DNA of 64,000 bases, taken from assembly GCA_017502525.1 (NCBI GenBank), contig JAFVUV010000003.1:124001-188000 (forward strand), written 5' to 3'. Source of the DNA: Clostridia bacterium. GTDB lineage: Bacteria; Bacillota; Clostridia; Christensenellales; Borkfalkiaceae. The notes under the pieces were generated by a model. That model worked only from the letters and a program-made list of their open reading frames with translations, was not told where the DNA came from and did no database searches. Both the position numbers and the translations under genes were made by a program. Numbering within the stretch: position 1 is the stretch's first letter; the number at the start of each line of letters is the position of its first letter. Below are positions 1 to 64,000 of this stretch, one piece after another.

Positions 1-1
1 A

Positions 2-130
2 ATTTGTACCCGTATGATTTTGAACTCTGGCATTAAAACTGTAATCTATAAAAACGGCTATCCTGATGAGTTTGCATTAGAACTTTTCTCTAAATCGGAC
101 GTGAAATTAATAAAATATTCAGAATTATAA
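2..130 (+). CDS. 3' end of a dCMP deaminase-like protein (partial)
   Basis: An open frame runs in from the left edge and stops with TAA; about 42 residues are visible. The piece begins with Cys-Thr-Arg-Met-Ile, then Asn-Ser-Gly-Ile, then Tyr-Lys-Asn-Gly-Tyr-Pro-Asp-Glu. This resembles the C-terminal part of dCMP/cytidine deaminases of the ComEB type, where the second zinc-ligand cysteine is followed by an R-M-I helix and a Y-x-x-x-Y-P-D strand. If correct, the enzyme converts dCMP to dUMP for thymidylate synthesis. The catalytic HAE motif lies outside the window, so the assignment rests on this short tail only. Confidence 0.55.
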   Translation: MCTRMILNSGIKTVIYKNGYPDEFALELFSKSDVKLIKYSEL

Positions 131-149
131 AAAAACTAGTGAAATACAC

Positions 150-178
150 TTGCTAAAAAATTAAAAATACGCTACAAT
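150..178 (+). promoter_or_regulatory. Sigma-A-type promoter for the tRNA-Ser region
   Basis: TTGCTA (150-155), a 17-base spacer and TACAAT (173-178). The predicted start near 185 would transcribe the tRNA-Ser 5'-end copy and then the intact tRNA-Ser, up to the terminator at 435-467. Confidence 0.6.
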
Positions 179-207
179 ATAAAAGCTGTGTGAAAAACAG
201 TTAATTG

Positions 208-243
208 TAGCGAATAAATGGAGAGCTATCGAAGGGGTTATAA
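208..243 (+). repeat. Partial upstream copy of the tRNA-Ser 5' end
   Basis: A 36-base segment matches 331-366, the leader and 5' end of tRNA-Ser, with four mismatches at an offset of 123 bases. The part from 220 starts with GGAGAGCTATCGAAG, the acceptor and D-arm sequence of the intact tRNA. After 243 the sequence diverges and I find no matching 3' acceptor strand, so it cannot fold as a complete tRNA. It lies downstream of the promoter at 150-178 and is probably transcribed. It reads as the remnant of a tandem tRNA gene or a partial duplication. Confidence 0.7.
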
Positions 244-342
244 AGTAGGCGTGTCGTGGACGCAAGTCCTACGCGTAGTGAAACGGAGTAGCAACCCGTG
301 TAACGGTTTCCTTCACAAAACAAAATTTAATAGCAAGTAAAT

Positions 343-431
343 GGAGAGCTATCGAAGTGGTCATAACGAGGCGGTCTTGAAAACCGTTTGGGTGCAAGCC
401 CACGGGGGTTCGAATCCCTCGCTCTCCGCCA
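343..431 (+). tRNA. tRNA-Ser (anticodon UGA)
   Basis: The acceptor strands GGAGAGC (343-349) and GCTCTCC (421-427) pair. The anticodon stem CGGT/ACCG closes the loop CTTGAAA, which gives anticodon TGA. A long variable arm (TGGG/CCCA) marks a class II serine tRNA. The T loop is TTCGAAT and CCA is encoded (429-431). A factor-independent terminator follows directly. Confidence 0.95.
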
Positions 432-434
432 TGG

Positions 435-467
435 AAAACCTAAACCATAATTTGGTTTAGGTTTTTT
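435..467 (+). terminator. Terminator after tRNA-Ser
   Basis: Arms AAACCTAAACC and GGTTTAGGTTT around a short loop, followed by a T run. Confidence 0.85.
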
Positions 468-495
468 ATTTGTGTAGGAAAGGGATTTGAATTAA

Positions 496-592
496 GGAGA
501 AAATTGCTTGCAATTTCCCGTTAGGGTAAACAGTAGACACCTACTGTTTATCGGATATGGTCGCACAGGCGAGAATCCCTCGCTCTCCGCCA
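496..592 (+). ncRNA. tRNA-like structured element ending in CCA
   Basis: GGAGA (496-500) can pair with TCTCC (584-588), followed by G and an encoded CCA. Inside are perfect hairpins: AAATTG/CAATTT (501-516), CCC/GGG (517-526), TAAACAGTAG/CTACTGTTTA (527-550) and GCGAG/CTCGC (569-583). Its last 20 bases (573-592) are identical to the 3' end of tRNA-Ser (412-431), and it has its own terminator (598-630). The arms do not match a canonical cloverleaf: there is no proper anticodon loop and the T-loop consensus is broken. It may be a rearranged tRNA pseudogene, a tRNA-like RNA or an attachment-site remnant. I see no convincing promoter directly before it. Confidence 0.45.
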
Positions 593-597
593 ATTGA

Positions 598-630
598 AGT
601 TTAACCCCAACTTGTGGGTTGGACTTTTTT
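598..630 (+). terminator. Terminator after the tRNA-like element
   Basis: Imperfect arms AGTttAACCC and GGGTTggACT followed by a T run; it stops transcription before the proC promoter. Confidence 0.75.
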
Positions 631-689
631 GTTCGTTTGGATAATTTTTATATTTAAAATATAAATTAAGTGAAATTTGGGTAGTTCTA

Positions 690-718
690 TTGATTTTTTT
701 GTGTAAAAAGTCTATAAT
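690..718 (+). promoter_or_regulatory. Promoter for proC-rnhA
   Basis: TTGATT (690-695), a 17-base spacer and TATAAT (713-718), about 38 bases before the proC start, with GAGG at 747-750 as ribosome-binding site. Confidence 0.7.
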
Positions 719-756
719 ATATTTGTAAAAATACTTTAAATTAAATCGAGGCAATA

Positions 757-1563
757 ATGAATAAAAAATACAAATTGGGCGTGATAGGGGCTGGATTTAT
801 GGCAACTGCTATAATTAGCGGTGTGATAAGTTCTAACGTGCTAGATGCTAATGAAATTGTAGTTAGCGACCTAAACGCTGAAGCACTTGAAAAGTTGGCA
901 AAAAAGGGTGTTTGTACTACTCAAGATAATTTTGAACTTGTAAATAGTTCAGAATTCGTTTTGTTTGCTGTTAAACCGCAAAGTTTAAACGCAGTTCTTG
1001 ATGCTATTAAAACGGCTAAGTGTGAAAAATTTATTTCAATAATGGCGGGAGTAAAAAAAGATAAAATTAAGTCTGTTTTTGGGGATTCTTGCGTTGCTCG
1101 TTGTATGCCTAACACCCCTTGTGCTATTGGTTGTGGGGCAATTGGAATTGATTGCACCGACTTTAAAGATGAAAAAGATATTATATTTGTTGAAAATTTA
1201 TTCAAGTCTATTGCTGAAGTTGTGTTTTTGCCAGAAGAAAAGATGAATGCTGTTACGGGAATTAGCGGAAGTTCGCCCGCATATTTCTATCTATTCCTTA
1301 AGGGGATAATAGAAGCTGGAGTGAAATACGGCATTGAATTTGAAGATGCTAGAAAACTTGCGACGGCGACAATGATTGGCGCAGGTAAAATGGTGCTAAA
1401 TAATCCAGACAAAACTCTTGATGAATTAATTAATGCTGTTTGTAGTAAAGGTGGGACAACTATTGAAGCTATAAAAACTTATGAAGAATTAGATTTGTCA
1501 TCAATTACCGATAAAGCTATTAGTGCTTGTATAAAAAGGGCATCGGAGTTGGAAAAATTATAA
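757..1563 (+). CDS. proC: Pyrroline-5-carboxylate reductase
   Basis: Last step of proline synthesis: NAD(P)H reduction of 1-pyrroline-5-carboxylate to proline, in the cytosol. The 268-residue length is usual for the family. An N-terminal Rossmann fold carries GAGFMA (residues 11-16). The FAVKPQ stretch near 70 and the family signature ending SGSSPAYFY (about 170-178) in the helical dimerisation domain are clear. A GAGG ribosome-binding site sits 6 bases before the ATG. The stop codon overlaps the ATG of rnhA (TAATG), so the two are probably co-transcribed and translationally coupled. Confidence 0.95.
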   Translation: MNKKYKLGVIGAGFMATAIISGVISSNVLDANEIVVSDLNAEALEKLAKKGVCTTQDNFELVNSSEFVLFAVKPQSLNAVLDAIKTAKCEKFISIMAGVKKDKIKSVFGDSCVARCMPNTPCAIGCGAIGIDCTDFKDEKDIIFVENLFKSIAEVVFLPEEKMNAVTGISGSSPAYFYLFLKGIIEAGVKYGIEFEDARKLATATMIGAGKMVLNNPDKTLDELINAVCSKGGTTIEAIKTYEELDLSSITDKAISACIKRASELEKL

Positions 1564-2003
1564 TGAAAAAAGTTGAAATATATACCGACGGTGCGTGTAG
1601 TGGTAACCCTGGTAACGGTGGATACTGTGCGATACTAATATATAACGGTGTGGAAAAGGTTATAAGTGGTTCAGAATTAAACACCACCAACAACAAAATG
1701 GAGCTTAAAGGTGCAATAGAAGGGTTAAAAGCCTTAAAAGAGCCGTGTGAAGTAGATTTATATAGTGATTCACAATATCTTACGGACGCATTTAATCAAG
1801 GCTGGTTAACGTCTTGGCAACTTAACGGCTGGCGAAACGCGTCTAAAAAGGAAGTCAAAAACGTTGAATTGTGGCAAGAACTTATAGAATTGACCAAAAA
1901 GCATAAGGTTAATTTTATAAAAGTTAAGGGACACGCTGATAACGAATATAATAATCGTTGTGACAAAATAGCTGTAAATGAATATAAAAAACTAATTAAT
2001 TAA
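1563..2003 (+). CDS. rnhA: Ribonuclease HI
   Basis: Cleaves the RNA strand of RNA-DNA hybrids at R-loops, primers and misincorporated ribonucleotides. The start is the ATG overlapping the proC stop codon, giving 146 residues, which begins exactly at the first beta-strand (MKKVEIYTDGACSGNPG). The four metal-binding acidic residues are recognisable: the Asp of YTDGA, the Glu of KMELKG, the Asp of YSDSQYL and the Asp of NRCDKIA. A longer version from 1527 would only add residues read inside proC in another frame. Bacterial RNase HI without an N-terminal hybrid-binding domain. Confidence 0.93.
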   Translation: MKKVEIYTDGACSGNPGNGGYCAILIYNGVEKVISGSELNTTNNKMELKGAIEGLKALKEPCEVDLYSDSQYLTDAFNQGWLTSWQLNGWRNASKKEVKNVELWQELIELTKKHKVNFIKVKGHADNEYNNRCDKIAVNEYKKLIN

Positions 2004-2046
2004 AAATTATTGGCTTAACTTTTTTAACTGCAAAATATAATGTAGT

Positions 2047-2940
2047 ATGAAAAGTAACAAGTTTTTAATTACCTTGCGCACAATATTATCTACCGTATTA
2101 GTAGTAATGATTGGTTGTACTGGAGTTGTTTTTGCTGTTTTATATATTGACACTTTTAAATTTGATTCTAAAGAAGCTGTGACGGCAATTTCTGTAGGAC
2201 TTATTAGTGTTTTGTGCGTGATGACGGTAACCTTTTATAATAATAAAAAAAATTTTATTTATAAACTTTTTTTTGTTATTGTTTCACTTTTGTCTATAAC
2301 TTTAATTTCTTTGTATTTTTTAAAAATTAGCGGTTTTTTACAAAAATTTGATTCTGTGCAAAAATTTAGGAATTATATTCAATCTTTTGGTGGCTTTGCG
2401 ATTATAATTTTTATTTTAATACAGTTTCTGCAAGTTGTTATACTGCCAATACCATCTTTTATAACGGTTGGTGCAGGTGTTTTACTTTTTGGCGTTTTTT
2501 GGGGCGCTATATATAGTTGTATAGGAATTATATCGGGTTCACTCGTGGCGTTTTACGTCGGACGAAATTTAGGCGTTAAAGTTGCTGTGTGGTTAATAGG
2601 TGAATCGAACTTGAATAAAGGACTATCTTTAATAAAGGGTAAAGATAAAATCGCATTGACTTTTATGTTTTTATTCCCGTTTTTTCCGGATGATTTGTTA
2701 TGCTTTGTTGCGGGGATAACTTCGATAAGTTCCAAATTTTTTATTTCAATGATTTTCGTTACAAGGATTATTTCCGTGTTCGCTTCTTCTTATTCGGTAA
2801 ATAATAGTTTGATACCGTATAATACTTGGTGGGGAATAATTTTATGGGTAGTATTTTTTATTATTACAGTATTATTATCTGTTTTGATATCTAAAAAAGG
2901 CAATAAAATTGAAAATCTTTTTAACAAGCTTAAAACATAA
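2047..2940 (+). CDS. TVP38/TMEM64 (SNARE-associated) family membrane protein
   Basis: An integral membrane protein of 297 residues with about six or seven hydrophobic segments. The central part (roughly residues 115-180: QFLQVVILPIPSF, then GAGVLLFGVFWGAI, then GSLVAFYVGRNLG) is the signature of the DedA/TVP38/TMEM64 superfamily, which includes lipid scramblases and flippases; the substrate cannot be told from sequence. The two N-terminal segments before this core vary within the family. There is no Shine-Dalgarno sequence, and TATAAT (2036-2041) ends 5 bases before the ATG, so translation may be leaderless, although no good -35 box is visible. It lies between rnhA and surE on the same strand. 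Confidence 0.8.
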   Translation: MKSNKFLITLRTILSTVLVVMIGCTGVVFAVLYIDTFKFDSKEAVTAISVGLISVLCVMTVTFYNNKKNFIYKLFFVIVSLLSITLISLYFLKISGFLQKFDSVQKFRNYIQSFGGFAIIIFILIQFLQVVILPIPSFITVGAGVLLFGVFWGAIYSCIGIISGSLVAFYVGRNLGVKVAVWLIGESNLNKGLSLIKGKDKIALTFMFLFPFFPDDLLCFVAGITSISSKFFISMIFVTRIISVFASSYSVNNSLIPYNTWWGIILWVVFFIITVLLSVLISKKGNKIENLFNKLKT

Positions 2941-2985
2941 TAAAATACAGTAGTTTTTATATGATATTATGTCAGACAAAACAAT

Positions 2986-3726
2986 ATGAAAATTCTAATT
3001 TCTAACGATGATGGTATCAATAGTAAAGGGCTGATTGCAATAGCCGATAAATTGTCTAAGAACAACGAAGTATTAGTAGTTGCTCCTGATGGAAACAGGT
3101 CCGCAATTTCGCACTCGTTGACTATTGGCCGTCCAATAAAAATAAATAAAGTACATATAAGCGATAATTTTACAAGTTACGCGATTTCTGGAACTCCCGC
3201 CGATTGTGTTAAAATGGCCAATATTCTTATGCCGGACTTTAAGGCTGATATCGTGGTTGCGGGAATTAATAAAGGGCATAATATTGGCTCTGATATTTTA
3301 TATTCTGGAACAGTTGCTATTGCTTGTGAGGCGTCGTTTTTTAATAATATTTCTTTTGCGTTTTCGGCTTATAGCTTAGGAGAGAGTGATTTTTCGCTTT
3401 ATGCTGATTACGTTGAAAAAATCATTAGTAAATTATTACCTATTTCAAGCGTTGGTTGTGTTTGGAATATTAATTTCCCTGACGTGGATAAAAAGATTTT
3501 AGGAGTTAAATTTGCACCGCTCGGAAAACATTTGTATTCAGACCGTTACGTTAAAACGTTAAACGGTGAGTATTTGCTTGAAGGTGAAATAATTAACAAT
3601 GATGAAAATTCTAAAGATTGTGACGTTGAATTAATAAAAATGGGATATATTACTGTAACTCCGTTATTATTCAACAAAACTGACTATAACAAATTATCTG
3701 AACTAAACAGTGATATTTTTAAGTAA
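2986..3726 (+). CDS. surE: 5'/3'-nucleotidase SurE
   Basis: A metal-dependent nucleoside monophosphate phosphatase of stationary-phase and stress metabolism. The 246 residues open with ILISNDDGINSKG, the metal-binding Asp-Asp motif of SurE, followed by VVAPDGNRSAISHSLT and then AISGTPADCVK, all family hallmarks. GINKGHNIG with SGTVAIACEA completes the active site. The family is usually 245-260 residues, so it is full length. A TATGAT box at 2960-2965 could be its own -10 element, since no Shine-Dalgarno sequence is clear before the ATG. Confidence 0.94.
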   Translation: MKILISNDDGINSKGLIAIADKLSKNNEVLVVAPDGNRSAISHSLTIGRPIKINKVHISDNFTSYAISGTPADCVKMANILMPDFKADIVVAGINKGHNIGSDILYSGTVAIACEASFFNNISFAFSAYSLGESDFSLYADYVEKIISKLLPISSVGCVWNINFPDVDKKILGVKFAPLGKHLYSDRYVKTLNGEYLLEGEIINNDENSKDCDVELIKMGYITVTPLLFNKTDYNKLSELNSDIFK

Positions 3727-3732
3727 GTACTT

Positions 3733-3780
3733 ATAACTTATATTTGTTTAATTGTATTTATAGTTTTACTTATAAGTTAT
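3733..3780. repeat. 10-bp inverted repeat between surE and the flavoprotein gene
   Basis: ATAACTTATA (3733-3742) and its complement TATAAGTTAT (3771-3780) lie 28 bases apart. The right arm touches the -35 box at 3780-3785, so it could be an operator. There is no T run typical of a terminator. Confidence 0.35.
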
Positions 3781-3808
3781 TGATTTATTTTAAATAAAAT
3801 GTTAATAT
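3780..3808 (+). promoter_or_regulatory. Promoter for the flavoprotein gene
   Basis: TTGATT (3780-3785), a 17-base spacer and TAATAT (3803-3808). An AGGTG ribosome-binding site precedes the ATG at 3836. Confidence 0.5.
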
Positions 3809-3835
3809 GTCTAGTAGTATAAGAATTTAGGTGCT

Positions 3836-5059
3836 ATGATGCAAAAAATTGTAATTGTCGGTGGTGGTGCGGCTGGTATGATAGCAGCCTTTTCCGCGGC
3901 GAATAACGGTAAATCCGTTACCTTAATAGAAAAAAATGAAAAATTAGGAAAGAAGTTATATATAACAGGCAAAGGTAGATGTAACGTTACCGCTAACGTT
4001 AACGTTCCTGACTTTATGTTAAACGTCGTTTCTAATCCTAAATTCGTTTATAGTGCAATAAATAATTTTACACCGCAAGATATGATGAGTTTGCTTGAAA
4101 ATCACGGTCTAAAGTTAAAAACCGAACGAGGCAACCGTGTTTTTCCCGAAAGTGATAAATCAAGTGACGTTAATAAAACGCTAGAAAAAGCTTTGATTAA
4201 TAGTGGTGTTGACATTATATTGAATACAAAAGTTTTAAAAATCTTAGTTGAAGATAATGTTGTTAAAGGTGTTTTGACAAACAATGGTGAAATTCCATGT
4301 GACACAGTAATCGTTTGCACGGGTGGTGTTTCTTATCAAACAACGGGGAGCGATGGGGATGGGCTTAAATGGGCTGAAACATTTGGGCACGAGATAATCC
4401 CTGTTAAACCTTCTTTGGTGGGAATAGAGCTTAAAGGTCAAGATTTTATTGAAGCGCAGGGTTTATCATTAAAAAACGTTTCGTTAACGGCAAAATTTGA
4501 AGATAAAACTGTTTTTACGGAATTTGGTGAAATGTTGTTTACTCATTTTGGCGTTTCTGGTCCAATCGTCTTATCTTGTTCGGCTAAAATTAATAGGTTA
4601 GATTTAAATAAAATTAAACTTGTAATAGACTTAAAACCCGCGCTAGATTTTGATACTTTAGATAAAAGGTTGTTGCGTGAGTTTAAGGAAAACAACACAA
4701 AAATAATTTCAAACGTAATGCGTAGTTTATTGCCAAAAGCATTAATTGAAATCGTTTTATATCGAGCAGGCGTTCCTTTAGATAAAAATTGTAGCGAAAT
4801 TAGTGCGTTGGAGCGTCAATCGATAATTAAAACCTTAAAATATTTTGAATTTTGCGTTAAAAAATTGCGTCCTATCGACGAGGCTATCGTAACTGCAGGC
4901 GGAATAAACGTTAAACAAATTAACCCAAAAACTATGGAAAGTAAACTTATTAAAAATTTGCATTTCGCGGGCGAAGTTTTAGATATTGACGCTTTTACGG
5001 GCGGATTCAACTTGCAACTTGCGTTTGCAACAGGCTACGCCGCAGGAAAAAATTGTTAA
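3836..5059 (+). CDS. NAD(P)/FAD-dependent oxidoreductase, HI0933/YhiN (BaiN-like) family
   Basis: A cytosolic flavoprotein of 407 residues. The N-terminus holds the dinucleotide-binding motif GGGAAGMIAAF (about residues 8-18), followed by the family marker GKGRCNVT (about 45-52). The C-terminus has FAGEVLDIDAFTGGFNLQ and FATGYAAG, the second FAD contact of HI0933-like proteins. The physiological reaction is not established for most members; one clostridial homologue, BaiN, was reported to act in bile-acid dehydroxylation, but this cannot be inferred here. In many Clostridia this gene lies just upstream of cmk, as it does here. The ATG at 3839 is an equally possible start. Confidence 0.85.
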   Translation: MMQKIVIVGGGAAGMIAAFSAANNGKSVTLIEKNEKLGKKLYITGKGRCNVTANVNVPDFMLNVVSNPKFVYSAINNFTPQDMMSLLENHGLKLKTERGNRVFPESDKSSDVNKTLEKALINSGVDIILNTKVLKILVEDNVVKGVLTNNGEIPCDTVIVCTGGVSYQTTGSDGDGLKWAETFGHEIIPVKPSLVGIELKGQDFIEAQGLSLKNVSLTAKFEDKTVFTEFGEMLFTHFGVSGPIVLSCSAKINRLDLNKIKLVIDLKPALDFDTLDKRLLREFKENNTKIISNVMRSLLPKALIEIVLYRAGVPLDKNCSEISALERQSIIKTLKYFEFCVKKLRPIDEAIVTAGGINVKQINPKTMESKLIKNLHFAGEVLDIDAFTGGFNLQLAFATGYAAGKNC

Positions 5060-5140
5060 TGCTATTATTTTAATATCGTTACCAACTGAGTTTTACTATA
5101 TAATCACAATCTATATAAACAAGTTTGAAGGAGTACTTTT

Positions 5141-5806
5141 ATGGATAAAATTATTCGTATCGCACTTGACGGCCCGTCTGGGAGTGGTAAAAGCACCGTT
5201 GCCAAAAAGTTGTCGTCTAAATTAAATATTTTATATCTCGATACAGGGGCTATGTACAGAGCAACTGCATTAAAAGCGTTGAGTCTTAATATTGATACTT
5301 TTGATGAAGAAGGTGTAAAAACATTCATATATGATATAAATTTAGAAATTGAATATATTGATGGAACGCAACATACTTATTTGGATGGTGAAGACGTTTC
5401 AGAAAGAATTAGAGAACCACACGTTTCAATGGCGGCTTCTAATATTTCAAGTTTAAAATGCGTTAGATTAAAAATGGTTGAAATGCAAAGGGAAATAGCA
5501 TCCAAAATGTCTTGTGTTTTAGATGGAAGAGATATTGGGTCTTACGTTTTACCAAATGCTGATTATAAATTTTATATTACCGCAAGCGTAGACGTGCGCG
5601 CGGATAGAAGATTTAAAGAATTAACCCTTAAAGGGCATAAGGTTAATTTTGAAGAACTTAAACAAGAAATCGAACAACGAGATTACAATGATAGAACAAG
5701 GGAATTTTCTCCGCTCGTAAAAGCGCAAGACGCTATAGAAATTGATACTTCATTTATGAACATTGAACAAGTTCTTGGAAAAGTTTTGTCTATTATTGAA
5801 AAATAA
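5141..5806 (+). CDS. cmk: Cytidylate kinase
   Basis: Phosphorylates CMP and dCMP to the diphosphates with ATP. The 221-residue length is typical. The P-loop is GPSGSGKSTVAKK near the N-terminus, followed by LDTGAMYRA, the LDGRDIGSYVLP stretch and the REFSPLVKAQDAIEIDTS C-terminal signature. GAAGGAG lies 8 bases before the ATG. It is followed at 8 bases by plsC, and the cmk-plsC-ispH/S1 order is a conserved clostridial cluster. Confidence 0.95.
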   Translation: MDKIIRIALDGPSGSGKSTVAKKLSSKLNILYLDTGAMYRATALKALSLNIDTFDEEGVKTFIYDINLEIEYIDGTQHTYLDGEDVSERIREPHVSMAASNISSLKCVRLKMVEMQREIASKMSCVLDGRDIGSYVLPNADYKFYITASVDVRADRRFKELTLKGHKVNFEELKQEIEQRDYNDRTREFSPLVKAQDAIEIDTSFMNIEQVLGKVLSIIEK

Positions 5807-5814
5807 GGTTTTAT

Positions 5815-6438
5815 ATGAATTTTTTGCAAAAAATACCACTTTTTATTTTTAATTTATTGTATCCGTCTAAGATTTACGGGAAAGAAAATATTCCTGATGG
5901 AAGCGCTGTGTTTGTGTGTAATCATTATTCAGCGCTTGATTGTGGGTTCATTGCAAAAGCATATAATAAAGATGTATATTTTTTAGCGAAAAAGGAGCTT
6001 TTTCAAAAAAAATTAATTGCTAAACTTATTAAGTCGTACGGTGGAATACCTATAAATAGAGAAAATCCGGATATTAAATCTTTGTTTTTGGCAGTTAAAG
6101 TCTTAAAAGACGGGCATAAACTTACTATTTTTCCAGAAGGTACTAGAAATAAAACTGGCACAAACAAGTTGCTACCTATAAAAGGCGGAACAGTTGTTTT
6201 TGCGGTTAAAGCAAAATGTCCAATACTTCCAATAATGATGTCCGGGAAAACACGTATATTTAAAAAAATACGCATTATTATTGGTAAGCCTTTTACCCTA
6301 GAAGAGTTTTACGACAAAAAGCTTACGCCTGAATTAATTGATAAAATGGGGCAAATCGTTTACGATAAAATGTTTGAGCAACAAGTTTTGCTTGAAGATA
6401 TTATAAGTAATAAAAAACATAAACGAAAAAAACAATGA
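5815..6438 (+). CDS. plsC: 1-acyl-sn-glycerol-3-phosphate acyltransferase
   Basis: Acylates lysophosphatidic acid to phosphatidic acid on the inner membrane face. The catalytic H-x4-D motif is CNHYSALDCGF (about residues 42-52), and the glycerol-phosphate-binding FPEGTR motif comes later, followed by KGG and PILPI. The 207-residue length is usual. The hydrophobic N-terminus (FLQKIPLFIFNLLYP) is a probable membrane anchor. The stop overlaps the ATG of the ispH-S1 gene by 4 bases (ATGA), so the two are coupled. Confidence 0.92.
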   Translation: MNFLQKIPLFIFNLLYPSKIYGKENIPDGSAVFVCNHYSALDCGFIAKAYNKDVYFLAKKELFQKKLIAKLIKSYGGIPINRENPDIKSLFLAVKVLKDGHKLTIFPEGTRNKTGTNKLLPIKGGTVVFAVKAKCPILPIMMSGKTRIFKKIRIIIGKPFTLEEFYDKKLTPELIDKMGQIVYDKMFEQQVLLEDIISNKKHKRKKQ

Positions 6439-8573
6439 AATTATTTATAGGCAAAAATTGCGGATTTTGTTTTGGTGTAAAAAGAGCAGTTAACCAAGCA
6501 CAAAAATTACGTGGAAAAGGTAATTACGTGCTTGGTGAAATTATTCATAACGATTCCGTTGTTTCAAAACTAAATAGTATGGGCGTCAAGACGGTGGATA
6601 ATTTGATGAACGTTCAGTTTAGCAAGGGCGATACTTTATTAATAAGAACTCACGGTGAACCGCCGGCAACCTTTGAAAAAGCAAACGAATTGGGGTTGAA
6701 GGTTATAGATTGTACTTGTCCGTTCGTTAAAGAAATACAAAATATTGTTCATAAACATTATTTTGATGGTTATAAGATTGCGATAATAGGCAAGGCTGAG
6801 CATCCCGAAATAAAAGGTATAAATGGTTGGTGTAATAATAGCGCGCTGATAACGGAGAATGCCAAGGAATTATCAGAAATAAATGCTGATAAATTATGTG
6901 TTGTTGTTCAAACAACCTATTCAGAAGAAAAATTTGATGCAATTATTAAAAATTTTACTTATAGCAAGGCAAAAACAGTTGATATTTTCAAAACAATTTG
7001 CTATACTACTAAAAAGCGACAAAGAGAAGCTGAAATTATAGCAAAGTCCTGCGATGCCGTTATGGTTTTGGGGGGCGCAAACAGTAATAATACAAATAAA
7101 CTTTTTGAAATTTGTTCAAAGTTTTGTTCAGTCGTTTTTCGGATGGTCAACCCTTCCGATTTTAATTATGAAAAAATAAAAAGTTATAAAAAAATAGGGG
7201 TTGTTATGGGTGCATCGACACCAATAGAACAATTCCAGGAGGTCGTCTCACATATGGAGAACATTACAGAAGAAATCATCACTACGGAAACTGTTGAAAG
7301 TGAGGTTAAGGAAGAAGTTAAAGCTACCGAAGTTTCAGCAAAATCAGAAATGGAAAAAGCTTTCGACAATATTAGACCGGGCAAAGATTTAAAAATCGGT
7401 CAAATTGTTTCCGCTATTATCACGTCTGCTAAAGACGACGGACTTACTTTGTCAATTAAAGACGCTAAAAGAGATGATTTATCTTTACCTAAAGCTGAAC
7501 TTTTAGGCGAATATGATAAAACAGCTTGGCAAGAAAAAGTTGGCCAAAAAATTCGCGTAATGGTTGTTGCTAAAAACCCCATCATTTTCTCTGAAAAAGC
7601 GATGGAAAAAGTTTTGAAAGAAGAAGCTGAAATTGAAGAAATTAAAAACGGCAAAATCTTTGAAGCAGTAATTAAATCAACTAATAAAGGTGGTCTTAAC
7701 GGTGAGTTTGGTAGTTACAGTGTTTTCGTACCTGCATCACAAATCAAACTTGGTTTCGTTAAGGACCTTGAAAAATACGTTGGTAAGACCTTAAGACTTA
7801 AGGCAGAAAAAGTAGAATCAAGAGGGGCTCGTCGTCAAATTGTTGGTTCGCAAAAAGTTATTCTTGAAGCTGAAAAGGCTGAACGTGATGCAATTAAGGC
7901 TGCTAAAGAGGCAGAATTCTTTGCTAGTATTCAAGAAGGCGACGTTGTTATCGGTACACCTGTTAGATTTACCGCATTTGGTGCTTTTATAGACGTTAAC
8001 GGATTTGATTGTCTTGCTCATATTTCAGACCTTTCATGGACCGGTTGTAAAGATTGTTCAGAAGTTCTTGAATTAGGTAAAGAATTTGAATTCAAAATTT
8101 TGAAGATTGACGCAGAAGCTAAGCGTGTTTCTGTAGGTTATAAGCAATTACAACCCAAACCTTGGGATTGTGTTGCTGAAAAATATAACATTGGTGACGT
8201 CGTTAAAGGAACGGTTGTTAGACTCGTTAACTTTGGTGCTTTCATTGAAGTAGAAAAAGGTGTTGATGGTTTAGTTCACGTTTCACAAATTTCAAATCAA
8301 TGGTTAGAAAATCCTGTAACAGCATTGCAAATTGGTCAAGAAATTGAGGCTAAAATACTTGATATTAATCCTGAAAAGGAAAAAATGACCTTATCTATTA
8401 AAGCTTTACTTCCTGAAATCGAAAAACCCGAACAGGAAGAAGAAAAGGTTGCTAAAGGTAAAAAACGTAAAGCTGTTAAAGAGGAAGAAGATGCTGACGA
8501 ACTTCACGAATGGAAAGACAACGATGACGGTGGAGTTTCTATCGCTGAAATGATTGGTAACACTGAAAACTAA
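6435..8573 (+). CDS. ispH: IspH reductase fused to S1 RNA-binding repeats
   Basis: A two-part protein of 712 residues. Residues 1-274 are 4-hydroxy-3-methylbut-2-enyl diphosphate reductase, the last step of the MEP isoprenoid pathway. The 4Fe-4S ligands Cys12, Cys95 (CPFVKE) and Cys189 (CYTTKKRQ) are present, with substrate-binding His38, His73, His123 and Glu125. After an acidic linker (about 275-315), residues 318-660 carry four S1-type domains; the last two (RFTAFGAFIDV, LVNFGAFIEV) are closest to ribosomal protein S1. A charged tail ends the protein. The fusion is known in Clostridia and covers the role of an S1/RpsA-like protein. Two terminators follow. Confidence 0.93.
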   Translation: MKLFIGKNCGFCFGVKRAVNQAQKLRGKGNYVLGEIIHNDSVVSKLNSMGVKTVDNLMNVQFSKGDTLLIRTHGEPPATFEKANELGLKVIDCTCPFVKEIQNIVHKHYFDGYKIAIIGKAEHPEIKGINGWCNNSALITENAKELSEINADKLCVVVQTTYSEEKFDAIIKNFTYSKAKTVDIFKTICYTTKKRQREAEIIAKSCDAVMVLGGANSNNTNKLFEICSKFCSVVFRMVNPSDFNYEKIKSYKKIGVVMGASTPIEQFQEVVSHMENITEEIITTETVESEVKEEVKATEVSAKSEMEKAFDNIRPGKDLKIGQIVSAIITSAKDDGLTLSIKDAKRDDLSLPKAELLGEYDKTAWQEKVGQKIRVMVVAKNPIIFSEKAMEKVLKEEAEIEEIKNGKIFEAVIKSTNKGGLNGEFGSYSVFVPASQIKLGFVKDLEKYVGKTLRLKAEKVESRGARRQIVGSQKVILEAEKAERDAIKAAKEAEFFASIQEGDVVIGTPVRFTAFGAFIDVNGFDCLAHISDLSWTGCKDCSEVLELGKEFEFKILKIDAEAKRVSVGYKQLQPKPWDCVAEKYNIGDVVKGTVVRLVNFGAFIEVEKGVDGLVHVSQISNQWLENPVTALQIGQEIEAKILDINPEKEKMTLSIKALLPEIEKPEQEEEKVAKGKKRKAVKEEEDADELHEWKDNDDGGVSIAEMIGNTEN

Positions 8574-8586
8574 TTTAACTAATTTA

Positions 8587-8615
8587 AGCAGGTTTATTAT
8601 TAAACCTGCTTTTTT
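8587..8615 (+). terminator. Terminator after ispH-S1
   Basis: Arms AGCAGGTTTA and TAAACCTGCT with a 4-base loop, then T6. Confidence 0.9.
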
Positions 8616-8632
8616 ATCTGTATAAATTTTAA

Positions 8633-8655
8633 GGCGCGGTAATTCGCGCCTTTTT
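8633..8655 (+). terminator. Second, tandem terminator before spoIIIA
   Basis: Arms GGCGCG and CGCGCC around a 6-base loop, then T5. Two terminators in series insulate the sporulation operon from the upstream housekeeping operon. Confidence 0.85.
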
Positions 8656-8707
8656 ATTTTGGTTAAATATGTAATAATTTTTATCAATTAAAAATATAAA
8701 TATATTG

Positions 8708-9577
8708 ATGAGCTTAGATTTTTTACCAATAAATATATTAACGTCATTACAAAAGTTGAACTTGGACAAGCTTTATGAGATAAGACTAAGAAAAGATTAT
8801 CCAATCAAAGTTTGTTATGAAGGTATTTATAGATATTTGTCAAAAAATGGCGTGACAATTTTGGCAACTGAGTCAATTATATGTAATCAACAAGATATTG
8901 AAAATATAATAAACAACGTAACAGAACAATCTATTTATGCATATAATGAAGAAATTAAAAACGGATATATAACTACTGTAAACGGAATTCGTATAGGATT
9001 AGGTGGAGATTGCGTTTATGACAATAACGGACTGGTAACATTAAAAAATTTTAGGTCGTTAAATATTAGAATTGCACATGTGATTAAAAATTGTTCTTAT
9101 AAAATTTTTGAACGAATAGTTTTAAACAATGAAATTCAAAGTACGCTGATTATTTCGCCGCCATTTTATGGAAAAACTACAATATTAAAAGATTTGGCAA
9201 CTCAAATTAATAATAGATATAATTATCCATTGTTAATAATTGATGAACGTGGGGAATTTTATTCTATTTCAGGCGAAAATATTGATGCAATCAGATATTC
9301 GGACAAGTATTTTGCTTTTAATAATGGCTTAAGGGCTTTATCGCCCCGAATTATAATAACGGATGAACTAATAACCGAAAGCGACTGGCTGTGTGCTAAA
9401 AGCGTGGTGGATAGTGGGGTGAAAATAATTGCTAGTTGTCACGCTAAAAATATGGAACAGTTAACGGGAAAAAAGTATTTTTTAAATAGCATTTTTGACA
9501 AGTATATAGTGTTAAACAACTATGGATTTATTGATGGTGGATTCACAATATATAATAAGGATTTTACTGTGCAATGA
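8708..9577 (+). CDS. spoIIIAA: Stage III sporulation protein AA (ATPase)
   Basis: First gene of the eight-gene spoIIIA operon. It encodes the cytoplasmic ATPase, related to secretion ATPases, that energises the SpoIIIA-SpoIIQ channel between mother cell and forespore. 289 residues from the ATG (a TTG lies one codon upstream). The Walker A motif is SPPFYGKTT near residue 150, with LLIIDERGEFY as the Walker B strand. The C-terminal part shows the usual LSPRIIITDEL and SCHAKNMEQL motifs. The stop overlaps spoIIIAB by 4 bases. Members are usually 300-330 residues, so this one is slightly short. Confidence 0.95.
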   Translation: MSLDFLPINILTSLQKLNLDKLYEIRLRKDYPIKVCYEGIYRYLSKNGVTILATESIICNQQDIENIINNVTEQSIYAYNEEIKNGYITTVNGIRIGLGGDCVYDNNGLVTLKNFRSLNIRIAHVIKNCSYKIFERIVLNNEIQSTLIISPPFYGKTTILKDLATQINNRYNYPLLIIDERGEFYSISGENIDAIRYSDKYFAFNNGLRALSPRIIITDELITESDWLCAKSVVDSGVKIIASCHAKNMEQLTGKKYFLNSIFDKYIVLNNYGFIDGGFTIYNKDFTVQ

Positions 9578-10035
9578 GAATAATAATTGGCATTATTTTA
9601 TTAATAATTAGCGTTTTAATCGGATGCGGTTTGGCGCGTAAGTTTACTAAGCGACGAGAATTTTTTAATTCATTTAAGGATTTTAATTTAATAATTCAAA
9701 GGGAGATTTCTTATTCTCAAAGTTCAATTCCTAAACTTTTATCTAGTATAGAAAATAATGATGATTTTTATAAATGTATAAAACGTTATTACACAAATAA
9801 AGAATTTTACTTTGAAAGCACTTATTTAAATTCACAAGAATTAAATTTTTTTAAGCAATATTTAATGCAAATCGGTAAAAGTGATAAGACTAGCCAAGGG
9901 AAGTTAATAGAAAGTATGGGGGAACAATTAAGTGAAAAATTATCAGTTGCTACGGAATTAGAACAAAAATACAAAAGTTTATATATTAAATTAAGCGTTT
10001 TGATAGGGCTTATTGCGTTTATAGTTTGTTTGTAG
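9574..10035 (+). CDS. spoIIIAB: Stage III sporulation protein AB
   Basis: 153 residues with an N-terminal membrane segment (IIIGIILLIISVLIGCGLA), a helical soluble part and a second hydrophobic segment at the C-terminus (LYIKLSVLIGLIAFIVCL). This is the layout of SpoIIIAB, a membrane component with a fold like GspF-type secretion proteins. It overlaps spoIIIAA (ATGA), and spoIIIAC follows after 6 bases. The assignment rests on operon position plus topology. Confidence 0.9.
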   Translation: MRIIIGIILLIISVLIGCGLARKFTKRREFFNSFKDFNLIIQREISYSQSSIPKLLSSIENNDDFYKCIKRYYTNKEFYFESTYLNSQELNFFKQYLMQIGKSDKTSQGKLIESMGEQLSEKLSVATELEQKYKSLYIKLSVLIGLIAFIVCL

Positions 10036-10041
10036 GGATTT

Positions 10042-10239
10042 ATGCAAGTTGATATTATTTTTAAAATAGCTGCTATTGGTATTTTAATTACCGTTGTTAC
10101 GCAAGTGTTAAAAAAAAGTGATAGAGATGATATAGCAACGCTAGTTTCATTAGCAGGATTAATTATCGTATTATCTTTAGTTATTAATATGATAAGTGAA
10201 CTGTTTGAATCAATTAAAAACATTTTTAATCTATTTTAA
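10042..10239 (+). CDS. spoIIIAC: Stage III sporulation protein AC
   Basis: A 65-residue protein of two membrane segments (DIIFKIAAIGILITVVTQVL, then IATLVSLAGLIIVLSLVINMI) separated by a short charged loop (KKSDRDD), as in SpoIIIAC of spore formers. It shares its last base with the first base of spoIIIAD. Part of the feeding-tube channel in the outer forespore membrane. Confidence 0.93.
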   Translation: MQVDIIFKIAAIGILITVVTQVLKKSDRDDIATLVSLAGLIIVLSLVINMISELFESIKNIFNLF

Positions 10240-10619
10240 TGTGGCAAATTATTATAATCGCGCTACTTTGCGCTATAATCACGCTATATCTAAAAAGCGT
10301 TGGAAGTGAATTTTATATTTTCACATTAATTGGTTCAGGTATAATAATATTTATATTTATAGTAAGTTATTTATCAACGATTTATGAATTTATAAATTAT
10401 TTAATAACTCTGTCTGGAATAGATAAAGAATACTATTTAATTATACTTAAAGTTACGGCAGTTGCTTATTTGGTTGAGTTTGCGACGGACGTTATAAATG
10501 ATATGGGGATAGGTGGACTTGCTAATAAACTCATTTTCGCAGGTAAAATTATAATATTGTATTTGTCAATGCCAATTTTTTATGCGATTATAAGGCTTTT
10601 AACGGAGTTGATAAGATGA
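10239..10619 (+). CDS. spoIIIAD: Stage III sporulation protein AD
   Basis: 126 residues, almost entirely hydrophobic, with about four membrane segments. The conserved central stretch LKVTAVAYLVEFATDVINDMGIGG is split by the membrane and is diagnostic of SpoIIIAD. It starts on the base that ends spoIIIAC and overlaps spoIIIAE by 4 bases, so translation is tightly coupled. Confidence 0.93.
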   Translation: MWQIIIIALLCAIITLYLKSVGSEFYIFTLIGSGIIIFIFIVSYLSTIYEFINYLITLSGIDKEYYLIILKVTAVAYLVEFATDVINDMGIGGLANKLIFAGKIIILYLSMPIFYAIIRLLTELIR

Positions 10620-11779
10620 GAATTAATAAAAAAGTATTTCTAAAAACTATTATAATTCTTGTTTTATTTATAGTGTTGAACGATAAAACAATATTAGTAA
10701 GTGCTGATGCGGTTTCAGATAGCGTAAACGAACAGTTGAATAATTTAGATTTATCTGCTTTGGAAAATTTTTTTAATTCAATAAATACGTTCAATGAAAT
10801 AGGGTTTGCTTCTTACTTGAACTCAATTCTAAATGGTGATTTCGTTTTAGATTACGGAGCTTTCTTTTCCTTAATAATAAAAATTATTTTTGATAACGTA
10901 ACGACTTTTATGCCGACGTTTATTAGTATAATTGCGATAAGCATTTTTTCGGCTATAATTAAACAGGTTAGAAGTTCACTTATAACCGATAGTGTTGCGG
11001 AAATTGCTTTTTACGTTTGTGCGTGCACAATTGCTGTTTTGTTGTTAGGACAACTTATAAATATTTTCACTACTGCTAAAATAATCATTGAAAATATAGC
11101 GATTTTTACTGAGATTGTGTCACCCATAATCTTAACTTTGATGCTCGCGGTAGGTGGAAACGTATCAGCAACAGTCTATAAACCAACGGTAGCGTTTTTA
11201 TCTAATGGAGTAATAAACGTTGCTCTTTACGTTTTGTTTCCACTAATAGTTTTAATTACTGTTTTTTCTCTTGCATCTAATTTTAGCGATATGATTAAAT
11301 TTAATAAATTTTCTTATTTAGTCGGTGGAATAATAAAATGGATAATTGGCATAACAGCAACAGTATTTGGTTCTTTTTTATCAATACAAGGGATAACAAG
11401 CGCATGCTATGACGGAATATCATTAAAAGCAACTAAATATGCCGTTTCTAACTCAATACCACTAATTGGTGGGTTTATCAAAGACGGTTTTGATTTAATC
11501 ATAGCCGGTAGTGTAATTATAAAACACGCAGTAGGGTTATCTTGTGTTATAGGTTTGTTTTTTATTTTATTATCGCCGATTTTATCTATTGCGACCTTTT
11601 CAATCACTTTAAAATTAGCTTCAGCTATTATTGATTCGGTTGCGGATGCTAGACTTGCAAACTTTTGTACTTCAATAACTAAAAGTTTGGGATATGTTAC
11701 GGCGGTATTACTTTTAGTAGGTTTTATGTTCTTTATAACAGTTTTACTGATGGTATTTTCTGCTAATGCTTTTTTATAG
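10616..11779 (+). CDS. spoIIIAE: Stage III sporulation protein AE
   Basis: 387 residues with an N-terminal signal or anchor segment, a short extracytoplasmic part (about residues 30-85) and roughly eight membrane segments. Family stretches include GGIIKWIIGITATVFGSFLSIQG and the following SCYDGISLKATKYAVSN, then PLIGGFIKDGFDLI (split across the membrane). It is the large polytopic component of the SpoIIIA channel. Its end overlaps the longest frame of spoIIIAF. Confidence 0.94.
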   Translation: MRINKKVFLKTIIILVLFIVLNDKTILVSADAVSDSVNEQLNNLDLSALENFFNSINTFNEIGFASYLNSILNGDFVLDYGAFFSLIIKIIFDNVTTFMPTFISIIAISIFSAIIKQVRSSLITDSVAEIAFYVCACTIAVLLLGQLINIFTTAKIIIENIAIFTEIVSPIILTLMLAVGGNVSATVYKPTVAFLSNGVINVALYVLFPLIVLITVFSLASNFSDMIKFNKFSYLVGGIIKWIIGITATVFGSFLSIQGITSACYDGISLKATKYAVSNSIPLIGGFIKDGFDLIIAGSVIIKHAVGLSCVIGLFFILLSPILSIATFSITLKLASAIIDSVADARLANFCTSITKSLGYVTAVLLLVGFMFFITVLLMVFSANAFL

Positions 11780-11795
11780 GTGTACTAGTTCTGTT

Positions 11796-12278
11796 ATGAA
11801 ATCTTACGTATCTAATTTAATAATTTCTTCGTTTGTTTTTACAATATTTATTTTGATAATTCCTAGTGGAAAAATGACAAAATCTGTAAAAACGACAATA
11901 GGACTGATTTTGATTATTTTAGTTTTTAGTCCACTTGTAAAATTAAAAAATATCGATATTAATATGAATGATTTTATATTTAAAGATGACATTGAAATTC
12001 AAACTAATTTTATAGAGTACGTTTATCAAGAAAAAGCAAAATCATTAGAAAATAATTGTGAAAATATATCCAAAGAATTGGGTGTAAGTAATGCAGAATT
12101 TAGTGTGGTTTACGCGATAAACGTCGAAAATCAATTTGAAGTTGAATATATAGAAATAAATTTAAAAAACGCTGTAATCAATTCGGAAATCGAGCATATA
12201 AATATTATTGAGAAAGTCAAAAAAAATATTTCCGAATATCTTGATATAGACTATAAAAACGTGGTGGTTTATGAATAG
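11796..12278 (+). CDS. spoIIIAF: Stage III sporulation protein AF
   Basis: 160 residues from the ATG at 11796. Two membrane segments near the N-terminus flank the marker LIIPSGKMTKSVKTTIGLIL, and a soluble C-terminal domain follows, as in SpoIIIAF. A longer start at 11766 would add ten residues read inside spoIIIAE. I prefer 11796 because an AGGTG lies 13 bases before it and the protein then begins close to the first membrane helix, but the choice is not certain. It overlaps spoIIIAG by 8 bases. Confidence 0.88.
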   Translation: MKSYVSNLIISSFVFTIFILIIPSGKMTKSVKTTIGLILIILVFSPLVKLKNIDINMNDFIFKDDIEIQTNFIEYVYQEKAKSLENNCENISKELGVSNAEFSVVYAINVENQFEVEYIEINLKNAVINSEIEHINIIEKVKKNISEYLDIDYKNVVVYE

Positions 12279-12792
12279 TTCGGATAGTGTGAAAGAAAGT
12301 AAAATTATTAATCTTTTTAACAAAATAAAATTAAACAAAAAATTTCAAGTCATAATTGTAATTGTAATATCATTAATAATCGTTTTTGGTTTAATTACTA
12401 GTAATAAAGAAGTTGATAAGACTAATGAAGTTGCTGTAGACGAGATATCGTCTTACGTAACTAATTTAGAACGTAGATTAACTAACACGCTAAAGACGGT
12501 AGATGGTGCGGGGAACGTTTCGGTCGTTATCACGGTTGAGTCTGGAATGGAGACAGTTCTTGCAATGACTACGACAACAAAACAGACTGTAGGCGGAACT
12601 GAAACTGTTGAAACTCCATTAATAGTAAATGGCAAAACTGTTATCGTAAAGGAAGTATATCCTAAAATTGTTGGGGTGTTAATCGTGGCGCAAGGCGCGA
12701 AGAATATTGCCGTATTGAACAAAATTCAACAGGCAACCACATCGCTACTTAATATAAATCTAAATCAAATTGAAATATTAACAATGAAATAA
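12271..12792 (+). CDS. spoIIIAG: Stage III sporulation protein AG
   Basis: 173 residues. A charged cytoplasmic N-terminus and one membrane helix (about residues 30-48) precede a soluble domain in the intermembrane space. That domain contains LERRLTNTLKTVDGAGNVSVVITVESGME, read here in two parts, which matches the ring-forming domain of SpoIIIAG. The later IVGVLIVAQGA and LLNINLNQIEIL are also typical. SpoIIIAG forms a large ring in the channel between the two cells. Confidence 0.94.
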   Translation: MNSSDSVKESKIINLFNKIKLNKKFQVIIVIVISLIIVFGLITSNKEVDKTNEVAVDEISSYVTNLERRLTNTLKTVDGAGNVSVVITVESGMETVLAMTTTTKQTVGGTETVETPLIVNGKTVIVKEVYPKIVGVLIVAQGAKNIAVLNKIQQATTSLLNINLNQIEILTMK

Positions 12793-12803
12793 GGAGAAAA
12801 ATT

Positions 12804-13283
12804 ATGTCAAAAAAGAGAAAAATTGTTGTTTTATCGTGTATGATTGCTTTACTTGCCGTTACCGCCGTGTTCAATTTTATTATGACTACGAGCATTGTGG
12901 ACGGACAAGAAAGCGCAATTGTGAGTTCGGCGAATTATTTTTCGCAGTATAGGAGTGAGCGATTAAATACTAGAAATGAAGAATTATTGCAACTTGATTC
13001 AATTATTGCTTGTTCTGAAAAAGGAAGTGCAGAGTATTCTGATGCGCTAAATATGAAGATTAAACTTACTGATATTACAGAAAAAGAACTTTTACTAGAA
13101 AGTTTAATTAAAGCTTATGGCTTTGAAGATGCCGTAGTAGTAATCGGTTTAGAGTCTGAAAACGTTAACGTTATAGCAAAATCTACAGAACTAACAACCG
13201 ATGACGCTATATTAATTTACTCTATAGTTGCCGAAGAGACTAATTCTTCGCCTGAAAACGTAAAAATTATACCTATTTCTTAA
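12804..13283 (+). CDS. spoIIIAH: Stage III sporulation protein AH
   Basis: 159 residues with one N-terminal membrane helix (about 7-27) and a soluble domain resembling the YscJ/FliF ring fold: LLLESLIKAYGFEDAVVVIG, then ENVNVIAKSTELTTDDAI. SpoIIIAH binds forespore SpoIIQ across the intermembrane space. A strong AAGGAGA ribosome-binding site precedes the ATG, so it may be made in larger amounts than the tightly overlapping genes before it. Last gene of the operon. Confidence 0.94.
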   Translation: MSKKRKIVVLSCMIALLAVTAVFNFIMTTSIVDGQESAIVSSANYFSQYRSERLNTRNEELLQLDSIIACSEKGSAEYSDALNMKIKLTDITEKELLLESLIKAYGFEDAVVVIGLESENVNVIAKSTELTTDDAILIYSIVAEETNSSPENVKIIPIS

Positions 13284-13351
13284 AAAACACTATGCAAAAT
13301 AAATATTTTATGATACAATAAATAAAAGAATTTATTTATCAGGGGATATTT

Positions 13352-13873
13352 ATGGCTCGTTTTAAAAAATTACCGATAAACACTAACGAAGGTAAACTAG
13401 TTTATAGTGATAATATTATAGATGGAATAGTTTTGCTTGCTGTAAAAGAAATTCCGTTCGTGCAACTTTATGCAGGCGATATTAGAAATAAAATGCATAG
13501 CCCTGCCGTTAAATGCTCAAAAGCAAGTGATGGCGTTCATGTGGACGTAATGGTTAAGGTCCATTTTAGTCAAAGCATTTCGGAATTAGCTTTTAGAATA
13601 CAAGAATCAGTTCGTCATAACGTTGAAGCTATGACTGAATATCATATTGCTAGCGTAAACGTAAGCATTAAAGGTGTATTTTTTGATAACGATAAATCTT
13701 CTAACGAAATATGCAAGAAAAATAAAGGTTGCAAAGAAAAAACTAAAAAAGCTAAAGCTAAATATCGTGTGAAGAACGTTAACGTTTATGTAAAAGATGC
13801 TACAGTTGAAGATGCAATTAAACAAAATATTGCAGTTACAGAAGAAAAAATACAAGATATAGAAGATAAATAA
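13352..13873 (+). CDS. Asp23/Gls24 family envelope stress response protein
   Basis: 173 residues. The first 115 form an Asp23-type domain (NIIDGIVLLAVKEIPFVQLY, VDVMVKVHFSQSISELAFRIQESV, then a VNVSIKG strand). The C-terminal part is lysine-rich (KKNKGCKEKTKKAKAK) and then acidic, an extension rather than part of the fold. The domain is linked to cell-envelope homeostasis. In many Firmicutes an asp23-like gene (yqhY) lies directly before nusB, as here. It has a CAGGGGA ribosome-binding site. Confidence 0.9.
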   Translation: MARFKKLPINTNEGKLVYSDNIIDGIVLLAVKEIPFVQLYAGDIRNKMHSPAVKCSKASDGVHVDVMVKVHFSQSISELAFRIQESVRHNVEAMTEYHIASVNVSIKGVFFDNDKSSNEICKKNKGCKEKTKKAKAKYRVKNVNVYVKDATVEDAIKQNIAVTEEKIQDIEDK

Positions 13874-13884
13874 GAAGGTAACTA

Positions 13885-14271
13885 ATGAGAAGTTTAGCTA
13901 GAGAGGCAGTGTTTAAGTTGTTATTTTCCCAGCTCTTCAATCCGAGTGATGAAGGGCTTTTTACTGTTTTATGCAAAGATTTATCCGACAGTAGTCAGCA
14001 GTTCGCAAACGAACTATTAAACTGTGTACAAAACAATATACAAAATTATTTAGAAAAGATTGAAAATCTTGCAATAGGGTATAAAATCAATCGTTTATAT
14101 AATGCAGATAAATGTGCAATTTTAATCGGTATGGCTGAACTTGATAATTTCAAGCAAACTCCCGTTGCGGTAGTAATTAATGAAGCAGTTAATTTGGTAG
14201 CAAAATATTCAACTGAAAACAGCACTGATTTTGTAAACGGAATTTTAGCGGCTTATTCTAAGGAGATTTAA
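13885..14271 (+). CDS. nusB: Transcription antitermination protein NusB
   Basis: 128 residues, all-helical. NusB binds boxA RNA with NusE in rRNA antitermination. The N-terminal REAVFKLLFSQLF and the C-terminal pattern GMAELDNFKQTPVAVVINEAVNLVAKYS (read in parts), then FVNGILAAY, are clear NusB signatures. Neighbouring asp23 and folD are the usual partners in Firmicutes. The middle region is short and variable. Confidence 0.94.
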   Translation: MRSLAREAVFKLLFSQLFNPSDEGLFTVLCKDLSDSSQQFANELLNCVQNNIQNYLEKIENLAIGYKINRLYNADKCAILIGMAELDNFKQTPVAVVINEAVNLVAKYSTENSTDFVNGILAAYSKEI

Positions 14272-14272
14272 T

Positions 14273-15121
14273 ATGGCTAATATCATTGATGGTAAAATGT
14301 TGGCACAAAAAGTTAAGGATGAATTAAAGGAAAAAGTTGCTAATTTTAAACGAGAATTCGGCAGAGATATAACTTTGGCTGTAATTTTGGTTGGCGAAAA
14401 CCCCGCATCACAAGTTTACGTTAAAAATAAAATTAAAGCTACAGAATATGTTGGTATGAAATCGCTTTCTTTTTATTTGCCTGAAAATGCAACTGAAGAA
14501 CAGGTAAGTGATACCGTAAAACAACTCGCCGAAGACAAGTCGGTTGACGGGATTTTAGTTCAACTTCCATTACCAAAGCATCTTGATGAAAATAAAATTT
14601 TAAATCTTATTCCAGCAAATAAAGACGTGGATGGTTTTTTAGCCGAAAACGTTGGGAATTTAATGCTTGGTCAGCCTTGTACGGTAGCTTGCACGCCGTT
14701 TGGGGTGTTAAAAATGCTACAAAGCGAAAATATTGAAATGTCTGGTAAAAATGCTGTAGTCATTGGCCGTAGTAATATCGTTGGTAAACCAATGGCAATG
14801 CTTTTGCTTAAAGAAAATTGTACGGTTACTATATGTCACAGTAAGACTAAAAACTTAAAAGAAGTTTGCAAAAATGCGGATATTTTAGTTGCTGCTATAG
14901 GTCGCCCCAAATTCGTAACCAGAGATATGGTTAAAGATGGTGCGACTGTAATTGACGTTGGAATTAATAGAACTGAAAATGGGCTAGTTGGTGACGTTGA
15001 TTATGAAAACGTTAAAGAAATTGCCTCATACATTACGCCGGTGCCAGGTGGCGTTGGACCTATGACGATTGCAATGCTTTTAGAAAATACTTATCTTTGT
15101 GCTGTTAGAAATGTTAAGTAA
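14273..15121 (+). CDS. folD: Methylenetetrahydrofolate dehydrogenase/cyclohydrolase
   Basis: A bifunctional one-carbon enzyme interconverting 5,10-methylene- and 10-formyl-tetrahydrofolate. 282 residues. Signatures in order: VGENPASQVYVKNK, VDGILVQLPLPKHLDE, NKDVDGF, the nucleotide-binding VIGRSNIVGKPMA, TVTICHSKT and PVPGGVGPMTIAMLLENT. AAGGAG lies just before the start. The last 11 bases overlap ispA. Confidence 0.96.
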   Translation: MANIIDGKMLAQKVKDELKEKVANFKREFGRDITLAVILVGENPASQVYVKNKIKATEYVGMKSLSFYLPENATEEQVSDTVKQLAEDKSVDGILVQLPLPKHLDENKILNLIPANKDVDGFLAENVGNLMLGQPCTVACTPFGVLKMLQSENIEMSGKNAVVIGRSNIVGKPMAMLLLKENCTVTICHSKTKNLKEVCKNADILVAAIGRPKFVTRDMVKDGATVIDVGINRTENGLVGDVDYENVKEIASYITPVPGGVGPMTIAMLLENTYLCAVRNVK

Positions 15122-15989
15122 CTATAATCAAACGTACAACGAATATTTAAAAATATTTGAGAATAATCTCTCCATCGTTTTTAATTCATTATCAAAAACC
15201 GCGCCCGAAACTATTAAAAATGCAATGACTTACGCAGTTGTTGATGGCGGGAAAAGAATTAGACCAGTTTTATCTTTGGCATCTGCAAAATTGGTTGGAT
15301 TAAATTTTGATGAAATTAAAGAATTTTCAGTCGCTATTGAGTGTATACACTCTTATTCTTTGGTTCACGACGATTTGCCTTGTATGGATAATGACGATTA
15401 TCGCCGTGGAAAGTTATCAACGCATAAAAAGTTTGGGGAAGCGAACGGTGTGCTTGCCGGTGATGCATTATTAAATTTTGCATTTGAATTGTGTTTAAAT
15501 AAACCAAATTTTAACGCTAATGACGTAAAAGCTTTAAGGTTTTTATCTGAGTGTGCAGGTTATTGCGGTATGATTGCTGGCCAAGTTTTGGACCTTGAAA
15601 GTGAAGGTGCAAATGCGGACAAAGATTTGTTGTATAAAATTTTTGAAAATAAAACGGCCAAACTTATTATTGCTCCGCTAATTATTCCATCAATATTAAA
15701 AGATGGTAAATATTATAAAGAATTATATGAGTTTGGTTACAATTTAGGAATATTATTCCAAATTACCGATGATATCATTGACGTTGAAGGTTCGCTTGAA
15801 GAAATAGGAAAAACACCTAATAAAGATGCTGAATCTAATAAGTTGACTTCTGTTAAGGTGTTTGGACTAACTGGAGCAAAGGAAAAAGCAAATTTACATT
15901 ATCAAAAATGTAAAAATGCTTTACAGAGTGTTCCTAATAGTGAATTTTTACTAGAGTTCGCCGATAAAATTTACAAAAGAAAGAAATGA
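15111..15989 (+). CDS. ispA: Polyprenyl (farnesyl/geranylgeranyl) diphosphate synthase
   Basis: Chain-elongating prenyltransferase that condenses IPP with allylic diphosphates. From the ATG at 15111 it has 292 residues; a GTG four codons upstream is also possible. The first aspartate-rich motif is HDDLPCMDNDDYRRGK with the two-residue insertion typical of bacterial FPP synthases, and the second is FQITDDIIDVEG. GGKRIRP near the N-terminus binds IPP. It complements IspH encoded in the same window. It overlaps folD by 11 bases and tlyA by 4. Confidence 0.93.
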   Translation: MLSNYNQTYNEYLKIFENNLSIVFNSLSKTAPETIKNAMTYAVVDGGKRIRPVLSLASAKLVGLNFDEIKEFSVAIECIHSYSLVHDDLPCMDNDDYRRGKLSTHKKFGEANGVLAGDALLNFAFELCLNKPNFNANDVKALRFLSECAGYCGMIAGQVLDLESEGANADKDLLYKIFENKTAKLIIAPLIIPSILKDGKYYKELYEFGYNLGILFQITDDIIDVEGSLEEIGKTPNKDAESNKLTSVKVFGLTGAKEKANLHYQKCKNALQSVPNSEFLLEFADKIYKRKK

Positions 15990-16744
15990 GATTAGACCAA
16001 TATTTAACTGAAAAAGGCATTTTTGAAACGCGCACAAAAGCAAAACAATCAATTGAGCGTGGAGAAATTTTTATTAATGGTAAATGCATAAGTAAGGTTT
16101 CTTTTCAAATAAACGAATTTGTTAATTATAAGGTCGAGCGTATTTGTGAAAATAGTTTTGTTTCTATTGGCGGGTTTAAGCTGCAAAAAGCGTTAGTGGA
16201 TTTTAATTTTAGCCCAAAAGATTTAATAGTTGCGGATATTGGTGCGAGCACGGGGGGATTTACCGATTGTTTATTGATAAACGGAGCGAAAAAAGTATAC
16301 GCTGTTGACTTAAACGACCAACTTTTGCACGATAAATTACAAAACGATAATAGAGTTGTTTCTATTATTAAAAATGCTAGAGAACTATCTTCTAACGACT
16401 TTAATGAAAAGTTGGATTTAATTGTTGCCGATTTAAGCTTTATATCGGTAACGTGTGTTCTTGAAACCTTTTCAAATTTGCTATCAAATAATGCAAAACT
16501 TATCATTTTAATTAAACCGCAATTTGAAAACGGCGAAAAAAAGAAATTTAAGAACGGCATTATCAAAGATGAAAAGATTCAGCTAAACGTGTGTAACGAA
16601 GTATATGATTACGCATTACAATTTGGTCTTGTTCCACAAAAATTTACTATAGCGCCTATAGTTGAGGGTAAAAACGTTGAATTTTTAATGATGTTTGAAA
16701 AAAACGGCGCGAAAAAACTTATGAAAAACCAAATTGTTTTTTAA
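15986..16744 (+). CDS. tlyA: TlyA family rRNA 2'-O-methyltransferase
   Basis: 252 residues. An N-terminal S4 RNA-binding domain (RLDQYLTEKGIFETRTKA, then IERGEIFING) is followed by an FtsJ-like methyltransferase with the SAM motif VADIGASTGGFTDCLL (about residues 73-88). VADLSFISV and LIKPQFE are the usual catalytic surroundings. Known family members methylate cytidines in 16S and 23S rRNA. Proteins of this family are often mislabelled hemolysins. The gene sits between ispA and nadK, as in many Firmicutes. Confidence 0.92.
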   Translation: MRLDQYLTEKGIFETRTKAKQSIERGEIFINGKCISKVSFQINEFVNYKVERICENSFVSIGGFKLQKALVDFNFSPKDLIVADIGASTGGFTDCLLINGAKKVYAVDLNDQLLHDKLQNDNRVVSIIKNARELSSNDFNEKLDLIVADLSFISVTCVLETFSNLLSNNAKLIILIKPQFENGEKKKFKNGIIKDEKIQLNVCNEVYDYALQFGLVPQKFTIAPIVEGKNVEFLMMFEKNGAKKLMKNQIVF

Positions 16745-16763
16745 TTTAAGCACAGGGGGCTTT

Positions 16764-17573
16764 ATGAAGGTTTACGTTTACGACAACAAAGAAAAAGATG
16801 CTGGCGGTATATGCCTTAATAAACTTTTACAAGTGTTAGGGCAGTATAACGTCGAATTCGAAATACTTTCAGATGATGACTTGCTTGGTGATGGTTATGC
16901 TGACGCCGTGTTTACTATTGGTGGAGACGGAACTATTTTATGGCTTACCGAATTTGCAAATAAAAACGCTATTCCTATCGTTGGAATAAATATGGGTAAA
17001 CTTGGATTCTTGTCTGAATTTGAATTAGGTGAAGTTGAAGAATCGGTTCGTCTTTTAGTTAACGGGGAACTTAAGCGCGATGAAAGAATTACGTTAAAAG
17101 TAACTATTGGTGATATCGTTTGTCGTTCACTTAATGATTCTTATATTCAAAGAATATATCAAAAAGAAGTTGGGTGTATGACGGCGGATATTTTAGTAGA
17201 TATTGACGGGGCAACTACTGAAAAAATTAAAGGCGATGGTGCTGTAATTTGTACTGCTACAGGTTCAACGGCATATTCTTTATCAGCGGGTGGTCCAATT
17301 ATTGCTCCAAACGTTGATGCTTTTGCGGTTACTCCCATTGCCGCCCACGCATTAAATAAAAGACCAATCGTGTGTTCTGCTGATTCAGTTTGCACCTTTG
17401 AAATTATGGGTAAAGCACATTGCGGTTTGTTCGTTGACGGAAGATTTATTGCTGAAGTTAAAAAGGGCGACGTGATAAAAATGCAAAAATCAGAAAATAA
17501 AACAATATTTTTAAGAAAAAAAGATTTTAATTTTTTCAATAGATTAACCGAAAAATTAAAAGAAAATAAATAA
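16764..17573 (+). CDS. nadK: NAD kinase
   Basis: Makes NADP from NAD and ATP or polyphosphate. 269 residues from the ATG at 16764, chosen because AGGGGG lies 6 bases upstream; an in-frame ATG at 16734 lies inside tlyA and has no such site. The GGDGTILWL motif (about residues 50-58), NMGKLGFLSEF and GSTAYSLSAGGPI are diagnostic. The neighbours argR and recN are conserved partners. Confidence 0.95.
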   Translation: MKVYVYDNKEKDAGGICLNKLLQVLGQYNVEFEILSDDDLLGDGYADAVFTIGGDGTILWLTEFANKNAIPIVGINMGKLGFLSEFELGEVEESVRLLVNGELKRDERITLKVTIGDIVCRSLNDSYIQRIYQKEVGCMTADILVDIDGATTEKIKGDGAVICTATGSTAYSLSAGGPIIAPNVDAFAVTPIAAHALNKRPIVCSADSVCTFEIMGKAHCGLFVDGRFIAEVKKGDVIKMQKSENKTIFLRKKDFNFFNRLTEKLKENK

Positions 17574-17585
17574 TTTTGAGCGATT

Positions 17586-18029
17586 ATGAGTAAAAAAGAA
17601 AGATTATTAGCTATCAATAACTTAATAAATGAATTTGAAATTGACACTCAAGAGGAATTAACTGAGAAATTAAACGAATTAGGATTTAACGTTTCTCAAG
17701 CAACCGTTTCACGTGATATTAACGAATTAAATCTTATAAAAGTTGATGGTGTCAATAAAAAATTCAAGTATAAAACAGTTGATACTAATATAATTTTATC
17801 ACCCAAGATAGTGGATTTGTTTAAACACGTTACTACATCTATTGCTTGTGCAAATAATCTCATAGTAATAAAAACACTTTCTGGAAACGCAAGTTCAGCC
17901 GGCATGGCTTTTGATGAAATGAAATTTCCGCAAGTTTTAGGCACTGTTGCTGGGGACGACACGCTTTTAGTAATTGCAAAAACTAATTCTGATGCAGAAA
18001 TTATAATTAAAAAATTAAGGACGCTTTAA
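17586..18029 (+). CDS. argR: Arginine repressor
   Basis: 147 residues. The N-terminal winged helix includes the recognition part NVSQATVSRDINELNLIKV. The C-terminal hexamerisation and arginine-binding domain shows VLGTVAGDDTLLVIAK with the paired Asp residues that contact arginine. No arginine genes lie in the window. The argR-recN pairing is widespread in Firmicutes and does not by itself mean SOS control. The recN ATG follows the stop codon directly. Confidence 0.95.
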   Translation: MSKKERLLAINNLINEFEIDTQEELTEKLNELGFNVSQATVSRDINELNLIKVDGVNKKFKYKTVDTNIILSPKIVDLFKHVTTSIACANNLIVIKTLSGNASSAGMAFDEMKFPQVLGTVAGDDTLLVIAKTNSDAEIIIKKLRTL

Positions 18030-19730
18030 ATGTTAGAAAAGCTCATTATAAAAAACGTAGCGCTAATCGACAGCGCCGAAATAAATTTTATTAAAGGGCT
18101 TAACGTTCTTTCGGGCGAAACTGGTGCGGGTAAATCCGTAATTATTGAATCGCTCAATTTTGTGCTTGGTGCAAAAGCGGATAAATCCTTAATTAGAAAT
18201 GGTGCAAACGAGTGTTTGGTTCGCGCTGAATTTAACGTTTCTGATAATACAATTCTTAAAACAGTTTTTGATGACTTAGAACTTGAATATGATGATACGC
18301 TAATAATTTTACGTAAATTTAGTGTTGACGGTAAAAGTACAATAAAAGTTAATGGTGAGACTGTTACTGCGTCTATGCTTAAACGTATTACGGTAAATTT
18401 AGTTGACGTACACGGACAAAGCGAACATTTTTATTTGTTAAAATCATCTAATCAACTGAAACTTTTAGATAAAATCTGTGGGGAAGAAATTAACGTCGTT
18501 AAGGCAGAGTTGTTAAACGAATATTCTCAATATAAAAAAATTAAAACAGAACTTGAAGAGCTTGGCGGTGATGATAGTGCAAGGCTGACTAGACTAGATA
18601 TTCTTGATTATCAAATTAACGAAATTGAAAATGCAGATTTAAAAAGTGGCGAAGAAGAGCAACTGTTAGAAATTAGAAACCAACTTAACAATCAAGAAAA
18701 AATTATTTACGCTTTAAAAACCGTTAAATGCGCAATTGATGATGAAGGTGGGGTCGTAGATATTTTAAGTAACGCTATTCGTAGCATTTCTTCAATCAGT
18801 GATTTGAGCGTTGAATATTCTAACTTATATGACAAACTATCGTCTATTTATTCAGAAATTGACGATTCATCAGAAATAACTGCCTCGCTTTTAGATTCGT
18901 TTGAATATCCTGAATATAATTTAGACGAAATTGAGAATAGGCTTGACCAAATAAAATTATTAAAGAAAAAATACGGAAACGATATTGAAGATATTTTTGC
19001 ATTTTTAAATAAAGCTAAAGAAGAAAAAGATAAGTTAGAAAACTTCAATTTTATTGCAGAAAATCTCTTAAAACAAAAAGAATCTTGCGAAAAGAAATTG
19101 TATAATCAATATAATGTTTTAAGTGAATTAAGGCGCAAATCCGCACGAGACTTTTCAATAAATATTTTAAACGAGCTTTCAGAATTAGGCATGAAAAAGG
19201 CGAGTTTCGCAGTAACGTTCAATGGTTTTCCCTCTATAGAAGATTGCAAATTCAATAGTGCGAATGGTATGGACGAAATTGAATTCAATTTTTCTGCAAA
19301 TTTAGGCGAGCCGTTAAAACCCTTGTCGGCGGTAATTAGTGGTGGCGAAATGAGCCGCTTTATGTTAGCTGTTAAAGCACAAACAGCTAAATATAGTGAT
19401 GTTTCAACTTTTATTTTTGATGAAATTGATGCAGGTATTAGTGGTGTAGTTGCTAAAGTTGTTGCTGAAAAGTTTGCTAGAATAGCTAAAGACGTTCAAA
19501 TTATAGCGATTACGCATTTGCCTCAAATATCTTCTATGGCAGATAATAATTTATTAATTGAAAAACGTGATGATGGCGAAAAAACTTTAACGTACGTAAA
19601 TAAATTAGATAATCAGCAAAAGATAAACGAGATAATAAGACTAACTGGCGGAAACGCCTCAAGCGACGCTGCTAAAATTAATGCTAAAGAATTAATTGAA
19701 CAAGCTGAAAAATTTAAAAATAATTTATAA
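18030..19730 (+). CDS. recN: DNA repair protein RecN
   Basis: An SMC-like ATPase acting early in double-strand break repair. 566 residues. The N-terminal Walker A is SGETGAGKSVIIESL (about residues 29-43). A long coiled-coil middle part (about 150-380) follows. The C-terminal ATPase half carries the ABC signature VISGGEMSRFMLAVKA and the Walker B FIFDEIDAGISG. Full length. A strong terminator ends this transcription unit. Confidence 0.96.
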   Translation: MLEKLIIKNVALIDSAEINFIKGLNVLSGETGAGKSVIIESLNFVLGAKADKSLIRNGANECLVRAEFNVSDNTILKTVFDDLELEYDDTLIILRKFSVDGKSTIKVNGETVTASMLKRITVNLVDVHGQSEHFYLLKSSNQLKLLDKICGEEINVVKAELLNEYSQYKKIKTELEELGGDDSARLTRLDILDYQINEIENADLKSGEEEQLLEIRNQLNNQEKIIYALKTVKCAIDDEGGVVDILSNAIRSISSISDLSVEYSNLYDKLSSIYSEIDDSSEITASLLDSFEYPEYNLDEIENRLDQIKLLKKKYGNDIEDIFAFLNKAKEEKDKLENFNFIAENLLKQKESCEKKLYNQYNVLSELRRKSARDFSINILNELSELGMKKASFAVTFNGFPSIEDCKFNSANGMDEIEFNFSANLGEPLKPLSAVISGGEMSRFMLAVKAQTAKYSDVSTFIFDEIDAGISGVVAKVVAEKFARIAKDVQIIAITHLPQISSMADNNLLIEKRDDGEKTLTYVNKLDNQQKINEIIRLTGGNASSDAAKINAKELIEQAEKFKNNL

Positions 19731-19757
19731 TCCGAGACAATTTTGTTTCGGATTTTT
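19729..19757 (+). terminator. Terminator after recN
   Basis: Arms AATCCGA and TCGGATT with an ACA/TGT extension, then a T run; it overlaps the last bases of the recN stop codon. Confidence 0.88.
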
Positions 19758-19803
19758 TGTATAAAAAAAACTTAGTTGCCTATTCTAAAAGGGTAGGTGT
19801 TAT

Positions 19804-20784
19804 ATGAAGAAAAAATTTAAGATATTGTGCTTTATATTATCTTTAACGTTCGTTTTATCTTTATCCTTTACAAATAAGGTTTATGCAAATCAAAATGATA
19901 TATATCTTGGTGGATTTCCTGCCGGTTTTTCTCTCTCTACAAATGGCGCGTACGTTGCTGGATTGTGCGACGTCGTTACTAGCCACGGAATTGAATCTCC
20001 TTCAAAAACTGCTGATATTAGAGTTGGTGACGTTATATTTAATATAGATGGCAACGCTATAAATGATGCTTGTGATATTGAAAAAAATATTACTAACAAA
20101 AACGAAATTTGTTTACAATTAAAACGAGCAAAAGATATAATAATCAAAACAGTTAAAACTGCTAAAGACGTTACCGGCAATTTTAAATTAGGTTTATTTG
20201 TTCGCAATGACGTCTGCGGTATAGGAACTGTAACGTTTATTCAAAATGGAAGAATAGCGTCTTTGGGGCATCCTGTAATAGGCGATACAGGGGAAATTTT
20301 AGAAATTAACGAGGGCGGTGTGTTTGATTGTAACGTTACTGGTTACGTAAAAGGAGAAAGAGGTAAAGCTGGTGAACTTAGGGGTGTTTTCTTAAAAACA
20401 AATTCGGTCGCTACAATTGATAAAAATCTTATATCTGGTGTATACGGCAAGCTAAATGATAATTATAACGTTAAAGAACTAAAAAAGGTAGAAGTTGACA
20501 CTGCTAAACCTGGTGATGCAAAAATTTATACAACCATTGAAGGCAATAAACCTATAGAATATTGCATATCAATAGTTAAAGTTGATAATTTATGCGAATA
20601 TAAAAATTTCGTAATTAAAATTACTGATAAAAAACTTTTAGATAGTACGGGTGGAATAGTGCAAGGGATGAGTGGAAGTCCAATAATTCAAAATGGAAAA
20701 CTAGTCGGGGCTGTTACACACGTTTTCTTAAACGACCCAACACGTGGATTTGGTATAAGTATATATAACATGTTAAATAATTAG
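19804..20784 (+). CDS. spoIVB: SpoIVB-type serine peptidase (PDZ, S55 family)
   Basis: A forespore-secreted signalling protease that triggers cleavage of pro-sigma-K in the mother cell. 326 residues, shorter than the Bacillus protein (about 425). It has a signal or anchor segment (about residues 5-25), a PDZ domain (about 55-115, GIESPSKTADIRVGDVIFNI) and a C-terminal peptidase domain. The catalytic His is in IASLGHPVIGDTG and the Ser in QGMSGSPIIQ, the S55 signatures. It follows recN, as in Bacillus, but the next gene is not spo0A. Confidence 0.93.
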   Translation: MKKKFKILCFILSLTFVLSLSFTNKVYANQNDIYLGGFPAGFSLSTNGAYVAGLCDVVTSHGIESPSKTADIRVGDVIFNIDGNAINDACDIEKNITNKNEICLQLKRAKDIIIKTVKTAKDVTGNFKLGLFVRNDVCGIGTVTFIQNGRIASLGHPVIGDTGEILEINEGGVFDCNVTGYVKGERGKAGELRGVFLKTNSVATIDKNLISGVYGKLNDNYNVKELKKVEVDTAKPGDAKIYTTIEGNKPIEYCISIVKVDNLCEYKNFVIKITDKKLLDSTGGIVQGMSGSPIIQNGKLVGAVTHVFLNDPTRGFGISIYNMLNN

Positions 20785-20879
20785 TAAAATAAATGCAAAA
20801 CGCATTAAATTATGTGTGACATAATGAATTAAAAATATAATATTGCAGAGAATATTTTTAGATACGGAGGTATATGTTT

Positions 20880-22067
20880 ATGAAAAAAATATTTTCTGCA
20901 TTTTTTATTTTGCTTGCTTTTTTATTGACCATAACTAGCTTGTTCGGATTTTCAGTAAAAGGTACTGTTTTTGCATTGACTAGTGAATTTGATAATAATG
21001 GATTTAAGAGTAAATCAGTTTACTTAATGGATGCATCAACGCAAACTGAAATTATACAAAAGAACAGTGATGCGAGAATGCCTATTGCAAGTATGACTAA
21101 AATTATGACTCTTTTATTGTGTTTTGAAGCAAAGGAACGTGGTGAAATTTGTGAAAATGAATTAATAACTGTTAGCGAAAGGGCTGCAGGTATGGGCGGT
21201 TCACAAATATTTTTAGAAGCTAACGGGCAATATCAAGTAGAAGAACTTCTAAAAGGTATCACTATTGCATCTGCTAATGACGCTTGTGTTGCAATGGCAG
21301 AAAGATTGTGTGGCTCTGAGGAAGAATTTGTTGTTAAAATGAACGAACGTGCGAATGAACTACAAATGAATAACACTTGTTTTTCAAACTGCACGGGGCT
21401 ACCAAAACAAGGACAGTATTCTTCTGCAAAAGACGTTGCGATAATGTTTAACGAACTTATTAAACACCAAGAATATTTCAAATATTCTAGAATTTGGATG
21501 GATGAAATAAAGCATCCTAAAGATAGAATTACTCAAATTTCAAACACTAACAAATTGATTAAATTTTATAACGGCTGTGATAGTGGTAAAACGGGTTATA
21601 CGAGTGAAGCAGGACATTGTCTTGTTGCATCGGCAGTTAGAAACGGTATGCGCTTAATATCCGTAGTTATTAGCGCGCCTGAAAGTAAAACCAGATTTAG
21701 CGAAGTTTCGTCAATGTTTAACTATGGTTTTGCAAATTACGTTAATAAGATAATTGTAGATGCTAAAAAACCTTTAGAAATAGAAGTTAACGTTTTAGGT
21801 GGCAAAAAAGACGTTTTAGAAGTAATACCTGAAAATTCTTTGTATTTGTTTTCTAAAAAGAACGATAAGCGTGCAGTTGATATCGACTTTGAACCGATAA
21901 CAAAAGTTAAAGCGCCTATAAATAAAGGGGATGTTGTCGGAGTTCTTAGAGTTTATGAAAATTCTGTTGAAATCGCTTGTATTAACGTTTTGGCAAATGA
22001 AAGTATATTACAGAAAACGTATTTTGAAATAATTCAAGGTATAGGTAATGAATGGTCTTTTATTTAA
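20880..22067 (+). CDS. D-alanyl-D-alanine carboxypeptidase (S11, DacB/DacF type)
   Basis: A low-molecular-weight penicillin-binding protein that trims the terminal D-Ala of peptidoglycan peptides. 395 residues from the ATG at 20880, chosen because GGAGG (20866-20870) is 9 bases upstream, whereas the ATG at 20874 would leave only 3. A signal peptide comes first. The active-site triad motifs are MPIASMTKIM (SxxK), SANDACV (SxN) and SGKTGYTSEAGH (KTG). A C-terminal beta-rich domain (about 285-395) follows, as in DacB/DacF. Placement beside spoIVB suggests a role in spore cortex, but this is inference. Confidence 0.92.
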   Translation: MKKIFSAFFILLAFLLTITSLFGFSVKGTVFALTSEFDNNGFKSKSVYLMDASTQTEIIQKNSDARMPIASMTKIMTLLLCFEAKERGEICENELITVSERAAGMGGSQIFLEANGQYQVEELLKGITIASANDACVAMAERLCGSEEEFVVKMNERANELQMNNTCFSNCTGLPKQGQYSSAKDVAIMFNELIKHQEYFKYSRIWMDEIKHPKDRITQISNTNKLIKFYNGCDSGKTGYTSEAGHCLVASAVRNGMRLISVVISAPESKTRFSEVSSMFNYGFANYVNKIIVDAKKPLEIEVNVLGGKKDVLEVIPENSLYLFSKKNDKRAVDIDFEPITKVKAPINKGDVVGVLRVYENSVEIACINVLANESILQKTYFEIIQGIGNEWSFI

Positions 22068-22131
22068 GTTAACTTAATTGTATTATAAGATTGTATTATC
22101 GTTTCAATAATTATTTATTAAATCATTAGAG

Positions 22132-22160
22132 TTGACATTTTTGAGTTTTTTGCTTAAAAT
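22132..22160 (+). promoter_or_regulatory. Promoter for lysA
   Basis: A perfect -35 box TTGACA (22132-22137), a 17-base spacer and TAAAAT (22155-22160). The leader is only about 20 bases, which leaves no room for a lysine riboswitch. Confidence 0.75.
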
Positions 22161-22185
22161 AATAAAAAATGATTAATGGTGAATT

Positions 22186-23490
22186 ATGAACCAAAGAACA
22201 ACGCTAAAAATAAACGATAATGGACAATTAGAAATCGGCGGTATAACTTGCGAAAAATTAGCTCACGATTATGGTACGCCTTTATACGTTATGGACCAAG
22301 CTTATATTGAAGATATGTGTTCAATATTTAGAGACACGCTAAAGCAAGAGTATGGAGACGGCATTATTGCTTATGCATCAAAAGCTTTTTGTTGCAAATC
22401 TATTTACAAAATTATTAATAAAATGAATATAGGTGCCGACGCTGTATCTGGCGGAGAGCTTTATACCGTTTACAAAGCTGGTTTTCCTATGAGTAAAATC
22501 ATTTTTCACGGTAATAATAAAACCTATTCCGAATTAAAACTAGCACTTGAATTAGACGTTGGATATATTGTAATAGATGCTTATAGTGAAGCTGACCAAC
22601 TAGATGAGTTGTGCAGTAAATTTGGCAAAAAACAAAAGGTTTTAATTAGAGTAAATCCTGGAGTTGAAGCTCATACTCACCATTTTATACAAACAGCAAA
22701 AATTGATTCAAAATTTGGTTTTTCCATCATTAGTGGTGAAGCCGAAAGCATAGTAAATTACGTTAAAAATAAACCAAATTTATCTTTAGAAGGACTACAT
22801 TGTCATATAGGTTCACAAATTTTTGAAGAAAAGTCTTTTTCTCTTGCGGTAGAAAAAATGACGGATTTTTACCAAAAATTAAAAGAACATTTTAATATTG
22901 AATTCAACGTGTTAAATTTGGGTGGTGGATTTGGTATTTGGTATTCGGACGGCGATAAGGCGAAAACTTGTGATGAATACGCCTCGTATATTAAAATCAT
23001 TACAAAATCACTAAATGATTGCATACAAAAAAAGGGATTGAAAAAACCATTTTTGATTTTAGAGCCAGGGCGTTCAATTGTTGGGGAGGCTGGTATAACG
23101 CTTTATACTGCTGGGCGTATTAAACGTATCGACGGCGTTAAAGACTATATTGCGATTGACGGGGGTATGTTTGAAAATCCACGTTTTGCTCTTTATCAAG
23201 CAAAATATACCGTTGTAGCGCCTAATAAAATGAACTTACCTAACGATAAAATTTATTCTATTGCAGGCAAATGTTGTGAAAGTGGCGACATTATTGCGGA
23301 AAATTGTAATTTACCAGAGATTAACGAAGGTGATTTGATAGCCGTTCTTTCGACAGGTGCATATAATTATTCGATGGCTAGTAATTACAACCGTAATTTA
23401 ATTCCGCCAGTTATAATGGTTAAAAATGGACAAGCAAATTACGCTGTTAAACCGCAAAGTTATGAAGATTTAATAAGAAATGATATATAG
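22186..23490 (+). CDS. lysA: Diaminopimelate decarboxylase
   Basis: A PLP enzyme making L-lysine from meso-diaminopimelate. 434 residues. The PLP lysine is in YASKAFCCKS (about residue 63). The HCHIGSQ motif, the glycine-rich phosphate loop NLGGGFGIWY and the EPGRSIVGEAG stretch follow in order, with the CCESGDIIAE catalytic cysteine region near the C-terminus. It is monocistronic, with its own promoter and terminator; no other lysine gene is in the window. Confidence 0.96.
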   Translation: MNQRTTLKINDNGQLEIGGITCEKLAHDYGTPLYVMDQAYIEDMCSIFRDTLKQEYGDGIIAYASKAFCCKSIYKIINKMNIGADAVSGGELYTVYKAGFPMSKIIFHGNNKTYSELKLALELDVGYIVIDAYSEADQLDELCSKFGKKQKVLIRVNPGVEAHTHHFIQTAKIDSKFGFSIISGEAESIVNYVKNKPNLSLEGLHCHIGSQIFEEKSFSLAVEKMTDFYQKLKEHFNIEFNVLNLGGGFGIWYSDGDKAKTCDEYASYIKIITKSLNDCIQKKGLKKPFLILEPGRSIVGEAGITLYTAGRIKRIDGVKDYIAIDGGMFENPRFALYQAKYTVVAPNKMNLPNDKIYSIAGKCCESGDIIAENCNLPEINEGDLIAVLSTGAYNYSMASNYNRNLIPPVIMVKNGQANYAVKPQSYEDLIRNDI

Positions 23491-23495
23491 ATAAA

Positions 23496-23524
23496 AAACG
23501 CTTACGTTTGTTAAGCGTTTTTTT
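23496..23524 (+). terminator. Terminator after lysA
   Basis: Arms AAACGCTTA and TAAGCGTTT with a 7-base loop, followed by a T run. Confidence 0.9.
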
Positions 23525-23579
23525 CTTGCATTTTTATAAAATATGATATATAATGTATAAGTATTATAGGGTAAAAAAT

Positions 23580-24242
23580 ATGATTGATAAAGCAATTGAG
23601 TATATTTCCATATTTTTAGCGTTAATGTTGGTATTGCCGATTCATGAATTTGCGCACGGTTTTGCTGCGGTAAAATGTGGGGACATTACGCCTAAAATTT
23701 ATAAAAGATACACGCTTAATCCATTTGCGCATTTTGATATATACGGACTACTTTGCTTCGTTATTGCGCGTTTTGGTTGGGCAAAGCCGATGCCTGTTAA
23801 TCCTAATAATTTTAAAAATTATAAATGGGGTTGTTTTTGGGTTTCAATTGCAGGCGTTTTAGCTAATTATTTATTAGCATTTGTTGCGTATCCGTTGTTT
23901 TTCTTGTCGTTATACGTTCCACAGTTTGGCTACTTTACAACGGTTTTACAGTTGACTTTATATTTTACGTTTTCAATGTGTTTATCTTTTGCCGTATTTA
24001 ATCTTATACCGGTATATCCGCTTGACGGCTTTAGATTAATAGACGTTTTTTCTAAAAGGCGCAGTCGTATATATAATTTTTTACGATATCGTGGAATTTA
24101 CGTTTTATACGGTTTTTTTGCTTTAAGCATAATTTCAGATATTTTAGAACTTGCTTATCTTGATATATTAGGTAATTTTTTAAGTATTGTCGTAGGATAT
24201 ATTAGTATACCTATTGAGTTATTTTGGGGGTTAATCTTTTAA
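23580..24242 (+). CDS. Site-2 protease family (M50) membrane metalloprotease
   Basis: 220 residues from the ATG at 23580, which has AGGG 8 bases upstream; an ATG at 23553 is possible but lacks such a site. The zinc site HEFAH is at residues 22-26 inside the first membrane helix, and NLIPVYPLDGFR, the second M50 motif, lies about two thirds along. There are five or six hydrophobic segments and no PDZ domain, as in YwhC-type proteases. Its substrate is unknown. It lies next to scpA-scpB, a common clostridial arrangement, and its stop overlaps the scpA start. Confidence 0.9.
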   Translation: MIDKAIEYISIFLALMLVLPIHEFAHGFAAVKCGDITPKIYKRYTLNPFAHFDIYGLLCFVIARFGWAKPMPVNPNNFKNYKWGCFWVSIAGVLANYLLAFVAYPLFFLSLYVPQFGYFTTVLQLTLYFTFSMCLSFAVFNLIPVYPLDGFRLIDVFSKRRSRIYNFLRYRGIYVLYGFFALSIISDILELAYLDILGNFLSIVVGYISIPIELFWGLIF

Positions 24243-25012
24243 TGGCTGAATTTGAGTCGGTTGTAGACTATTCCACAAAACTTGATAATTTTGAAGGCCC
24301 TTTAGACTTGCTTTTACATCTTATTAAAGAAGCTAAAATAGAAATTAAAGACGTTTTCGTTTCACAAGTTACAGAGCAGTTTTTACAGTATATTGAGGGT
24401 GTAGATAATCTTGATGTTGACAAAGCAAGTGAATATTTAAATATGGCTGCAACCTTGCTTGAAATCAAGTCAAAATCAATTCTTCCTAAAATTGAAGAAT
24501 ATCTTGACGATATCGAAGACCCGGAAACCGCGCTTATCCGTCAACTTGAAGAATATAAATTATTTAAGGAAGCAAGTGAAAAATTAAAAGGGCAAGAGAA
24601 CGTAGATAGATTTTATAAAGAACCTGATAAATCTGTGGGCGACGTTAAAATAGTATATAGTGATTTTAACTTGGATGGGTTAATCGCTGCATTTTCTAAA
24701 TTGTTAATGCGCGTTGACGATAAAAAAAGGCAAGAGAACACACTCAAAGAGATTCCCAAAGAAATTTTTACAGTAAGAGATAAAATCGATCATATAAGAA
24801 CTGTTTTACTGGATAGAAAAGAAGCGAGTTTTTTTGAAATGTTTTCAAGCTATTACACAAAAAACGAGCTTATTACAACTTTTCAAGCAATGCTAGAACT
24901 GTTAAAACACCAATATATCACAGTCGTTCAAAATGGAATTTTTGACGACATAACTATAACCTTGAGGGACGATAGAAATGAAGAACTTGGAGAAATTGAC
25001 GAGTATAATTGA
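24242..25012 (+). CDS. scpA: Segregation and condensation protein A
   Basis: The kleisin subunit of the SMC-ScpAB condensin. 256 residues from the ATG at 24242, with GGGGG 11 bases upstream. The N-terminal YSTKLDNFEGPLDLLLHLIKEAKIEI, read in two parts, is the ScpA signature, with the LNMAATLLEIKSKSILP helix after it. The C-terminal winged-helix part (about 175-240) contacts the SMC head. It overlaps scpB by 35 bases. Confidence 0.95.
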   Translation: MAEFESVVDYSTKLDNFEGPLDLLLHLIKEAKIEIKDVFVSQVTEQFLQYIEGVDNLDVDKASEYLNMAATLLEIKSKSILPKIEEYLDDIEDPETALIRQLEEYKLFKEASEKLKGQENVDRFYKEPDKSVGDVKIVYSDFNLDGLIAAFSKLLMRVDDKKRQENTLKEIPKEIFTVRDKIDHIRTVLLDRKEASFFEMFSSYYTKNELITTFQAMLELLKHQYITVVQNGIFDDITITLRDDRNEELGEIDEYN

Positions 25013-25697
25013 ATCAATTTTGTTTGTTTCCGGCACGCAAGTTGCAATTAGCGATATTGCTGAAAAACTTGAAGTTTCCGACAAAGAAATTTTATCCGCC
25101 GTTAAATTATTACAAGAAAAATATTCTAATGATAGTGGTATCCAATTGTTGCAATTCAATAAAAAATTGCAATTTTGCTCAAATCCCGTTAATGCTGATG
25201 AAGTTTCGTCTGTGTTAAACCCAATAAAAGAGCGTGAACTTTCAAAAAGCATGTTGGAAGTTGCTGCAATAATTGCATATAAACAACCGGTAACTAGAAT
25301 AGATCTTGAAGAAATTCGTGGTAACAGCGAGTACGCAGTTCAAAAACTTTTAGAGCTTGGCGTAATTGAGCCCGTGGGAAGAAAGGATGCTGTTGGTAAA
25401 CCCGTGCTTTTTGGAACTACGGATAAATTCTTAAAGCGTTTTCAAATTTCTTCATTAGACGAGTTGCCTGATTACGAAGAATTGATTAATAAAATTCAAC
25501 TTATTCGGGGCGTACAAAAAGACGACGATTATCTTTACAGTAAAGACGTTTACGTCGAAGAAAGCGTTAGTACAGAAAGTGGTTCTTCGAAAGAAGTTGC
25601 TCCTACAAAAGTCCAAACTGAAGATTTTGATTTGCCGGATATTGATGATGAAGAAATTCCAGACTTTTTAATCGGTGAAGAAGTGGAAAAATTCTAA
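24978..25697 (+). CDS. scpB: Segregation and condensation protein B
   Basis: 239 residues. Two tandem winged-helix domains (about 1-85 and 90-170) with the family motifs LTSIIESILFVSG and SMLEVAAIIAYKQPVTRIDLEEIRG (read in parts), then LLELGVIEPVGRKDAVGKP and FGTTDKFLKRF. An acidic tail of about 60 residues follows, longer than the minimum for the family. It starts inside scpA, so the two condensin subunits are coupled. A terminator follows. Confidence 0.95.
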   Translation: MKNLEKLTSIIESILFVSGTQVAISDIAEKLEVSDKEILSAVKLLQEKYSNDSGIQLLQFNKKLQFCSNPVNADEVSSVLNPIKERELSKSMLEVAAIIAYKQPVTRIDLEEIRGNSEYAVQKLLELGVIEPVGRKDAVGKPVLFGTTDKFLKRFQISSLDELPDYEELINKIQLIRGVQKDDDYLYSKDVYVEESVSTESGSSKEVAPTKVQTEDFDLPDIDDEEIPDFLIGEEVEKF

Positions 25698-25717
25698 AAT
25701 TTTAATTTAGTTACATT

Positions 25718-25745
25718 AAGCCTTGCTAATAGCAAGGCTTTTTTG
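25718..25745 (+). terminator. Terminator after scpB
   Basis: Perfect arms AAGCCTTGC and GCAAGGCTT with a 5-base loop and a T run. Confidence 0.9.
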
Positions 25746-25779
25746 TATAAAAGACAGGCATTTGCAAATATTAAAAGTA

Positions 25780-26331
25780 GTGTTTAATGCAATTTTGATA
25801 ATTTTTATAGTATTAATTTTCCCTATATTTATAAACGTGAAATTTCACTATTCTCTACAAGAAAAAAAGATGTTTTATTATATAAATTTATTTAGTTTTA
25901 TAAATTTATTGAGTGGATACGTAGAGCGTATTGAAGAAGGCTTTGCTGTGCATGTTACAAAAAATAAAGCAATTATTATAGAATACTCAAGTCTTTTAAC
26001 TTTTAGGAAAAAAGTTAAGCCGTTAAAAGATTATCATTTCGTTAAATTCTATACTGATATTCAAATAGGCACTAATGATAGTGCGGTTTTTCCTTTTACG
26101 GTATCGTTTCTAGTTCAAATGATTCAAAATTTTTTCAGTTGGTTTTTTTATCACAAAAAACCACAATTAAAAACTGAAACAAACGTTTTTTTAATTGAAG
26201 GCGAAAATAGATTAGAGATTTTTTGTAAAGTTGTCGTTGTGTTAAACTTGCTTATGATGATAATTAGCTTAATAAAAATTTTAACGGAGAAAATAATTTA
26301 TGCAAACAGGAATAGAAAACAACAAAATTAA
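25780..26331 (+). CDS. YtfI-like membrane protein (DUF2953 family, probable)
   Basis: About 183 residues if translation begins at the GTG at 25780. The frame is open back to 25723, but that part runs through the terminator hairpin; a TTG at 25762 is another option and none has a good ribosome-binding site. An N-terminal membrane helix, a beta-rich part (NVKFHYSLQEKKMFYYINLF) and a hydrophobic C-terminal segment match DUF2953 proteins. In Bacillus ytfI (DUF2953) lies directly before ytfJ/gerW; here gerW starts within its last 32 bases. Expected to act in sporulation or germination, function unknown. Confidence 0.7.
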   Translation: MFNAILIIFIVLIFPIFINVKFHYSLQEKKMFYYINLFSFINLLSGYVERIEEGFAVHVTKNKAIIIEYSSLLTFRKKVKPLKDYHFVKFYTDIQIGTNDSAVFPFTVSFLVQMIQNFFSWFFYHKKPQLKTETNVFLIEGENRLEIFCKVVVVLNLLMMIISLIKILTEKIIYANRNRKQQN

Positions 26332-26695
26332 TAAAGCGATAGAAACGGCTATTAAAAGTTTAGGTACGATAATTGACGTTAATACTGTGGTAGGTAAACC
26401 TATAAAAACAGAAAACGGCGACTACGTCGTTCCAATATCTAAAGTTACGATTGGTGTGTTGGCGGGTGGCGGTGAATATGGCAAAGTCAACATTTTTAAA
26501 AAGGGAAGTGATTTACCATATTCGGCAGGTAATGGTGCAATAGTTTCCGTAAAACCTTGTGGTTTTTTATTAAAAGAAGGGCAAAATTATAAATTGCTTT
26601 CAATTGCGGAAAATCCTTATGAAAAATTAATTGAAAAAGCATCAGACTTTATTTCAGAACTAAAAAAGGTGCCTAATAATGAAGAAATTAACTAA
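26300..26695 (+). CDS. gerW: Spore protein GerW (YtfJ family)
   Basis: 131 residues with the family pattern AIKSLGTIIDVNTVVGKPI, then DYVVPISKVTIGVLAGGGEYG, SAGNGAIVSVKPCGFLL, and a C-terminal helix. In Bacillus YtfJ/GerW is a forespore-made protein required for germination through some receptors. CGGAGA lies upstream of the ATG. It overlaps the YtfI-like gene by 32 bases and dacF by 17, so the three are one unit. Confidence 0.93.
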   Translation: MQTGIENNKINKAIETAIKSLGTIIDVNTVVGKPIKTENGDYVVPISKVTIGVLAGGGEYGKVNIFKKGSDLPYSAGNGAIVSVKPCGFLLKEGQNYKLLSIAENPYEKLIEKASDFISELKKVPNNEEIN

Positions 26696-27746
26696 TAAAT
26701 TTTTTATTTGTTTTCTTTTAGTTGTTGCTATATTTTTTTGCTCGTATAAGACAACTGATATTGTTAAAGCTGAAAACAATTCTAGTGAAATAGTTATGGA
26801 ACTAAATTCTCACAGAATATTATATGCAAACAATGAAAATGAAAAAAAATATATGGCTAGCACGACAAAAATTTTAACGGCTATAACAATCATTGAAAAT
26901 TGTAATTTACAAGATATAGTTACAATTACGAATAATTGTGTGGGCATAGAAGGTTCGAGTATATATTTAGAAGTTGGCGAAAAGTTAAGTGTAGAGCATT
27001 TGCTGTATGGGTTAATGTTACGCTCTGGAAATGATTGTGCACAAACGCTTGCGCTACATTGTTGTGGAAGTGTTGAGAAATTTGCTGATTTAATGAATGA
27101 AACAGCAAGAAAAATAGGTGCTTTTAATAGTAATTTTGTGAATCCACACGGACTACACGACGACAATCATTATACAACCGCATACGATTTAGCATTGATT
27201 TCCTGTTATGCGATGAAAAACGATAATTTTAGAAAAATCGTATCTACAAAAAGCATTAAAATTCCATTTACTACAAGAAATTATGATAGACATTTATTAA
27301 ATAAAAATAAAATGCTAAAAGAGTTTGACGGTTCAACAGGTATTAAAACGGGATACACTAAACGTGCAGGGAGATGTTTAGTTAGCAGTTGTTTGCGGAA
27401 CGGTATGGAACTAATTTGCGTTGTATTAAATTGCCCACCAATGTTTGAACGTTCTAAATTGCTTCTTACTAACGCTTTTTCTGATTATAAACAATATAAA
27501 CTTATCGAAAGTGATAATATTATTGGTTTTTGTAAAATTGAGAACACCAGCGAGAAAATTCCATTATGTATTAAATCCGATATTATATTGCCATTAAGAA
27601 AAAACGAATTAAGTCAACTTAAAGTCGTTTATGATTATCCCAAAATCGTTTCTAGTAATATTGAAAAAGATACGGAAATAGGTAAAGTTAAAATTTATTG
27701 TGAAAATAACTTGATTTTTGAAGAAAAAATCTATACTATAGTATAG
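26679..27746 (+). CDS. dacF: D-alanyl-D-alanine carboxypeptidase (DacF type)
   Basis: A second S11 penicillin-binding protein in the window, 355 residues. A signal peptide (about 1-30) precedes the motifs ASTTKIL (SxxK), RSGNDCAQ (SxN) and IKTGYTKRAGR (KTG). It is only distantly similar to the protein at 20880. Coupling to gerW suggests sporulation-specific expression and cortex cross-link control, as for dacF of Bacillus; this is inferred from context. Confidence 0.92.
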   Translation: MKKLTNKFFICFLLVVAIFFCSYKTTDIVKAENNSSEIVMELNSHRILYANNENEKKYMASTTKILTAITIIENCNLQDIVTITNNCVGIEGSSIYLEVGEKLSVEHLLYGLMLRSGNDCAQTLALHCCGSVEKFADLMNETARKIGAFNSNFVNPHGLHDDNHYTTAYDLALISCYAMKNDNFRKIVSTKSIKIPFTTRNYDRHLLNKNKMLKEFDGSTGIKTGYTKRAGRCLVSSCLRNGMELICVVLNCPPMFERSKLLLTNAFSDYKQYKLIESDNIIGFCKIENTSEKIPLCIKSDIILPLRKNELSQLKVVYDYPKIVSSNIEKDTEIGKVKIYCENNLIFEEKIYTIV

Positions 27747-27770
27747 AAGAATAAACATAGTAGGTAACAA

Positions 27771-28475
27771 ATGAGAATAAATAAATATTTAGCATATAGT
27801 GGAGTAGCCTCAAGACGCGGTGCGGACCAACTAATTAACGACGGACACGTAAAAATTAATGGAAGAATATGTTCGCCTGGTGACGACGTTGACGTGGGAG
27901 AAGATAGCGTTACCGTAAACGGCAAATTAGTTAACGTTGTAAAAAAATACGATTATTATATTATGAATAAGCCTAAGGGTTACGTTTGTACAGTAAAAGA
28001 TGATAAGGGTAGAAAGACTGTTATGGATTTACTGCCCAAAGGCTCTAAACGTCTTTTCCCGGTTGGTAGATTGGACTATGATAGTGAAGGACTGCTAATA
28101 TTAACAAACGACGGAGACCTAACTTTTAAGTTAACGCATCCTAAAAATGAAGTTCCAAAAACGTATTTAGTTAAAACAGAAAAACTTGTAAGTGATGAAG
28201 ATTTAAATAAATTACGTTCAGGTGTAGTTATTGATGGCGTAAAAACAAAAAAATGTAATATTAGACTAATTGAAAACACTAAAACCAGTTCAAAATTGCA
28301 CGTAACGATAACAGAAGGAAGAAATAGACAAGTTAGAAAAATGTTTGAAGTTATCGGTAACAACGTTGATTTCTTAAAACGTATTAAAATAGGTGATTTA
28401 ACATTAATGGGGTTAAATCGTGGTGAAGTAAGACAATTGTCAGCTAGAGAAATTGATTATTTATTGAATTTATAA
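27771..28475 (+). CDS. rluB: Pseudouridine synthase, RluB/RsuA family
   Basis: 234 residues. An N-terminal S4 domain (MRINKYLAYSGVASRRGADQ) is followed by the catalytic domain with GRLDYDSEGLLILTNDGDL, whose Asp is the nucleophile, and later EGRNRQVRKMFE, the RsuA/RluB signature. Likely modifies 23S rRNA; the exact uridine (2605 in the E. coli RluB case) is inferred. The scpA-scpB-...-rluB cluster is common in Firmicutes. Confidence 0.94.
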   Translation: MRINKYLAYSGVASRRGADQLINDGHVKINGRICSPGDDVDVGEDSVTVNGKLVNVVKKYDYYIMNKPKGYVCTVKDDKGRKTVMDLLPKGSKRLFPVGRLDYDSEGLLILTNDGDLTFKLTHPKNEVPKTYLVKTEKLVSDEDLNKLRSGVVIDGVKTKKCNIRLIENTKTSSKLHVTITEGRNRQVRKMFEVIGNNVDFLKRIKIGDLTLMGLNRGEVRQLSAREIDYLLNL

Positions 28476-28480
28476 AACTA

Positions 28481-28511
28481 AGCCGTTCGAATAATTCGGA
28501 CGGCTATTTTT
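28481..28511 (+). terminator. Terminator after rluB
   Basis: Arms AGCCGT/ACGGCT with an inner CGAA/TTCG stem, then ATTTTT. Confidence 0.85.
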
Positions 28512-28597
28512 ATAATACTTGTTATTTCGTTGTTGATTAAATGTAACAACATAGAAATAGTTTGCTAATATAAATTTTATATTTTTACATTTCGATA

Positions 28598-28637
28598 AAG
28601 AACGTGTGTAATTATTGAATTAACACACGTTCTTTTT
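28598..28637. terminator. Long perfect hairpin, possibly a bidirectional terminator
   Basis: Twelve-base perfect arms AAGAACGTGTGT and ACACACGTTCTT around a 13-base loop, with T's after the right arm and A's before the left. No gene lies between it and the rluB terminator (28512-28597), so it may back up termination for convergent transcription or end a small RNA. Confidence 0.6.
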
Positions 28638-28687
28638 GTATAGCAAAATCTTGTTATGTATGGTTATTATAATTGTTTAGTAAAATA

Positions 28688-28722
28688 AAAAAATAGTATC
28701 AAGAGTAAACTTGATACTATTT
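28688..28722 (-). terminator. Terminator for tRNA-Trp
   Basis: Arms ATAGTATCAAG and CTTGATACTAT with a 6-base loop; on the minus strand it is followed by a T run and begins within 2 bases of the tRNA 3' end. Confidence 0.88.
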
Positions 28723-28723
28723 T

Positions 28724-28799
28724 TGGCAGGGGAGACGCGACTCGAACACGCAACCGGCGGTTTTGGAGACCGCTGCTCTACCAATTGAGCCACTCCCCT
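28724..28799 (-). tRNA. tRNA-Trp (anticodon CCA)
   Basis: On the minus strand, acceptor AGGGGAG pairs with CTCCCCT, then G and an encoded CCA. D arm GCTC/GAGC, anticodon stem GCGGT/ACCGC with loop CTCCAAA (anticodon CCA), and a T arm with TTCGAGT. A strong promoter lies upstream and a terminator downstream. Confidence 0.95.
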
Positions 28800-28814
28800 A
28801 AAAAGAACAGTCTT

Positions 28815-28843
28815 ATTATATAAAAAAACTATAATAAAGTCAA
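28815..28843 (-). promoter_or_regulatory. Promoter of tRNA-Trp
   Basis: On the minus strand TTGACT (28843-28838), a 17-base spacer and TATAAT (28820-28815), about 16 bases before the tRNA. The -35 box is part of a 17-base sequence repeated at 30197-30213. Confidence 0.75.
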
Positions 28844-28907
28844 CAAAATATTACTAATATGCTGAAAATATATTTATTAAATTTGGATTTAGACTGTTTG
28901 AAAAATT

Positions 28908-30143
28908 TTAATGTTGATTAATCAATTTTTTACTAATTTTACACGTTTTATTTTTAGAAACTAATAGTTTTGCAACGAAATGTACTACTATTAGTAAGAA
29001 AATTATGGATGGGGATATAAGACTAACTAAAATAGTTTTAATATCCGAAAATTCTACTCCTAGAAGAAGATTTGCAGCAAAAGTGATTAAAACTAAATTA
29101 AATACAACTATAAGTGAGATGAAAACTGCATCCGCTGAAGGCTGTTTATTAGTCGATTTATTTGGTTTGCTTGCATAGATAATTGCGTTAATAAACGCTG
29201 GCATAATTAAACACAATAAAGTAATTAAAGTTGCCGTTGTTCCGATGTTTAAATAGCTAGCAAAAATCATTTTAAATGCAAAAAATAAAATGGTTGAAAT
29301 TAAAAACATAATGGTAGAGGTGATTAAATTTAATTTATTAATTAAAAGAGTTTTACTACCAATAAAAGAATCTTTTGATGAAATTTTAAGTTTATAGCCT
29401 TCTTTAGCCGCTTTTAAAGTTAAATCACCAAAATCAATTTTTCCATTATTATTACGTTGCGCATTATAGTCGGTCGTATCTAACGTTTCGTTAAATTTTT
29501 GAACTTCTGATTTTTCGTTAGAGCTTTCAATTTGAGATAAGGTTTCTAGTTCCTCAACTTGTCTACGTGCTGTCGTGGGCTGAACCATTTTTCCCAAAAT
29601 GCTTCTAAAATTAATATCTTGCGCATTGTCGTTAATCGTGGTTGTTGATTCTGTCTCAGTCGTTGTAACGCTTTGAGACAAAATGTCAGAAGAATTATTT
29701 GGTGTGGTATCAAGATTGTTTTTTTCTATTTCAACGATTTTCTCGACTTCTACAATTTTTTCAACTTCGACGATTTTTTCAATAATTTGTGGTTCGCAAA
29801 CAGGTGCAGGGGAACAATCCATTAATTTATCAATAATGGCGCGAGAATAAGACCAATTATTTAAATTGGCTTCAACGGTGTTTCTGCCACTTTCGGTAAG
29901 CTTGAAAAATTTTCTACGACCGCCTTCGCAATCGTTCCAATAAGAGACAACGTGTTTTAAATTTTCTAAACGTTTAAGCGAACTGTAAAGCGTCGCTTGA
30001 TTTAATTTATATTCGCTTTGACTTTTTACTTCAACGGCATCACTAATTTGCTGAGCGAACTTATCGCTATCAAGCAAAGTGTGTAAAATTATCGTATCAA
30101 TATGACCGCGAATTAAATCACTACTAATTGCTTGTGGTTCCAT
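28908..30143 (-). CDS. PadR-type transcriptional regulator with a C-terminal membrane domain
   Basis: 411 residues from the ATG at 30143, which has GGAG 5 bases upstream. Residues 1-105 form a PadR-like winged helix (LIRGHIDTIILHTLL, then ATLYSSLKRLENLKHVVSYW and EGGRRKFFKLTESGR). A linker holds three repeats of E-K-I-V-E-V/I at about 120-142 and a low-complexity Ser/Thr part. The last 165 residues contain about four hydrophobic segments. Small PadR proteins are usually 100-180 residues, so the membrane part is an unusual addition; related one-piece membrane regulators pair PadR with DUF1700-like partners. Targets are unknown; autoregulation is plausible. Confidence 0.75.
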   Translation of the reverse strand: MEPQAISSDLIRGHIDTIILHTLLDSDKFAQQISDAVEVKSQSEYKLNQATLYSSLKRLENLKHVVSYWNDCEGGRRKFFKLTESGRNTVEANLNNWSYSRAIIDKLMDCSPAPVCEPQIIEKIVEVEKIVEVEKIVEIEKNNLDTTPNNSSDILSQSVTTTETESTTTINDNAQDINFRSILGKMVQPTTARRQVEELETLSQIESSNEKSEVQKFNETLDTTDYNAQRNNNGKIDFGDLTLKAAKEGYKLKISSKDSFIGSKTLLINKLNLITSTIMFLISTILFFAFKMIFASYLNIGTTATLITLLCLIMPAFINAIIYASKPNKSTNKQPSADAVFISLIVVFNLVLITFAANLLLGVEFSDIKTILVSLISPSIIFLLIVVHFVAKLLVSKNKTCKISKKLINQH

Positions 30144-30174
30144 TATAACTCCAAAAAAATTTTTATTTAATATA

Positions 30175-30203
30175 AGTATATTATAAAATAAACTACAAGT
30201 CAA
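30175..30203 (-). promoter_or_regulatory. Promoter of the PadR-membrane regulator gene
   Basis: On the minus strand TTGACT (30203-30198), a 17-base spacer and TATACT (30180-30175). The stretch from the -35 box outward is identical over 17 bases with the tRNA-Trp promoter. Confidence 0.7.
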
Positions 30204-30213
30204 CAAAATATTA
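30197..30213 (-). repeat. 17-bp direct repeat flanking the PadR gene (second copy at 28837-28853)
   Basis: AAGTCAACAAAATATTA occurs at 28837-28853 and 30197-30213 in the same orientation. Both copies contain the -35 box of a minus-strand promoter plus 10 AT-rich bases outside it. Confidence 0.6.
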
Positions 30214-30313
30214 AAATTTTAACCAACAATTTTGTTGCTGATATAATCATAACGAAAATCATAAGTAAAACACTAATTATTTAATTGATTTGTTTTTTAG
30301 AAATTTTCTTATT

Positions 30314-30349
30314 TAACTATGCGTAAAAGTTGTGTTTTGCGCATAGTTA
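30314..30349. repeat. 10-bp inverted repeat upstream of the recombinase gene
   Basis: TAACTATGCG (30314-30323) and CGCATAGTTA (30340-30349) with a 16-base spacer and no T run. Otherwise the 30207-30483 gap holds only the two divergent promoters. It could be an operator or a recombinase-binding site. Confidence 0.5.
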
Positions 30350-30449
30350 GGTGTGTTTCTCTATTTATCCCCTAGTTTATAAATTTACGTTGATTTTATC
30401 AAAAATGCTCTACTCTATTTAACATAATCGTTAAATTTAAACAAACTCT

Positions 30450-30478
30450 TTACTTTTCTTTTGTTAAATAGTATAATA
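30450..30478 (+). promoter_or_regulatory. Promoter of the recombinase gene, placed for a leaderless transcript
   Basis: TTTACT (30450-30455), a 17-base spacer and TATAAT (30473-30478). The ATG starts at 30484, only 5 bases after the -10 box, and there is no Shine-Dalgarno sequence. Confidence 0.6.
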
Positions 30479-30483
30479 AAAAT

Positions 30484-31542
30484 ATGGTTAAGAACACTTT
30501 TTATGAACAACGTGAAATAGCTTGCATTAAACGACTTGAAGTTATTATTGATTCTCTACCTTATTATGTTAGAGATTTTTTCGTTGGAATTGAATTAAAA
30601 ACTTCTGCCCTTACTCGTCTTAATTATGGATATGATTTGAGGGTTTTTTATGATTTTTTATCTAAAAAAGTGTTTAAAAATAAAGCCGTTATTGATATTT
30701 CATTAAAAGATTTAGCCCAACTTGAAGCGTTTGACTTTGAATATTTTCTAAGTTATTTAAGCCATTATACAATCAATGGTAAAAATGAGCGATGTACCGA
30801 AACTGGAAAAGCAAGAAAATTGTCAACTTTACGTGCGTTTTATAAATATTTTTTCAATAGAAACGCGCTTCCCGCTAATACCCCATCTAAAGTTGAAATG
30901 CCCAAAATTCACGAAAAAGAAATTATTAGGCTAGATTCTAATGACAAAGTTGATGAAATTGGAGATATGCTTTATACTGTCGAAACCGGTGACGGGTTAA
31001 CTAAAAAACAGCGCTATTTTCATAATGCAACAAAGTTTAGAGATGCGGCAATTATAACTTTATTTTTAGGCTCTGGTATACGTATTAGCGAGCTTGTTGG
31101 ATTAAATGTTGAAGATATAGATTTTAATAAAAACAGCTTTGTAGTAACAAGAAAAGGCGGAAATCGTGCGGTATTATATTTTAACGATGAAGTTGCTTCT
31201 GCCCTACACGACTATATTGATTTAAGAATTGAAAATAAAGAAATTGATGAGTCCGAAAAAGCGTTGTTTTTATCTCTACAAAATAAGCGTATAAGCATAA
31301 GAACGGTTCAAGAATTAGTAAAGAAATATGCAAGACTTGTTTCACCGCTAAAAAAAATAACGCCACACAAGTTGCGCAGTACTTTTGGCACCAATTTGTA
31401 TAAACAAACGGGCGATATTTACGCTGTTGCCGCGTGTTTAGGACATAAAGACGTAAATACAACCAAAAAACATTACGCTGCTATAACTGAGGACGTAAAA
31501 CAAAAAGTATCAAAAAATTATAATATTAAATCGGATAACTGA
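30484..31542 (+). CDS. Tyrosine recombinase (XerC/XerD-like)
   Basis: A site-specific recombinase of 352 residues. All catalytic residues can be placed: Arg200 (GSGIRISEL), Lys224 (TRKGGN), His295 and Arg298 (HKLR), His321 (LGHKD) and the nucleophile Tyr331 (KKHYA). The N-terminal SAM-like DNA-binding domain (about 1-130) is a little longer than in XerC/XerD (about 300 residues in total). It stands alone beside lexA, without an excisionase or phage genes. It may be the chromosome-dimer recombinase or an element-derived integrase; sequence alone does not decide. Confidence 0.9.
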   Translation: MVKNTFYEQREIACIKRLEVIIDSLPYYVRDFFVGIELKTSALTRLNYGYDLRVFYDFLSKKVFKNKAVIDISLKDLAQLEAFDFEYFLSYLSHYTINGKNERCTETGKARKLSTLRAFYKYFFNRNALPANTPSKVEMPKIHEKEIIRLDSNDKVDEIGDMLYTVETGDGLTKKQRYFHNATKFRDAAIITLFLGSGIRISELVGLNVEDIDFNKNSFVVTRKGGNRAVLYFNDEVASALHDYIDLRIENKEIDESEKALFLSLQNKRISIRTVQELVKKYARLVSPLKKITPHKLRSTFGTNLYKQTGDIYAVAACLGHKDVNTTKKHYAAITEDVKQKVSKNYNIKSDN

Positions 31543-31562
31543 GTGCAAGCTCAGTTATTTTC
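31537..31562 (+). terminator. Terminator after the recombinase gene
   Basis: Arms AACTGAG and CTCAGTT with a 6-base loop, followed by ATTTT. It overlaps the recombinase stop codon and the stop codon of the opposing cysteine-rich ORF. Confidence 0.65.
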
Positions 31563-31718
31563 TATTATTTTAGTAATTTTAATTATTTTGTAATTTTTAT
31601 CAGGTTCTATACACTTACCGCAACTGTCGCACATTTTGTTCGGGTCAAGGTCGCACTTATCGCATTCTCCACAATTTATGCACTCTCTTTCATATAATTC
31701 GCATTTTTTATTATTCAT
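31551..31718 (-). CDS. Small cysteine-rich protein (55 residues)
   Basis: Translation starts at an ATG preceded by GAGAGGAT, a good ribosome-binding site. The protein has eight cysteines in its first 36 residues: Cys6, Cys13, then INCGECDKC (Cys16, 19, 22) and MCDSCGKC (Cys30, 33, 36) around DLDPNK. The closely spaced cysteines suggest a metal site, zinc or iron-sulfur; I recall similar small proteins in other Clostridia but cannot name a family. The C-terminus is a lysine/isoleucine-rich tail. It is divergent from lexA and shares the SOS-box-like palindrome, so it may be DNA-damage regulated. Confidence 0.75.
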   Translation of the reverse strand: MNNKKCELYERECINCGECDKCDLDPNKMCDSCGKCIEPDKNYKIIKITKIIENN

Positions 31719-31738
31719 AAAATCCTCTCTTTAAAATA

Positions 31739-31752
31739 CAAACATTTGTTTG
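31739..31752. promoter_or_regulatory. Probable LexA (SOS) box
   Basis: CAAACATTTGTTTG is a perfect CAAAC-N4-GTTTG palindrome and close to the Gram-positive SOS consensus CGAACNNNNGTTYG. It overlaps the lexA -35 box and lies 20 bases upstream of the cysteine-rich ORF on the other strand. Confidence 0.75.
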
Positions 31753-31778
31753 ACTTATGCGTTAATTTTTGTTATACT
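31750..31778 (+). promoter_or_regulatory. Promoter of lexA, placed for a leaderless transcript
   Basis: TTGACT (31750-31755), a 17-base spacer and TATACT (31773-31778). The ATG is at 31785, 6 bases after the -10 box, with no Shine-Dalgarno sequence. The -35 box overlaps the SOS-like palindrome. Confidence 0.75.
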
Positions 31779-31784
31779 TAACAT

Positions 31785-32381
31785 ATGAAAAGAAATATTG
31801 ATGAAAAAATTCAAAAAGTATATAATTTTACCGTTAAGTATATCAACGAAAACGGTTTTCCCCCGTCTGTTCGTGAAATATGCTCTAAACTTGGCATTAA
31901 ATCTACCGCAACAGCTTACAGTTATATTGAAAAATTAAAACGGCAAGGTCTACTCGAAAAAGCTCCGCTAAAAAAACGCGCATTAACCGTGCCTCACGAC
32001 AAAAAAAGTTATAAAAGTGTACCTTTAGTTGGTGTAATTGCTGCAGGTTCGCCTATTTTTGCGATTGAAAATTTAGAAGGATATATCCCTATCCCCGACG
32101 ATTTTAAAACTGATGGTGATGAATTTGCATTAAGAGTTTATGGCGACAGTATGATTAACGCAGGGATATTTAATAATGACATTATTATTGTAAAAAAACA
32201 ATATACCGCAAACAATGGTGAAATTGTAGTAGCGTTAGTTGATGACAGTGCAACTGTAAAGCGATTTTATCTTAGAAACGACAAAATTGTTTTACATCCT
32301 GAAAACGACACAATGTGTGACATGATTTTTGACAACGTCGTAATTTTAGGCGTTGTAAAAGGTTTAATGCGAAAATTTTAA
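31785..32381 (+). CDS. lexA: SOS response repressor LexA
   Basis: 198 residues. The N-terminal winged helix (about 1-65) includes GFPPSVREICSKLGIKSTAT, the LexA recognition region. The self-cleavage site is Ala87-Gly88 (VIAAGSP). The catalytic dyad is Ser122 (YGDSMIN) and Lys159 (ATVKRFY). All residues needed for RecA-stimulated autocleavage are present. The upstream palindrome indicates autoregulation. It ends at a hairpin shared with the convergent PLP-enzyme gene. Confidence 0.96.
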   Translation: MKRNIDEKIQKVYNFTVKYINENGFPPSVREICSKLGIKSTATAYSYIEKLKRQGLLEKAPLKKRALTVPHDKKSYKSVPLVGVIAAGSPIFAIENLEGYIPIPDDFKTDGDEFALRVYGDSMINAGIFNNDIIIVKKQYTANNGEIVVALVDDSATVKRFYLRNDKIVLHPENDTMCDMIFDNVVILGVVKGLMRKF

Positions 32382-32394
32382 TAATTTTTTATTA

Positions 32395-32420
32395 AAAAGC
32401 ACTCGAATTTGGGTGCTTTT
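32395..32420. terminator. Bidirectional terminator between lexA and the PLP enzyme gene
   Basis: Arms AAAAGCAC and GTGCTTTT with A's before and T's after; its right end overlaps the minus-strand stop codon at 32419-32421. Confidence 0.8.
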
Positions 32421-33630
32421 AGAATTTTAAATTTTTTAATGCTATTTTGCAATGTTCATAAGTTAATCCACCCTGCATATATGCAATATATGGTGGCTTA
32501 ATTGGCGCATCGGCTGATAACTCAATGGATGAGCCTTGCACGAAACATCCGGCAGCCATTATTACTTGATTTTCGTATCCAGGCATATCCCATGGTAAAA
32601 CGTCAACGTGTCCATCTACGGGCGAATTTTTTTGTATGTTTTGAATGAATTTAATTAAGTCGTTTTCGTTGCCAAATTTAATAGCTCTTATAATATCCCT
32701 AGGGATACTATTTATTTCGGGAGAAGTTTCATACCCTAATTCAGTTAAAACTGCGCCAAATAATAAAGAGCCTTTCATTGCTTGAAGAACGGTGTGTGGT
32801 GCTAAAAATAAGCCTTGATAGTAATATTGATATCCAAATGAGTAAGAACCAACTTCACCACCGATAGAAGGCGCAGTAAGTCGATTTTGTACTAGTTCAA
32901 CGTATTTGGAATCGCCTACAATGTAACCACCGCTCGGTGCAATGCCCCCGCCAATATTTTTAATCATAGAGCCCGCTAAAAGATTTATTCCAACTTCTAT
33001 CGGTTCATATTTTTCAATAAATTCTCCATAGCAATTATCGAGCATTATGCAACCGTTAAAGTCTAAACTTTTGACGAAATTAACAGCATTTTTAATTTCG
33101 TCTATAGACATAGCATTTCTCCATTCGTATCCACGTGAACGTTGCATATAGACCATTTTAGGTTGACCATTTTTATCAAAATACTTTTTTATCTCGTCTT
33201 TATTTATAAGCCCATTTTTTAAATCAATACAAGTAAATTCTATGCCAAAATCTTTTAAAGAGCCGTTGCCTTCGCCATAAATTACGTCGTTTAAGGTGTC
33301 GTAAGGTGTTCCAGAAACACATAAAACTTTATCGCCCGGTCTTAAAACGCCGTAAAGGCATAAGGATAATGCGTGTGTCCCAGAAACAATATTAGGCGAG
33401 CAAATTGCTTGTTCAGCACAAAAAATATCAGCAACGACGTTATTTAATACCTCGCGTCCTTCGTCGCCGTATCCGTAACCTGTAGTACCTACGAAATGAC
33501 GTAAAGCAATTTTATTTTTTTGAAATGCTTTAAGTACTTTTTCTTGGTTAAATAAAGCAACTTCTTCAAAATACTTGAATTTATCTTGTAAATTTTGTTC
33601 GCATTTTTCAATTAAAATATTATCTATCAT
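32419..33630 (-). CDS. PLP enzyme of the aluminium-resistance/methionine gamma-lyase-like family (YnbB-like)
   Basis: 403 residues with a fold-type I PLP-enzyme pattern: GTHALSLCLYGVLRPGDKVLCVSGTPYDT (read in parts) and MLDNCYGEFIE for the cofactor Asp, with the probable PLP lysine in AGSMIKNIGGGIAPSGGY. Proteins of this family are usually annotated aluminium resistance protein or methionine gamma-lyase family; the reaction is not established. In Bacillus ynbB lies close to hfq-miaA and glnR, so its place after miaA here is expected. Its start overlaps the miaA stop by 4 bases. Confidence 0.88.
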   Translation of the reverse strand: MIDNILIEKCEQNLQDKFKYFEEVALFNQEKVLKAFQKNKIALRHFVGTTGYGYGDEGREVLNNVVADIFCAEQAICSPNIVSGTHALSLCLYGVLRPGDKVLCVSGTPYDTLNDVIYGEGNGSLKDFGIEFTCIDLKNGLINKDEIKKYFDKNGQPKMVYMQRSRGYEWRNAMSIDEIKNAVNFVKSLDFNGCIMLDNCYGEFIEKYEPIEVGINLLAGSMIKNIGGGIAPSGGYIVGDSKYVELVQNRLTAPSIGGEVGSYSFGYQYYYQGLFLAPHTVLQAMKGSLLFGAVLTELGYETSPEINSIPRDIIRAIKFGNENDLIKFIQNIQKNSPVDGHVDVLPWDMPGYENQVIMAAGCFVQGSSIELSADAPIKPPYIAYMQGGLTYEHCKIALKNLKF

Positions 33631-34553
33631 TTTAGTAAATCCTTTACAATTTCGTGTGCTAATTCATTAATCGGCGCAGGTTTTAGTAATTTTAGTTTAG
33701 GCAACCGCTTAAAAAAAGTAATTTGACGTTTAGCGTAATGTCTTGTGTTCAATTTTATTTTATCTATGGCTTGTTCTAAAGTGATTGTATTAGTTAAATA
33801 ATCTAGAATCTCCTTATAACCAATCGCTTGAAAGCATTGATTTTCTTTAGTTACACCACTAGCTAATAATTGAGAAATTTCTTTAAGAAGGCCGTTTTCA
33901 ATCATCAAATCTACACGTTTGTTAATTCTATCATATAAAACTTCTCTTGGAAAATCTATTGAGTAAGCGTTATAATCGTATTTCGGAGTAAAATCGTCAA
34001 CAATTTCGGATTTCTTAAAACCACTTTCATATATTTCTAAAGCACGAATAACTCTTTTGATATCATTAAAATGTAATTTTTCTGCGGTTACTGGGTCTAA
34101 CTTTTTTAGAATCTCATAAACGGCAAGATTACCATTTTCTTCAGCAATACGCTTATATTTTTCCCGTGTAAAAGAATTATCTTTACCGTTTCCGTATGAT
34201 AAGTCGTATATTAAAGAGTTGATATAAAAACCTGTGCCACCACAAATAATAGGAATTTTACCTTTCTCTAATAAAGATTGAACAATTGGCTCAGCCGTAG
34301 CTTTATAATCACTAACCGTAAAATTTTCAAACGGCTCAACAACGTCAATAAGATGATGTTTTACCCCATCCATTTCCAGTTTAGTTGGCTTTGCCGTACC
34401 TACGTTAAGATTTTTATAAATGTACATTGAATCGGCGGAAATTACTTCTGTATTAAGTAATTTAGCGCATTCAACTGCGAGTGAAGATTTCCCTGACGCC
34501 GTAGGGCCACAAATAATTAAAATTTTATTGTTTAAACTATTCTTTTGAACCAT
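33627..34553 (-). CDS. miaA: tRNA dimethylallyltransferase
   Basis: Transfers dimethylallyl from DMAPP to A37 of tRNAs reading UNN codons. 308 residues. P-loop ICGPTASGKSSLAVE, then VISADSMYIYKNLNVGTAKP, HHLIDVVEPFENFTV and GGTGFYINSL, all MiaA hallmarks. MiaB, which methylthiolates the product, is encoded three genes upstream, so both steps of ms2i6A37 formation are in one operon. The start lies inside mutL (22-base overlap). Confidence 0.95.
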   Translation of the reverse strand: MVQKNSLNNKILIICGPTASGKSSLAVECAKLLNTEVISADSMYIYKNLNVGTAKPTKLEMDGVKHHLIDVVEPFENFTVSDYKATAEPIVQSLLEKGKIPIICGGTGFYINSLIYDLSYGNGKDNSFTREKYKRIAEENGNLAVYEILKKLDPVTAEKLHFNDIKRVIRALEIYESGFKKSEIVDDFTPKYDYNAYSIDFPREVLYDRINKRVDLMIENGLLKEISQLLASGVTKENQCFQAIGYKEILDYLTNTITLEQAIDKIKLNTRHYAKRQITFFKRLPKLKLLKPAPINELAHEIVKDLLK

Positions 34554-36421
34554 TTATCTATTTCCATACGACTAATTTTTACCAACACAGGTCTACCATG
34601 CGGACATTTTAGCCCTAAATTTTGCTTTAATTTACTAGTTAAAAACTCTATTTCACTATCGCTAAGCTTATCACCTGCTTTTACAGCAGATTTGCAGGCT
34701 TTTTGTGCTAATTTTTCAGTTAAAATATCATTTACGGTTATAGATTTTAAACCGTCTAAATCAGATAGAATCTCGTTAAAGAATTTTTGCAAATTCATTT
34801 GAGTTAAAAATGATGGAAGAGCAGAAATTTTAATTGAATTTCTACCAAAGTCACAAATTTCAATACCTAATGCATTTAAAACGTCAATTTTTGAAATTAT
34901 AAAATCATATTCGCTATTATTCACGGTTAAAACAAAAGGCAATAATAACGGCTGAGTTACAATTTGATTATTTTTTAACGAATCGTTGAGTTTATCAAAT
35001 AAAATCCTTTCGTGTGCCGCGTGTTGGTCGGCAAAATATAAATCAGTTCCGTCTTCAAAAATTAAAAAAGTGTTCAATACTTGAGCAACGAATTTTAAAT
35101 TACTACTCAGTTTGATTTCTTGTTGTAAAGCGGATTCTCTAGTAGTTTTTGCTATTAACAACTCTTTCTTTTTTGTTAAACTTTCAAGAAAGGCTTTGTT
35201 TTCCTCAAAGATATCTACTGCTTTATCTTTCTTTTCGTCAATATCTTCAAAAGCATAATCAACGTTATTTCTTCTTTCTGAAAAAATTACTTTATCACCA
35301 CGTTTAATATCCAAAATTTCTTTTTTGAATTGTGAAACGTCGTTTAATATGCCATTATGCTTAACATAATTATTGCGATTATCGATTGTATTTAACTGAT
35401 TATTTGTGTTATTGCTAACAATATTTAGAGCTTCGCTTGAGCCGTCTAGCACTTTAGATACGACGGAATAAAGTGCGCCATAAACGATTTGATTATTTAT
35501 AAATCTAACGTCAAGCTTGTTTGGATGAACGTTCACGTCAACAATTTCCGTTGGCATTTCAACGGAAAGAACGTAGAATGGATATTGCCTTTTCATCATG
35601 TAAGACGAATATGCATTTGTAATTGCAGATGAAATAGTTTGATTTACAATGTATCTACCGTTGATAAAAACCGTTTGGTAACTTCTATTTCCTTTCGTAA
35701 AATACTGTTTACCTAAATAACCACTTATTTTTATACCGTTTTTAATTGTATCAACGTAATAACAATCTTTTATTATTTGTGCACCGTAAATACTAACCAT
35801 TGCTGATTCAAATCCATCACCATAAGATTGATATATGGTTTTTCCATCTGCTACGTATTTAAAAGAAATATTTGGATTTCCTAAAATAAATCTCGTTATC
35901 GTATTCGATATTTCACTTTCTTCAGAACGTTCACTACGCAAAAATTTCTCTCTTACCGGCGTGTTGAAAAATAAATTTTTTACGCAAATTTGAGTTCCAT
36001 CAGACGCTCCACAATCTTCAACAGGAGCAATTTCTCCACCGTCAGCAGAAATTTGAGCGCCAAGTTCTTGGTTTTTAGGCTTTGATACTATAGAAATTTT
36101 GGATACTGATGCAATAGATGCTAAAGCCTCGCCCCTAAAGCCTAATGATGAAATATTATCTAAATCACTTAATTTAGAAATTTTGCTAGTTGCGTGTGGA
36201 AGCAACGCCTTTTTTAAGTCGTCTTTTTCAATTCCGTGACCATTATCAGTAATTGTAATTGATGAAATGCCACCATTTTCAATAGCGATTTCTATGCAAG
36301 TTGCCCCTGCATCAATAGAGTTTTCAACTAGCTCTTTTACAACTGAAAATGGGCGCTCAACAACTTCGCCGGCAGCGATTCTATTAAATATTTTACTACT
36401 AAGTAAATTAATTTTACCCAT
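34532..36421 (-). CDS. mutL: DNA mismatch repair protein MutL
   Basis: 629 residues. The N-terminal GHKL ATPase shows ELVENSIDAGAT, DNGHGI and GFRGEALASI. A poorly conserved linker (about 335-440) separates it from the C-terminal dimerisation and endonuclease domain. The endonuclease motif is present as DQHAAHERILFD, with Asp where the last Glu usually stands. ACKSAVKAGD and CPHGRPVLVKI also occur, so this MutL is probably a nicking enzyme, as expected for bacteria without MutH. Confidence 0.95.
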   Translation of the reverse strand: MGKINLLSSKIFNRIAAGEVVERPFSVVKELVENSIDAGATCIEIAIENGGISSITITDNGHGIEKDDLKKALLPHATSKISKLSDLDNISSLGFRGEALASIASVSKISIVSKPKNQELGAQISADGGEIAPVEDCGASDGTQICVKNLFFNTPVREKFLRSERSEESEISNTITRFILGNPNISFKYVADGKTIYQSYGDGFESAMVSIYGAQIIKDCYYVDTIKNGIKISGYLGKQYFTKGNRSYQTVFINGRYIVNQTISSAITNAYSSYMMKRQYPFYVLSVEMPTEIVDVNVHPNKLDVRFINNQIVYGALYSVVSKVLDGSSEALNIVSNNTNNQLNTIDNRNNYVKHNGILNDVSQFKKEILDIKRGDKVIFSERRNNVDYAFEDIDEKKDKAVDIFEENKAFLESLTKKKELLIAKTTRESALQQEIKLSSNLKFVAQVLNTFLIFEDGTDLYFADQHAAHERILFDKLNDSLKNNQIVTQPLLLPFVLTVNNSEYDFIISKIDVLNALGIEICDFGRNSIKISALPSFLTQMNLQKFFNEILSDLDGLKSITVNDILTEKLAQKACKSAVKAGDKLSDSEIEFLTSKLKQNLGLKCPHGRPVLVKISRMEIDKWFKRIV

Positions 36422-36424
36422 ATA

Positions 36425-39010
36425 TTAATCCTTTAACTTATCTTGTAAATCAGTAAGCACGTTAAATGCTTGCATCGGTGATAAATTATTTATGTCGATA
36501 TCTCTAATAATTCTTTCAACTTCTGAAAGCTGTGATTTTAAGTCAACTTGCTCTTCTTGTTTGTTGTAATTTTTATTTTTACTAAAACTTGATTTTTCAA
36601 GTTTTTTCAATATGATTTTAGCATTTTCAGTGATATTTTTGCTTACGCCAGCAAGTTCAGCAACTTCAATACCAAAACTTCTGTTTGCACCGCCACGCAT
36701 TATTTTGCGTAAGAAAACAATTCCACCTTGCATTTCTTTAACAGTAATTTTATAGTTTTTTACGCCGTCAACAACACCTTCTAGTTCTGTTAATTCGTGG
36801 TAATGGGTTGCAAACATAGTCTTTGCTTTAATAACATTAGTTACGTACTCGACAACTGACCAAGCGATACTAAGTCCGTCAAAAGTGCTTGTTCCACGCC
36901 CTATTTCATCTAGTATAATTAAACTTTTTGACGTGGCGTTGTTAATAATGTTTGCGACTTCGGTCATTTCTACCATAAACGTACTTTGGTCGGAAATTAA
37001 ATTATCACTCGCCCCAATTCTAGTAAAAATCTTATCAGTTAACGGGATTTCAGCAGTTTTTGCAGGAACGAAAGAGCCGACGTGTGCCATAAGTGTAATT
37101 AGCGCTATTTGGCGCATATACGTACTTTTACCCGCCATATTAGGTCCTGTTAAAATCATCATACGATTTTCATCGTTATCAAGTAAACAGTCGTTAGGCA
37201 CAAACCTTTGTTTAGATATTTTTTCAACAACAGGGTGTCTTCCATCAACTATATTGAGTCGGCTGTTTTCTTCTAAAATTTGTGGTCTAACATAAGAATT
37301 TTCTTTAGCAACTGTCGCAAGAGAAATTAATACGTCAAGTTCAGCTATAGCATCTGCCGTTTGTTGTAAAAGAGTGATTTTTGAACTTAAAAATTCTTTA
37401 ATTTCTGCATAAAGCGCTGATTCTAATTGCGTTGATTTTTCTTCACTAGAGATTATTTTAATTTCTAATTCTTTTAATTCTTCGGTAACGTATCTTTCAG
37501 CATTTGCTAAGGTTTGCTTTCTTTGGTATTCAAACGGAACTTTGTCCTTAAACGAATTAGTAACTTCAATATAGTAGCCAAATACACGGTTGTAACTTAT
37601 TCTTAAGTTTTTTATTCCCGTTTTTTCTCTTTCCCTATTTTCTATTTCAGCAATACACGCACGACTATTTTTGCCAAATTTTCTCAGTTCGTCAAGTTCG
37701 TCGTTATAACCAACCTTAATATATCCGCCGTCTTTGAGAGTATTTGGCGTCTCTTCAGAAATGGCGTTGGTCAAAAGTATTACAACGTCGGTAAAATCGG
37801 CTGTTTTTTCTGAAATATCCAAAATATATTCCGATTGTAGTCCCAAAAGTTGAAATTTAATGCTAGGAATAAGCTCAAGAGACTTTTTAAGTGCGACACA
37901 ATCTTTAGGCATCAAATTTCCGTTTGAAATCTTGCCCGTAATTCTTCCAATGTCTCTAACTGAAGCTAATAAATCTGATAACCCCTGTCTAATTAGCGTG
38001 TTAGAACAAAAAGATTCAACGCCGTCTAGCCTGTAATTAATTTTTTTGACGTCGTTAAGTGGTGCTAGAATCCAACTTTGAAGTTTTCTGGCCCCCATAC
38101 TCGTTTTTGTTTTATCTAAAAGCCATAAAAGAGAGCCGTATCTTTTACCGTCGCGCAAAGTTTTTACAAGTTCTAAATTTCTTATCGCGTTAACGTCAAG
38201 CATCATAAAATCTTCAACGTTTTCTTTTTTTATAAAGGTAATATTAGATAAGGCGTGTTTTTGCGTTTCGTGTAAGTATGCTATTAAAGCGCCCGCAGCT
38301 GAAATGCTTTCATCGTCATTTTCTATTCCAAAAGGCGAAAGCGTCAATGTGTTCATTTGTTTTTCTAAAGTCGCTCTAGCATTGTTTAAGTTGAACTCGC
38401 TTTCGGTAAAGGCATTAAATTTCGGCAAAACTCCGTGAATCACCAAAGGAACTTGCTCGAAAACTTGAGCACATTCTTTGTTTGAAATTATTTCTGCAGG
38501 AGCTAATCTTACTAAAGTATCTAAAAATTCACTAACAGCGTTAGTGTTGGTAAAACTTCTAACAAAAAATTCACCAGTAGTTATATCCGTCCAAGCAAGC
38601 GCAAATTTATTGTCTTTAAGATAAGCTGAACATAAAAAATTATTCACTCTTTCGTCAATAAGTTCGTTGTTTGTAACCGTTCCTGCCGTTATAATTTTAA
38701 CCACGTCACGCTTAACAAGTTTTTCACCGGCTGATGGGTCGCTGAGTTGTTCACAAATAGCAACTTTTTCGCCAAGAGAAACAAGTTTTGCGATATAAGT
38801 GTCTGCGGCGTGGAAAGGAATCCCGCACATTGGCGCACGCTCTTCTAGCCCGCAATCTCTACCGGTTAACGTCAAATCAAGTAGTTTTGAGGCTTTAACA
38901 GCATCATCAAAAAACATTTCGTAAAAATCACCCAAACGGTAAAACACGAAACAATCTTTATGCTTTTCTTTTACTTGCAAATAATGTTGCATCATTGGTG
39001 AAAGTGCCAT
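36425..39010 (-). CDS. mutS: DNA mismatch repair protein MutS
   Basis: Mismatch recognition ATPase of 861 residues. The N-terminal mismatch-binding domain has the wedge motif FYRLGDFYEMF. The ATPase has LTGPNMAGKSTYMRQ, the STFMVEMTE segment, LIILDEIGRGTSTFDG and FATHYHEL. The C-terminal helix-turn-helix dimerisation part and a short tail complete it. It lies between miaB (4-base gap) and mutL (3-base gap). Confidence 0.96.
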   Translation of the reverse strand: MALSPMMQHYLQVKEKHKDCFVFYRLGDFYEMFFDDAVKASKLLDLTLTGRDCGLEERAPMCGIPFHAADTYIAKLVSLGEKVAICEQLSDPSAGEKLVKRDVVKIITAGTVTNNELIDERVNNFLCSAYLKDNKFALAWTDITTGEFFVRSFTNTNAVSEFLDTLVRLAPAEIISNKECAQVFEQVPLVIHGVLPKFNAFTESEFNLNNARATLEKQMNTLTLSPFGIENDDESISAAGALIAYLHETQKHALSNITFIKKENVEDFMMLDVNAIRNLELVKTLRDGKRYGSLLWLLDKTKTSMGARKLQSWILAPLNDVKKINYRLDGVESFCSNTLIRQGLSDLLASVRDIGRITGKISNGNLMPKDCVALKKSLELIPSIKFQLLGLQSEYILDISEKTADFTDVVILLTNAISEETPNTLKDGGYIKVGYNDELDELRKFGKNSRACIAEIENREREKTGIKNLRISYNRVFGYYIEVTNSFKDKVPFEYQRKQTLANAERYVTEELKELEIKIISSEEKSTQLESALYAEIKEFLSSKITLLQQTADAIAELDVLISLATVAKENSYVRPQILEENSRLNIVDGRHPVVEKISKQRFVPNDCLLDNDENRMMILTGPNMAGKSTYMRQIALITLMAHVGSFVPAKTAEIPLTDKIFTRIGASDNLISDQSTFMVEMTEVANIINNATSKSLIILDEIGRGTSTFDGLSIAWSVVEYVTNVIKAKTMFATHYHELTELEGVVDGVKNYKITVKEMQGGIVFLRKIMRGGANRSFGIEVAELAGVSKNITENAKIILKKLEKSSFSKNKNYNKQEEQVDLKSQLSEVERIIRDIDINNLSPMQAFNVLTDLQDKLKD

Positions 39011-39014
39011 AAAT

Positions 39015-40340
39015 TTACCTAACTAATTCTCCCATTAACGACATGCCACCCGTTTTTAATATTTTTACAAAAACGAATTGCCCTATCATATCTTCTTGAC
39101 TTGAAAAATAAGCCATTCTACCGTGTGTATCACGCCCTAAATACATATTTTTCTTTTCGTCAAATCCTTCACATAAGATTTCGATAGTCTTATTCAAATA
39201 TTCTTCAGACTGTTTTCTATTTGTTGAATTTTGCAACTCAATCAATTTCATTATCCTGCGTTTAGAAACTTCTTCATCAATTTGACCGTCCATTTTTGCT
39301 GCGGGCGTTCCATCTCTTTTCGAATAAATAAAAGTAAACGCCCCGGAAAAACCAACTTTTTCAACCAAATCAACCGTGTCTAAAAAATCTTCTTCTGTCT
39401 CTGTTGGAAAGCCAACCATAATATCGGTTGTAATCGCAACGTCAGGAATATATTTACGCAATAGATTAATTTTTTCGAAATAATCGTTTCTTGTGTATTT
39501 GCGGTTCATAAGTTTTAAAATTCTATCAGAACCAGCCTGAACGGGTAAATGAACTGTGTGGCAGACTTTATCGCTTTCGCTTATTGCGATGATTAACTTT
39601 TCAGTAAAATCTTTGGGGTGGTTAGTCATAAATTTCAACCTAAACTTCCCTTTAATTTTGGACACTTCCCTAATCAAAGTCGCAAAATCTGTATCTTTTA
39701 GGTCGTTTCCGTATGAATTAACGTTTTGACCTAAAAGCGTAATTTCTTTGTACCCTTCTTTAATTAGACTTTTACACTCGTTTACAACGTCTTCAAGTTT
39801 TCTACTTCTTTCACGCCCCCTAACGTATGGAACTATACAATAAGTACAAAAATTATTGCATCCGTATGTGATGTTAACCCAAGCATTAGGATAACTTGTT
39901 CTAGTTTTAGGCGTTCCTTCTTTAATAGGGCCTTCTTTTTCTAATACGTCTATAATTTTCTTTTTAGATGATAGTTTGCGTTTTAATAAATTAGCAAAAT
40001 CTTCTAGGTTGTGGGTACCAAATATTATGTCAATAAAAGGAAATTTTTGATGCAACTCATTTGCAAAGCCGGGCTGTTGAGTCATACATCCACCAACAGC
40101 AATGATTAAATCTTTTTTCTTGCGTTTGAGTTGCTTTAACGCGCCTATATTCCCCTCGGCTCTATCTTCAGCATTTTCTCTTATACAACAAGTGTTGAAT
40201 ACGATTATATCCGCATCAACTTCGCTATTTGCCTCTTCGTATCCAAGGCTTGTTAAAATGCCTGCAATCTTTTCAGATTCATGCAAGTTCATTTGACAAC
40301 CATACGTAGTTATAAAATATTTTTTAATACAATTTTCCAT
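39015..40340 (-). CDS. miaB: tRNA-2-methylthio-N6-dimethylallyladenosine synthase
   Basis: A radical-SAM methylthiotransferase of 441 residues from the ATG at 40340. The N-terminal domain has the cluster cysteines in TYGCQMN, NTCCIREN and VGGCMTQ. The radical-SAM CxxxCxxC is in GCNNFCTYCIVPYVRGRE. A C-terminal TRAM domain (about 375-440) follows. An ATG four codons upstream at 40352 lies inside the -10 box of a strong promoter, so the 40340 start is preferred; it would be leaderless. First gene of the mismatch-repair/tRNA-modification operon. Confidence 0.95.
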   Translation of the reverse strand: MENCIKKYFITTYGCQMNLHESEKIAGILTSLGYEEANSEVDADIIVFNTCCIRENAEDRAEGNIGALKQLKRKKKDLIIAVGGCMTQQPGFANELHQKFPFIDIIFGTHNLEDFANLLKRKLSSKKKIIDVLEKEGPIKEGTPKTRTSYPNAWVNITYGCNNFCTYCIVPYVRGRERSRKLEDVVNECKSLIKEGYKEITLLGQNVNSYGNDLKDTDFATLIREVSKIKGKFRLKFMTNHPKDFTEKLIIAISESDKVCHTVHLPVQAGSDRILKLMNRKYTRNDYFEKINLLRKYIPDVAITTDIMVGFPTETEEDFLDTVDLVEKVGFSGAFTFIYSKRDGTPAAKMDGQIDEEVSKRRIMKLIELQNSTNRKQSEEYLNKTIEILCEGFDEKKNMYLGRDTHGRMAYFSSQEDMIGQFVFVKILKTGGMSLMGELVR

Positions 40341-40347
40341 ACTAAAT

Positions 40348-40376
40348 ATCATACCCTATTTATTTCAATTTGTCAA
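40348..40376 (-). promoter_or_regulatory. Promoter of the miaB-mutS-mutL-miaA operon
   Basis: On the minus strand TTGACA (40376-40371), a 17-base spacer and TATGAT (40353-40348). Seven bases separate the -10 box from the ATG at 40340, which predicts a leaderless or nearly leaderless mRNA. Confidence 0.78.
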
Positions 40377-40429
40377 TTTATAAATGCTATTTAGAATAAT
40401 AAAGTGCGCTAAATACATACTAATTTCGT

Positions 40430-42658
40430 ATGAAAAAAAGTTTAAAATTAGTTGCAACGTTTTTATGTTTTGTTTTTTTAGTATTTTCTTGTTTTCTTTT
40501 ATATTATTTTTACATTACAAGTACCGTTAAATTAGATAAGAATAAACTTGTTAATTTAGAAAGGACAATTACCTTTTTAGATAGTGATGGAGCAGTTGTT
40601 GCCGAACAATCAGGTGGAATAATGGTAACGGAAATAGAAAATATTCCACCTCACGTTAAAAATGCGTTTATAGCTATTGAAGATAAACGTTTCTACGAAC
40701 ACAATGGCGTAGATTATAAAAGTATAGCAAGAGCAGTTGTAAATAACGTAAAAACTTTATCTTTTAAGGAAGGTGCTTCAACAATAAGCCAACAATTGAT
40801 AAAAAACACTCACCTTACAAACGAAAAAACTTTTCGGAGAAAAATTTTAGAATTTAAGCTAGCAAAAAAGTTAGAAAAAGCCTATACAAAAGACGAAATT
40901 TTACAAACATATTTAAACACGATATACTTTGGAGATGGCTGTTATGGAATAACGTCAGCAACAAGGCATTTTTTTAACAAGGATGTATCTGAATTAAACG
41001 TAAACGAAAGCGCTATGCTTGCAGGAATAATTAAAGCACCATCAACCTATTCTCCTATACACCATCCAACGAGAAGTAATAAAAGAAAAAATATAGTTTT
41101 AAGTGAAATGTATAAGCAAAAATATATTTCTGAAAAAGAATATTTGCAATTCAAAGATATTGATGTGGAAGTTCAAAATAACGTTGATAATAAATCAGAT
41201 TTTTTAAGTTTTGCAAATATTGAATTGTCAAAAATTATAAATGACTCACCCTATTTTGATAATAATATTAAAGTTAAAACTACACTTAGCGTTAAGTTGC
41301 AAGAAATAATTGATGAAGTTATAACAGATTATACTGATGACGTTAATGCGGAAAAATCAGTAATTTTATTAAATAAAAATGGTGAAGTTTTAGCGTATAA
41401 TTCTACTTGTGGCGACGTTAGGCGTCAATTAGGTTCAATAGTTAAACCGATTTTGGTTTATGCACCAGCAATAAATGAAGATATTGTTACGCAGTACACT
41501 TATGTGGAGGATGAAAAAACTAACTTTTCGGGATATTCTCCATCAAATTATAACGAAAAATATTATGGAAAAATCACGGTTAAAGAGGCTGTTGCGACAA
41601 GTTCTAACGTTTGCTCAGCAAAAATATTAAATTATTTAGGCGTTGAAAACGCATTAAAATACGCAAATAAAACGGATTTAACTTTTACTGAAAACGATAG
41701 AAATTTAAGTATAGCATTAGGCGCAAGTGAAAAAGGAGAAAAACTTTCAACAATTACAGTTTGTTACAATATTTTTAATAATAATGGCTTTTACACTTCT
41801 CCCTTATGCGTTAAAAGCATAACGGACAAAAATGACAAAATGCTATATAATAACTATCAAAAATCTACAAAATTAATTAATTCCGATACAGTTGAAATAA
41901 TGAATGAAATCTTAAAATCTACAGCAACCGACGGCACAGCTAAGAAATTATCTAGTTTAAATTTTGATTTATATGCTAAAACGGGCACGGTTGGTAATAA
42001 AAACGGAAATACAGACGCTTATGTAATTTCTTATAACAGCGAATATACTTTAGGAATTTGGCTTGGGAATAAATACGGTGAAGTTATGGGTAACGACGTC
42101 ACGGGCGGAACTATACCTTGCTTAATCGCACGCGAAATTTGGGGCAAGATTTATAAAGAAAAAAGTTGTCCACCACCTATTACTTCTAATACAAAATTAA
42201 ACGAAGTCAAATTGGATAAAATTTCATACGAGCAAGACGGGAAGTTTGTTTTAGCAGATGACAACGCACCTGAAAGATATGTTTTTCATGCAAAACTAAA
42301 GAGTAATTATATGCCAAAAATCAAATCGTCTAGATTTACAAAACCCGAAATAGATAGTTATACAATATCAATAGTAAATAACTGTGGAATTAAAATAGAA
42401 TTATGCCACGCAGAATATATTGATGCGTTGGTTTATAGGCTTGATGAAAAGAAAAATAAACTCGTTTTCAATACTGAAAACAACGTTTCAGCTTTTATTG
42501 ATAAAAATGTTACTTGTAATAAAATTTATCAATATATTATAATTCCATATTATAAAAGCGGGGATAAAATTTTTATGGGCAAAGAAATTTTAACGAAAAA
42601 AATAAAATCGCCAAACTTTGAGTTTGGCGAAAATTGGTGGGATAACGATTTTAATTAA
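40430..42658 (+). CDS. Class A penicillin-binding protein (transglycosylase/transpeptidase)
   Basis: A bifunctional peptidoglycan synthase of 742 residues. An N-terminal membrane anchor (about 8-30) is followed by a GT51 domain with catalytic Glu84 in IAIEDKRFYEH, then GASTISQQLIKN and QTYLNTIYFGDGCYGI. The transpeptidase motifs are Ser336-IVK (SxxK), SSN at 391-393 and KTG at 517-519. The last 140 residues form a beta-rich extracellular tail. No Shine-Dalgarno sequence is seen; CATACT at 40416-40421 may be a -10 box. It is convergent with thiI. Confidence 0.93.
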   Translation: MKKSLKLVATFLCFVFLVFSCFLLYYFYITSTVKLDKNKLVNLERTITFLDSDGAVVAEQSGGIMVTEIENIPPHVKNAFIAIEDKRFYEHNGVDYKSIARAVVNNVKTLSFKEGASTISQQLIKNTHLTNEKTFRRKILEFKLAKKLEKAYTKDEILQTYLNTIYFGDGCYGITSATRHFFNKDVSELNVNESAMLAGIIKAPSTYSPIHHPTRSNKRKNIVLSEMYKQKYISEKEYLQFKDIDVEVQNNVDNKSDFLSFANIELSKIINDSPYFDNNIKVKTTLSVKLQEIIDEVITDYTDDVNAEKSVILLNKNGEVLAYNSTCGDVRRQLGSIVKPILVYAPAINEDIVTQYTYVEDEKTNFSGYSPSNYNEKYYGKITVKEAVATSSNVCSAKILNYLGVENALKYANKTDLTFTENDRNLSIALGASEKGEKLSTITVCYNIFNNNGFYTSPLCVKSITDKNDKMLYNNYQKSTKLINSDTVEIMNEILKSTATDGTAKKLSSLNFDLYAKTGTVGNKNGNTDAYVISYNSEYTLGIWLGNKYGEVMGNDVTGGTIPCLIAREIWGKIYKEKSCPPPITSNTKLNEVKLDKISYEQDGKFVLADDNAPERYVFHAKLKSNYMPKIKSSRFTKPEIDSYTISIVNNCGIKIELCHAEYIDALVYRLDEKKNKLVFNTENNVSAFIDKNVTCNKIYQYIIIPYYKSGDKIFMGKEILTKKIKSPNFEFGENWWDNDFN
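42602..42629 (-). terminator. Terminator of the thiI operon lying inside the PBP gene
   Basis: Perfect arms CGCCAAACT and AGTTTGGCG (42609-42629); on the minus strand a T-rich tail follows. It lies in the last 60 bases of the opposite-strand PBP coding region. Confidence 0.65.
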
Positions 42659-42665
42659 AAATTAA

Positions 42666-43823
42666 TTATAAAACGTATTTTTCAATTTTAGTAAATGCTT
42701 CAGCAATTAAGCCTTCAACGTCTAACTTGCTTTCAGCTTTAATTACCCTATCGAGATTTGGCTTAATTGCTGGGAATTTTGGCAAGAAAACGGTACAACA
42801 ATCTTCGTATGGTAAAATTGACGTTTCATAAGTATCAATTTTTCTTGCAATTTCTATTATGTCTATTTTATCGAACATGATAAGCGGACGCAAAACAGGC
42901 ATAGTAACCACAGAATTTGACGAAGTGATACTTTCAATAGTTTGGCTTGCAACCTGTCCTAAACTTTCACCCGTGATAATTGCTTGACAATTTTGTTGTT
43001 TTGCAAGTCTTTCTGCAATTCTCATCATAAATCTACGCATCAAAGTTATCATAAATTCTTCGGGACATTTTTCGTGAATTGCTTCTTGAATATGAGTAAA
43101 TGACACAACGTATAGGTTAATTCCCCCGTTATATTCGCCAACCTTTTTAGTAAGTTCAATAACTTTTTCTTTTGCAGCCTCGCCCGTATATGGAAAACTG
43201 TGAAAATGTATGCAATCAAGTTTCATACCTCTTTTTGCCGTTAAATAACCCGCCACGGGGCTATCAATGCCACCTGAGATTAAAAGCATGCCTTTGCCTG
43301 CAGAACCTACCGGCATACCACTTATACACTGAACGGTATCGGAGTAAATAAAAGTTTTTCCGTCTTCTCTAATATCAACGTTAACAACAAAATCAGGATT
43401 TTTAACGTCAACTTTTAATTGTTTAGGATAGGTTTCAAGAATTTTTCCGCCTAAAAGCATTGATGCTTCCATAGAACTTGGCGAAAAGCTTTTATCAGCA
43501 CGATTTGTTGCTACTTTAAACGTGCCCTCTTTTTCTTTACAAAGTTCTAAAACCGCTTGTTCAATTTGAGTGAAATCATTATCAACGACTAAAGCCGGAC
43601 TAAAAGTATGAATACCCGCTATCTTTTTTAATTTTTCACAAATTATTTCGTAATCGTTTTCATCAAAATCTTCTATTAGGTATCTACTGTGCATTGTGGT
43701 AAAAGTGCAATTAATATCCTTTGTAGAACGTTTAATGTTTTCTTTTAAAAGCTTTTCAAAAAAGCCACGGTTTTTTCCTTTTAAGTGTATTTCACAATAT
43801 CTGATTATTATTGCTGTTTTCAT
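42666..43823 (-). CDS. thiI: tRNA 4-thiouridine synthase ThiI
   Basis: 385 residues: an N-terminal ferredoxin-like and THUMP RNA-binding region (about 1-165) and a PP-loop adenylation domain with LLISGGIDSPVAGYL (about 180-195). There is no C-terminal rhodanese domain, as usual in Firmicutes, so sulfur should be handed over by the cysteine desulfurase whose gene overlaps it by 4 bases upstream. It makes s4U8 in tRNA and may also serve thiamine synthesis. Confidence 0.94.
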   Translation of the reverse strand: MKTAIIIRYCEIHLKGKNRGFFEKLLKENIKRSTKDINCTFTTMHSRYLIEDFDENDYEIICEKLKKIAGIHTFSPALVVDNDFTQIEQAVLELCKEKEGTFKVATNRADKSFSPSSMEASMLLGGKILETYPKQLKVDVKNPDFVVNVDIREDGKTFIYSDTVQCISGMPVGSAGKGMLLISGGIDSPVAGYLTAKRGMKLDCIHFHSFPYTGEAAKEKVIELTKKVGEYNGGINLYVVSFTHIQEAIHEKCPEEFMITLMRRFMMRIAERLAKQQNCQAIITGESLGQVASQTIESITSSNSVVTMPVLRPLIMFDKIDIIEIARKIDTYETSILPYEDCCTVFLPKFPAIKPNLDRVIKAESKLDVEGLIAEAFTKIEKYVL

Positions 43824-44944
43824 TTGTTCATAATTCCTTTTAATTTATATGCAACTTGATTTATTTTTTCTACGGCTATATTTGCTTCATCTAACGTGCT
43901 TTCTGTTGAAAAACTAAGTCTTAATACACCATCTAAAATATTGGGTGTATAACCACACGCTTCTAATACTCTACTATATCTATTTTTTGATGAACACGCA
44001 GAACCGTTACCTATTACAATATCAAACTCTTCTAACGAGTGCATAATTACTTCGCCACGTAATCCGATTGCTGAGACAGATAAAATATACGGACTTGAAT
44101 TTTCACCTGAAATGATTTTAAATATTGTTTTATCTAAATTATTTATAAAATAATTTTTAATTTGTGTTATTTTAGAGTAGTTTTCTTTAATTAACGAGTA
44201 TTTTTCTTCGCCAGCATATTGGAAAACTTTTATACCGAAAACGTTTTCTGTTCCGCTTCTTAAACCACCCTCTTGTCCACCGCCAATTATTAACGGTGCA
44301 ACGTTTAGATTCTTTTTTCTAATTAATGCACCAACGCCTTTTAATCCGTTAATTTTATGCGCGCTAATCGAATAAAGGTCAACGTCTTGTGAAAGTCTAT
44401 ACGGCAATTTACCGTACGCTTGAACACCATCAACGTGAAAAACTATTTTATTATTTATTGTTTTAATTTTTTTTGCAATAGCATTTACGTCGTTAATTGC
44501 GCCAGTTTCATTATTAACGTGAACAATTGAGACGAAATCAACATTATTATTTTGTACAAAATCAAAAAGTTCTTCAGTATTTACGCTACCATCAGCGTTT
44601 AAATCTATAAATTCAACCTTTTGACCGTTATTTTTTAATTCTAAGAAACTTTTATAAACTGCCGCGTGTTCACCTTTATCGGTGACAAAAAGTCCACGTT
44701 TAACGGTGCGCAAAATTGCGGTGTTATCACTTTCAGAGCCACACGAAGTAAAGATAACTTCATGAGAAGTCGAGCCCAAATTTTTTAAAATTGATTGCTT
44801 TGCTTCTTTAATGTGTTGCGCACATTTTAACCCACCTGAATATAAACCGGATGGATTAAAAAAATATTCACTATTATATATTTGCGCTTTATTTAACGCA
44901 GTTGTTGACGGCTTTGTAGTTGCCGCGTTGTCTAAATAAATCAT
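43820..44944 (-). CDS. Cysteine desulfurase (NifZ/IscS family)
   Basis: A PLP enzyme of 374 residues that takes sulfur from cysteine. The start MIYLDNAATTKPS is typical. The PLP lysine is in SISAHKINGLKGVGAL and the persulfide cysteine in GNGSACSSK. ATGA overlap with thiI indicates the NifZ-ThiI pair of Firmicutes dedicated to tRNA thiolation rather than general iron-sulfur assembly; this is inferred from pairing. Confidence 0.93.
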   Translation of the reverse strand: MIYLDNAATTKPSTTALNKAQIYNSEYFFNPSGLYSGGLKCAQHIKEAKQSILKNLGSTSHEVIFTSCGSESDNTAILRTVKRGLFVTDKGEHAAVYKSFLELKNNGQKVEFIDLNADGSVNTEELFDFVQNNNVDFVSIVHVNNETGAINDVNAIAKKIKTINNKIVFHVDGVQAYGKLPYRLSQDVDLYSISAHKINGLKGVGALIRKKNLNVAPLIIGGGQEGGLRSGTENVFGIKVFQYAGEEKYSLIKENYSKITQIKNYFINNLDKTIFKIISGENSSPYILSVSAIGLRGEVIMHSLEEFDIVIGNGSACSSKNRYSRVLEACGYTPNILDGVLRLSFSTESTLDEANIAVEKINQVAYKLKGIMNK

Positions 44945-44949
44945 TTAAA

Positions 44950-45552
44950 TTATCTCTTATTAATTTCTTTTAGATATTCATCGTCAATTATACCTTTATT
45001 GGCGAATTTCAATATATTTACTATAAACGTTTCCGTGCATTCAAGAACGTAAAGTGTCTTTACTGCATCTTTATTAACAACTAAATAAAAGAACTCTTTT
45101 CCCTCAGACGCGATATTATTGGACGTTAAAATCATTTTATCTATTCCGGTCATAACAGAATATTTTTCATAAACTTCACTACCATATTTGCCTAATTTTT
45201 CTATATCGGAACTGTCGAATTTTGCAATAAATTTTCTTTTAATATTTTTAATAACTTTTGAAAACCTAATAGAACCACTTACAAAAGTATAATCATAATC
45301 AACGTAAAATTTATTTTTCATACGCCCTAAAAACAAGCCTGAGCAGAAAAAAATCACAGCGGGAATTAGTACAAATATTAAATTTAGTATAATATTTCCT
45401 GAAAACAACTTAAAAAACCAAAAAACAATAAATAACCAAAATCCAAAAATAACGTAAGATAAAATAGATAAAATTTTAAAAACGTTATATTTTAACTTAG
45501 CAGTCCCTTGTTCTTGTATAAGCGATGATTCTTCGTAAAAAACTTCTTTCAT
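44950..45552 (-). CDS. Membrane protein of unknown function
   Basis: 200 residues with two membrane helices (about residues 27-52 and 55-78) followed by a soluble cytoplasmic domain. That domain has the stretch YDYTFVSGSIRFSKVIKNIKRK, read in two parts, and a mixed alpha/beta pattern that could be a PH-like fold. I recall comparable proteins in Clostridia (possibly DUF6106) but am not certain. It lies between mutS2 and the cysteine desulfurase with 5 bases to the latter, so it is co-transcribed. No function is inferred. Confidence 0.75.
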   Translation of the reverse strand: MKEVFYEESSLIQEQGTAKLKYNVFKILSILSYVIFGFWLFIVFWFFKLFSGNIILNLIFVLIPAVIFFCSGLFLGRMKNKFYVDYDYTFVSGSIRFSKVIKNIKRKFIAKFDSSDIEKLGKYGSEVYEKYSVMTGIDKMILTSNNIASEGKEFFYLVVNKDAVKTLYVLECTETFIVNILKFANKGIIDDEYLKEINKR

Positions 45553-45589
45553 ATTAACTCCATTTTAACATAGTGAGAAATAAATACAA

Positions 45590-47953
45590 TTATTTTAATT
45601 TAATTATAGTAACGCCGTTTTCCCCTTCACCGTATTTACCACGCCTAAATTCACTAACGTTTTTGTCAGTTTTAAGGTAATCTCTAATACTCTTAAGTAA
45701 TATACCTTCACCAACGCCGTGAATAACTTTTAACTCTTCAATATTGTTTATAACGCCTTGGTCTATAAAATTTTTAACTTCATCTATCGCTTCAAGCGAA
45801 GTTTTTCCTATAACGTTAATTTCAGTTTTTGGCAAGTCTCCACGTGTGTTCTTAAATATTTTAATTTTTTCAGTAGATTGTTTTGGTGGCTCTGAATTAT
45901 AAATATCCTTGTATTTTATAACAGTTTTAACGCTTCCAAATGCAACTTCTGCTTCCTTTTTACTTGGTTTAACGGCTATAATTTGCGCAAACGCGCCCAA
46001 AGACTTAACGTAAACCTTGTTACCTACTTTTATTTCGTTATCTTTAGCAGAAATTAATTCAAGTGGTTGATTTTCATTATCGAAGTCTAAATATCTACTG
46101 TTTTTAAGTCTATTTTTCAATTCACTAGCTCTAAAGACCTCTTTACTTTCTAAACCAACCGTTTTTAAGATGTTCTTCAATTCGTCTATAATTTCTTCGG
46201 CTTCCGAAAGCTTATCAGCAACGATACGTTTGGTCTCGTGTTTAGCGTTTTGATATATTTTTTCGCGCTCTTTTATTATAAGCTCTTTTTCTTGCTTGAT
46301 TTTTTGCAGTTCGTTTTCCTTTTCAGTTTTAACAAGTTCTAACTCGGTAGACAATCTTTCACTTTCTCTACGACTAAGTTCTGCTTTTTTTAAAACTAAT
46401 TCAAAACTAACTTTATCTTGCGATAAGTTTGATAAAGCATCAACTATAATACTTTCATCAAGTCCTAAAGTTTTAGCAATATCTATCGCATTAGAGCTAC
46501 CTGGAATACCTACGTTTAATTTATACATAGGCTTAAGCGTGTTGGCATCAAATTCCATTGATGCGTTTTCAATTTTATCACATTCAACTGCAAATTCTTT
46601 AAGTTTTGAATAGTGAGTAGTTATAATACCAAAGCAGTTTGAATCTAACAGTTTTTTTATAATTGCTAAAGCGAGCGCACTACCTTCTTCAGGGTCTGTA
46701 CCAGCCCCAATTTCATCAAGTAAAACTAAACTTTTTTCGTCAACGTTGTTAATTATACTAATGATATTTTTAATATGCGAAGAAAAAGTCGATAAGCTTT
46801 GTTCAATACTCTGTTCGTCACCTATATCGCAATAAACGTTAGAAAATACAGAAATTATGCTATCATCTTCTGCAGGAATATATAAACCGCTCATTACCAT
46901 AACTGCAAATAGACCAACCAGTTTAAGAGTTACCGTTTTACCACCCGTATTAGGCCCAGAAATTAAAAGAAAATTATAATTTTCACCAAGATTTATTGTT
47001 ACGGGAACTACAACTTCCTTTTTGATAAGCGGATGTCTGCCCTTATTTATTTTAACTATTCCTTTGTTGTTTATAACGGGTCTAGTGCATTTATTTTTGA
47101 AAGAATATTCCGCTCTAGCAAAGCAATTATCTAATTCAATTAAGTTTTCAGCATTATATCTTAACGCGTCAGACATATACGAAACTTTTGATGATAACTC
47201 TGCTAAAATTCTATGAATTTCTTCAGTCTCATCAAAAATTGCACGTTTTAGGTCGTTGTTTAGTTCCATAACGTGCTCGGGCTCGATAAACACAGTCGCC
47301 CCTGAAGACGACTGGTCGTGGATAAACCCTTTAACAAAACTTCTATACTCGCTTTTAACAGGAACGACGTATCGGTCTTGGCGCATCGTAACAACACTGT
47401 CTTGTAAATATTTGCTAAGCCCACCACGCATATATGAATTAAGTTCGGCTCTAATTTTAGCGTTAATATTGTTTATTTGGCGTCTGATTGCATATAATTT
47501 AGGTGAAGCATTATCACTAATTTCATCAACCGAGATAATTTTATCTGTAATTTCCTTTTCAAATTCCGCATCAACGAAGAGTCTACTAGTGATTTCTTTA
47601 ATTAAACTTAAACTTTCATCGTTAACCGTTTGAATAGAAGCTTTTGCAATTCTTGCACTTTTTAAATTTGATGCAACTTTTAATAATTCAGCATTATTAA
47701 GAGTACTGCCTATATCCACGCGTTTCAACTCATCCGAAATATCATCAAAATAATAAACGCCACCCGTACTATAAGTGTATAAATATTTATAGGCCTCTTC
47801 GGTTTTTTTAATTAAATTTTCGACTTCAGAAAGGATAGTTAAAGGCGCGAAAGAAACGAGCTGTTCTTTCGTTTGATTTAATACGGCATAATTACTTACG
47901 TCGTTCATAATTTTATCGTATTCAATTGCTTTTAACGTTTTTTCTGAAATCAT
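45590..47953 (-). CDS. mutS2: MutS2 (recombination suppressor/ribosome collision endonuclease)
   Basis: 787 residues. The core and lever region lacks the MutS mismatch-binding domain. The ATPase shows LISGPNTGGKTVTLK, LVLLDEIGAGTDPEEGSALA and GIITTHYSKLKEFA. A long coiled coil (about 510-600) leads to a KOW-like region and a C-terminal Smr nuclease domain (TEINVIGKTSLEAIDEVKNF, then KVIHGVGEGILLKSIRDYL). In Bacillus MutS2 splits collided ribosomes and affects recombination. Confidence 0.95.
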   Translation of the reverse strand: MISEKTLKAIEYDKIMNDVSNYAVLNQTKEQLVSFAPLTILSEVENLIKKTEEAYKYLYTYSTGGVYYFDDISDELKRVDIGSTLNNAELLKVASNLKSARIAKASIQTVNDESLSLIKEITSRLFVDAEFEKEITDKIISVDEISDNASPKLYAIRRQINNINAKIRAELNSYMRGGLSKYLQDSVVTMRQDRYVVPVKSEYRSFVKGFIHDQSSSGATVFIEPEHVMELNNDLKRAIFDETEEIHRILAELSSKVSYMSDALRYNAENLIELDNCFARAEYSFKNKCTRPVINNKGIVKINKGRHPLIKKEVVVPVTINLGENYNFLLISGPNTGGKTVTLKLVGLFAVMVMSGLYIPAEDDSIISVFSNVYCDIGDEQSIEQSLSTFSSHIKNIISIINNVDEKSLVLLDEIGAGTDPEEGSALALAIIKKLLDSNCFGIITTHYSKLKEFAVECDKIENASMEFDANTLKPMYKLNVGIPGSSNAIDIAKTLGLDESIIVDALSNLSQDKVSFELVLKKAELSRRESERLSTELELVKTEKENELQKIKQEKELIIKEREKIYQNAKHETKRIVADKLSEAEEIIDELKNILKTVGLESKEVFRASELKNRLKNSRYLDFDNENQPLELISAKDNEIKVGNKVYVKSLGAFAQIIAVKPSKKEAEVAFGSVKTVIKYKDIYNSEPPKQSTEKIKIFKNTRGDLPKTEINVIGKTSLEAIDEVKNFIDQGVINNIEELKVIHGVGEGILLKSIRDYLKTDKNVSEFRRGKYGEGENGVTIIKLK

Positions 47954-47959
47954 AAATAA

Positions 47960-50359
47960 CTATCTTAATTCTGCGTTTAATTGTGTTCTTAATTCTTTTA
48001 ATATATTTTGAATATTTACATCAATTTCTTCAACGTTTAACGTTCTATCGTAACTAATAAAAATCAAGTTAAACGCCATACTCTTTTTACCCTTTCCAAC
48101 TTGTTCGCCACGATAAATATCAAATAACGAAACGTCATCCAAATTTTGTCCACCCGCATTTTTAATGCACTTAATTATTGAAGCACAAGCAATTTCTTCA
48201 TCAACAATAACAGCAAGGTCTCTTTCAACAATAGGATATTTTGAAATAGGCTTAAAAATAATTTTATCGTTAAAATATTTTTTAAGTTCACTATAATAAA
48301 TTTCCCCACCAAAAACGGGTTTATCAGAGTCTAATTCATTTAGTACGTTTGGATGAATTTGTCCAATGTAACCAATCGTTACGCCGTTAATTAATATATC
48401 TGCAGAACGAGTAGGATGTAAGAATTTTTTATCGGAACGAACGTATTCAATGTCAACGCCATTACAAAAATTATTTAAAATTCCTTCTACCACGCCTTTA
48501 GCCGTAAAGAAATCTTCTTTTTCTCCAAAAGTAACAAATGAAAGAACTTCGTTTTCTACCGGTAAATCGCTGCTTGTGTCGGTAGGATTATATACTTTTG
48601 CAAATTCAAAAAGTTTACCTTCAAAATTCTTTCTAGCAATATTATAACAAGCGGCGCGAACTGCCGACGGAATCAAGGAAGTTCTCATAACGGCTAAATC
48701 TTCACCTAGTGGATTCAATAATTTGATAAATTTATACTTATTAGAGGTTTTATCCAAATTGAATAAATCGTATTCTTTTTCAGAAACGAAAGAATAACTT
48801 AACATTTCATTAAAGCCGTAACCGATTAATAAATCTTTAAGTTTTTCGATTTTCTTTTGTTCGTCGTTTAATCCACCGTTAGTAATTGACGAAGTTTTCA
48901 ATAAAGTAGGTTCAATATGGTCATATCCGTATTCCCTAATAATTTCTTCAGCTATATCGGGGTAACTTTCCATATCTTCTCTATAAAGAGGTACTGTAAC
49001 GCTTATATCATCTCCCTTTACTACCGTCTTAAAATCAAGCCTGTTCAGTATATCGATTATTGTTTTTTCGGGTACGTCAATACCTAAAACGGCATTAATT
49101 TTAGAAATTTTAGTGTTGATAACTTTATTTTTAATTTCTTCAGCACAAATATCGTAATTATCACAAGAAATTTTACCGCAATCAAGTTGCTCTATAAGGT
49201 TAAGCGCGCGATTTAGACCAAGCTCAACGGAGTAATAATCGACACCTTTTTCATACCTTGAAGACGAGTCAGTTCTTTGCCCTAACGCTTTTGACGTTTT
49301 TCTAACGTTATCTCTTGCGAATTTAGCACACTCAAACACTACTTTTTTAGTCGTAGATTTAATTTCACTATTGAGTCCGCCCATAATACCCGCAAGTGCA
49401 ACGGGTTTATCTTTATCGCAAATAACTAAATTTTCACAATTTAGTGCGAATTCTTTTTCATCTAAGGTAATGATTTTTTCGTTTTCTTTTGCTCTTCTAA
49501 TTACGATTTCGCTTCCACTTAAATCAGCTAAGTCAAATGCGTGCATCGGTTGACCTATTTCAAGTAAAACGAAATTAGTAATATCAACGATATTGTTAAT
49601 AGAGCGTAAACCCATTGAAGAAAGTCTTCTCTTTAACCAACGCGGAGATTGTCCTAATTTAATGTCTGAAACGTATTTTGCCATATATCTAGGGCATAAA
49701 TCTAACGCTTCATTAGTAACTTTAACCGTATTTAGCGTGGACAATTCTTTACAAACTGAATAGTCGATAGAGGGCATTTTTAAAGGTTGTCCAAGAACTG
49801 CGGCAACTTCTCTTGCTAAACCTAAAATAGATTGACAATCAGGACGATTTGCAGTTACGTTTATGTCAAACATAACGTCTTCTAATTCAAGCAATTCTTT
49901 CACTTCAACGCCAAGAGGAAAGTCTTTGTCTAATATCAAAATACCATTAACAGATGCGCCTTCATACCAATCGTCGTTTATACCTAATTCTTCCCCACTA
50001 CAAAACATTCCGTAAGAAGGTAATCCGCGTAATTGTCCATTATAAATTTTTTCGCCATTATTAAGAGTAGAATTATCTAAAGCAACGGGAACAATTGCAC
50101 CTTCAAATATATTTGTTGCTGCGGTTATAATTTGTAATTTGCCAAATTTACCTGCGTCAACTTGGGTTACGGAAAGTTTATCTGCATTTGGGTGCTTTTC
50201 GATTTTTTCAATTTTACACGTTACAATTCTTTCAATATGTTTTGCAACGTAAGTCATTTCTTCAACTTCAAAACCGCAAGAGAATAATTTATCTTTCAAT
50301 TCTTCCGCAGTACAATTTATATCAACGTAATCTTTTAACCAAGAGAGTGGTGCTTTCAT
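47960..50359 (-). CDS. pheT: Phenylalanyl-tRNA synthetase beta subunit
   Basis: 799 residues. An N-terminal tRNA-binding (EMAP-like) domain (about 40-150, VTCKIEKIEKHPNADKL), B3/B4 editing domain (about 210-360), B5 domain (about 400-470), a catalytic-like core and a C-terminal anticodon-binding domain (KPISKYPIVERDLAVIVDEEI). Full length. It lies 4 bases after pheS under the T-box leader. Confidence 0.96.
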   Translation of the reverse strand: MKAPLSWLKDYVDINCTAEELKDKLFSCGFEVEEMTYVAKHIERIVTCKIEKIEKHPNADKLSVTQVDAGKFGKLQIITAATNIFEGAIVPVALDNSTLNNGEKIYNGQLRGLPSYGMFCSGEELGINDDWYEGASVNGILILDKDFPLGVEVKELLELEDVMFDINVTANRPDCQSILGLAREVAAVLGQPLKMPSIDYSVCKELSTLNTVKVTNEALDLCPRYMAKYVSDIKLGQSPRWLKRRLSSMGLRSINNIVDITNFVLLEIGQPMHAFDLADLSGSEIVIRRAKENEKIITLDEKEFALNCENLVICDKDKPVALAGIMGGLNSEIKSTTKKVVFECAKFARDNVRKTSKALGQRTDSSSRYEKGVDYYSVELGLNRALNLIEQLDCGKISCDNYDICAEEIKNKVINTKISKINAVLGIDVPEKTIIDILNRLDFKTVVKGDDISVTVPLYREDMESYPDIAEEIIREYGYDHIEPTLLKTSSITNGGLNDEQKKIEKLKDLLIGYGFNEMLSYSFVSEKEYDLFNLDKTSNKYKFIKLLNPLGEDLAVMRTSLIPSAVRAACYNIARKNFEGKLFEFAKVYNPTDTSSDLPVENEVLSFVTFGEKEDFFTAKGVVEGILNNFCNGVDIEYVRSDKKFLHPTRSADILINGVTIGYIGQIHPNVLNELDSDKPVFGGEIYYSELKKYFNDKIIFKPISKYPIVERDLAVIVDEEIACASIIKCIKNAGGQNLDDVSLFDIYRGEQVGKGKKSMAFNLIFISYDRTLNVEEIDVNIQNILKELRTQLNAELR

Positions 50360-50363
50360 TATC

Positions 50364-51389
50364 TTATCTCCTATTAAATTGTTTTAAGAACTTAACGTTA
50401 TTTTCAAATAAAGTTCTTATATCTGAAATGCCGTATTTAATCATAGTAATTCTTTCAATACCAAGTCCAAACGCCAAGCCAGAATATACTTCTGAATCAA
50501 TTCCACTCATTTCAAGTACTTTTTTATTAACAACGCCTGCGCCTAAAATTTCAATCCAGCCCGTTCCTTTACAAAGACTGCAACCTTTACCATGACATTT
50601 GCAACACGTTACGTCAACTTCTACGCTAGGCTCGGTAAACGGAAAATACGATGGTCTAAAACGAGTTTTAGTGTCACCGTCAAACATGATTTTAACAAAT
50701 TCATCCAAAAGTCCTTTTAAGTCACAAAGAGATACACCTTTATCAACAACTAATCCTTCAATTTGATGGAACATTGGAGAGTGCGACGCGTCATCATCAG
50801 CTCTATATACCCTACCTGGACTTAAAATTTTAATAGGTGGTTGTTTCCTTTCCATAGTTCTAACTTGTCCGGGAGAAGTATGTGGGCGTAAAAGAACGTT
50901 ATCAGATATATAAAAAGTATCTTGCATATCACGAGCAGGGTGGTCTTTAGGAATATTTAGCGCTTGAAAGCAATAATAATCCGTATCAATTTCAGGTCCT
51001 TCAAACACTTCAAACCCCATGCCACAAAACGCATCAAGGATTTTATTCTTTACTATATTTAGCGGGTGCAAACTTCCGTTTTTGTTTACCTTACCCGCTA
51101 AACTAATATCAACAGCCTCACTGTCAAACTTTTCTTGCATTTCTTTATCTTTAAGTTGTTTTTCTTTTTCGTCAAACAACGTAGAAACTTCAACTTTTAA
51201 ATCATTTACCATTTTACCGAATTCAGCACGCTTGTCGGCAGGAACGTCTTTCATACCGCGTAGTAGCGCAGTAACTTCTCCGTTTTTACCAACGTATTTT
51301 GCTTTTAATTCGCCTAAAAACTTACTTGAACTAATACTTTCAAGCTCTCTTTTTGCACTCTCTTTAAGCGCATCAAATTTTTCTTGCAT
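50364..51389 (-). CDS. pheS: Phenylalanyl-tRNA synthetase alpha subunit
   Basis: 341 residues. An N-terminal coiled coil (about 1-85) binds tRNA. Class II motif 2 (SPMFHQIEGLVVDKGVSL, FRPSYFPFTEPSVEVDV) and motif 3 (GLAFGLGIERITMIKYGI) are present. A CCKCHGKGCSLCKGTGW stretch near 255-270 is a normal cysteine-containing insertion. A strong AGGAGGA ribosome-binding site precedes the ATG. Confidence 0.96.
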   Translation of the reverse strand: MQEKFDALKESAKRELESISSSKFLGELKAKYVGKNGEVTALLRGMKDVPADKRAEFGKMVNDLKVEVSTLFDEKEKQLKDKEMQEKFDSEAVDISLAGKVNKNGSLHPLNIVKNKILDAFCGMGFEVFEGPEIDTDYYCFQALNIPKDHPARDMQDTFYISDNVLLRPHTSPGQVRTMERKQPPIKILSPGRVYRADDDASHSPMFHQIEGLVVDKGVSLCDLKGLLDEFVKIMFDGDTKTRFRPSYFPFTEPSVEVDVTCCKCHGKGCSLCKGTGWIEILGAGVVNKKVLEMSGIDSEVYSGLAFGLGIERITMIKYGISDIRTLFENNVKFLKQFNRR

Positions 51390-51400
51390 AATATCCTCCT

Positions 51401-51631
51401 AAAAATATAAAGACACCCTAAATAGGGCGTCTTAAACGCGGTACCACCTAATTCACCTAAATCATTAAAAAGGCCTTATAATTTGATAACGGAAATCAAC
51501 CGACGTAGCCTACTGTTATTTCGGTACGCAACTCCAAAGTGAATAACAAGTTCTAGCAAGTAAAAAACCTTTCAGCCCACGAGTTTTTCTCTCTTAACTG
51601 CCATTAAACGAGTCTATCTTTTTCTACGCTT
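51401..51631 (-). promoter_or_regulatory. T-box leader controlling pheS-pheT
   Basis: The minus strand carries the T-box sequence AATTAGGTGGTACCGCG (51453-51437) that forms the antiterminator. A terminator hairpin follows (arms about 51410-51433) with a T-rich tail, ending just before the pheS ribosome-binding site. Upstream lies a stem I region with GGGCTGAAAGG, the conserved distal-loop type sequence. TTC at 51543-51541 is the likely phenylalanine specifier. Uncharged tRNA-Phe should bind and permit read-through. Confidence 0.93.
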
Positions 51632-51637
51632 TTACTC

Positions 51638-51666
51638 ATTATAATAATTTTTTTATCAATTGTCAA
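51638..51666 (-). promoter_or_regulatory. Promoter of the pheS T-box transcript
   Basis: On the minus strand a consensus TTGACA (51666-51661), a 17-base spacer and TATAAT (51643-51638). Confidence 0.88.
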
Positions 51667-51768
51667 GACTATTTCAATGCATTATAAATAATTGATATTA
51701 TATTAATATTTTTTTATAATATCACATTGTTTTCTTTTTAAAATATCATAAACTATAACCTACTTTTC

Positions 51769-51797
51769 TTGACCTAATGCTATTTTTGTGTTAACAT
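51769..51797 (+). promoter_or_regulatory. Promoter of the rhamnose isomerase gene
   Basis: TTGACC (51769-51774), a 17-base spacer and TAACAT (51792-51797), then TTTTAGGAGA as ribosome-binding site before the ATG at 51827. The gap 51667-51768 shows nothing else. Confidence 0.55.
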
Positions 51798-51826
51798 TAT
51801 ATTATCTAAGTTTTAGGAGAATTGTT

Positions 51827-53080
51827 ATGTACAGTAGATACGAATCCGCAAAAGAAATCTATTCTAAGCAAGGCATTGACACCGAAGCAGTTATTGAAAA
51901 ACTTAAAAACATTTCGGTTTCACTTCATTGCTGGCAAGGTGATGACGTTAAAGGTTTTGACCAGGACGGTCCTTTAACAGGTGGTATACAAACCACAGGA
52001 AATTATCCAGGAAAAGCAAGAACGCCAGAAGAACTAATGGCTGATATGGAAAAAGTTATGGCTCTTTGTCCTGGCGCTAAAAAAATTAACGTGCACGCTT
52101 GTTATGCAATCTTTGAAGAAGATGGTTTTGTTGATAGAGATGCTTTAGAACCGCGACACTTTAAAAAATGGGTTGAACTTGCTAAAAAGTTTGGTATTGG
52201 TCTTGATTTTAATCCCACTTTCTTCTCTCATTCAAAAGTTAAAAATGGTTTAACTCTATCAAGTCCCGATAAAGACACTAGAGATTTTTGGATTAAGCAC
52301 GGTCAAGCTTGTATTAGAATTTCTGAATATTTCGCTAAAGCAACAGGCTTCCCTTGTGTTATGAACATTTGGACTGGCGATGGATATAAAGATATTCCTG
52401 CAGATAGAATGGGTCCTAGATTACGCTACAAGGAAAGTATTGAAGCAATTCTATCAGTTCCATTTGATAAAAACCTTGTTAAGCCTTGTGTCGAAAGCAA
52501 AGTTTTCGGTATTGGCGTGGAAGCTTATACAGTTGGTAGTGCTGAATTTTCGCTATCCTTTGCGGCTATGCACGAAGGGTGCTTACCACTTATGGATAAC
52601 GGACATTATCACCCCACGGAAGTTGTTTCTGATAAAATCCCCGCATTGCTTACCTTCTTCCCCGAAATTGCGCTACATATTACACGTCCTATTCGTTGGG
52701 ATAGCGACCATACGGTATTGTTCGACGACGAAACCAAAGAAATGGCAAAAGAAATAGTGCGTTGTGATGCGCTTGATAGAGTTTATATGGCGCTTGACTA
52801 CTTTGATGCAAGCATCAATCGTATAGCATCTTGGGTAATAGGTTTTAGAAGTTGGCAAAAAGCACTACTTTCCGCAATGCTTACCCCTAACGCAAAATTC
52901 AAAACGTTACAAGATGAAAATAAACTTTCTGAACTTATCATTGCGCAAGAATCTGTAAAGGTTTTACCTTTTGGCGACGTTTGGAACGAATACTGCAATC
53001 GTTTAGGTGTCCCCACCGATTGCACTCTTTGGGATGAAATCGCTAAATACGAAAGCGAAGTTCTTTCAAAAAGAGTATAA
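51827..53080 (+). CDS. rhaA: L-rhamnose isomerase
   Basis: Converts L-rhamnose to L-rhamnulose. 417 residues from the ATG at 51827, which has AGGAGA 8 bases upstream; the longer frame from 51788 reads through the promoter. Signatures: SLHCWQGDDVKGFD near the N-terminus, LDFNPTFFSHSKV, CVMNIWTGDGYKD, VESKVFGIGVEAYTVGS and MDNGHYHPTE, carrying the metal-binding Glu, Asp and His residues. Full length. It stands alone: no kinase, aldolase, transporter or regulator for rhamnose is nearby. It may serve another sugar. Confidence 0.94.
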   Translation: MYSRYESAKEIYSKQGIDTEAVIEKLKNISVSLHCWQGDDVKGFDQDGPLTGGIQTTGNYPGKARTPEELMADMEKVMALCPGAKKINVHACYAIFEEDGFVDRDALEPRHFKKWVELAKKFGIGLDFNPTFFSHSKVKNGLTLSSPDKDTRDFWIKHGQACIRISEYFAKATGFPCVMNIWTGDGYKDIPADRMGPRLRYKESIEAILSVPFDKNLVKPCVESKVFGIGVEAYTVGSAEFSLSFAAMHEGCLPLMDNGHYHPTEVVSDKIPALLTFFPEIALHITRPIRWDSDHTVLFDDETKEMAKEIVRCDALDRVYMALDYFDASINRIASWVIGFRSWQKALLSAMLTPNAKFKTLQDENKLSELIIAQESVKVLPFGDVWNEYCNRLGVPTDCTLWDEIAKYESEVLSKRV

Positions 53081-53098
53081 AATTATTCAAAAATACTA

Positions 53099-53132
53099 AT
53101 AGCCGACGGCATTTGCCGTCGGCTATATTTTT
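53099..53132 (+). terminator. Terminator after rhaA
   Basis: Twelve-base perfect arms ATAGCCGACGGC and GCCGTCGGCTAT, then ATTTTT; may also serve the convergent operon. Confidence 0.9.
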
Positions 53133-53209
53133 ATAAAAAAACAAATTATATTAAACATAATTAATAATTGTTTCATTTGTATTTCACTTGTCAAATCACA
53201 TATTATTAA

Positions 53210-54616
53210 TTATCTAATTTTTTGTAACAAAACTAGAGTCTCGACGTGCTTGGTTTGCGCAAACATATCGAATGGACGTACTAATTCAATGCTATATCTT
53301 GGCTCGTAATTTTCAGATTTTTTAATTTCACCATTGATAACTTCTAAGCTACCTACCAAAAGTCCTACGTCGCGCGCTAAGGTTGACGGTTTACAAGAAA
53401 CGTAAACAACCTTATCCGCACCACTTTTAATAATCGCATCAATAACTTTTATATCGCAACCTTTTCTGGGCGGATCTAATACAACGCATATTTTTGAATT
53501 TTCTTTACGTTCTTTTTCTATTATACCCGGTAGTAAATCTTCACATTTCCCTAGATAATTAGTTATTTTATTTTGCAAGCCGTTTTGAATAGCAAGTGCG
53601 TTTGCACATTCTACCGCTTCAGCAACTATTTCTATGCCAAATGCCTTTTTTGCATTTTTAGAAATTAATGCCGTCATAAGACCTGCGCCACTATATGCAT
53701 CAATTACTACAGTTTGGTTGTCAGCATCAACAATATCCCTAACCGTGCTATAAAGTTTAGAGCAAACGGAATTATTTACTTGCATAAAACTTTGAACGCC
53801 ACTTTTATATTTTACACCAAGCATATCGCCTAAAAATTCCTTAGGTCCGCACACGTGAATAAATTTAGTTCCGTAAATAACGTTTGTCGCCTTATCGTTA
53901 ACGTTAAGATAAAAACTAAATTTATATTTTACGTGCTCTTTTAGTATTTCTATTAATCTTTTTAAGCCACGCAAATTTTCACTTAAAACTACGGCTGTTA
54001 TAATAAGATTTCCTTTTATTTCTTTAACCGTAATTTCACGAAGTTCTCCACTATTAGTTTGTTCGTTATAACCACGAATATCTAATTCTTCAACAAATTG
54101 CTTAAATGCTTTTATAATACTTTCAGTCCAAAGCGCGTTTATTAAACAATCATCTATAGGCACTACCCTATGTGAATTTTCCGCATAAAAACCAATAAGC
54201 GTACCTTTGGGGCTATCAACTACGGGTAATTGCAATTTATTTCTATATCTAAAACAGTTATCACCTTTAACCGTAGGCTTAACTTCAACGTTTAATGCTG
54301 CAATTTTTTTAAAACACGTGGTAATTGTATCTTCTTTTATTTTTAGCTGATTTATATATTTAACGTGTTGTAGTTGGCATCCACCACACTTTCCAAATAC
54401 GGGGCAATCTGGTCTAATACGCATTTCTGCAGGCGTTAATACTTCTAAAACTTTGCCGTAAGCACATTTAGAAGTTACCTTTAAAACTTTGAATCTAATT
54501 TTTTCGCCAACCAAAGCAAAAGGCACGAATATTATCGTACCATCTTGTTTGATAACGCCCTCTCCATTTGCGCCAAGTCCCACAACTAGGCCAACTCTTT
54601 CCTCATTTTTAACCAT
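53210..54616 (-). CDS. 23S rRNA (uracil-C5)-methyltransferase, RlmD/RlmCD family
   Basis: 468 residues. An N-terminal TRAM domain (about 1-60) precedes the iron-sulfur cysteines CPVFGKCGGCQLQH. The SAM-binding part has VIDAYSGAGLMTALI, and the catalytic core has VLDPPRKGCD and VVYVSCKPSTLARD, whose Cys attacks uracil C6. In Gram-positives one enzyme of this family (RlmCD) modifies U747 and U1939; which sites apply here cannot be read off. Last gene of its transcription unit. Confidence 0.93.
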   Translation of the reverse strand: MVKNEERVGLVVGLGANGEGVIKQDGTIIFVPFALVGEKIRFKVLKVTSKCAYGKVLEVLTPAEMRIRPDCPVFGKCGGCQLQHVKYINQLKIKEDTITTCFKKIAALNVEVKPTVKGDNCFRYRNKLQLPVVDSPKGTLIGFYAENSHRVVPIDDCLINALWTESIIKAFKQFVEELDIRGYNEQTNSGELREITVKEIKGNLIITAVVLSENLRGLKRLIEILKEHVKYKFSFYLNVNDKATNVIYGTKFIHVCGPKEFLGDMLGVKYKSGVQSFMQVNNSVCSKLYSTVRDIVDADNQTVVIDAYSGAGLMTALISKNAKKAFGIEIVAEAVECANALAIQNGLQNKITNYLGKCEDLLPGIIEKERKENSKICVVLDPPRKGCDIKVIDAIIKSGADKVVYVSCKPSTLARDVGLLVGSLEVINGEIKKSENYEPRYSIELVRPFDMFAQTKHVETLVLLQKIR

Positions 54617-54628
54617 CTCTTTAGTAAC

Positions 54629-55162
54629 CTATTTTAATATTTTACTTAAATAATAATCAGCAACTTTTCGCACAACCACGATAAATCTATCATAAACCAC
54701 GTAAAACACTATGGCAATTCCGCCCACTAAATATATTACGTAATTTTGTAAATTAAACGGGATTCCGTCCAGAACACCCTGCATTATGTTAATATAATAA
54801 AAATACAATCCATACGCTACAGCGACAAACCATAGCAGACCGATTATAAATCCAACGATTTTGTTAAAATTTTTATCCATCAACTTATATTTTATCAAAG
54901 GATAAATTCCAAAGAACGTAAAATAAGCGGGAAACACTAATGATAACAAATTAAAACCACTAAATAAAAAGCCTATAACACCGCCAATGAGATACGCAAG
55001 GGCGCTTGCCTTAAACGATTTATAATAAAGTGGCAATATCGTAAAAATTGAACCTATAACAACGGCAAAAACATCCGTCGCTTCAATATATGCACCTAGA
55101 GTCAAGAATATTGAAGTTAGCGAAGCAGATATAGCCGAGATTGCAATTAATTTACTTCTCAT
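54629..55162 (-). CDS. Polytopic membrane protein of unknown function
   Basis: 177 residues with five or six hydrophobic helices and few charged residues except near the loop KLMDKNFNK (about residues 91-99) and the C-terminus. Small-residue-rich helices (ISAISASLTSIFLTLGAY, then YLIGGVIGFLFSGF) resemble ECF S-component-like membrane proteins, but no substrate motif is seen. It shares one base with the J-like gene before it, so the two are translationally coupled. Function unknown; it may be the membrane partner of the two upstream proteins. Confidence 0.7.
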   Translation of the reverse strand: MRSKLIAISAISASLTSIFLTLGAYIEATDVFAVVIGSIFTILPLYYKSFKASALAYLIGGVIGFLFSGFNLLSLVFPAYFTFFGIYPLIKYKLMDKNFNKIVGFIIGLLWFVAVAYGLYFYYINIMQGVLDGIPFNLQNYVIYLVGGIAIVFYVVYDRFIVVVRKVADYYLSKILK

Positions 55163-55764
55163 TACCTACAACACATAGTGCAAAGCAAATCCATACAACA
55201 CCAAGTTGCGCAGAACGATAAACACCCGTTGGTGTCACCACCCATTTGCCTATTATCTACTGACTCAGCATTATTATACATATTGCCAGATTTGAATTGC
55301 CTTTCGTTAAACTCCATCTTTTGTTTTAACTTTGTTAATTCGTCAGCATACTTCGCGTTATGCGGTTCCATAGTTAAAGCAATTTCAAGTTGTTTTTTGC
55401 TTTCGTTAATCCAATTTTTTTTGTAAAAAACAACTGATTGCAAATAATGCCACTCCGCATTTCTATCAGTAATATCATCTAAGAGTTGTTGTGCTTTAGT
55501 GATATCGCCATTTTTGATATAATTTGTTACGTCTGAAAAGTCAATTTCAACACGTCCGTTTTCAGTATTAGAAATTTTTCTAGCTTCGGTTATTTCGTGA
55601 TATGCAGCTTCAAGCTTGGTTAAGTTTTTAGCCGCTTGGTTTCCAACTTCCCCCTCACAAAATCTTTCGTTAGAATATTTTGCTTTCAATTCTTTATACG
55701 CATTTTCAATTTCTTCATCAGTTGCGTTTTCAGTTAAATTTAATATTTTATAGTATTCTTGCAT
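55162..55764 (-). CDS. J-domain-like protein with TPR-like middle and cysteine-rich tail
   Basis: 200 residues. The first 60 look like a DnaJ domain (YYKILNLTENATDEEIENAYKEL, read in parts, and LEAAYHEITEARK), but the HPD tripeptide needed to stimulate DnaK is absent; KYSNERF stands there. Residues 80-145 form paired helices of TPR type (KKQLEIALTMEPHNAKYADEL). The last 20 residues contain seven cysteines (CLSFCATWCCMDLLCTMCC), suggesting metal binding or lipid attachment. It overlaps the DUF5685-type gene by 25 bases and the membrane-protein gene by 1, indicating joint synthesis. Its role is unknown. Confidence 0.75.
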   Translation of the reverse strand: MQEYYKILNLTENATDEEIENAYKELKAKYSNERFCEGEVGNQAAKNLTKLEAAYHEITEARKISNTENGRVEIDFSDVTNYIKNGDITKAQQLLDDITDRNAEWHYLQSVVFYKKNWINESKKQLEIALTMEPHNAKYADELTKLKQKMEFNERQFKSGNMYNNAESVDNRQMGGDTNGCLSFCATWCCMDLLCTMCCR

Positions 55765-56609
55765 TTCTTATTCTCCATTATTCGCTTAGTTTCCATTTTA
55801 AGCCCAAAAATAAAAACGTTATCAGTTAAATCGTGATTAAATTTATATTTAAGTTCTTTTGATAATCTTTCAATATCATTCAAAAGTGTTCCGAATATAA
55901 AAATCAGTTCACTTTGCTTTAATTGTATTAAAGTTTTTTTATCAGCAACGTCATTATAAGCGTTAACAAATACGTTAAAATTATTCCCTTTTATATCTTT
56001 ATCAAAATCGTCGAGCGCATCAATTAAGTATATCCATTTGCCTAAATTATATGCTAGTTCACCAACTTGTTCGGTAAATTTCTCTTCGCCAATAAGCTCG
56101 CGAACTACTTCTTTCATCATATTTCCAAACGGGTCTGCAGACATGTCAACACTGTTGCACCCCATTTTTTCATACTTTAAAAGTTCATCATATCTATTTT
56201 TTACAATTGAATCCAAATTGGGCTCGTGTTTTTTTGCTTTTTTATAACAGGATTTAAAAAACGCCCTTTTTGCACGACCTTTATTATTATCAACGACGTC
56301 GTCGTTTAATTTATGATAAGCAAGGATAACGTTAAGGGCCGCAATTCTATCAGTAAGCGAATCTGGTATAGCAACAGGTCTTTTTCTAATATGATGAATT
56401 ATACAGCGTTGGCGGGTTATTTTCACGTCTAAATCGCAAAGATTATGTAACAATACTGACAAAAAAGTCAAATCGTAATTTAAAACCAGTCTACCTTTAT
56501 TTCCGCAACACTTACCAATGCCCTTACAAAGCCCACAATACATAGCCTTATAAAGCACGGTATCTTTTACGTACATATTAGGAATATCCGTTTTAACGTA
56601 TCCAAACAT
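55740..56609 (-). CDS. DUF5685-type protein
   Basis: 289 residues, mostly helical. The N-terminus FGYVKTDIPNMYVKDTVLYKAMYCGLCKGIGK, read in parts, followed by NYDLTFLSVLLHNL, is characteristic of DUF5685 as I know it. Cysteines at 25, 28, 34 and 35 could bind a metal. Two aspartate-rich patches, DDVVD (103-107) and DALDDFDKD (197-205), lie in predicted helices, as in all-helical prenyl-transferring enzymes. No function is established. The gene overlaps the J-like gene and lies one base after trpS. Confidence 0.75.
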   Translation of the reverse strand: MFGYVKTDIPNMYVKDTVLYKAMYCGLCKGIGKCCGNKGRLVLNYDLTFLSVLLHNLCDLDVKITRQRCIIHHIRKRPVAIPDSLTDRIAALNVILAYHKLNDDVVDNNKGRAKRAFFKSCYKKAKKHEPNLDSIVKNRYDELLKYEKMGCNSVDMSADPFGNMMKEVVRELIGEEKFTEQVGELAYNLGKWIYLIDALDDFDKDIKGNNFNVFVNAYNDVADKKTLIQLKQSELIFIFGTLLNDIERLSKELKYKFNHDLTDNVFIFGLKMETKRIMENKKCKNTIKY

Positions 56610-56610
56610 A

Positions 56611-57615
56611 CTATCCTCTTTTTCTTAAAACTAACCCAACTTTTTTATAAACTTTATTTAGCGTGCGGTATGCTAATTTTTCCGCTCTTTCAGCTCCGTT
56701 TTTAAGAACTTCATCTAAATATGCTTTATCGCCTAGCAATCTATTTTTTTCTAATCTAATCGGCTCAATTTTTTCAGTAACAACTTCGCCAACAGCTAGC
56801 TTAAATTCGCCGTAACCTTTACCCGCAAATTCTTTTTCCGCTTGTTCAAAAGTTTTATCGGTAAACGCACAATAGATTGATAATAAGTTACTTATGCCTG
56901 GTTTTTCAGGGGAATAAACGATTTTGTCATCGCTGTCAGTAACTGCACGCTTAAACTTTCTTAATACCGTTGCGGGGTCATCGTCCATAGATATAAACGC
57001 ATTTAAATTAGCATCTGATTTGCTCATTTTTCGTTCTGGTTCAGCAAGACTCATTACCCTTGCTGCCGATTTACCAATATAGCCTTCAGGAATTTTGAAC
57101 GTTTCGCCAAAACGGTTATTAAAACGAATAGCCAAATCCCTTGCTAATTCTAAGTGTTGTTTCTGGTCTGCACCGATTGGCACGAGTTCGGTTTGATACA
57201 ATAAGATATCAGCAGCCATTAATACGGGATAATCCATTAATCCCATATTAATATTGTCTTCGTGTTTTTTACTTTTATCCTTAAACTGAGTCATGCGAGA
57301 AAGTTCGCCAGGATAGCAAATCGTATTAAGCACCCATGCAAGTTCTGTATGGGCTGAAACGTGTGATTGCGCAAATAAAATAGATTTTTCCGGGTCTATA
57401 CCGCAAGCCAAATATAACGCTGCTAGTTCGTAAGTATTTTTTCTTAAAACTGCAGGGTCTTGTTTTACGGTAAGCGTATGCAAATCGGCAAGCGCAAATA
57501 CTCCGTTATAATCGTCTTGAAGTTTCTTAAAATTACGAAGTGCACCCAAATAATTACCTATAGTTAATATTCCGCTTGGTTGAATTGCACTAAATAATAT
57601 CTTCTTATCTTCCAT
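56611..57615 (-). CDS. trpS: Tryptophanyl-tRNA synthetase
   Basis: 334 residues, class I. The HIGH-equivalent is in QPSGILTIGNYLGALR (Thr-Ile-Gly-Asn), and the KMSKS loop is EPERKMSKSDANL. GADQKQHLELARD lies between them. No T-box or leader peptide is visible before it, only 32 bases separating it from thrC. The window also carries tRNA-Trp. Confidence 0.95.
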   Translation of the reverse strand: MEDKKILFSAIQPSGILTIGNYLGALRNFKKLQDDYNGVFALADLHTLTVKQDPAVLRKNTYELAALYLACGIDPEKSILFAQSHVSAHTELAWVLNTICYPGELSRMTQFKDKSKKHEDNINMGLMDYPVLMAADILLYQTELVPIGADQKQHLELARDLAIRFNNRFGETFKIPEGYIGKSAARVMSLAEPERKMSKSDANLNAFISMDDDPATVLRKFKRAVTDSDDKIVYSPEKPGISNLLSIYCAFTDKTFEQAEKEFAGKGYGEFKLAVGEVVTEKIEPIRLEKNRLLGDKAYLDEVLKNGAERAEKLAYRTLNKVYKKVGLVLRKRG

Positions 57616-57647
57616 TATATATCACCTTTCTTTAAGTATTATTGAAT

Positions 57648-59132
57648 TTATTTAGCAATAAAATCTAAAACAGCGTTAAAGGTCTCGCCCTTTTCAATCA
57701 CTCTAGTAAATCTTCTTTCCTTACTCTTCAAACTTAAAATTTGTTCAGGAACTGGAAGTGCCGTTTCTAAAGCAAGTTTATCCGAAGCAACGAAAGCGTC
57801 GTTTGGCGCTTTGCCTTTTAGCGAGAATAAAACGTCGTGCGCGAATTTATAAGGACTTGCAGTTGAAAGTACGACCGTCGGTTTGTTGTTGCCACTATAA
57901 TCAACAAAACAATTGCGAACGTCTACCGCAACGGCAGTGTGTGGGTCTAAAACGTAACCAAACTCTTCAAAAAATTCTTGAATAGTTTGCTTGCAAGTCA
58001 TTTCATCCGCATAATTAGCAAAAAATTCCGCATTAAGCACTGATTTTTCTTTTTCTGATATAGAATATTTGCCGCATTTTTTAAGTTCAAGCATGCGCAC
58101 TTCGGTTAAAGAAGCATCTCTACCGCTTAATTCAAAAATTAATCTCTCTAAATTACTTGAAATTAAAATATCCATAGACGGAGAAATGGTTTTGAAAAAT
58201 TCTCTATTAGCATCGTACGTTCCACTTGCAAAAAACTCGCTTAATACGTTGTTTGAGTTTGATGCGCAAACTAACTTATCAATAGGAAGTCCCATTTGTT
58301 TTGCGTAGTATCCTGCAAGAATATTACCAAAGTTTCCGGTAGGAACTACAAAATTAACTTTATCACCCATACTGATTTCTTGAGAATTAACTAAATCACA
58401 GTAAGCTGAAAAGTAATAACAAATTTGTGGAACAAGTCTGCCGAAGTTCATTGAGTTCGCACTAGATAAAATAACGTTCTTTTCTTTAAGACTGTCATTA
58501 AATTCTTTGCTGGAAAAAATATTTTTAACAGCAGTTTGACAATCATCAAAATTGCCGTTAACTGCAACAACGTTAACGTTGTTTCCTTCCTGAGTACACA
58601 TCTGGGTTTTTTGCATATCACTTACGCCTTCACTTGGAAAGAAAACCATTATCTTAATCCCATCAGCATCCTTAAAACCTTCAAGTGCAGCTTTACCCGT
58701 ATCGCCACTAGTTGCAACTAAGATTAGAACTTCTTCTTTAATACCACTAATATCGCAACCCTTTCTTAATAAATACGGCAACAACGTCAACGCTACGTCC
58801 TTAAATGCAAGCGTAGGGCCGTGAAATAACTCCATAATAAAAAGGTTTTCATCAATTTTAACAATCGGCGCAGCATCCGAGTCTTCAAACTTGGAATAAG
58901 CGTTTTTGCACGCGCTAAGCAATTCTTGTTCGTCATACTCTTCCAAATACTTTTTTAAAACTAAACATGCTCTTTCAGCATAATCCATATTAAGCATAGT
59001 TTCAAATTCTTCTTTTGAAACTTGTGGAAAAATTTCCGGCACAAAAAGACCACCGTCTTCAGCCAAACCTTTAGCAATAGCCATTGCAGAACAGGAAACT
59101 TCAGATTTACCTCTAGTGCTAATAAATTTCAT
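57648..59132 (-). CDS. thrC: Threonine synthase
   Basis: A PLP enzyme making L-threonine from O-phosphohomoserine. 494 residues from the ATG at 59132, which has GAGG 6 bases upstream; a longer frame to 59174 runs into the upstream terminator. N-terminus MKFISTRGKSEVS is typical. The PLP lysine is in HGPTLAFKDVALTLLP. ATSGDTGKAALEGF binds phosphate, and NFGRLVPQICYYF and VPTGNFGNILAGYYAK follow. This is the longer (class I) form. Confidence 0.95.
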   Translation of the reverse strand: MKFISTRGKSEVSCSAMAIAKGLAEDGGLFVPEIFPQVSKEEFETMLNMDYAERACLVLKKYLEEYDEQELLSACKNAYSKFEDSDAAPIVKIDENLFIMELFHGPTLAFKDVALTLLPYLLRKGCDISGIKEEVLILVATSGDTGKAALEGFKDADGIKIMVFFPSEGVSDMQKTQMCTQEGNNVNVVAVNGNFDDCQTAVKNIFSSKEFNDSLKEKNVILSSANSMNFGRLVPQICYYFSAYCDLVNSQEISMGDKVNFVVPTGNFGNILAGYYAKQMGLPIDKLVCASNSNNVLSEFFASGTYDANREFFKTISPSMDILISSNLERLIFELSGRDASLTEVRMLELKKCGKYSISEKEKSVLNAEFFANYADEMTCKQTIQEFFEEFGYVLDPHTAVAVDVRNCFVDYSGNNKPTVVLSTASPYKFAHDVLFSLKGKAPNDAFVASDKLALETALPVPEQILSLKSKERRFTRVIEKGETFNAVLDFIAK

Positions 59133-59151
59133 AACAACCTCGTAACAATAC

Positions 59152-59181
59152 AAAAAGTCGGATGTTTTCAACATCCGACTT
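59152..59181 (-). terminator. Terminator after the P-loop protein gene
   Basis: Arms AAGTCGGATGTT and AACATCCGACTT with a T run on the minus strand. It lies only 22 bases before the thrC start. Confidence 0.85.
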
Positions 59182-59214
59182 ATATTTTACTACATTTTAA
59201 GTATAAAAATCAAC

Positions 59215-59622
59215 TTAATCAACGTACTTTAATACAAACTCTGGCAAATCTTCTTTAGAAGCGCTGCAAGTTACTACGAATTTAACGTCGTAATCTTTTT
59301 CAAGCTTTTCCATTGAAGCAAAAATTTGTTCTAAATCAGCAAGTTTTTTACCCGTAATTCTTGCAATACCATCAATATATATGTATTCGTTGTCGCCGTT
59401 TGCAGCAACTATTCCCTTAATAAAACCGTTCAAAGCATCTGCACATTTAATGTCAAAACCAGTAATGTCTAAAAATCTGATAGTGTATTTAATATCGTGT
59501 GTATATCTTTTGGTATCAGTTATAAATATAACGTGCCCTTTCGCCTTTTCAATAGCGCCGTTGGCACATTCTATAATTGCCTTAGTTTTGCCTGTCCCTT
59601 TGGGTCCGTAAATAATTTTCAT
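59215..59622 (-). CDS. Small P-loop NTPase-like protein
   Basis: 135 residues opening directly with a Walker A motif, IIYGPKGTGKT (residues 3-13). A hydrophobic strand ending EYIYIDGIAR (about 83-92) may be Walker B, with Asp as the acidic residue. The protein is about a minimal RecA-like half fold. Similar short proteins in Clostridia are sometimes labelled twitching-motility or ATPase proteins without proof. It has its own promoter (59661-59689), an AGGAGG ribosome-binding site and a terminator, so it is monocistronic. Function unknown. Confidence 0.8.
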   Translation of the reverse strand: MKIIYGPKGTGKTKAIIECANGAIEKAKGHVIFITDTKRYTHDIKYTIRFLDITGFDIKCADALNGFIKGIVAANGDNEYIYIDGIARITGKKLADLEQIFASMEKLEKDYDVKFVVTCSASKEDLPEFVLKYVD

Positions 59623-59660
59623 TGGAAATATTCCTCCTGATAAATATCTTATCTAGTTAT

Positions 59661-59689
59661 ATTGTATAACACTTTTTTGAAAATTTCAA
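59661..59689 (-). promoter_or_regulatory. Promoter of the P-loop protein gene
   Basis: On the minus strand TTGAAA (59689-59684), a 17-base spacer and TACAAT (59666-59661). Confidence 0.7.
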
Positions 59690-59753
59690 TAGGTTTTTAA
59701 AAATTTATTAGTAAAAATCAAAAGATTTTTTGTGTTTTATAATTCTAAAATAA

Positions 59754-59789
59754 AAATCAGCCCTAAAATAATGTTAGGACTGATTTTTT
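59754..59789 (-). terminator. Terminator after the aminotransferase gene
   Basis: Arms AAATCAG...CCTAA and TTAGG...CTGATTT with T's on both flanks; read on the minus strand it ends the prfA-aminotransferase transcript. Confidence 0.82.
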
Positions 59790-59794
59790 AGCCG

Positions 59795-60991
59795 TTATTT
59801 AAGTAAATTAATAAACGAAATTAGTCTTGTTAAACCTTCTTTTATGTCTTCAATAGAAATTGCATACGAAAGTCTAATACATTCGTCGTTTCCAAATGCA
59901 ATACCAGGAATCAAGGCAATGCCTTGTTTTAATGCACAATCAGCAAACGTTAAAGAACCATTGATTTCTACACCATCGTATTTCTTTCCATAAAGTTTAG
60001 AAACGTTAACGAATACGTAAAACGCGCCTTTCGGTTGAACACACTCTATTCCATCAACGTCTTGAAGCATTTCAATCATAAGTTTACGGCGTTCGTCGAA
60101 AACTTTTTGCATTTTTGCAATAAATTGCTCACCTTCAGGAGCGGTAAGTGCCGTTACTGATGCGTATTGGGAGATAGAACAAGCGTTGCTAGTGGTATGG
60201 CTTTGCATACTTGATATTGCTTTTGCGATACTTAAGGGAGCTGCAAGGTACCCGATTCTCCAACCTGTCATTGCATAAGTTTTTGACATACCGTTGATGA
60301 TAATTGTCAAATCTTTCATCTTTTCACTATATTGTGCTATTGAATAGTGTTTTTCGCCTTCGTAAACTAATTTTTCATAAATTTCGTCTGAAATAACGTA
60401 AATTCCTTTTTCTTCAGCAACCTTAGCTATAGCTTTAATTTCTTCTTCAGAATAAATCGCGCCGGTAGGATTATTAGGCGTATTTAAGATAAGACATTTT
60501 GTTTTATCAGTAATAATTTCAGCAAACTGCTCAGCGGTCATTTTATAGCCATTTTCTTTTTTAGTTTGAACGTAAACACATTTTCCACCTGCAAGTTTTA
60601 TAAGTTCAGGATATGTAAGCCAAAACGGTGACGGCAATACCACTTCATCCCCTTCGTCAACAATAGCGCAAATAGCGTGATAAAGTGAACTTTTTGCACC
60701 TGAAGAAATGACAATTTGGGCAGAATCGTAAACGAGATTATTATCTTTCAAAAATTTATCGCAAACAGCTTTTTTAAGTTCTAGCATACCAGCAGCAGGC
60801 GTATATTTTGTAAAACCTATATCCAGCGCTTTTTTTGCAGAATCGATTATATATTCAGGCGTATTAAAATCAGGTTCTCCAGCACCAAAACCTATAACTG
60901 ATATTCCATCTGCCTTCATCTTTTTTGCCTTTGCTGTAATTTCCAACGTTAAAGAGGGTGCAATTTCTTTTACTTTTCTTGAAATACTCAT
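59795..60991 (-). CDS. Pyridoxal-phosphate aminotransferase, aspartate aminotransferase type (AspB-like)
   Basis: 398 residues, fold type I, class Ib. The start ISRKVKEIAPSLTLEITAKA and GFGAGEPDFNTPE are typical of AspB. LNTPNNPTGAIYS contacts substrate and cofactor, the PLP lysine is in INGMSKTYAMTGWRIGY, and the C-terminal substrate-binding Arg is in ECIRLSYA. AAGGAG precedes the ATG. Aspartate is the likely substrate, but prephenate or other amino acids are possible for this subgroup. Confidence 0.92.
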   Translation of the reverse strand: MSISRKVKEIAPSLTLEITAKAKKMKADGISVIGFGAGEPDFNTPEYIIDSAKKALDIGFTKYTPAAGMLELKKAVCDKFLKDNNLVYDSAQIVISSGAKSSLYHAICAIVDEGDEVVLPSPFWLTYPELIKLAGGKCVYVQTKKENGYKMTAEQFAEIITDKTKCLILNTPNNPTGAIYSEEEIKAIAKVAEEKGIYVISDEIYEKLVYEGEKHYSIAQYSEKMKDLTIIINGMSKTYAMTGWRIGYLAAPLSIAKAISSMQSHTTSNACSISQYASVTALTAPEGEQFIAKMQKVFDERRKLMIEMLQDVDGIECVQPKGAFYVFVNVSKLYGKKYDGVEINGSLTFADCALKQGIALIPGIAFGNDECIRLSYAISIEDIKEGLTRLISFINLLK

Positions 60992-61008
60992 TATAATTTT
61001 CTCCTTAA

Positions 61009-62085
61009 TTATTCTTCATCAGTTCCTGCACTTAATTTTAGTTCCCTATCGTGAATAGCAAGCGCTTCAACCATTTCGTCGATATCGCCCATCATAAAAC
61101 TATCTATAGAGTGTAAAGTTAGACCTATTCTATGGTCAGTTACTCGGCCTTGTGGGAAGTTATACGTTCTAATTCTTTCAGAACGGTCACCCGTACCCAC
61201 TTGATTACGACGGTTTTCAGAATACTCTTTATCATATTGAGATTGATAAAAATCGTAAAGCCTACTTTTTAATACTCTCATTGCTTTTTCACGGTTTTTA
61301 GTTTGAGAACGTTCATCTTGGCACAATACTACGATTCCCGTAGGAATATGTGTCATACGAATACAAGATTCGGTTTTATTAACATGTTGTCCGCCAGCAC
61401 CACTACTGCGCAAAGTATCAATTCTCAAATCTTTTTCGTCGATATTAACTTCAACGTCTTCAACTTCGGGTAAAACGGCAACGGTAGCCGTAGAAGTGTG
61501 AACGCGTCCTTGCGATTCAGTTTCTGGTACTCTTTGAACTCTATGAACACCACTTTCAAATTTTAATTTTCTATAACAATCTTTACCCGTAATTGAGAAA
61601 ACAGCTTCTTTGACACCACCTAGTTCGGTTGTGCTAATATCCATATCCTCTGTCTTCCAACGGTTTTTTTCAGCGTAACGAATATAAAGTTTATATAACT
61701 CATATGCAAATAAACTCGCTTCTTCGCCACCAGCTCCCGCTCTTATTTCCATAATAACGTTTTTATCGTCGTTAGGGTCTTTGGGTAAAAGTAAAATGCG
61801 TAATTCTTCAGATAAGGTTTCAAGTTTTGATTTACAAGTTAACAACTCGTCTTCCATAAGAACTTTCATTTCAGCATCAGTTTCTAATGGAAGCATTTCT
61901 TTAAGTTCTTGTTGTTCTTTTAAAACTTTTTTATATTCTGAATATTTTTCTACCGTTTCAGTTATTTCTGAAAGTTCTTTTGTATAAGCACGCCACTCGT
62001 CAATTCTAGAGATAACTTCATTATCACTAACGAGTTGGTTTAACTTATCAAATCTTTCTAGCATTTTATCAAGCTTTTTAAACAT
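61009..62085 (-). CDS. prfA: Peptide chain release factor 1
   Basis: 358 residues. The GGQ motif in SSGAGGQHVNKTES triggers peptide release, and RVPETESQGRVHTS holds PET, the PxT-type anticodon motif of RF1 for UAA/UAG. The glutamine of GGQ is the target of PrmC, encoded by the preceding gene with a one-base stop/start overlap. Confidence 0.96.
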   Translation of the reverse strand: MFKKLDKMLERFDKLNQLVSDNEVISRIDEWRAYTKELSEITETVEKYSEYKKVLKEQQELKEMLPLETDAEMKVLMEDELLTCKSKLETLSEELRILLLPKDPNDDKNVIMEIRAGAGGEEASLFAYELYKLYIRYAEKNRWKTEDMDISTTELGGVKEAVFSITGKDCYRKLKFESGVHRVQRVPETESQGRVHTSTATVAVLPEVEDVEVNIDEKDLRIDTLRSSGAGGQHVNKTESCIRMTHIPTGIVVLCQDERSQTKNREKAMRVLKSRLYDFYQSQYDKEYSENRRNQVGTGDRSERIRTYNFPQGRVTDHRIGLTLHSIDSFMMGDIDEMVEALAIHDRELKLSAGTDEE

Positions 62086-63914
62086 TAAAGCACCGCCTTA
62101 ACAATTCTTTCTATATTTTCGTAATCTTTTATAATTTCAACACTAGCGAATCCGTTTAACATTTTTGCTATTTGATTGGCTTGTCCTATACCACACTCCA
62201 AAAACAAAATACCGTTTTCGGTTAAATGGTCTTTAGCATTATCTGCAATTATTTTATAAAAATCGTAACCACTAGCACCACCGTCTAATGCCAAAATAGG
62301 TTCAAATTCTTTTACTTCTTTTTGTAATTGATTTATATCTTCAGATTTAATGTAGGGGGGATTAGAAATAATAACGTCAAATTTTTTTTCATTTCCGTCG
62401 GAAATCTCTGAGAACATATCACTTTCAATAAACTCAATTTCAGCGCTATTTAGCGTTGCGTTGTCTTTTGCAAGTTTTAGTGCATCACCACTAACGTCAA
62501 TAGCTGTAACCCTAGCACCACTTTGCTTTTGCACGGCAATAGCTATTGCACCACTTCCCGTACATAAATCAAGCACTTTGCTCTCTCTATTTATATATTT
62601 GAGCGCATTTTCAACCAGTAATTCTGTCTCAGGTCTTGGGATAAGCACCCTTTCATCAACTTTTATTGTATAGCCATAAAAATCAGTATCGCCTATGCAG
62701 TACCACAACGGTCTACCCGTAATGCGTTCTTCAACGATTTTGTTTATTTTTTCTACTTTTGCGGGATTAACTAAATCTTCACAATCAAGTTCAGAACGTT
62801 TAATGTCTAAAGTTAAACTGATAATCCACTCAGCTTCGGCTTGTTCTTCAATACCGTTTGCGGATAGTTTATCTTTAACTTTTTGTAATAAGTCTTTGCG
62901 CTTTTGAGCTGTAACAAACTCTTCTTCAGGAATTGTTGAGTCGTTATCCATTTCCATAACTGACTTAAACGCAACTATTGCAACTTCAAGCATTTTATCA
63001 TCAGGCTCACGCGTGGTTATTCGTTGTAACAACATTCCAGGTAATTTCAAAGGATAAAAAAGCCAGAATTTAGTCTTAGCTAAACCTTTAAGTAATTCAT
63101 ATGAAAGCCCCGCCACTAAAGGTAACAATGCCAAATGCAATAAAACGCGATAAATCTTTTGCATTTCTACTGATATTAACGATTCTACTAACGCGGAAAC
63201 TAAAATACTGATTAGCATTACGAAAACCATAAAAGTAGTTCCGCACCTATCGTGAATACGTGTGCATTTTTTAGCGTTTTCAACGTTTAATTCTAGCCCA
63301 CGTTCATAGCACGATATAGTTTTATGCTCAGCGCCGTGATACATAAAAGTTCGTTTTATATCTTTAAGTAAAGAACTAAGTACAATATACAAAAGAAATA
63401 TAATTAGTTTTAAACCACCTTCAATAAAGTTGGTAGCCCAAACGTCGAATTTAACACAAAATAAACGTTCAAGCCCGTCGCAACAAAGTTGCGGTAAATA
63501 TATAAAAAGCAAAACGGCAAGAGCAAGCCCTAAAAGCATTGAAATAGTTGCAACCACACTCATTACGTTTACTTTAAGCTTTTCAGCCAACCACTTTTCA
63601 AACTTTGAAGGCTCCCCTTCACCGTAAACGTCTGCTGAACGCATTAAGGTTTTGACGCCAACTATCATTGACGTTACAAATGAAACCACACCACGCACAA
63701 TAGGCAGCCTGAAAAACAGACTGCTTTCTTTTTGTGGTTTTATTCTCTTTGATTCTTTTCTGATAATCCCGTCACTATCACGCACCGCTGTAACCATAGC
63801 TGAATTACCGCGCATCATAACGCCTTCCAAAACCGCTTGTCCACCGATAGACGTTTTAGTACAAGATTTACTTGAATTTTCTTTTTCTTTCATATTACAA
63901 ACACTACAACTCAT
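62085..63914 (-). CDS. prmC: DUF1385 (YqhQ-like) membrane protein fused to PrmC release-factor methyltransferase
   Basis: 609 residues in one uninterrupted frame. Residues 20-310 are a DUF1385 protein: IGGQAVLEGVMMRG, several membrane segments, and YHGAEHKTISCYE with CTRIHDRCGTTF. Residues 335-609 are PrmC, the N5-glutamine methyltransferase of RF1/RF2: helical N-terminus, SAM motif DLCTGSGAIAIAVQKQ and the catalytic NPPY in DVIISNPPYIKSED. In most Firmicutes these are neighbouring separate genes. No clear Shine-Dalgarno is seen before the ATG at 63914; the ATG at 63893 is an alternative. Confidence 0.92.
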   Translation of the reverse strand: MSCSVCNMKEKENSSKSCTKTSIGGQAVLEGVMMRGNSAMVTAVRDSDGIIRKESKRIKPQKESSLFFRLPIVRGVVSFVTSMIVGVKTLMRSADVYGEGEPSKFEKWLAEKLKVNVMSVVATISMLLGLALAVLLFIYLPQLCCDGLERLFCVKFDVWATNFIEGGLKLIIFLLYIVLSSLLKDIKRTFMYHGAEHKTISCYERGLELNVENAKKCTRIHDRCGTTFMVFVMLISILVSALVESLISVEMQKIYRVLLHLALLPLVAGLSYELLKGLAKTKFWLFYPLKLPGMLLQRITTREPDDKMLEVAIVAFKSVMEMDNDSTIPEEEFVTAQKRKDLLQKVKDKLSANGIEEQAEAEWIISLTLDIKRSELDCEDLVNPAKVEKINKIVEERITGRPLWYCIGDTDFYGYTIKVDERVLIPRPETELLVENALKYINRESKVLDLCTGSGAIAIAVQKQSGARVTAIDVSGDALKLAKDNATLNSAEIEFIESDMFSEISDGNEKKFDVIISNPPYIKSEDINQLQKEVKEFEPILALDGGASGYDFYKIIADNAKDHLTENGILFLECGIGQANQIAKMLNGFASVEIIKDYENIERIVKAVL

Positions 63915-63930
63915 CGTTTGTAAGATATAA

Positions 63931-63964
63931 AAAAGGCTTTAAGCGTATAAAAATACTCTTAAAG
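63931..63964 (-). terminator. Terminator upstream of the DUF1385-prmC gene
   Basis: Arms GGCTTTAAG and CTTAAAGCC with a T run on the minus strand. It ends the gene entering from the right edge and leaves only 16 bases before the next ATG. Confidence 0.82.
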
Positions 63965-63981
63965 CCGCGCAATATAGCGTA

Positions 63982-63999
63982 CTATTTTGCTTTGCCATA
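63982..63999 (-). CDS. rpmE: Last codons of a gene entering from the right, possibly ribosomal protein L31
   Basis: On the minus strand one frame reads Tyr-Gly-Lys-Ala-Lys-stop directly before the terminator. L31 proteins often end Lys-Tyr-Gly-x-Lys, and rpmE commonly precedes the yqhQ/prmC-prfA genes in Firmicutes. Five residues are too few to be sure. Confidence 0.3.
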   Translation of the reverse strand, partial: YGKAK

Positions 64000-64000
64000 T

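Follow-up and report, generated by a model that had tools for sequence, protein, structure and literature searches.

A conserved three-gene module encodes a DUF5685 protein of predicted isoprenoid-synthase fold, a cysteine-tailed J/TPR protein and a membrane protein of predicted ECF S-component fold

Three overlapping genes on the minus strand of a 64-kb stretch of Clostridia DNA (the window) form one conserved module, whose recurrent overlaps and gene order exceed chance. The first gene encodes a DUF5685 protein with a predicted class I isoprenoid-synthase fold, the second a J-like/TPR-like protein that ends in a cysteine-rich tail, and the third a polytopic membrane protein with a predicted ECF S-component fold (Table 1). 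DUF5685 has no assigned function, and in the literature searched a single paper names it, as a list item. New here are the two predicted folds, together with the observations that the cysteine tail persists beyond the J domain and that Hsp70 and polyprenyl synthetase genes neighbor the module in other clades. We tentatively propose that DUF5685 prenylates the cysteine tail of its partner and thereby anchors the J/TPR adaptor at the membrane, a reading that we regard as plausible rather than probable.

Table 1. Features of the module and its flanking genes (window coordinates)
Feature	Position	Strand	Evidence
DUF5685 protein (PF18937), 289 aa, predicted class I isoprenoid-synthase fold	55740..56609	-	Pfam E 8.2e-71; AlphaFold2 pLDDT 92.6, pTM 0.90; best PDB structure match Z 16.7
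First aspartate motif of DUF5685, D103-D-V-V-D107, end of helix 84-108	56289..56303	-	D103 and D107 both in 196/197 entries
Second aspartate motif of DUF5685, D197-xxx-D201-xxx-D205, end of helix 180-200 and next short helix	55995..56021	-	194/197 entries
Codons of DUF5685 invariant cysteines C25, C28 (CxxC) and C69	56403..56537	-	195/197 entries
J-like/TPR-like/cysteine-tail protein, 200 aa, no HPD	55162..55764	-	Pfam DnaJ 26.6 bits (cut-off 27.8); DnaJ and TPR_2 matches of relatives
Cysteine-rich C-terminal tail of J/TPR protein, 7 Cys in last 21 residues	55165..55227	-	Translation, tail alignment A7, counts
Polytopic membrane protein, 177 aa, predicted ECF S-component fold	54629..55162	-	AlphaFold2 pLDDT 93.1; TmRibU 5kbw Z 11.8 over 156 aa
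rlmD, 23S rRNA methyltransferase, outside module	53210..54616	-	NCBIfam TIGR00479; neighbor counts
trpS, upstream neighbor 1 nt from DUF5685, outside module	56611..57615	-	Pfam tRNA-synt_1b; neighbor counts

Conservation of the module

The initial annotation had described three genes that overlap by 25 and 1 bases, and the ORF coordinates agree with it (25 nt between genes 1 and 2, 1 nt between genes 2 and 3). Its assignments of the first gene as DUF5685-type, of the middle gene as J-like with a TPR-type region and a seven-cysteine tail, and of the last gene as a polytopic membrane protein were borne out as well (Table 1). The interval given for the trio, 53210-56609, does hold all three genes, but it also takes in rlmD, which lies outside the module.

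Among 101 DUF5685 loci read, 96 contain the cysteine-tailed partner and 71 have the membrane protein next in line; the gene order is kept far beyond the genus. A homologue of the third gene was undetected in 25 partner-bearing loci, several of which have a different small membrane protein in its place; the pair of DUF5685 and partner is thus kept more consistently than the trio. Of the 74 named loci with measurable spacing, 23 share an overlap of exactly 25 nt between genes 1 and 2, and 11 of 67 share the 1-nt overlap of genes 2 and 3. The J-family partner is absent in L154, L156, L157, L158 and L160; by profile search, L157 and L160 contain neither a tail partner nor Hsp70 nor polyprenyl synthetase in the stretch read. 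The 100 loci L061-L160 were hand-picked among the matches listed, in most cases with a single locus for each genus of the order; since the list left out the weakest matches from the order, these are absent from the loci read. The sets overlap, with L061/L191, L068/L225 and five distant loci counted twice. An apparent fusion of DUF5685 to a J protein in L078 spans a run of unknown residues (a scaffold gap) and was dropped as evidence, and L094 owes its long DUF5685 and J ORFs to start-codon artefacts.

DUF5685 was found in 166 of 200 sampled genomes of the gut order, among them all 83 in which a tail was detected. The tail model used (A7) was built partly from genomes later searched and detected tails in only these 83 of the 200; it misses many divergent tails, so that co-occurrence is supported, yet unmeasured by A7. 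At least one of the 83 tail genomes (G122) owes its place to a 54-codon frame on another contig, probably a chance match. The genes thus do not occur independently of one another in the relatives sampled. An undescribed, membrane-linked multi-protein system had been suggested for them; conservation supports this well, and the predicted folds suggest chemistry on lipids or prenyl groups instead of a generic assembly.

Predicted folds of DUF5685 and of the membrane protein

A VIA structure comparison of the DUF5685 model with the PDB gave an r.m.s.d. of 3.1 Å over 242 residues for the best match (Z 16.7), and 49 of the best 50 rows are titled prenyl or isoprenoid synthases or prenyltransferases, with Z still at 14.5 for rank 50. 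The remaining row is 9a4c, ACP-HEPS2, whose title is uninformative. Foldseek ranked 9jr6 first (E 3.5e-3, probability 1.00), with no match at E≤0.001 and query-normalised TM-scores of 0.30-0.57 in the 50 rows shown. An hhalign comparison with a synthase profile placed the second aspartate motif on the SARM in register, as a weak match that is not significant by itself (probability 5%, P 0.0076), and the window protein has no PF00348 match (Pfam, E≤1). We predict a class I isoprenoid-synthase fold for DUF5685; its proposed homology to the isoprenoid synthase superfamily (IPR008949) rests on predicted structure and motifs. Searching PDB sequences with the DUF5685 profile returned designed helical repeats and chance matches. 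A single-sequence PDB search returned an octaprenyl-diphosphate synthase at E 0.22, which is a lead and not evidence. Eukaryotic-type protein prenyltransferases are absent among the Foldseek and VIA matches listed, an absence that excludes nothing.

Comparison with trans-isoprenyl diphosphate synthases (PF00348) revealed shared and divergent features. The two aspartate motifs of DUF5685 lie on corresponding helices, three helices apart in the model, as the two motifs of isoprenyl diphosphate synthases likewise do. These aspartates and the three cysteines are invariant in the 197-entry set (190 distinct sequences, fragments included) save for one entry at the first motif, three at the second and two at the cysteines, all of them gapped fragments. 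Unlike in the synthases, the first motif is DxxxD, its second Asp (D104) not being fixed, and the GGKxRP IPP-binding motif, searched as a loose pattern, occurs in 2 of 193 DUF5685 entries, compared with 16 of 16 canonical enzymes from relatives (extracted in 16 of the 30 relative loci fetched). With this motif missing, DUF5685 is probably not a chain-elongating synthase; a separate canonical synthase is encoded in the same window. MoeN5, the moenomycin prenyltransferase, resembles the predicted fold (Z 16.1 over 226 residues) and is a non-elongating transferase with a small-molecule acceptor, for which we know of no cysteine partner.

DUF5685 further departs from the synthases in its CxxC helix, its C69 hairpin and its link to a cysteine-tailed partner. 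Mean-field coupling analysis of the alignment (effective 168 sequences) ranked the pair 23-62 first and 29-67 eleventh, and both pairs connect the CxxC helix with the C69 hairpin, the helix/hairpin relation that we had chosen to look at. Invariant columns cannot couple, so these couplings speak for the neighbors of C25, C28 and C69 only.

The model of the third protein superimposes on TmRibU with 3.4 Å (Table 1), and the first nine rows listed by VIA are all ECF transporter chains, the next row having a Z of 5.8. The best Foldseek match has an E of 0.071. We thus predict the six-helix fold of ECF S components such as RibU and ThiT, which usually bind small ligands. In contrast to S components and DUF2232, the window protein has no Pfam match at E≤1, and the single EcfT-family gene of the genome (PF02361) is located on a different contig from the trio. 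Weak DUF2232 matches occur in 5 of 31 relatives; in L156 a DUF2232 match is above the cut-off, and in L278 one is below it. AxxxA near the N-terminus, a common pattern counted with no control, is found in 38 of 41 close relatives (A4) and in 17 of 31 (A5).

The J/TPR protein and its cysteine tail

The window J/TPR protein ends GCLSFCATWCCMDLLCTMCCR, with its DnaJ score just below the Pfam cut-off and with weak TPR matches. All 26 family members scanned at E≤0.1 match DnaJ (best 6.6e-21) and 22 match TPR_2. HPD is absent from the window protein and from all 77 hits in the close named set; it is present in 45 of 94 broader relatives and in all six partners that stand beside an Hsp70 gene. With HPD gone, stimulation of Hsp70 has probably been lost in the window protein.

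Six loci have an Hsp70 gene next to the module; this number excludes L106, which has a piece of Hsp70 on the opposite strand at its far end. Polyprenyl synthetase genes are found near DUF5685 in L154, L156 and L158 (Pfam) and, in two pieces, in L278 (profile search), and some distant loci carry polyprenyl synthetase and Hsp70 genes. Neither was detected by profile search in any of the 80 close named loci, so such links stem from other clades.

At least five cysteines are located in the last 35 residues of 95 of 96 partners, compared with 14 of 1979 other ORFs of at least 100 aa; in a second locus set the figures are 77 of 77 partners and 4 of 1478 background ORFs, the background consisting of six-frame ORFs of the loci with spurious ones included. 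A cysteine is among the last four residues of 93 of the 96 partners of the first set and of all 77 of the second. Tails contain 4-12 cysteines and are highly variable in sequence between clades, the conserved residues being the cysteines. ORFs of L150, L155 and L159 retain the tail although no J domain can be recognised in them, and in L154 a cysteine-rich tail is fused onto DUF5685 itself. No other part of the partner persists as far as the tail, which is still present where the J domain is no longer recognisable.

Possible tail prenylation and competing explanations

Gene order, motif invariance and tail conservation are the observations behind the prenylation proposal; the predicted fold, the couplings around the cysteines and the polyprenyl synthetase genes near DUF5685 in L154, L156 and L158 also speak for it. 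DUF5685 would be a non-elongating enzyme that uses its aspartate motifs to bind Mg2+ and to ionise an allylic prenyl diphosphate, and the prenyl group would pass to the thiols of the tail cysteines in place of IPP addition. C25, C28 and C69 could bind a zinc ion that activates the thiol acceptor, as zinc does in the thiol-alkylating enzymes protein farnesyltransferase and betaine-homocysteine methyltransferase. The lipidated tail may then keep the J/TPR adaptor on the membrane beside the ECF-S-fold protein. Where HPD is present, and in some lineages an adjoining Hsp70 gene, the adaptor might recruit Hsp70 to the membrane; in the clade of the window, with HPD lost, the role of a lipid-anchored adaptor alone would remain. 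With greater reserve, we put forward the full picture of a bacterial cysteine protein-prenylation system, in which a putative zinc-cysteine enzyme lipidates the J/TPR tail and Hsp70 is brought to the membrane at an ECF-S-fold partner, in at least one gut order of Clostridia and in scattered lineages. If true, this would be a bacterial S-prenylation route derived from a chain-elongation fold, tied to a chaperone and present in most sampled genomes of the gut order. It would also be the prokaryotic equivalent, with an unrelated fold, of CC/CXC tail prenylation in eukaryotes and of the cysteine string co-chaperone. The proposal makes three hypothetical proteins open to direct test as enzyme, substrate and membrane partner.

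The closest known parallels are trans-IDS-like protein prenyltransferases. ComQ, which is reported to prenylate a residue second to fourth from the C-terminus of a peptide encoded next to it and to carry a degraded SARM (pseudo-SARM) (PMC5331326), is a precedent for the proposal. ComQ, PalQ and the ChrPC P domain belong to the isoprenoid synthase superfamily, as DUF5685 is predicted to, and as comQ does with comX, the DUF5685 gene directly precedes that of a partner with candidate target residues near the C-terminus, a likeness of anatomy only. DUF5685 differs from all three in the cysteines that stand in place of tryptophan, in the J/TPR protein that carries them and in the S-like membrane protein encoded alongside. 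The characterised trans-IDS-like protein prenyltransferases are reported all to modify tryptophan (PMC13290415), a point against prenylation of cysteines. The full SARM of DUF5685 is another, since, set against the degraded SARM of ComQ, it fits a small-molecule reaction equally well. Further points against the proposal are the Foldseek and hhalign scores, the variation of the tail between clades, the lack of Hsp70 and polyprenyl synthetase among the 80 close named loci by profile search, and the loci L157 and L160.

Such a reaction is the core of a rather unlikely alternative, that DUF5685 makes terpenoids or polyprenyls from small molecules, as a cyclase or head-to-head enzyme, with the J/TPR protein only as its membrane tether and the S-like protein moving or storing the lipid. 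Two full aspartate motifs are also found in squalene/phytoene-type and terpene synthases, and the polyprenyl synthetase genes of L154, L156, L158 and L278, the DUF2232 matches of L156 and L278 and the small ligands usual for S components all fit this explanation, which however accounts neither for the persistence of the cysteine tail nor for its fusion to DUF5685 in L154 nor for the three invariant cysteines of DUF5685. Those cysteines, the 4-12 cysteines of the tails and the Hsp70 genes beside six modules would suit a metal or Fe-S system, in which tail and CxxC...C exchange iron, zinc or copper, the J protein and Hsp70 act like HscB and HscA in Fe-S transfer and the prenyl fold is a scaffold. 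We consider this improbable: five invariant aspartates occupy the place where a diphosphate/Mg2+ site would sit, and polyprenyl synthetase genes are among the neighbors.

Quite improbable, too, is that another enzyme S-acylates the tail, DUF5685 performs a separate step and the operon is a chaperone adaptor unit. This idea draws on the eukaryotic cysteine string protein DNAJC5, which is palmitoylated and likewise combines a J domain with a cysteine-rich part; the window partner differs in its intervening TPR-like part, in cysteines at the extreme C-terminus and in the loss of HPD in its clade. The partner profile does match DNAJC5, among many other J domains, but such matches fall to the J domain and are shared by many J proteins, and DUF5685 is left unexplained.

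None of the three proteins matches a defence system (PADLOC, E≤0.01). Homologues of trpS accompany 72 of 80 close but 51 of 101 broader loci, and the place of trpS beside DUF5685 is an inherited neighborhood. The rlmD gene (TIGR00479, 326 bits compared with a cut-off of 184) begins 12 nt behind the trio; its homologues occur in 60 of 80 close but only 14 of 101 broader loci, and rlmD is thus tied to the trio by position only. That the three are housekeeping genes which share an operon with trpS and rlmD and have no common function, as the close loci might suggest, is scarcely credible and was already disfavored, since partner and membrane protein persist where these neighbors do not, every tail-positive genome carries DUF5685, and L154 joins tail and DUF5685 in one protein.

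Conservation of the three-gene module

The coupled trio proposed in the initial annotation is borne out: three minus-strand open reading frames overlap by 25 and 1 nt, with trpS 1 nt upstream. The interval annotated initially also contains rlmD. The source genome comprises 1.46 Mb in 41 contigs; its nearest named relatives, as far as found, are MAGs of Clostridia, many of them of ruminant or chicken origin, including Candidatus Borkfalkia (Christensenellales in the NCBI taxonomy) and a Christensenella sp.

Features of the window
Feature	Position	Strand	Length	Remarks
DUF5685 protein	55740-56609	minus	289 aa	PF18937, E 8.2e-71
Partner	55162-55764	minus	200 aa	borderline DnaJ match, TPR-like middle, 7 Cys in last 21 residues
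Membrane protein	54629-55162	minus	177 aa	without Pfam match
Canonical trans-isoprenyl diphosphate synthase	15207-15893	plus		PF00348, E 1.5e-51; sole match in the genome
P-loop/AAA-like protein	59215-59622	minus	135 aa	family matches weak (best ATPase_2, E 1.9e-5, below cut-off)

PF18937 (DUF5685) occurs in 166 of the 200 order genomes sampled and in 33/299 and 45/398 genomes of two phylum samples; Thermotoga maritima is its sole carrier among 14 control genomes. We examined 101 loci, the window and 100 picked from PF18937 matches (L numbers; some loci were sampled twice). The trio had been put forward as a possible undescribed multi-protein system, with independent occurrence of its genes as the finding that would speak against it. 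Co-occurrence and gene order give no sign of such independence within the sampled loci and genomes: a partner homologue is present in 96/101 loci, a membrane-protein homologue lies behind it in 71/101, and a 36-row model of the partner tail matches in 83 of the 200 order genomes, all 83 of them DUF5685-positive. In 92 loci the partner start lies within a range from 125 nt upstream to 87 nt downstream of the DUF5685 end; the gap is 302 nt in L120 and 1,255 nt in L117, and the spacing exceptions L094 and L078 reflect a start-codon artefact and a scaffold gap. The earliest possible start of the membrane protein (71 loci) ranges from 349 nt before to 277 nt after the partner end. No partner homologue was found in L154, L156, L157, L158 and L160, all distant DUF5685 members, and 25 of the loci that do have a partner showed no membrane-protein homologue. 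Among the 80 named close loci, the DUF5685 gene directly neighbours the partner gene in 73 and the trio is complete in 67; 8 of the 13 others have ∼600 nt or less of contig remaining. Homologues of trpS (72/80 close, 51/101 broader loci) and rlmD (60/80 and 14/101) are neighbours by descent.

DUF5685 matches in four MAG contigs (L167, L182, L190, L193) carry in-frame stops, two near the end and two internal, which are either assembly errors or decay. ORFs with repeated FLASLRGIET/FQILIGILAT units near DUF5685 (L282 50-871, L283 119-343) resemble repeat arrays, possibly of CRISPR type, that have been translated as if coding.

By predicted fold, the membrane protein is an ECF S component. Its model (pLDDT 93.1) aligns with TmRibU (Z 11.8, 3.4 Å over 156 residues), and the top nine listed fold matches are ECF transporter chains, the next row having Z 5.8; the best Foldseek match has E 0.071 (probability 1.00). 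Five of 31 relatives show a weak DUF2232 match, and the genome has one EcfT-family gene, on another contig than the trio. Downstream of the J gene in L119, L130, L134, L141, L142, L143 and L145, a different small protein with a GRYGxDxL-like N-terminal stretch replaces the S-like protein, in L142, L143 and L145 with a zinc-ribbon-like CxxC...CxxC at its end.

Predicted fold and invariant residues of DUF5685

The DUF5685 model, built from 71 sequences (mean pLDDT 92.6, pTM 0.90), matches prenyl diphosphate synthases best in a Foldseek search of the PDB (E 3.5e-3, probability 1.00; nothing at E ≤ 0.001, TM-scores 0.30-0.57 among the rows listed). VIA-align superimposes it on a C45 isoprenyl diphosphate synthase with Z 16.7 (3.1 Å over 242 residues); since scores as high as Z ∼13-14 may arise for helical proteins that lack any genuine match, we place weight on the uniform match list and the motifs. 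Of the best 50 rows, 49 are titled prenyl/isoprenoid synthases or prenyltransferases, including MoeN5 (Z 16.1) and Thermotoga geranyltranstransferase (Z 15.2), and rank 50 still has Z 14.5.

Across 197 entries (190 distinct), Cys-25, Cys-28, Cys-69, Asp-103, Asp-107, Glu-147, Asp-197, Asp-201 and Asp-205 are invariant where covered (194-196/197, the rest being fragment gaps). In the model, helix 84-108 terminates in D103xxxD107 and helix 180-200 in D197xxxD201xxxD205; three further helices separate the two. Two aspartate motifs placed thus form the FARM/SARM arrangement (first and second aspartate-rich motifs) of isoprenyl diphosphate synthases. When the DUF5685 profile is aligned to that of 16 canonical synthases from relatives, it is precisely the second motif that falls into register, though weakly (probability 5%, P 0.0076). 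The IPP-binding motif GGKxRP is absent from DUF5685 (2/193 by a loose pattern, versus 16/16 canonical synthases). Superfamily membership thus rests on predicted structure and motifs; this predicted fold, the intact motifs, the missing GGKxRP and the separate canonical synthase together suggest that DUF5685 is a member which is active yet does not elongate chains.

The CxxC lies in the first modeled helix (14-35) and Cys-69 just past strand 64-67. Coupling analysis of 193 sequences ranks pair 23-62 strongest of all and 29-67 11th, which argues that the CxxC helix packs against the Cys-69 hairpin, and pair 22-101 (rank 121) hints that this helix is near the first aspartate motif. From these couplings, a three-cysteine site close to the predicted cavity is plausible.

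The cysteine tail as a candidate substrate

Partners average 0.76 cysteines outside the tail and have 4-12 (median 9) in the last 35 residues. At least five cysteines in this stretch are found in 95/96 partners versus 14/1979 other ORFs, the 14 including the L154 fusion of DUF5685 with a tail. At least one of the four C-terminal positions is a cysteine in 93/96 partners and in 77/77 matches of the close set; a frequent form at the very C-terminus is CxxCxxLxCADCCCECMGGDLIxCC. The J-domain motif HPD is found in 45/94 aligned partners and in 0/77 matches of the close set, and the partner ORFs of L150, L155 and L159 keep the tail with no recognizable J domain. The tail is thus the more persistent part.

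The best-supported reading, from the predicted structure and by analogy, is that DUF5685 would bind a prenyl diphosphate and pass the prenyl group on to cysteines of the tail. Two points speak against it: the intact second motif would suit small-molecule reactions too, and tail sequences are variable. As described for ComQ/ComX, an enzyme of the same fold prenylates the peptide of the next gene at the 2nd to 4th residue from the end (PMC5331326); DUF5685 likewise stands beside the gene of a candidate substrate that would be modified C-terminally. According to a 2026 review, tryptophan is the target of every trans-IDS-like prenyltransferase characterized; for archaea it mentions a C-terminal lipobox cysteine that carries archaeol (PMC13290415). 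The acceptor proposed here is, in contrast, cysteine, so a bacterial member of this kind, if true, would be new to that list. In the literature searched (most subscription journals and all preprints lay outside), DUF5685 was found in one paper, as a list item, PF18937 and DUF2232 were not found by name, and no listed title or abstract start described a system that combines a J domain and a cysteine tail with prenyl groups and Hsp70.

Hsp70 and polyprenyl synthetase neighbors

Hsp70 is encoded directly beside DUF5685 or the partner in six loci, L098, L119, L130, L134, L141 and L284 (for L098, L134 and L284 identified by Pfam, E 1.4e-215 or lower), and all six partners contain HPD. By the profiles used for the neighbor search, Hsp70 or polyprenyl synthetase genes are found in 0/80 close named loci. 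The distant loci L156/L273 and L158/L274 share the order Cys-rich-ended protein, Hsp70, one protein, Hsp70, polyprenyl synthetase and, on the opposite strand, a small unassigned protein and DUF5685. A DUF2232 protein follows the synthetase in L156, before the small opposite-strand protein; L274 has one small gene between the Cys-rich-ended protein and the first Hsp70; and in L273 the protein between the Hsp70 genes (235 aa, without Pfam match) appears J-like by eye in its C-terminal part. L278 encodes a Cys-ended protein, a polyprenyl synthetase that the profile matches as two pieces, a protein resembling DUF2232 with a score below cut-off, and DUF5685. In L154/L271, where the Cys-rich tail is fused to DUF5685, polyprenyl synthetase is the second gene downstream. 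A J domain was not recognized in the short Cys-rich-ended proteins that head the polyprenyl synthetase clusters of L273 (2043-2504), L274 (2332-2760) and L278 (4622-4987); two of these three clusters also contain Hsp70 genes.
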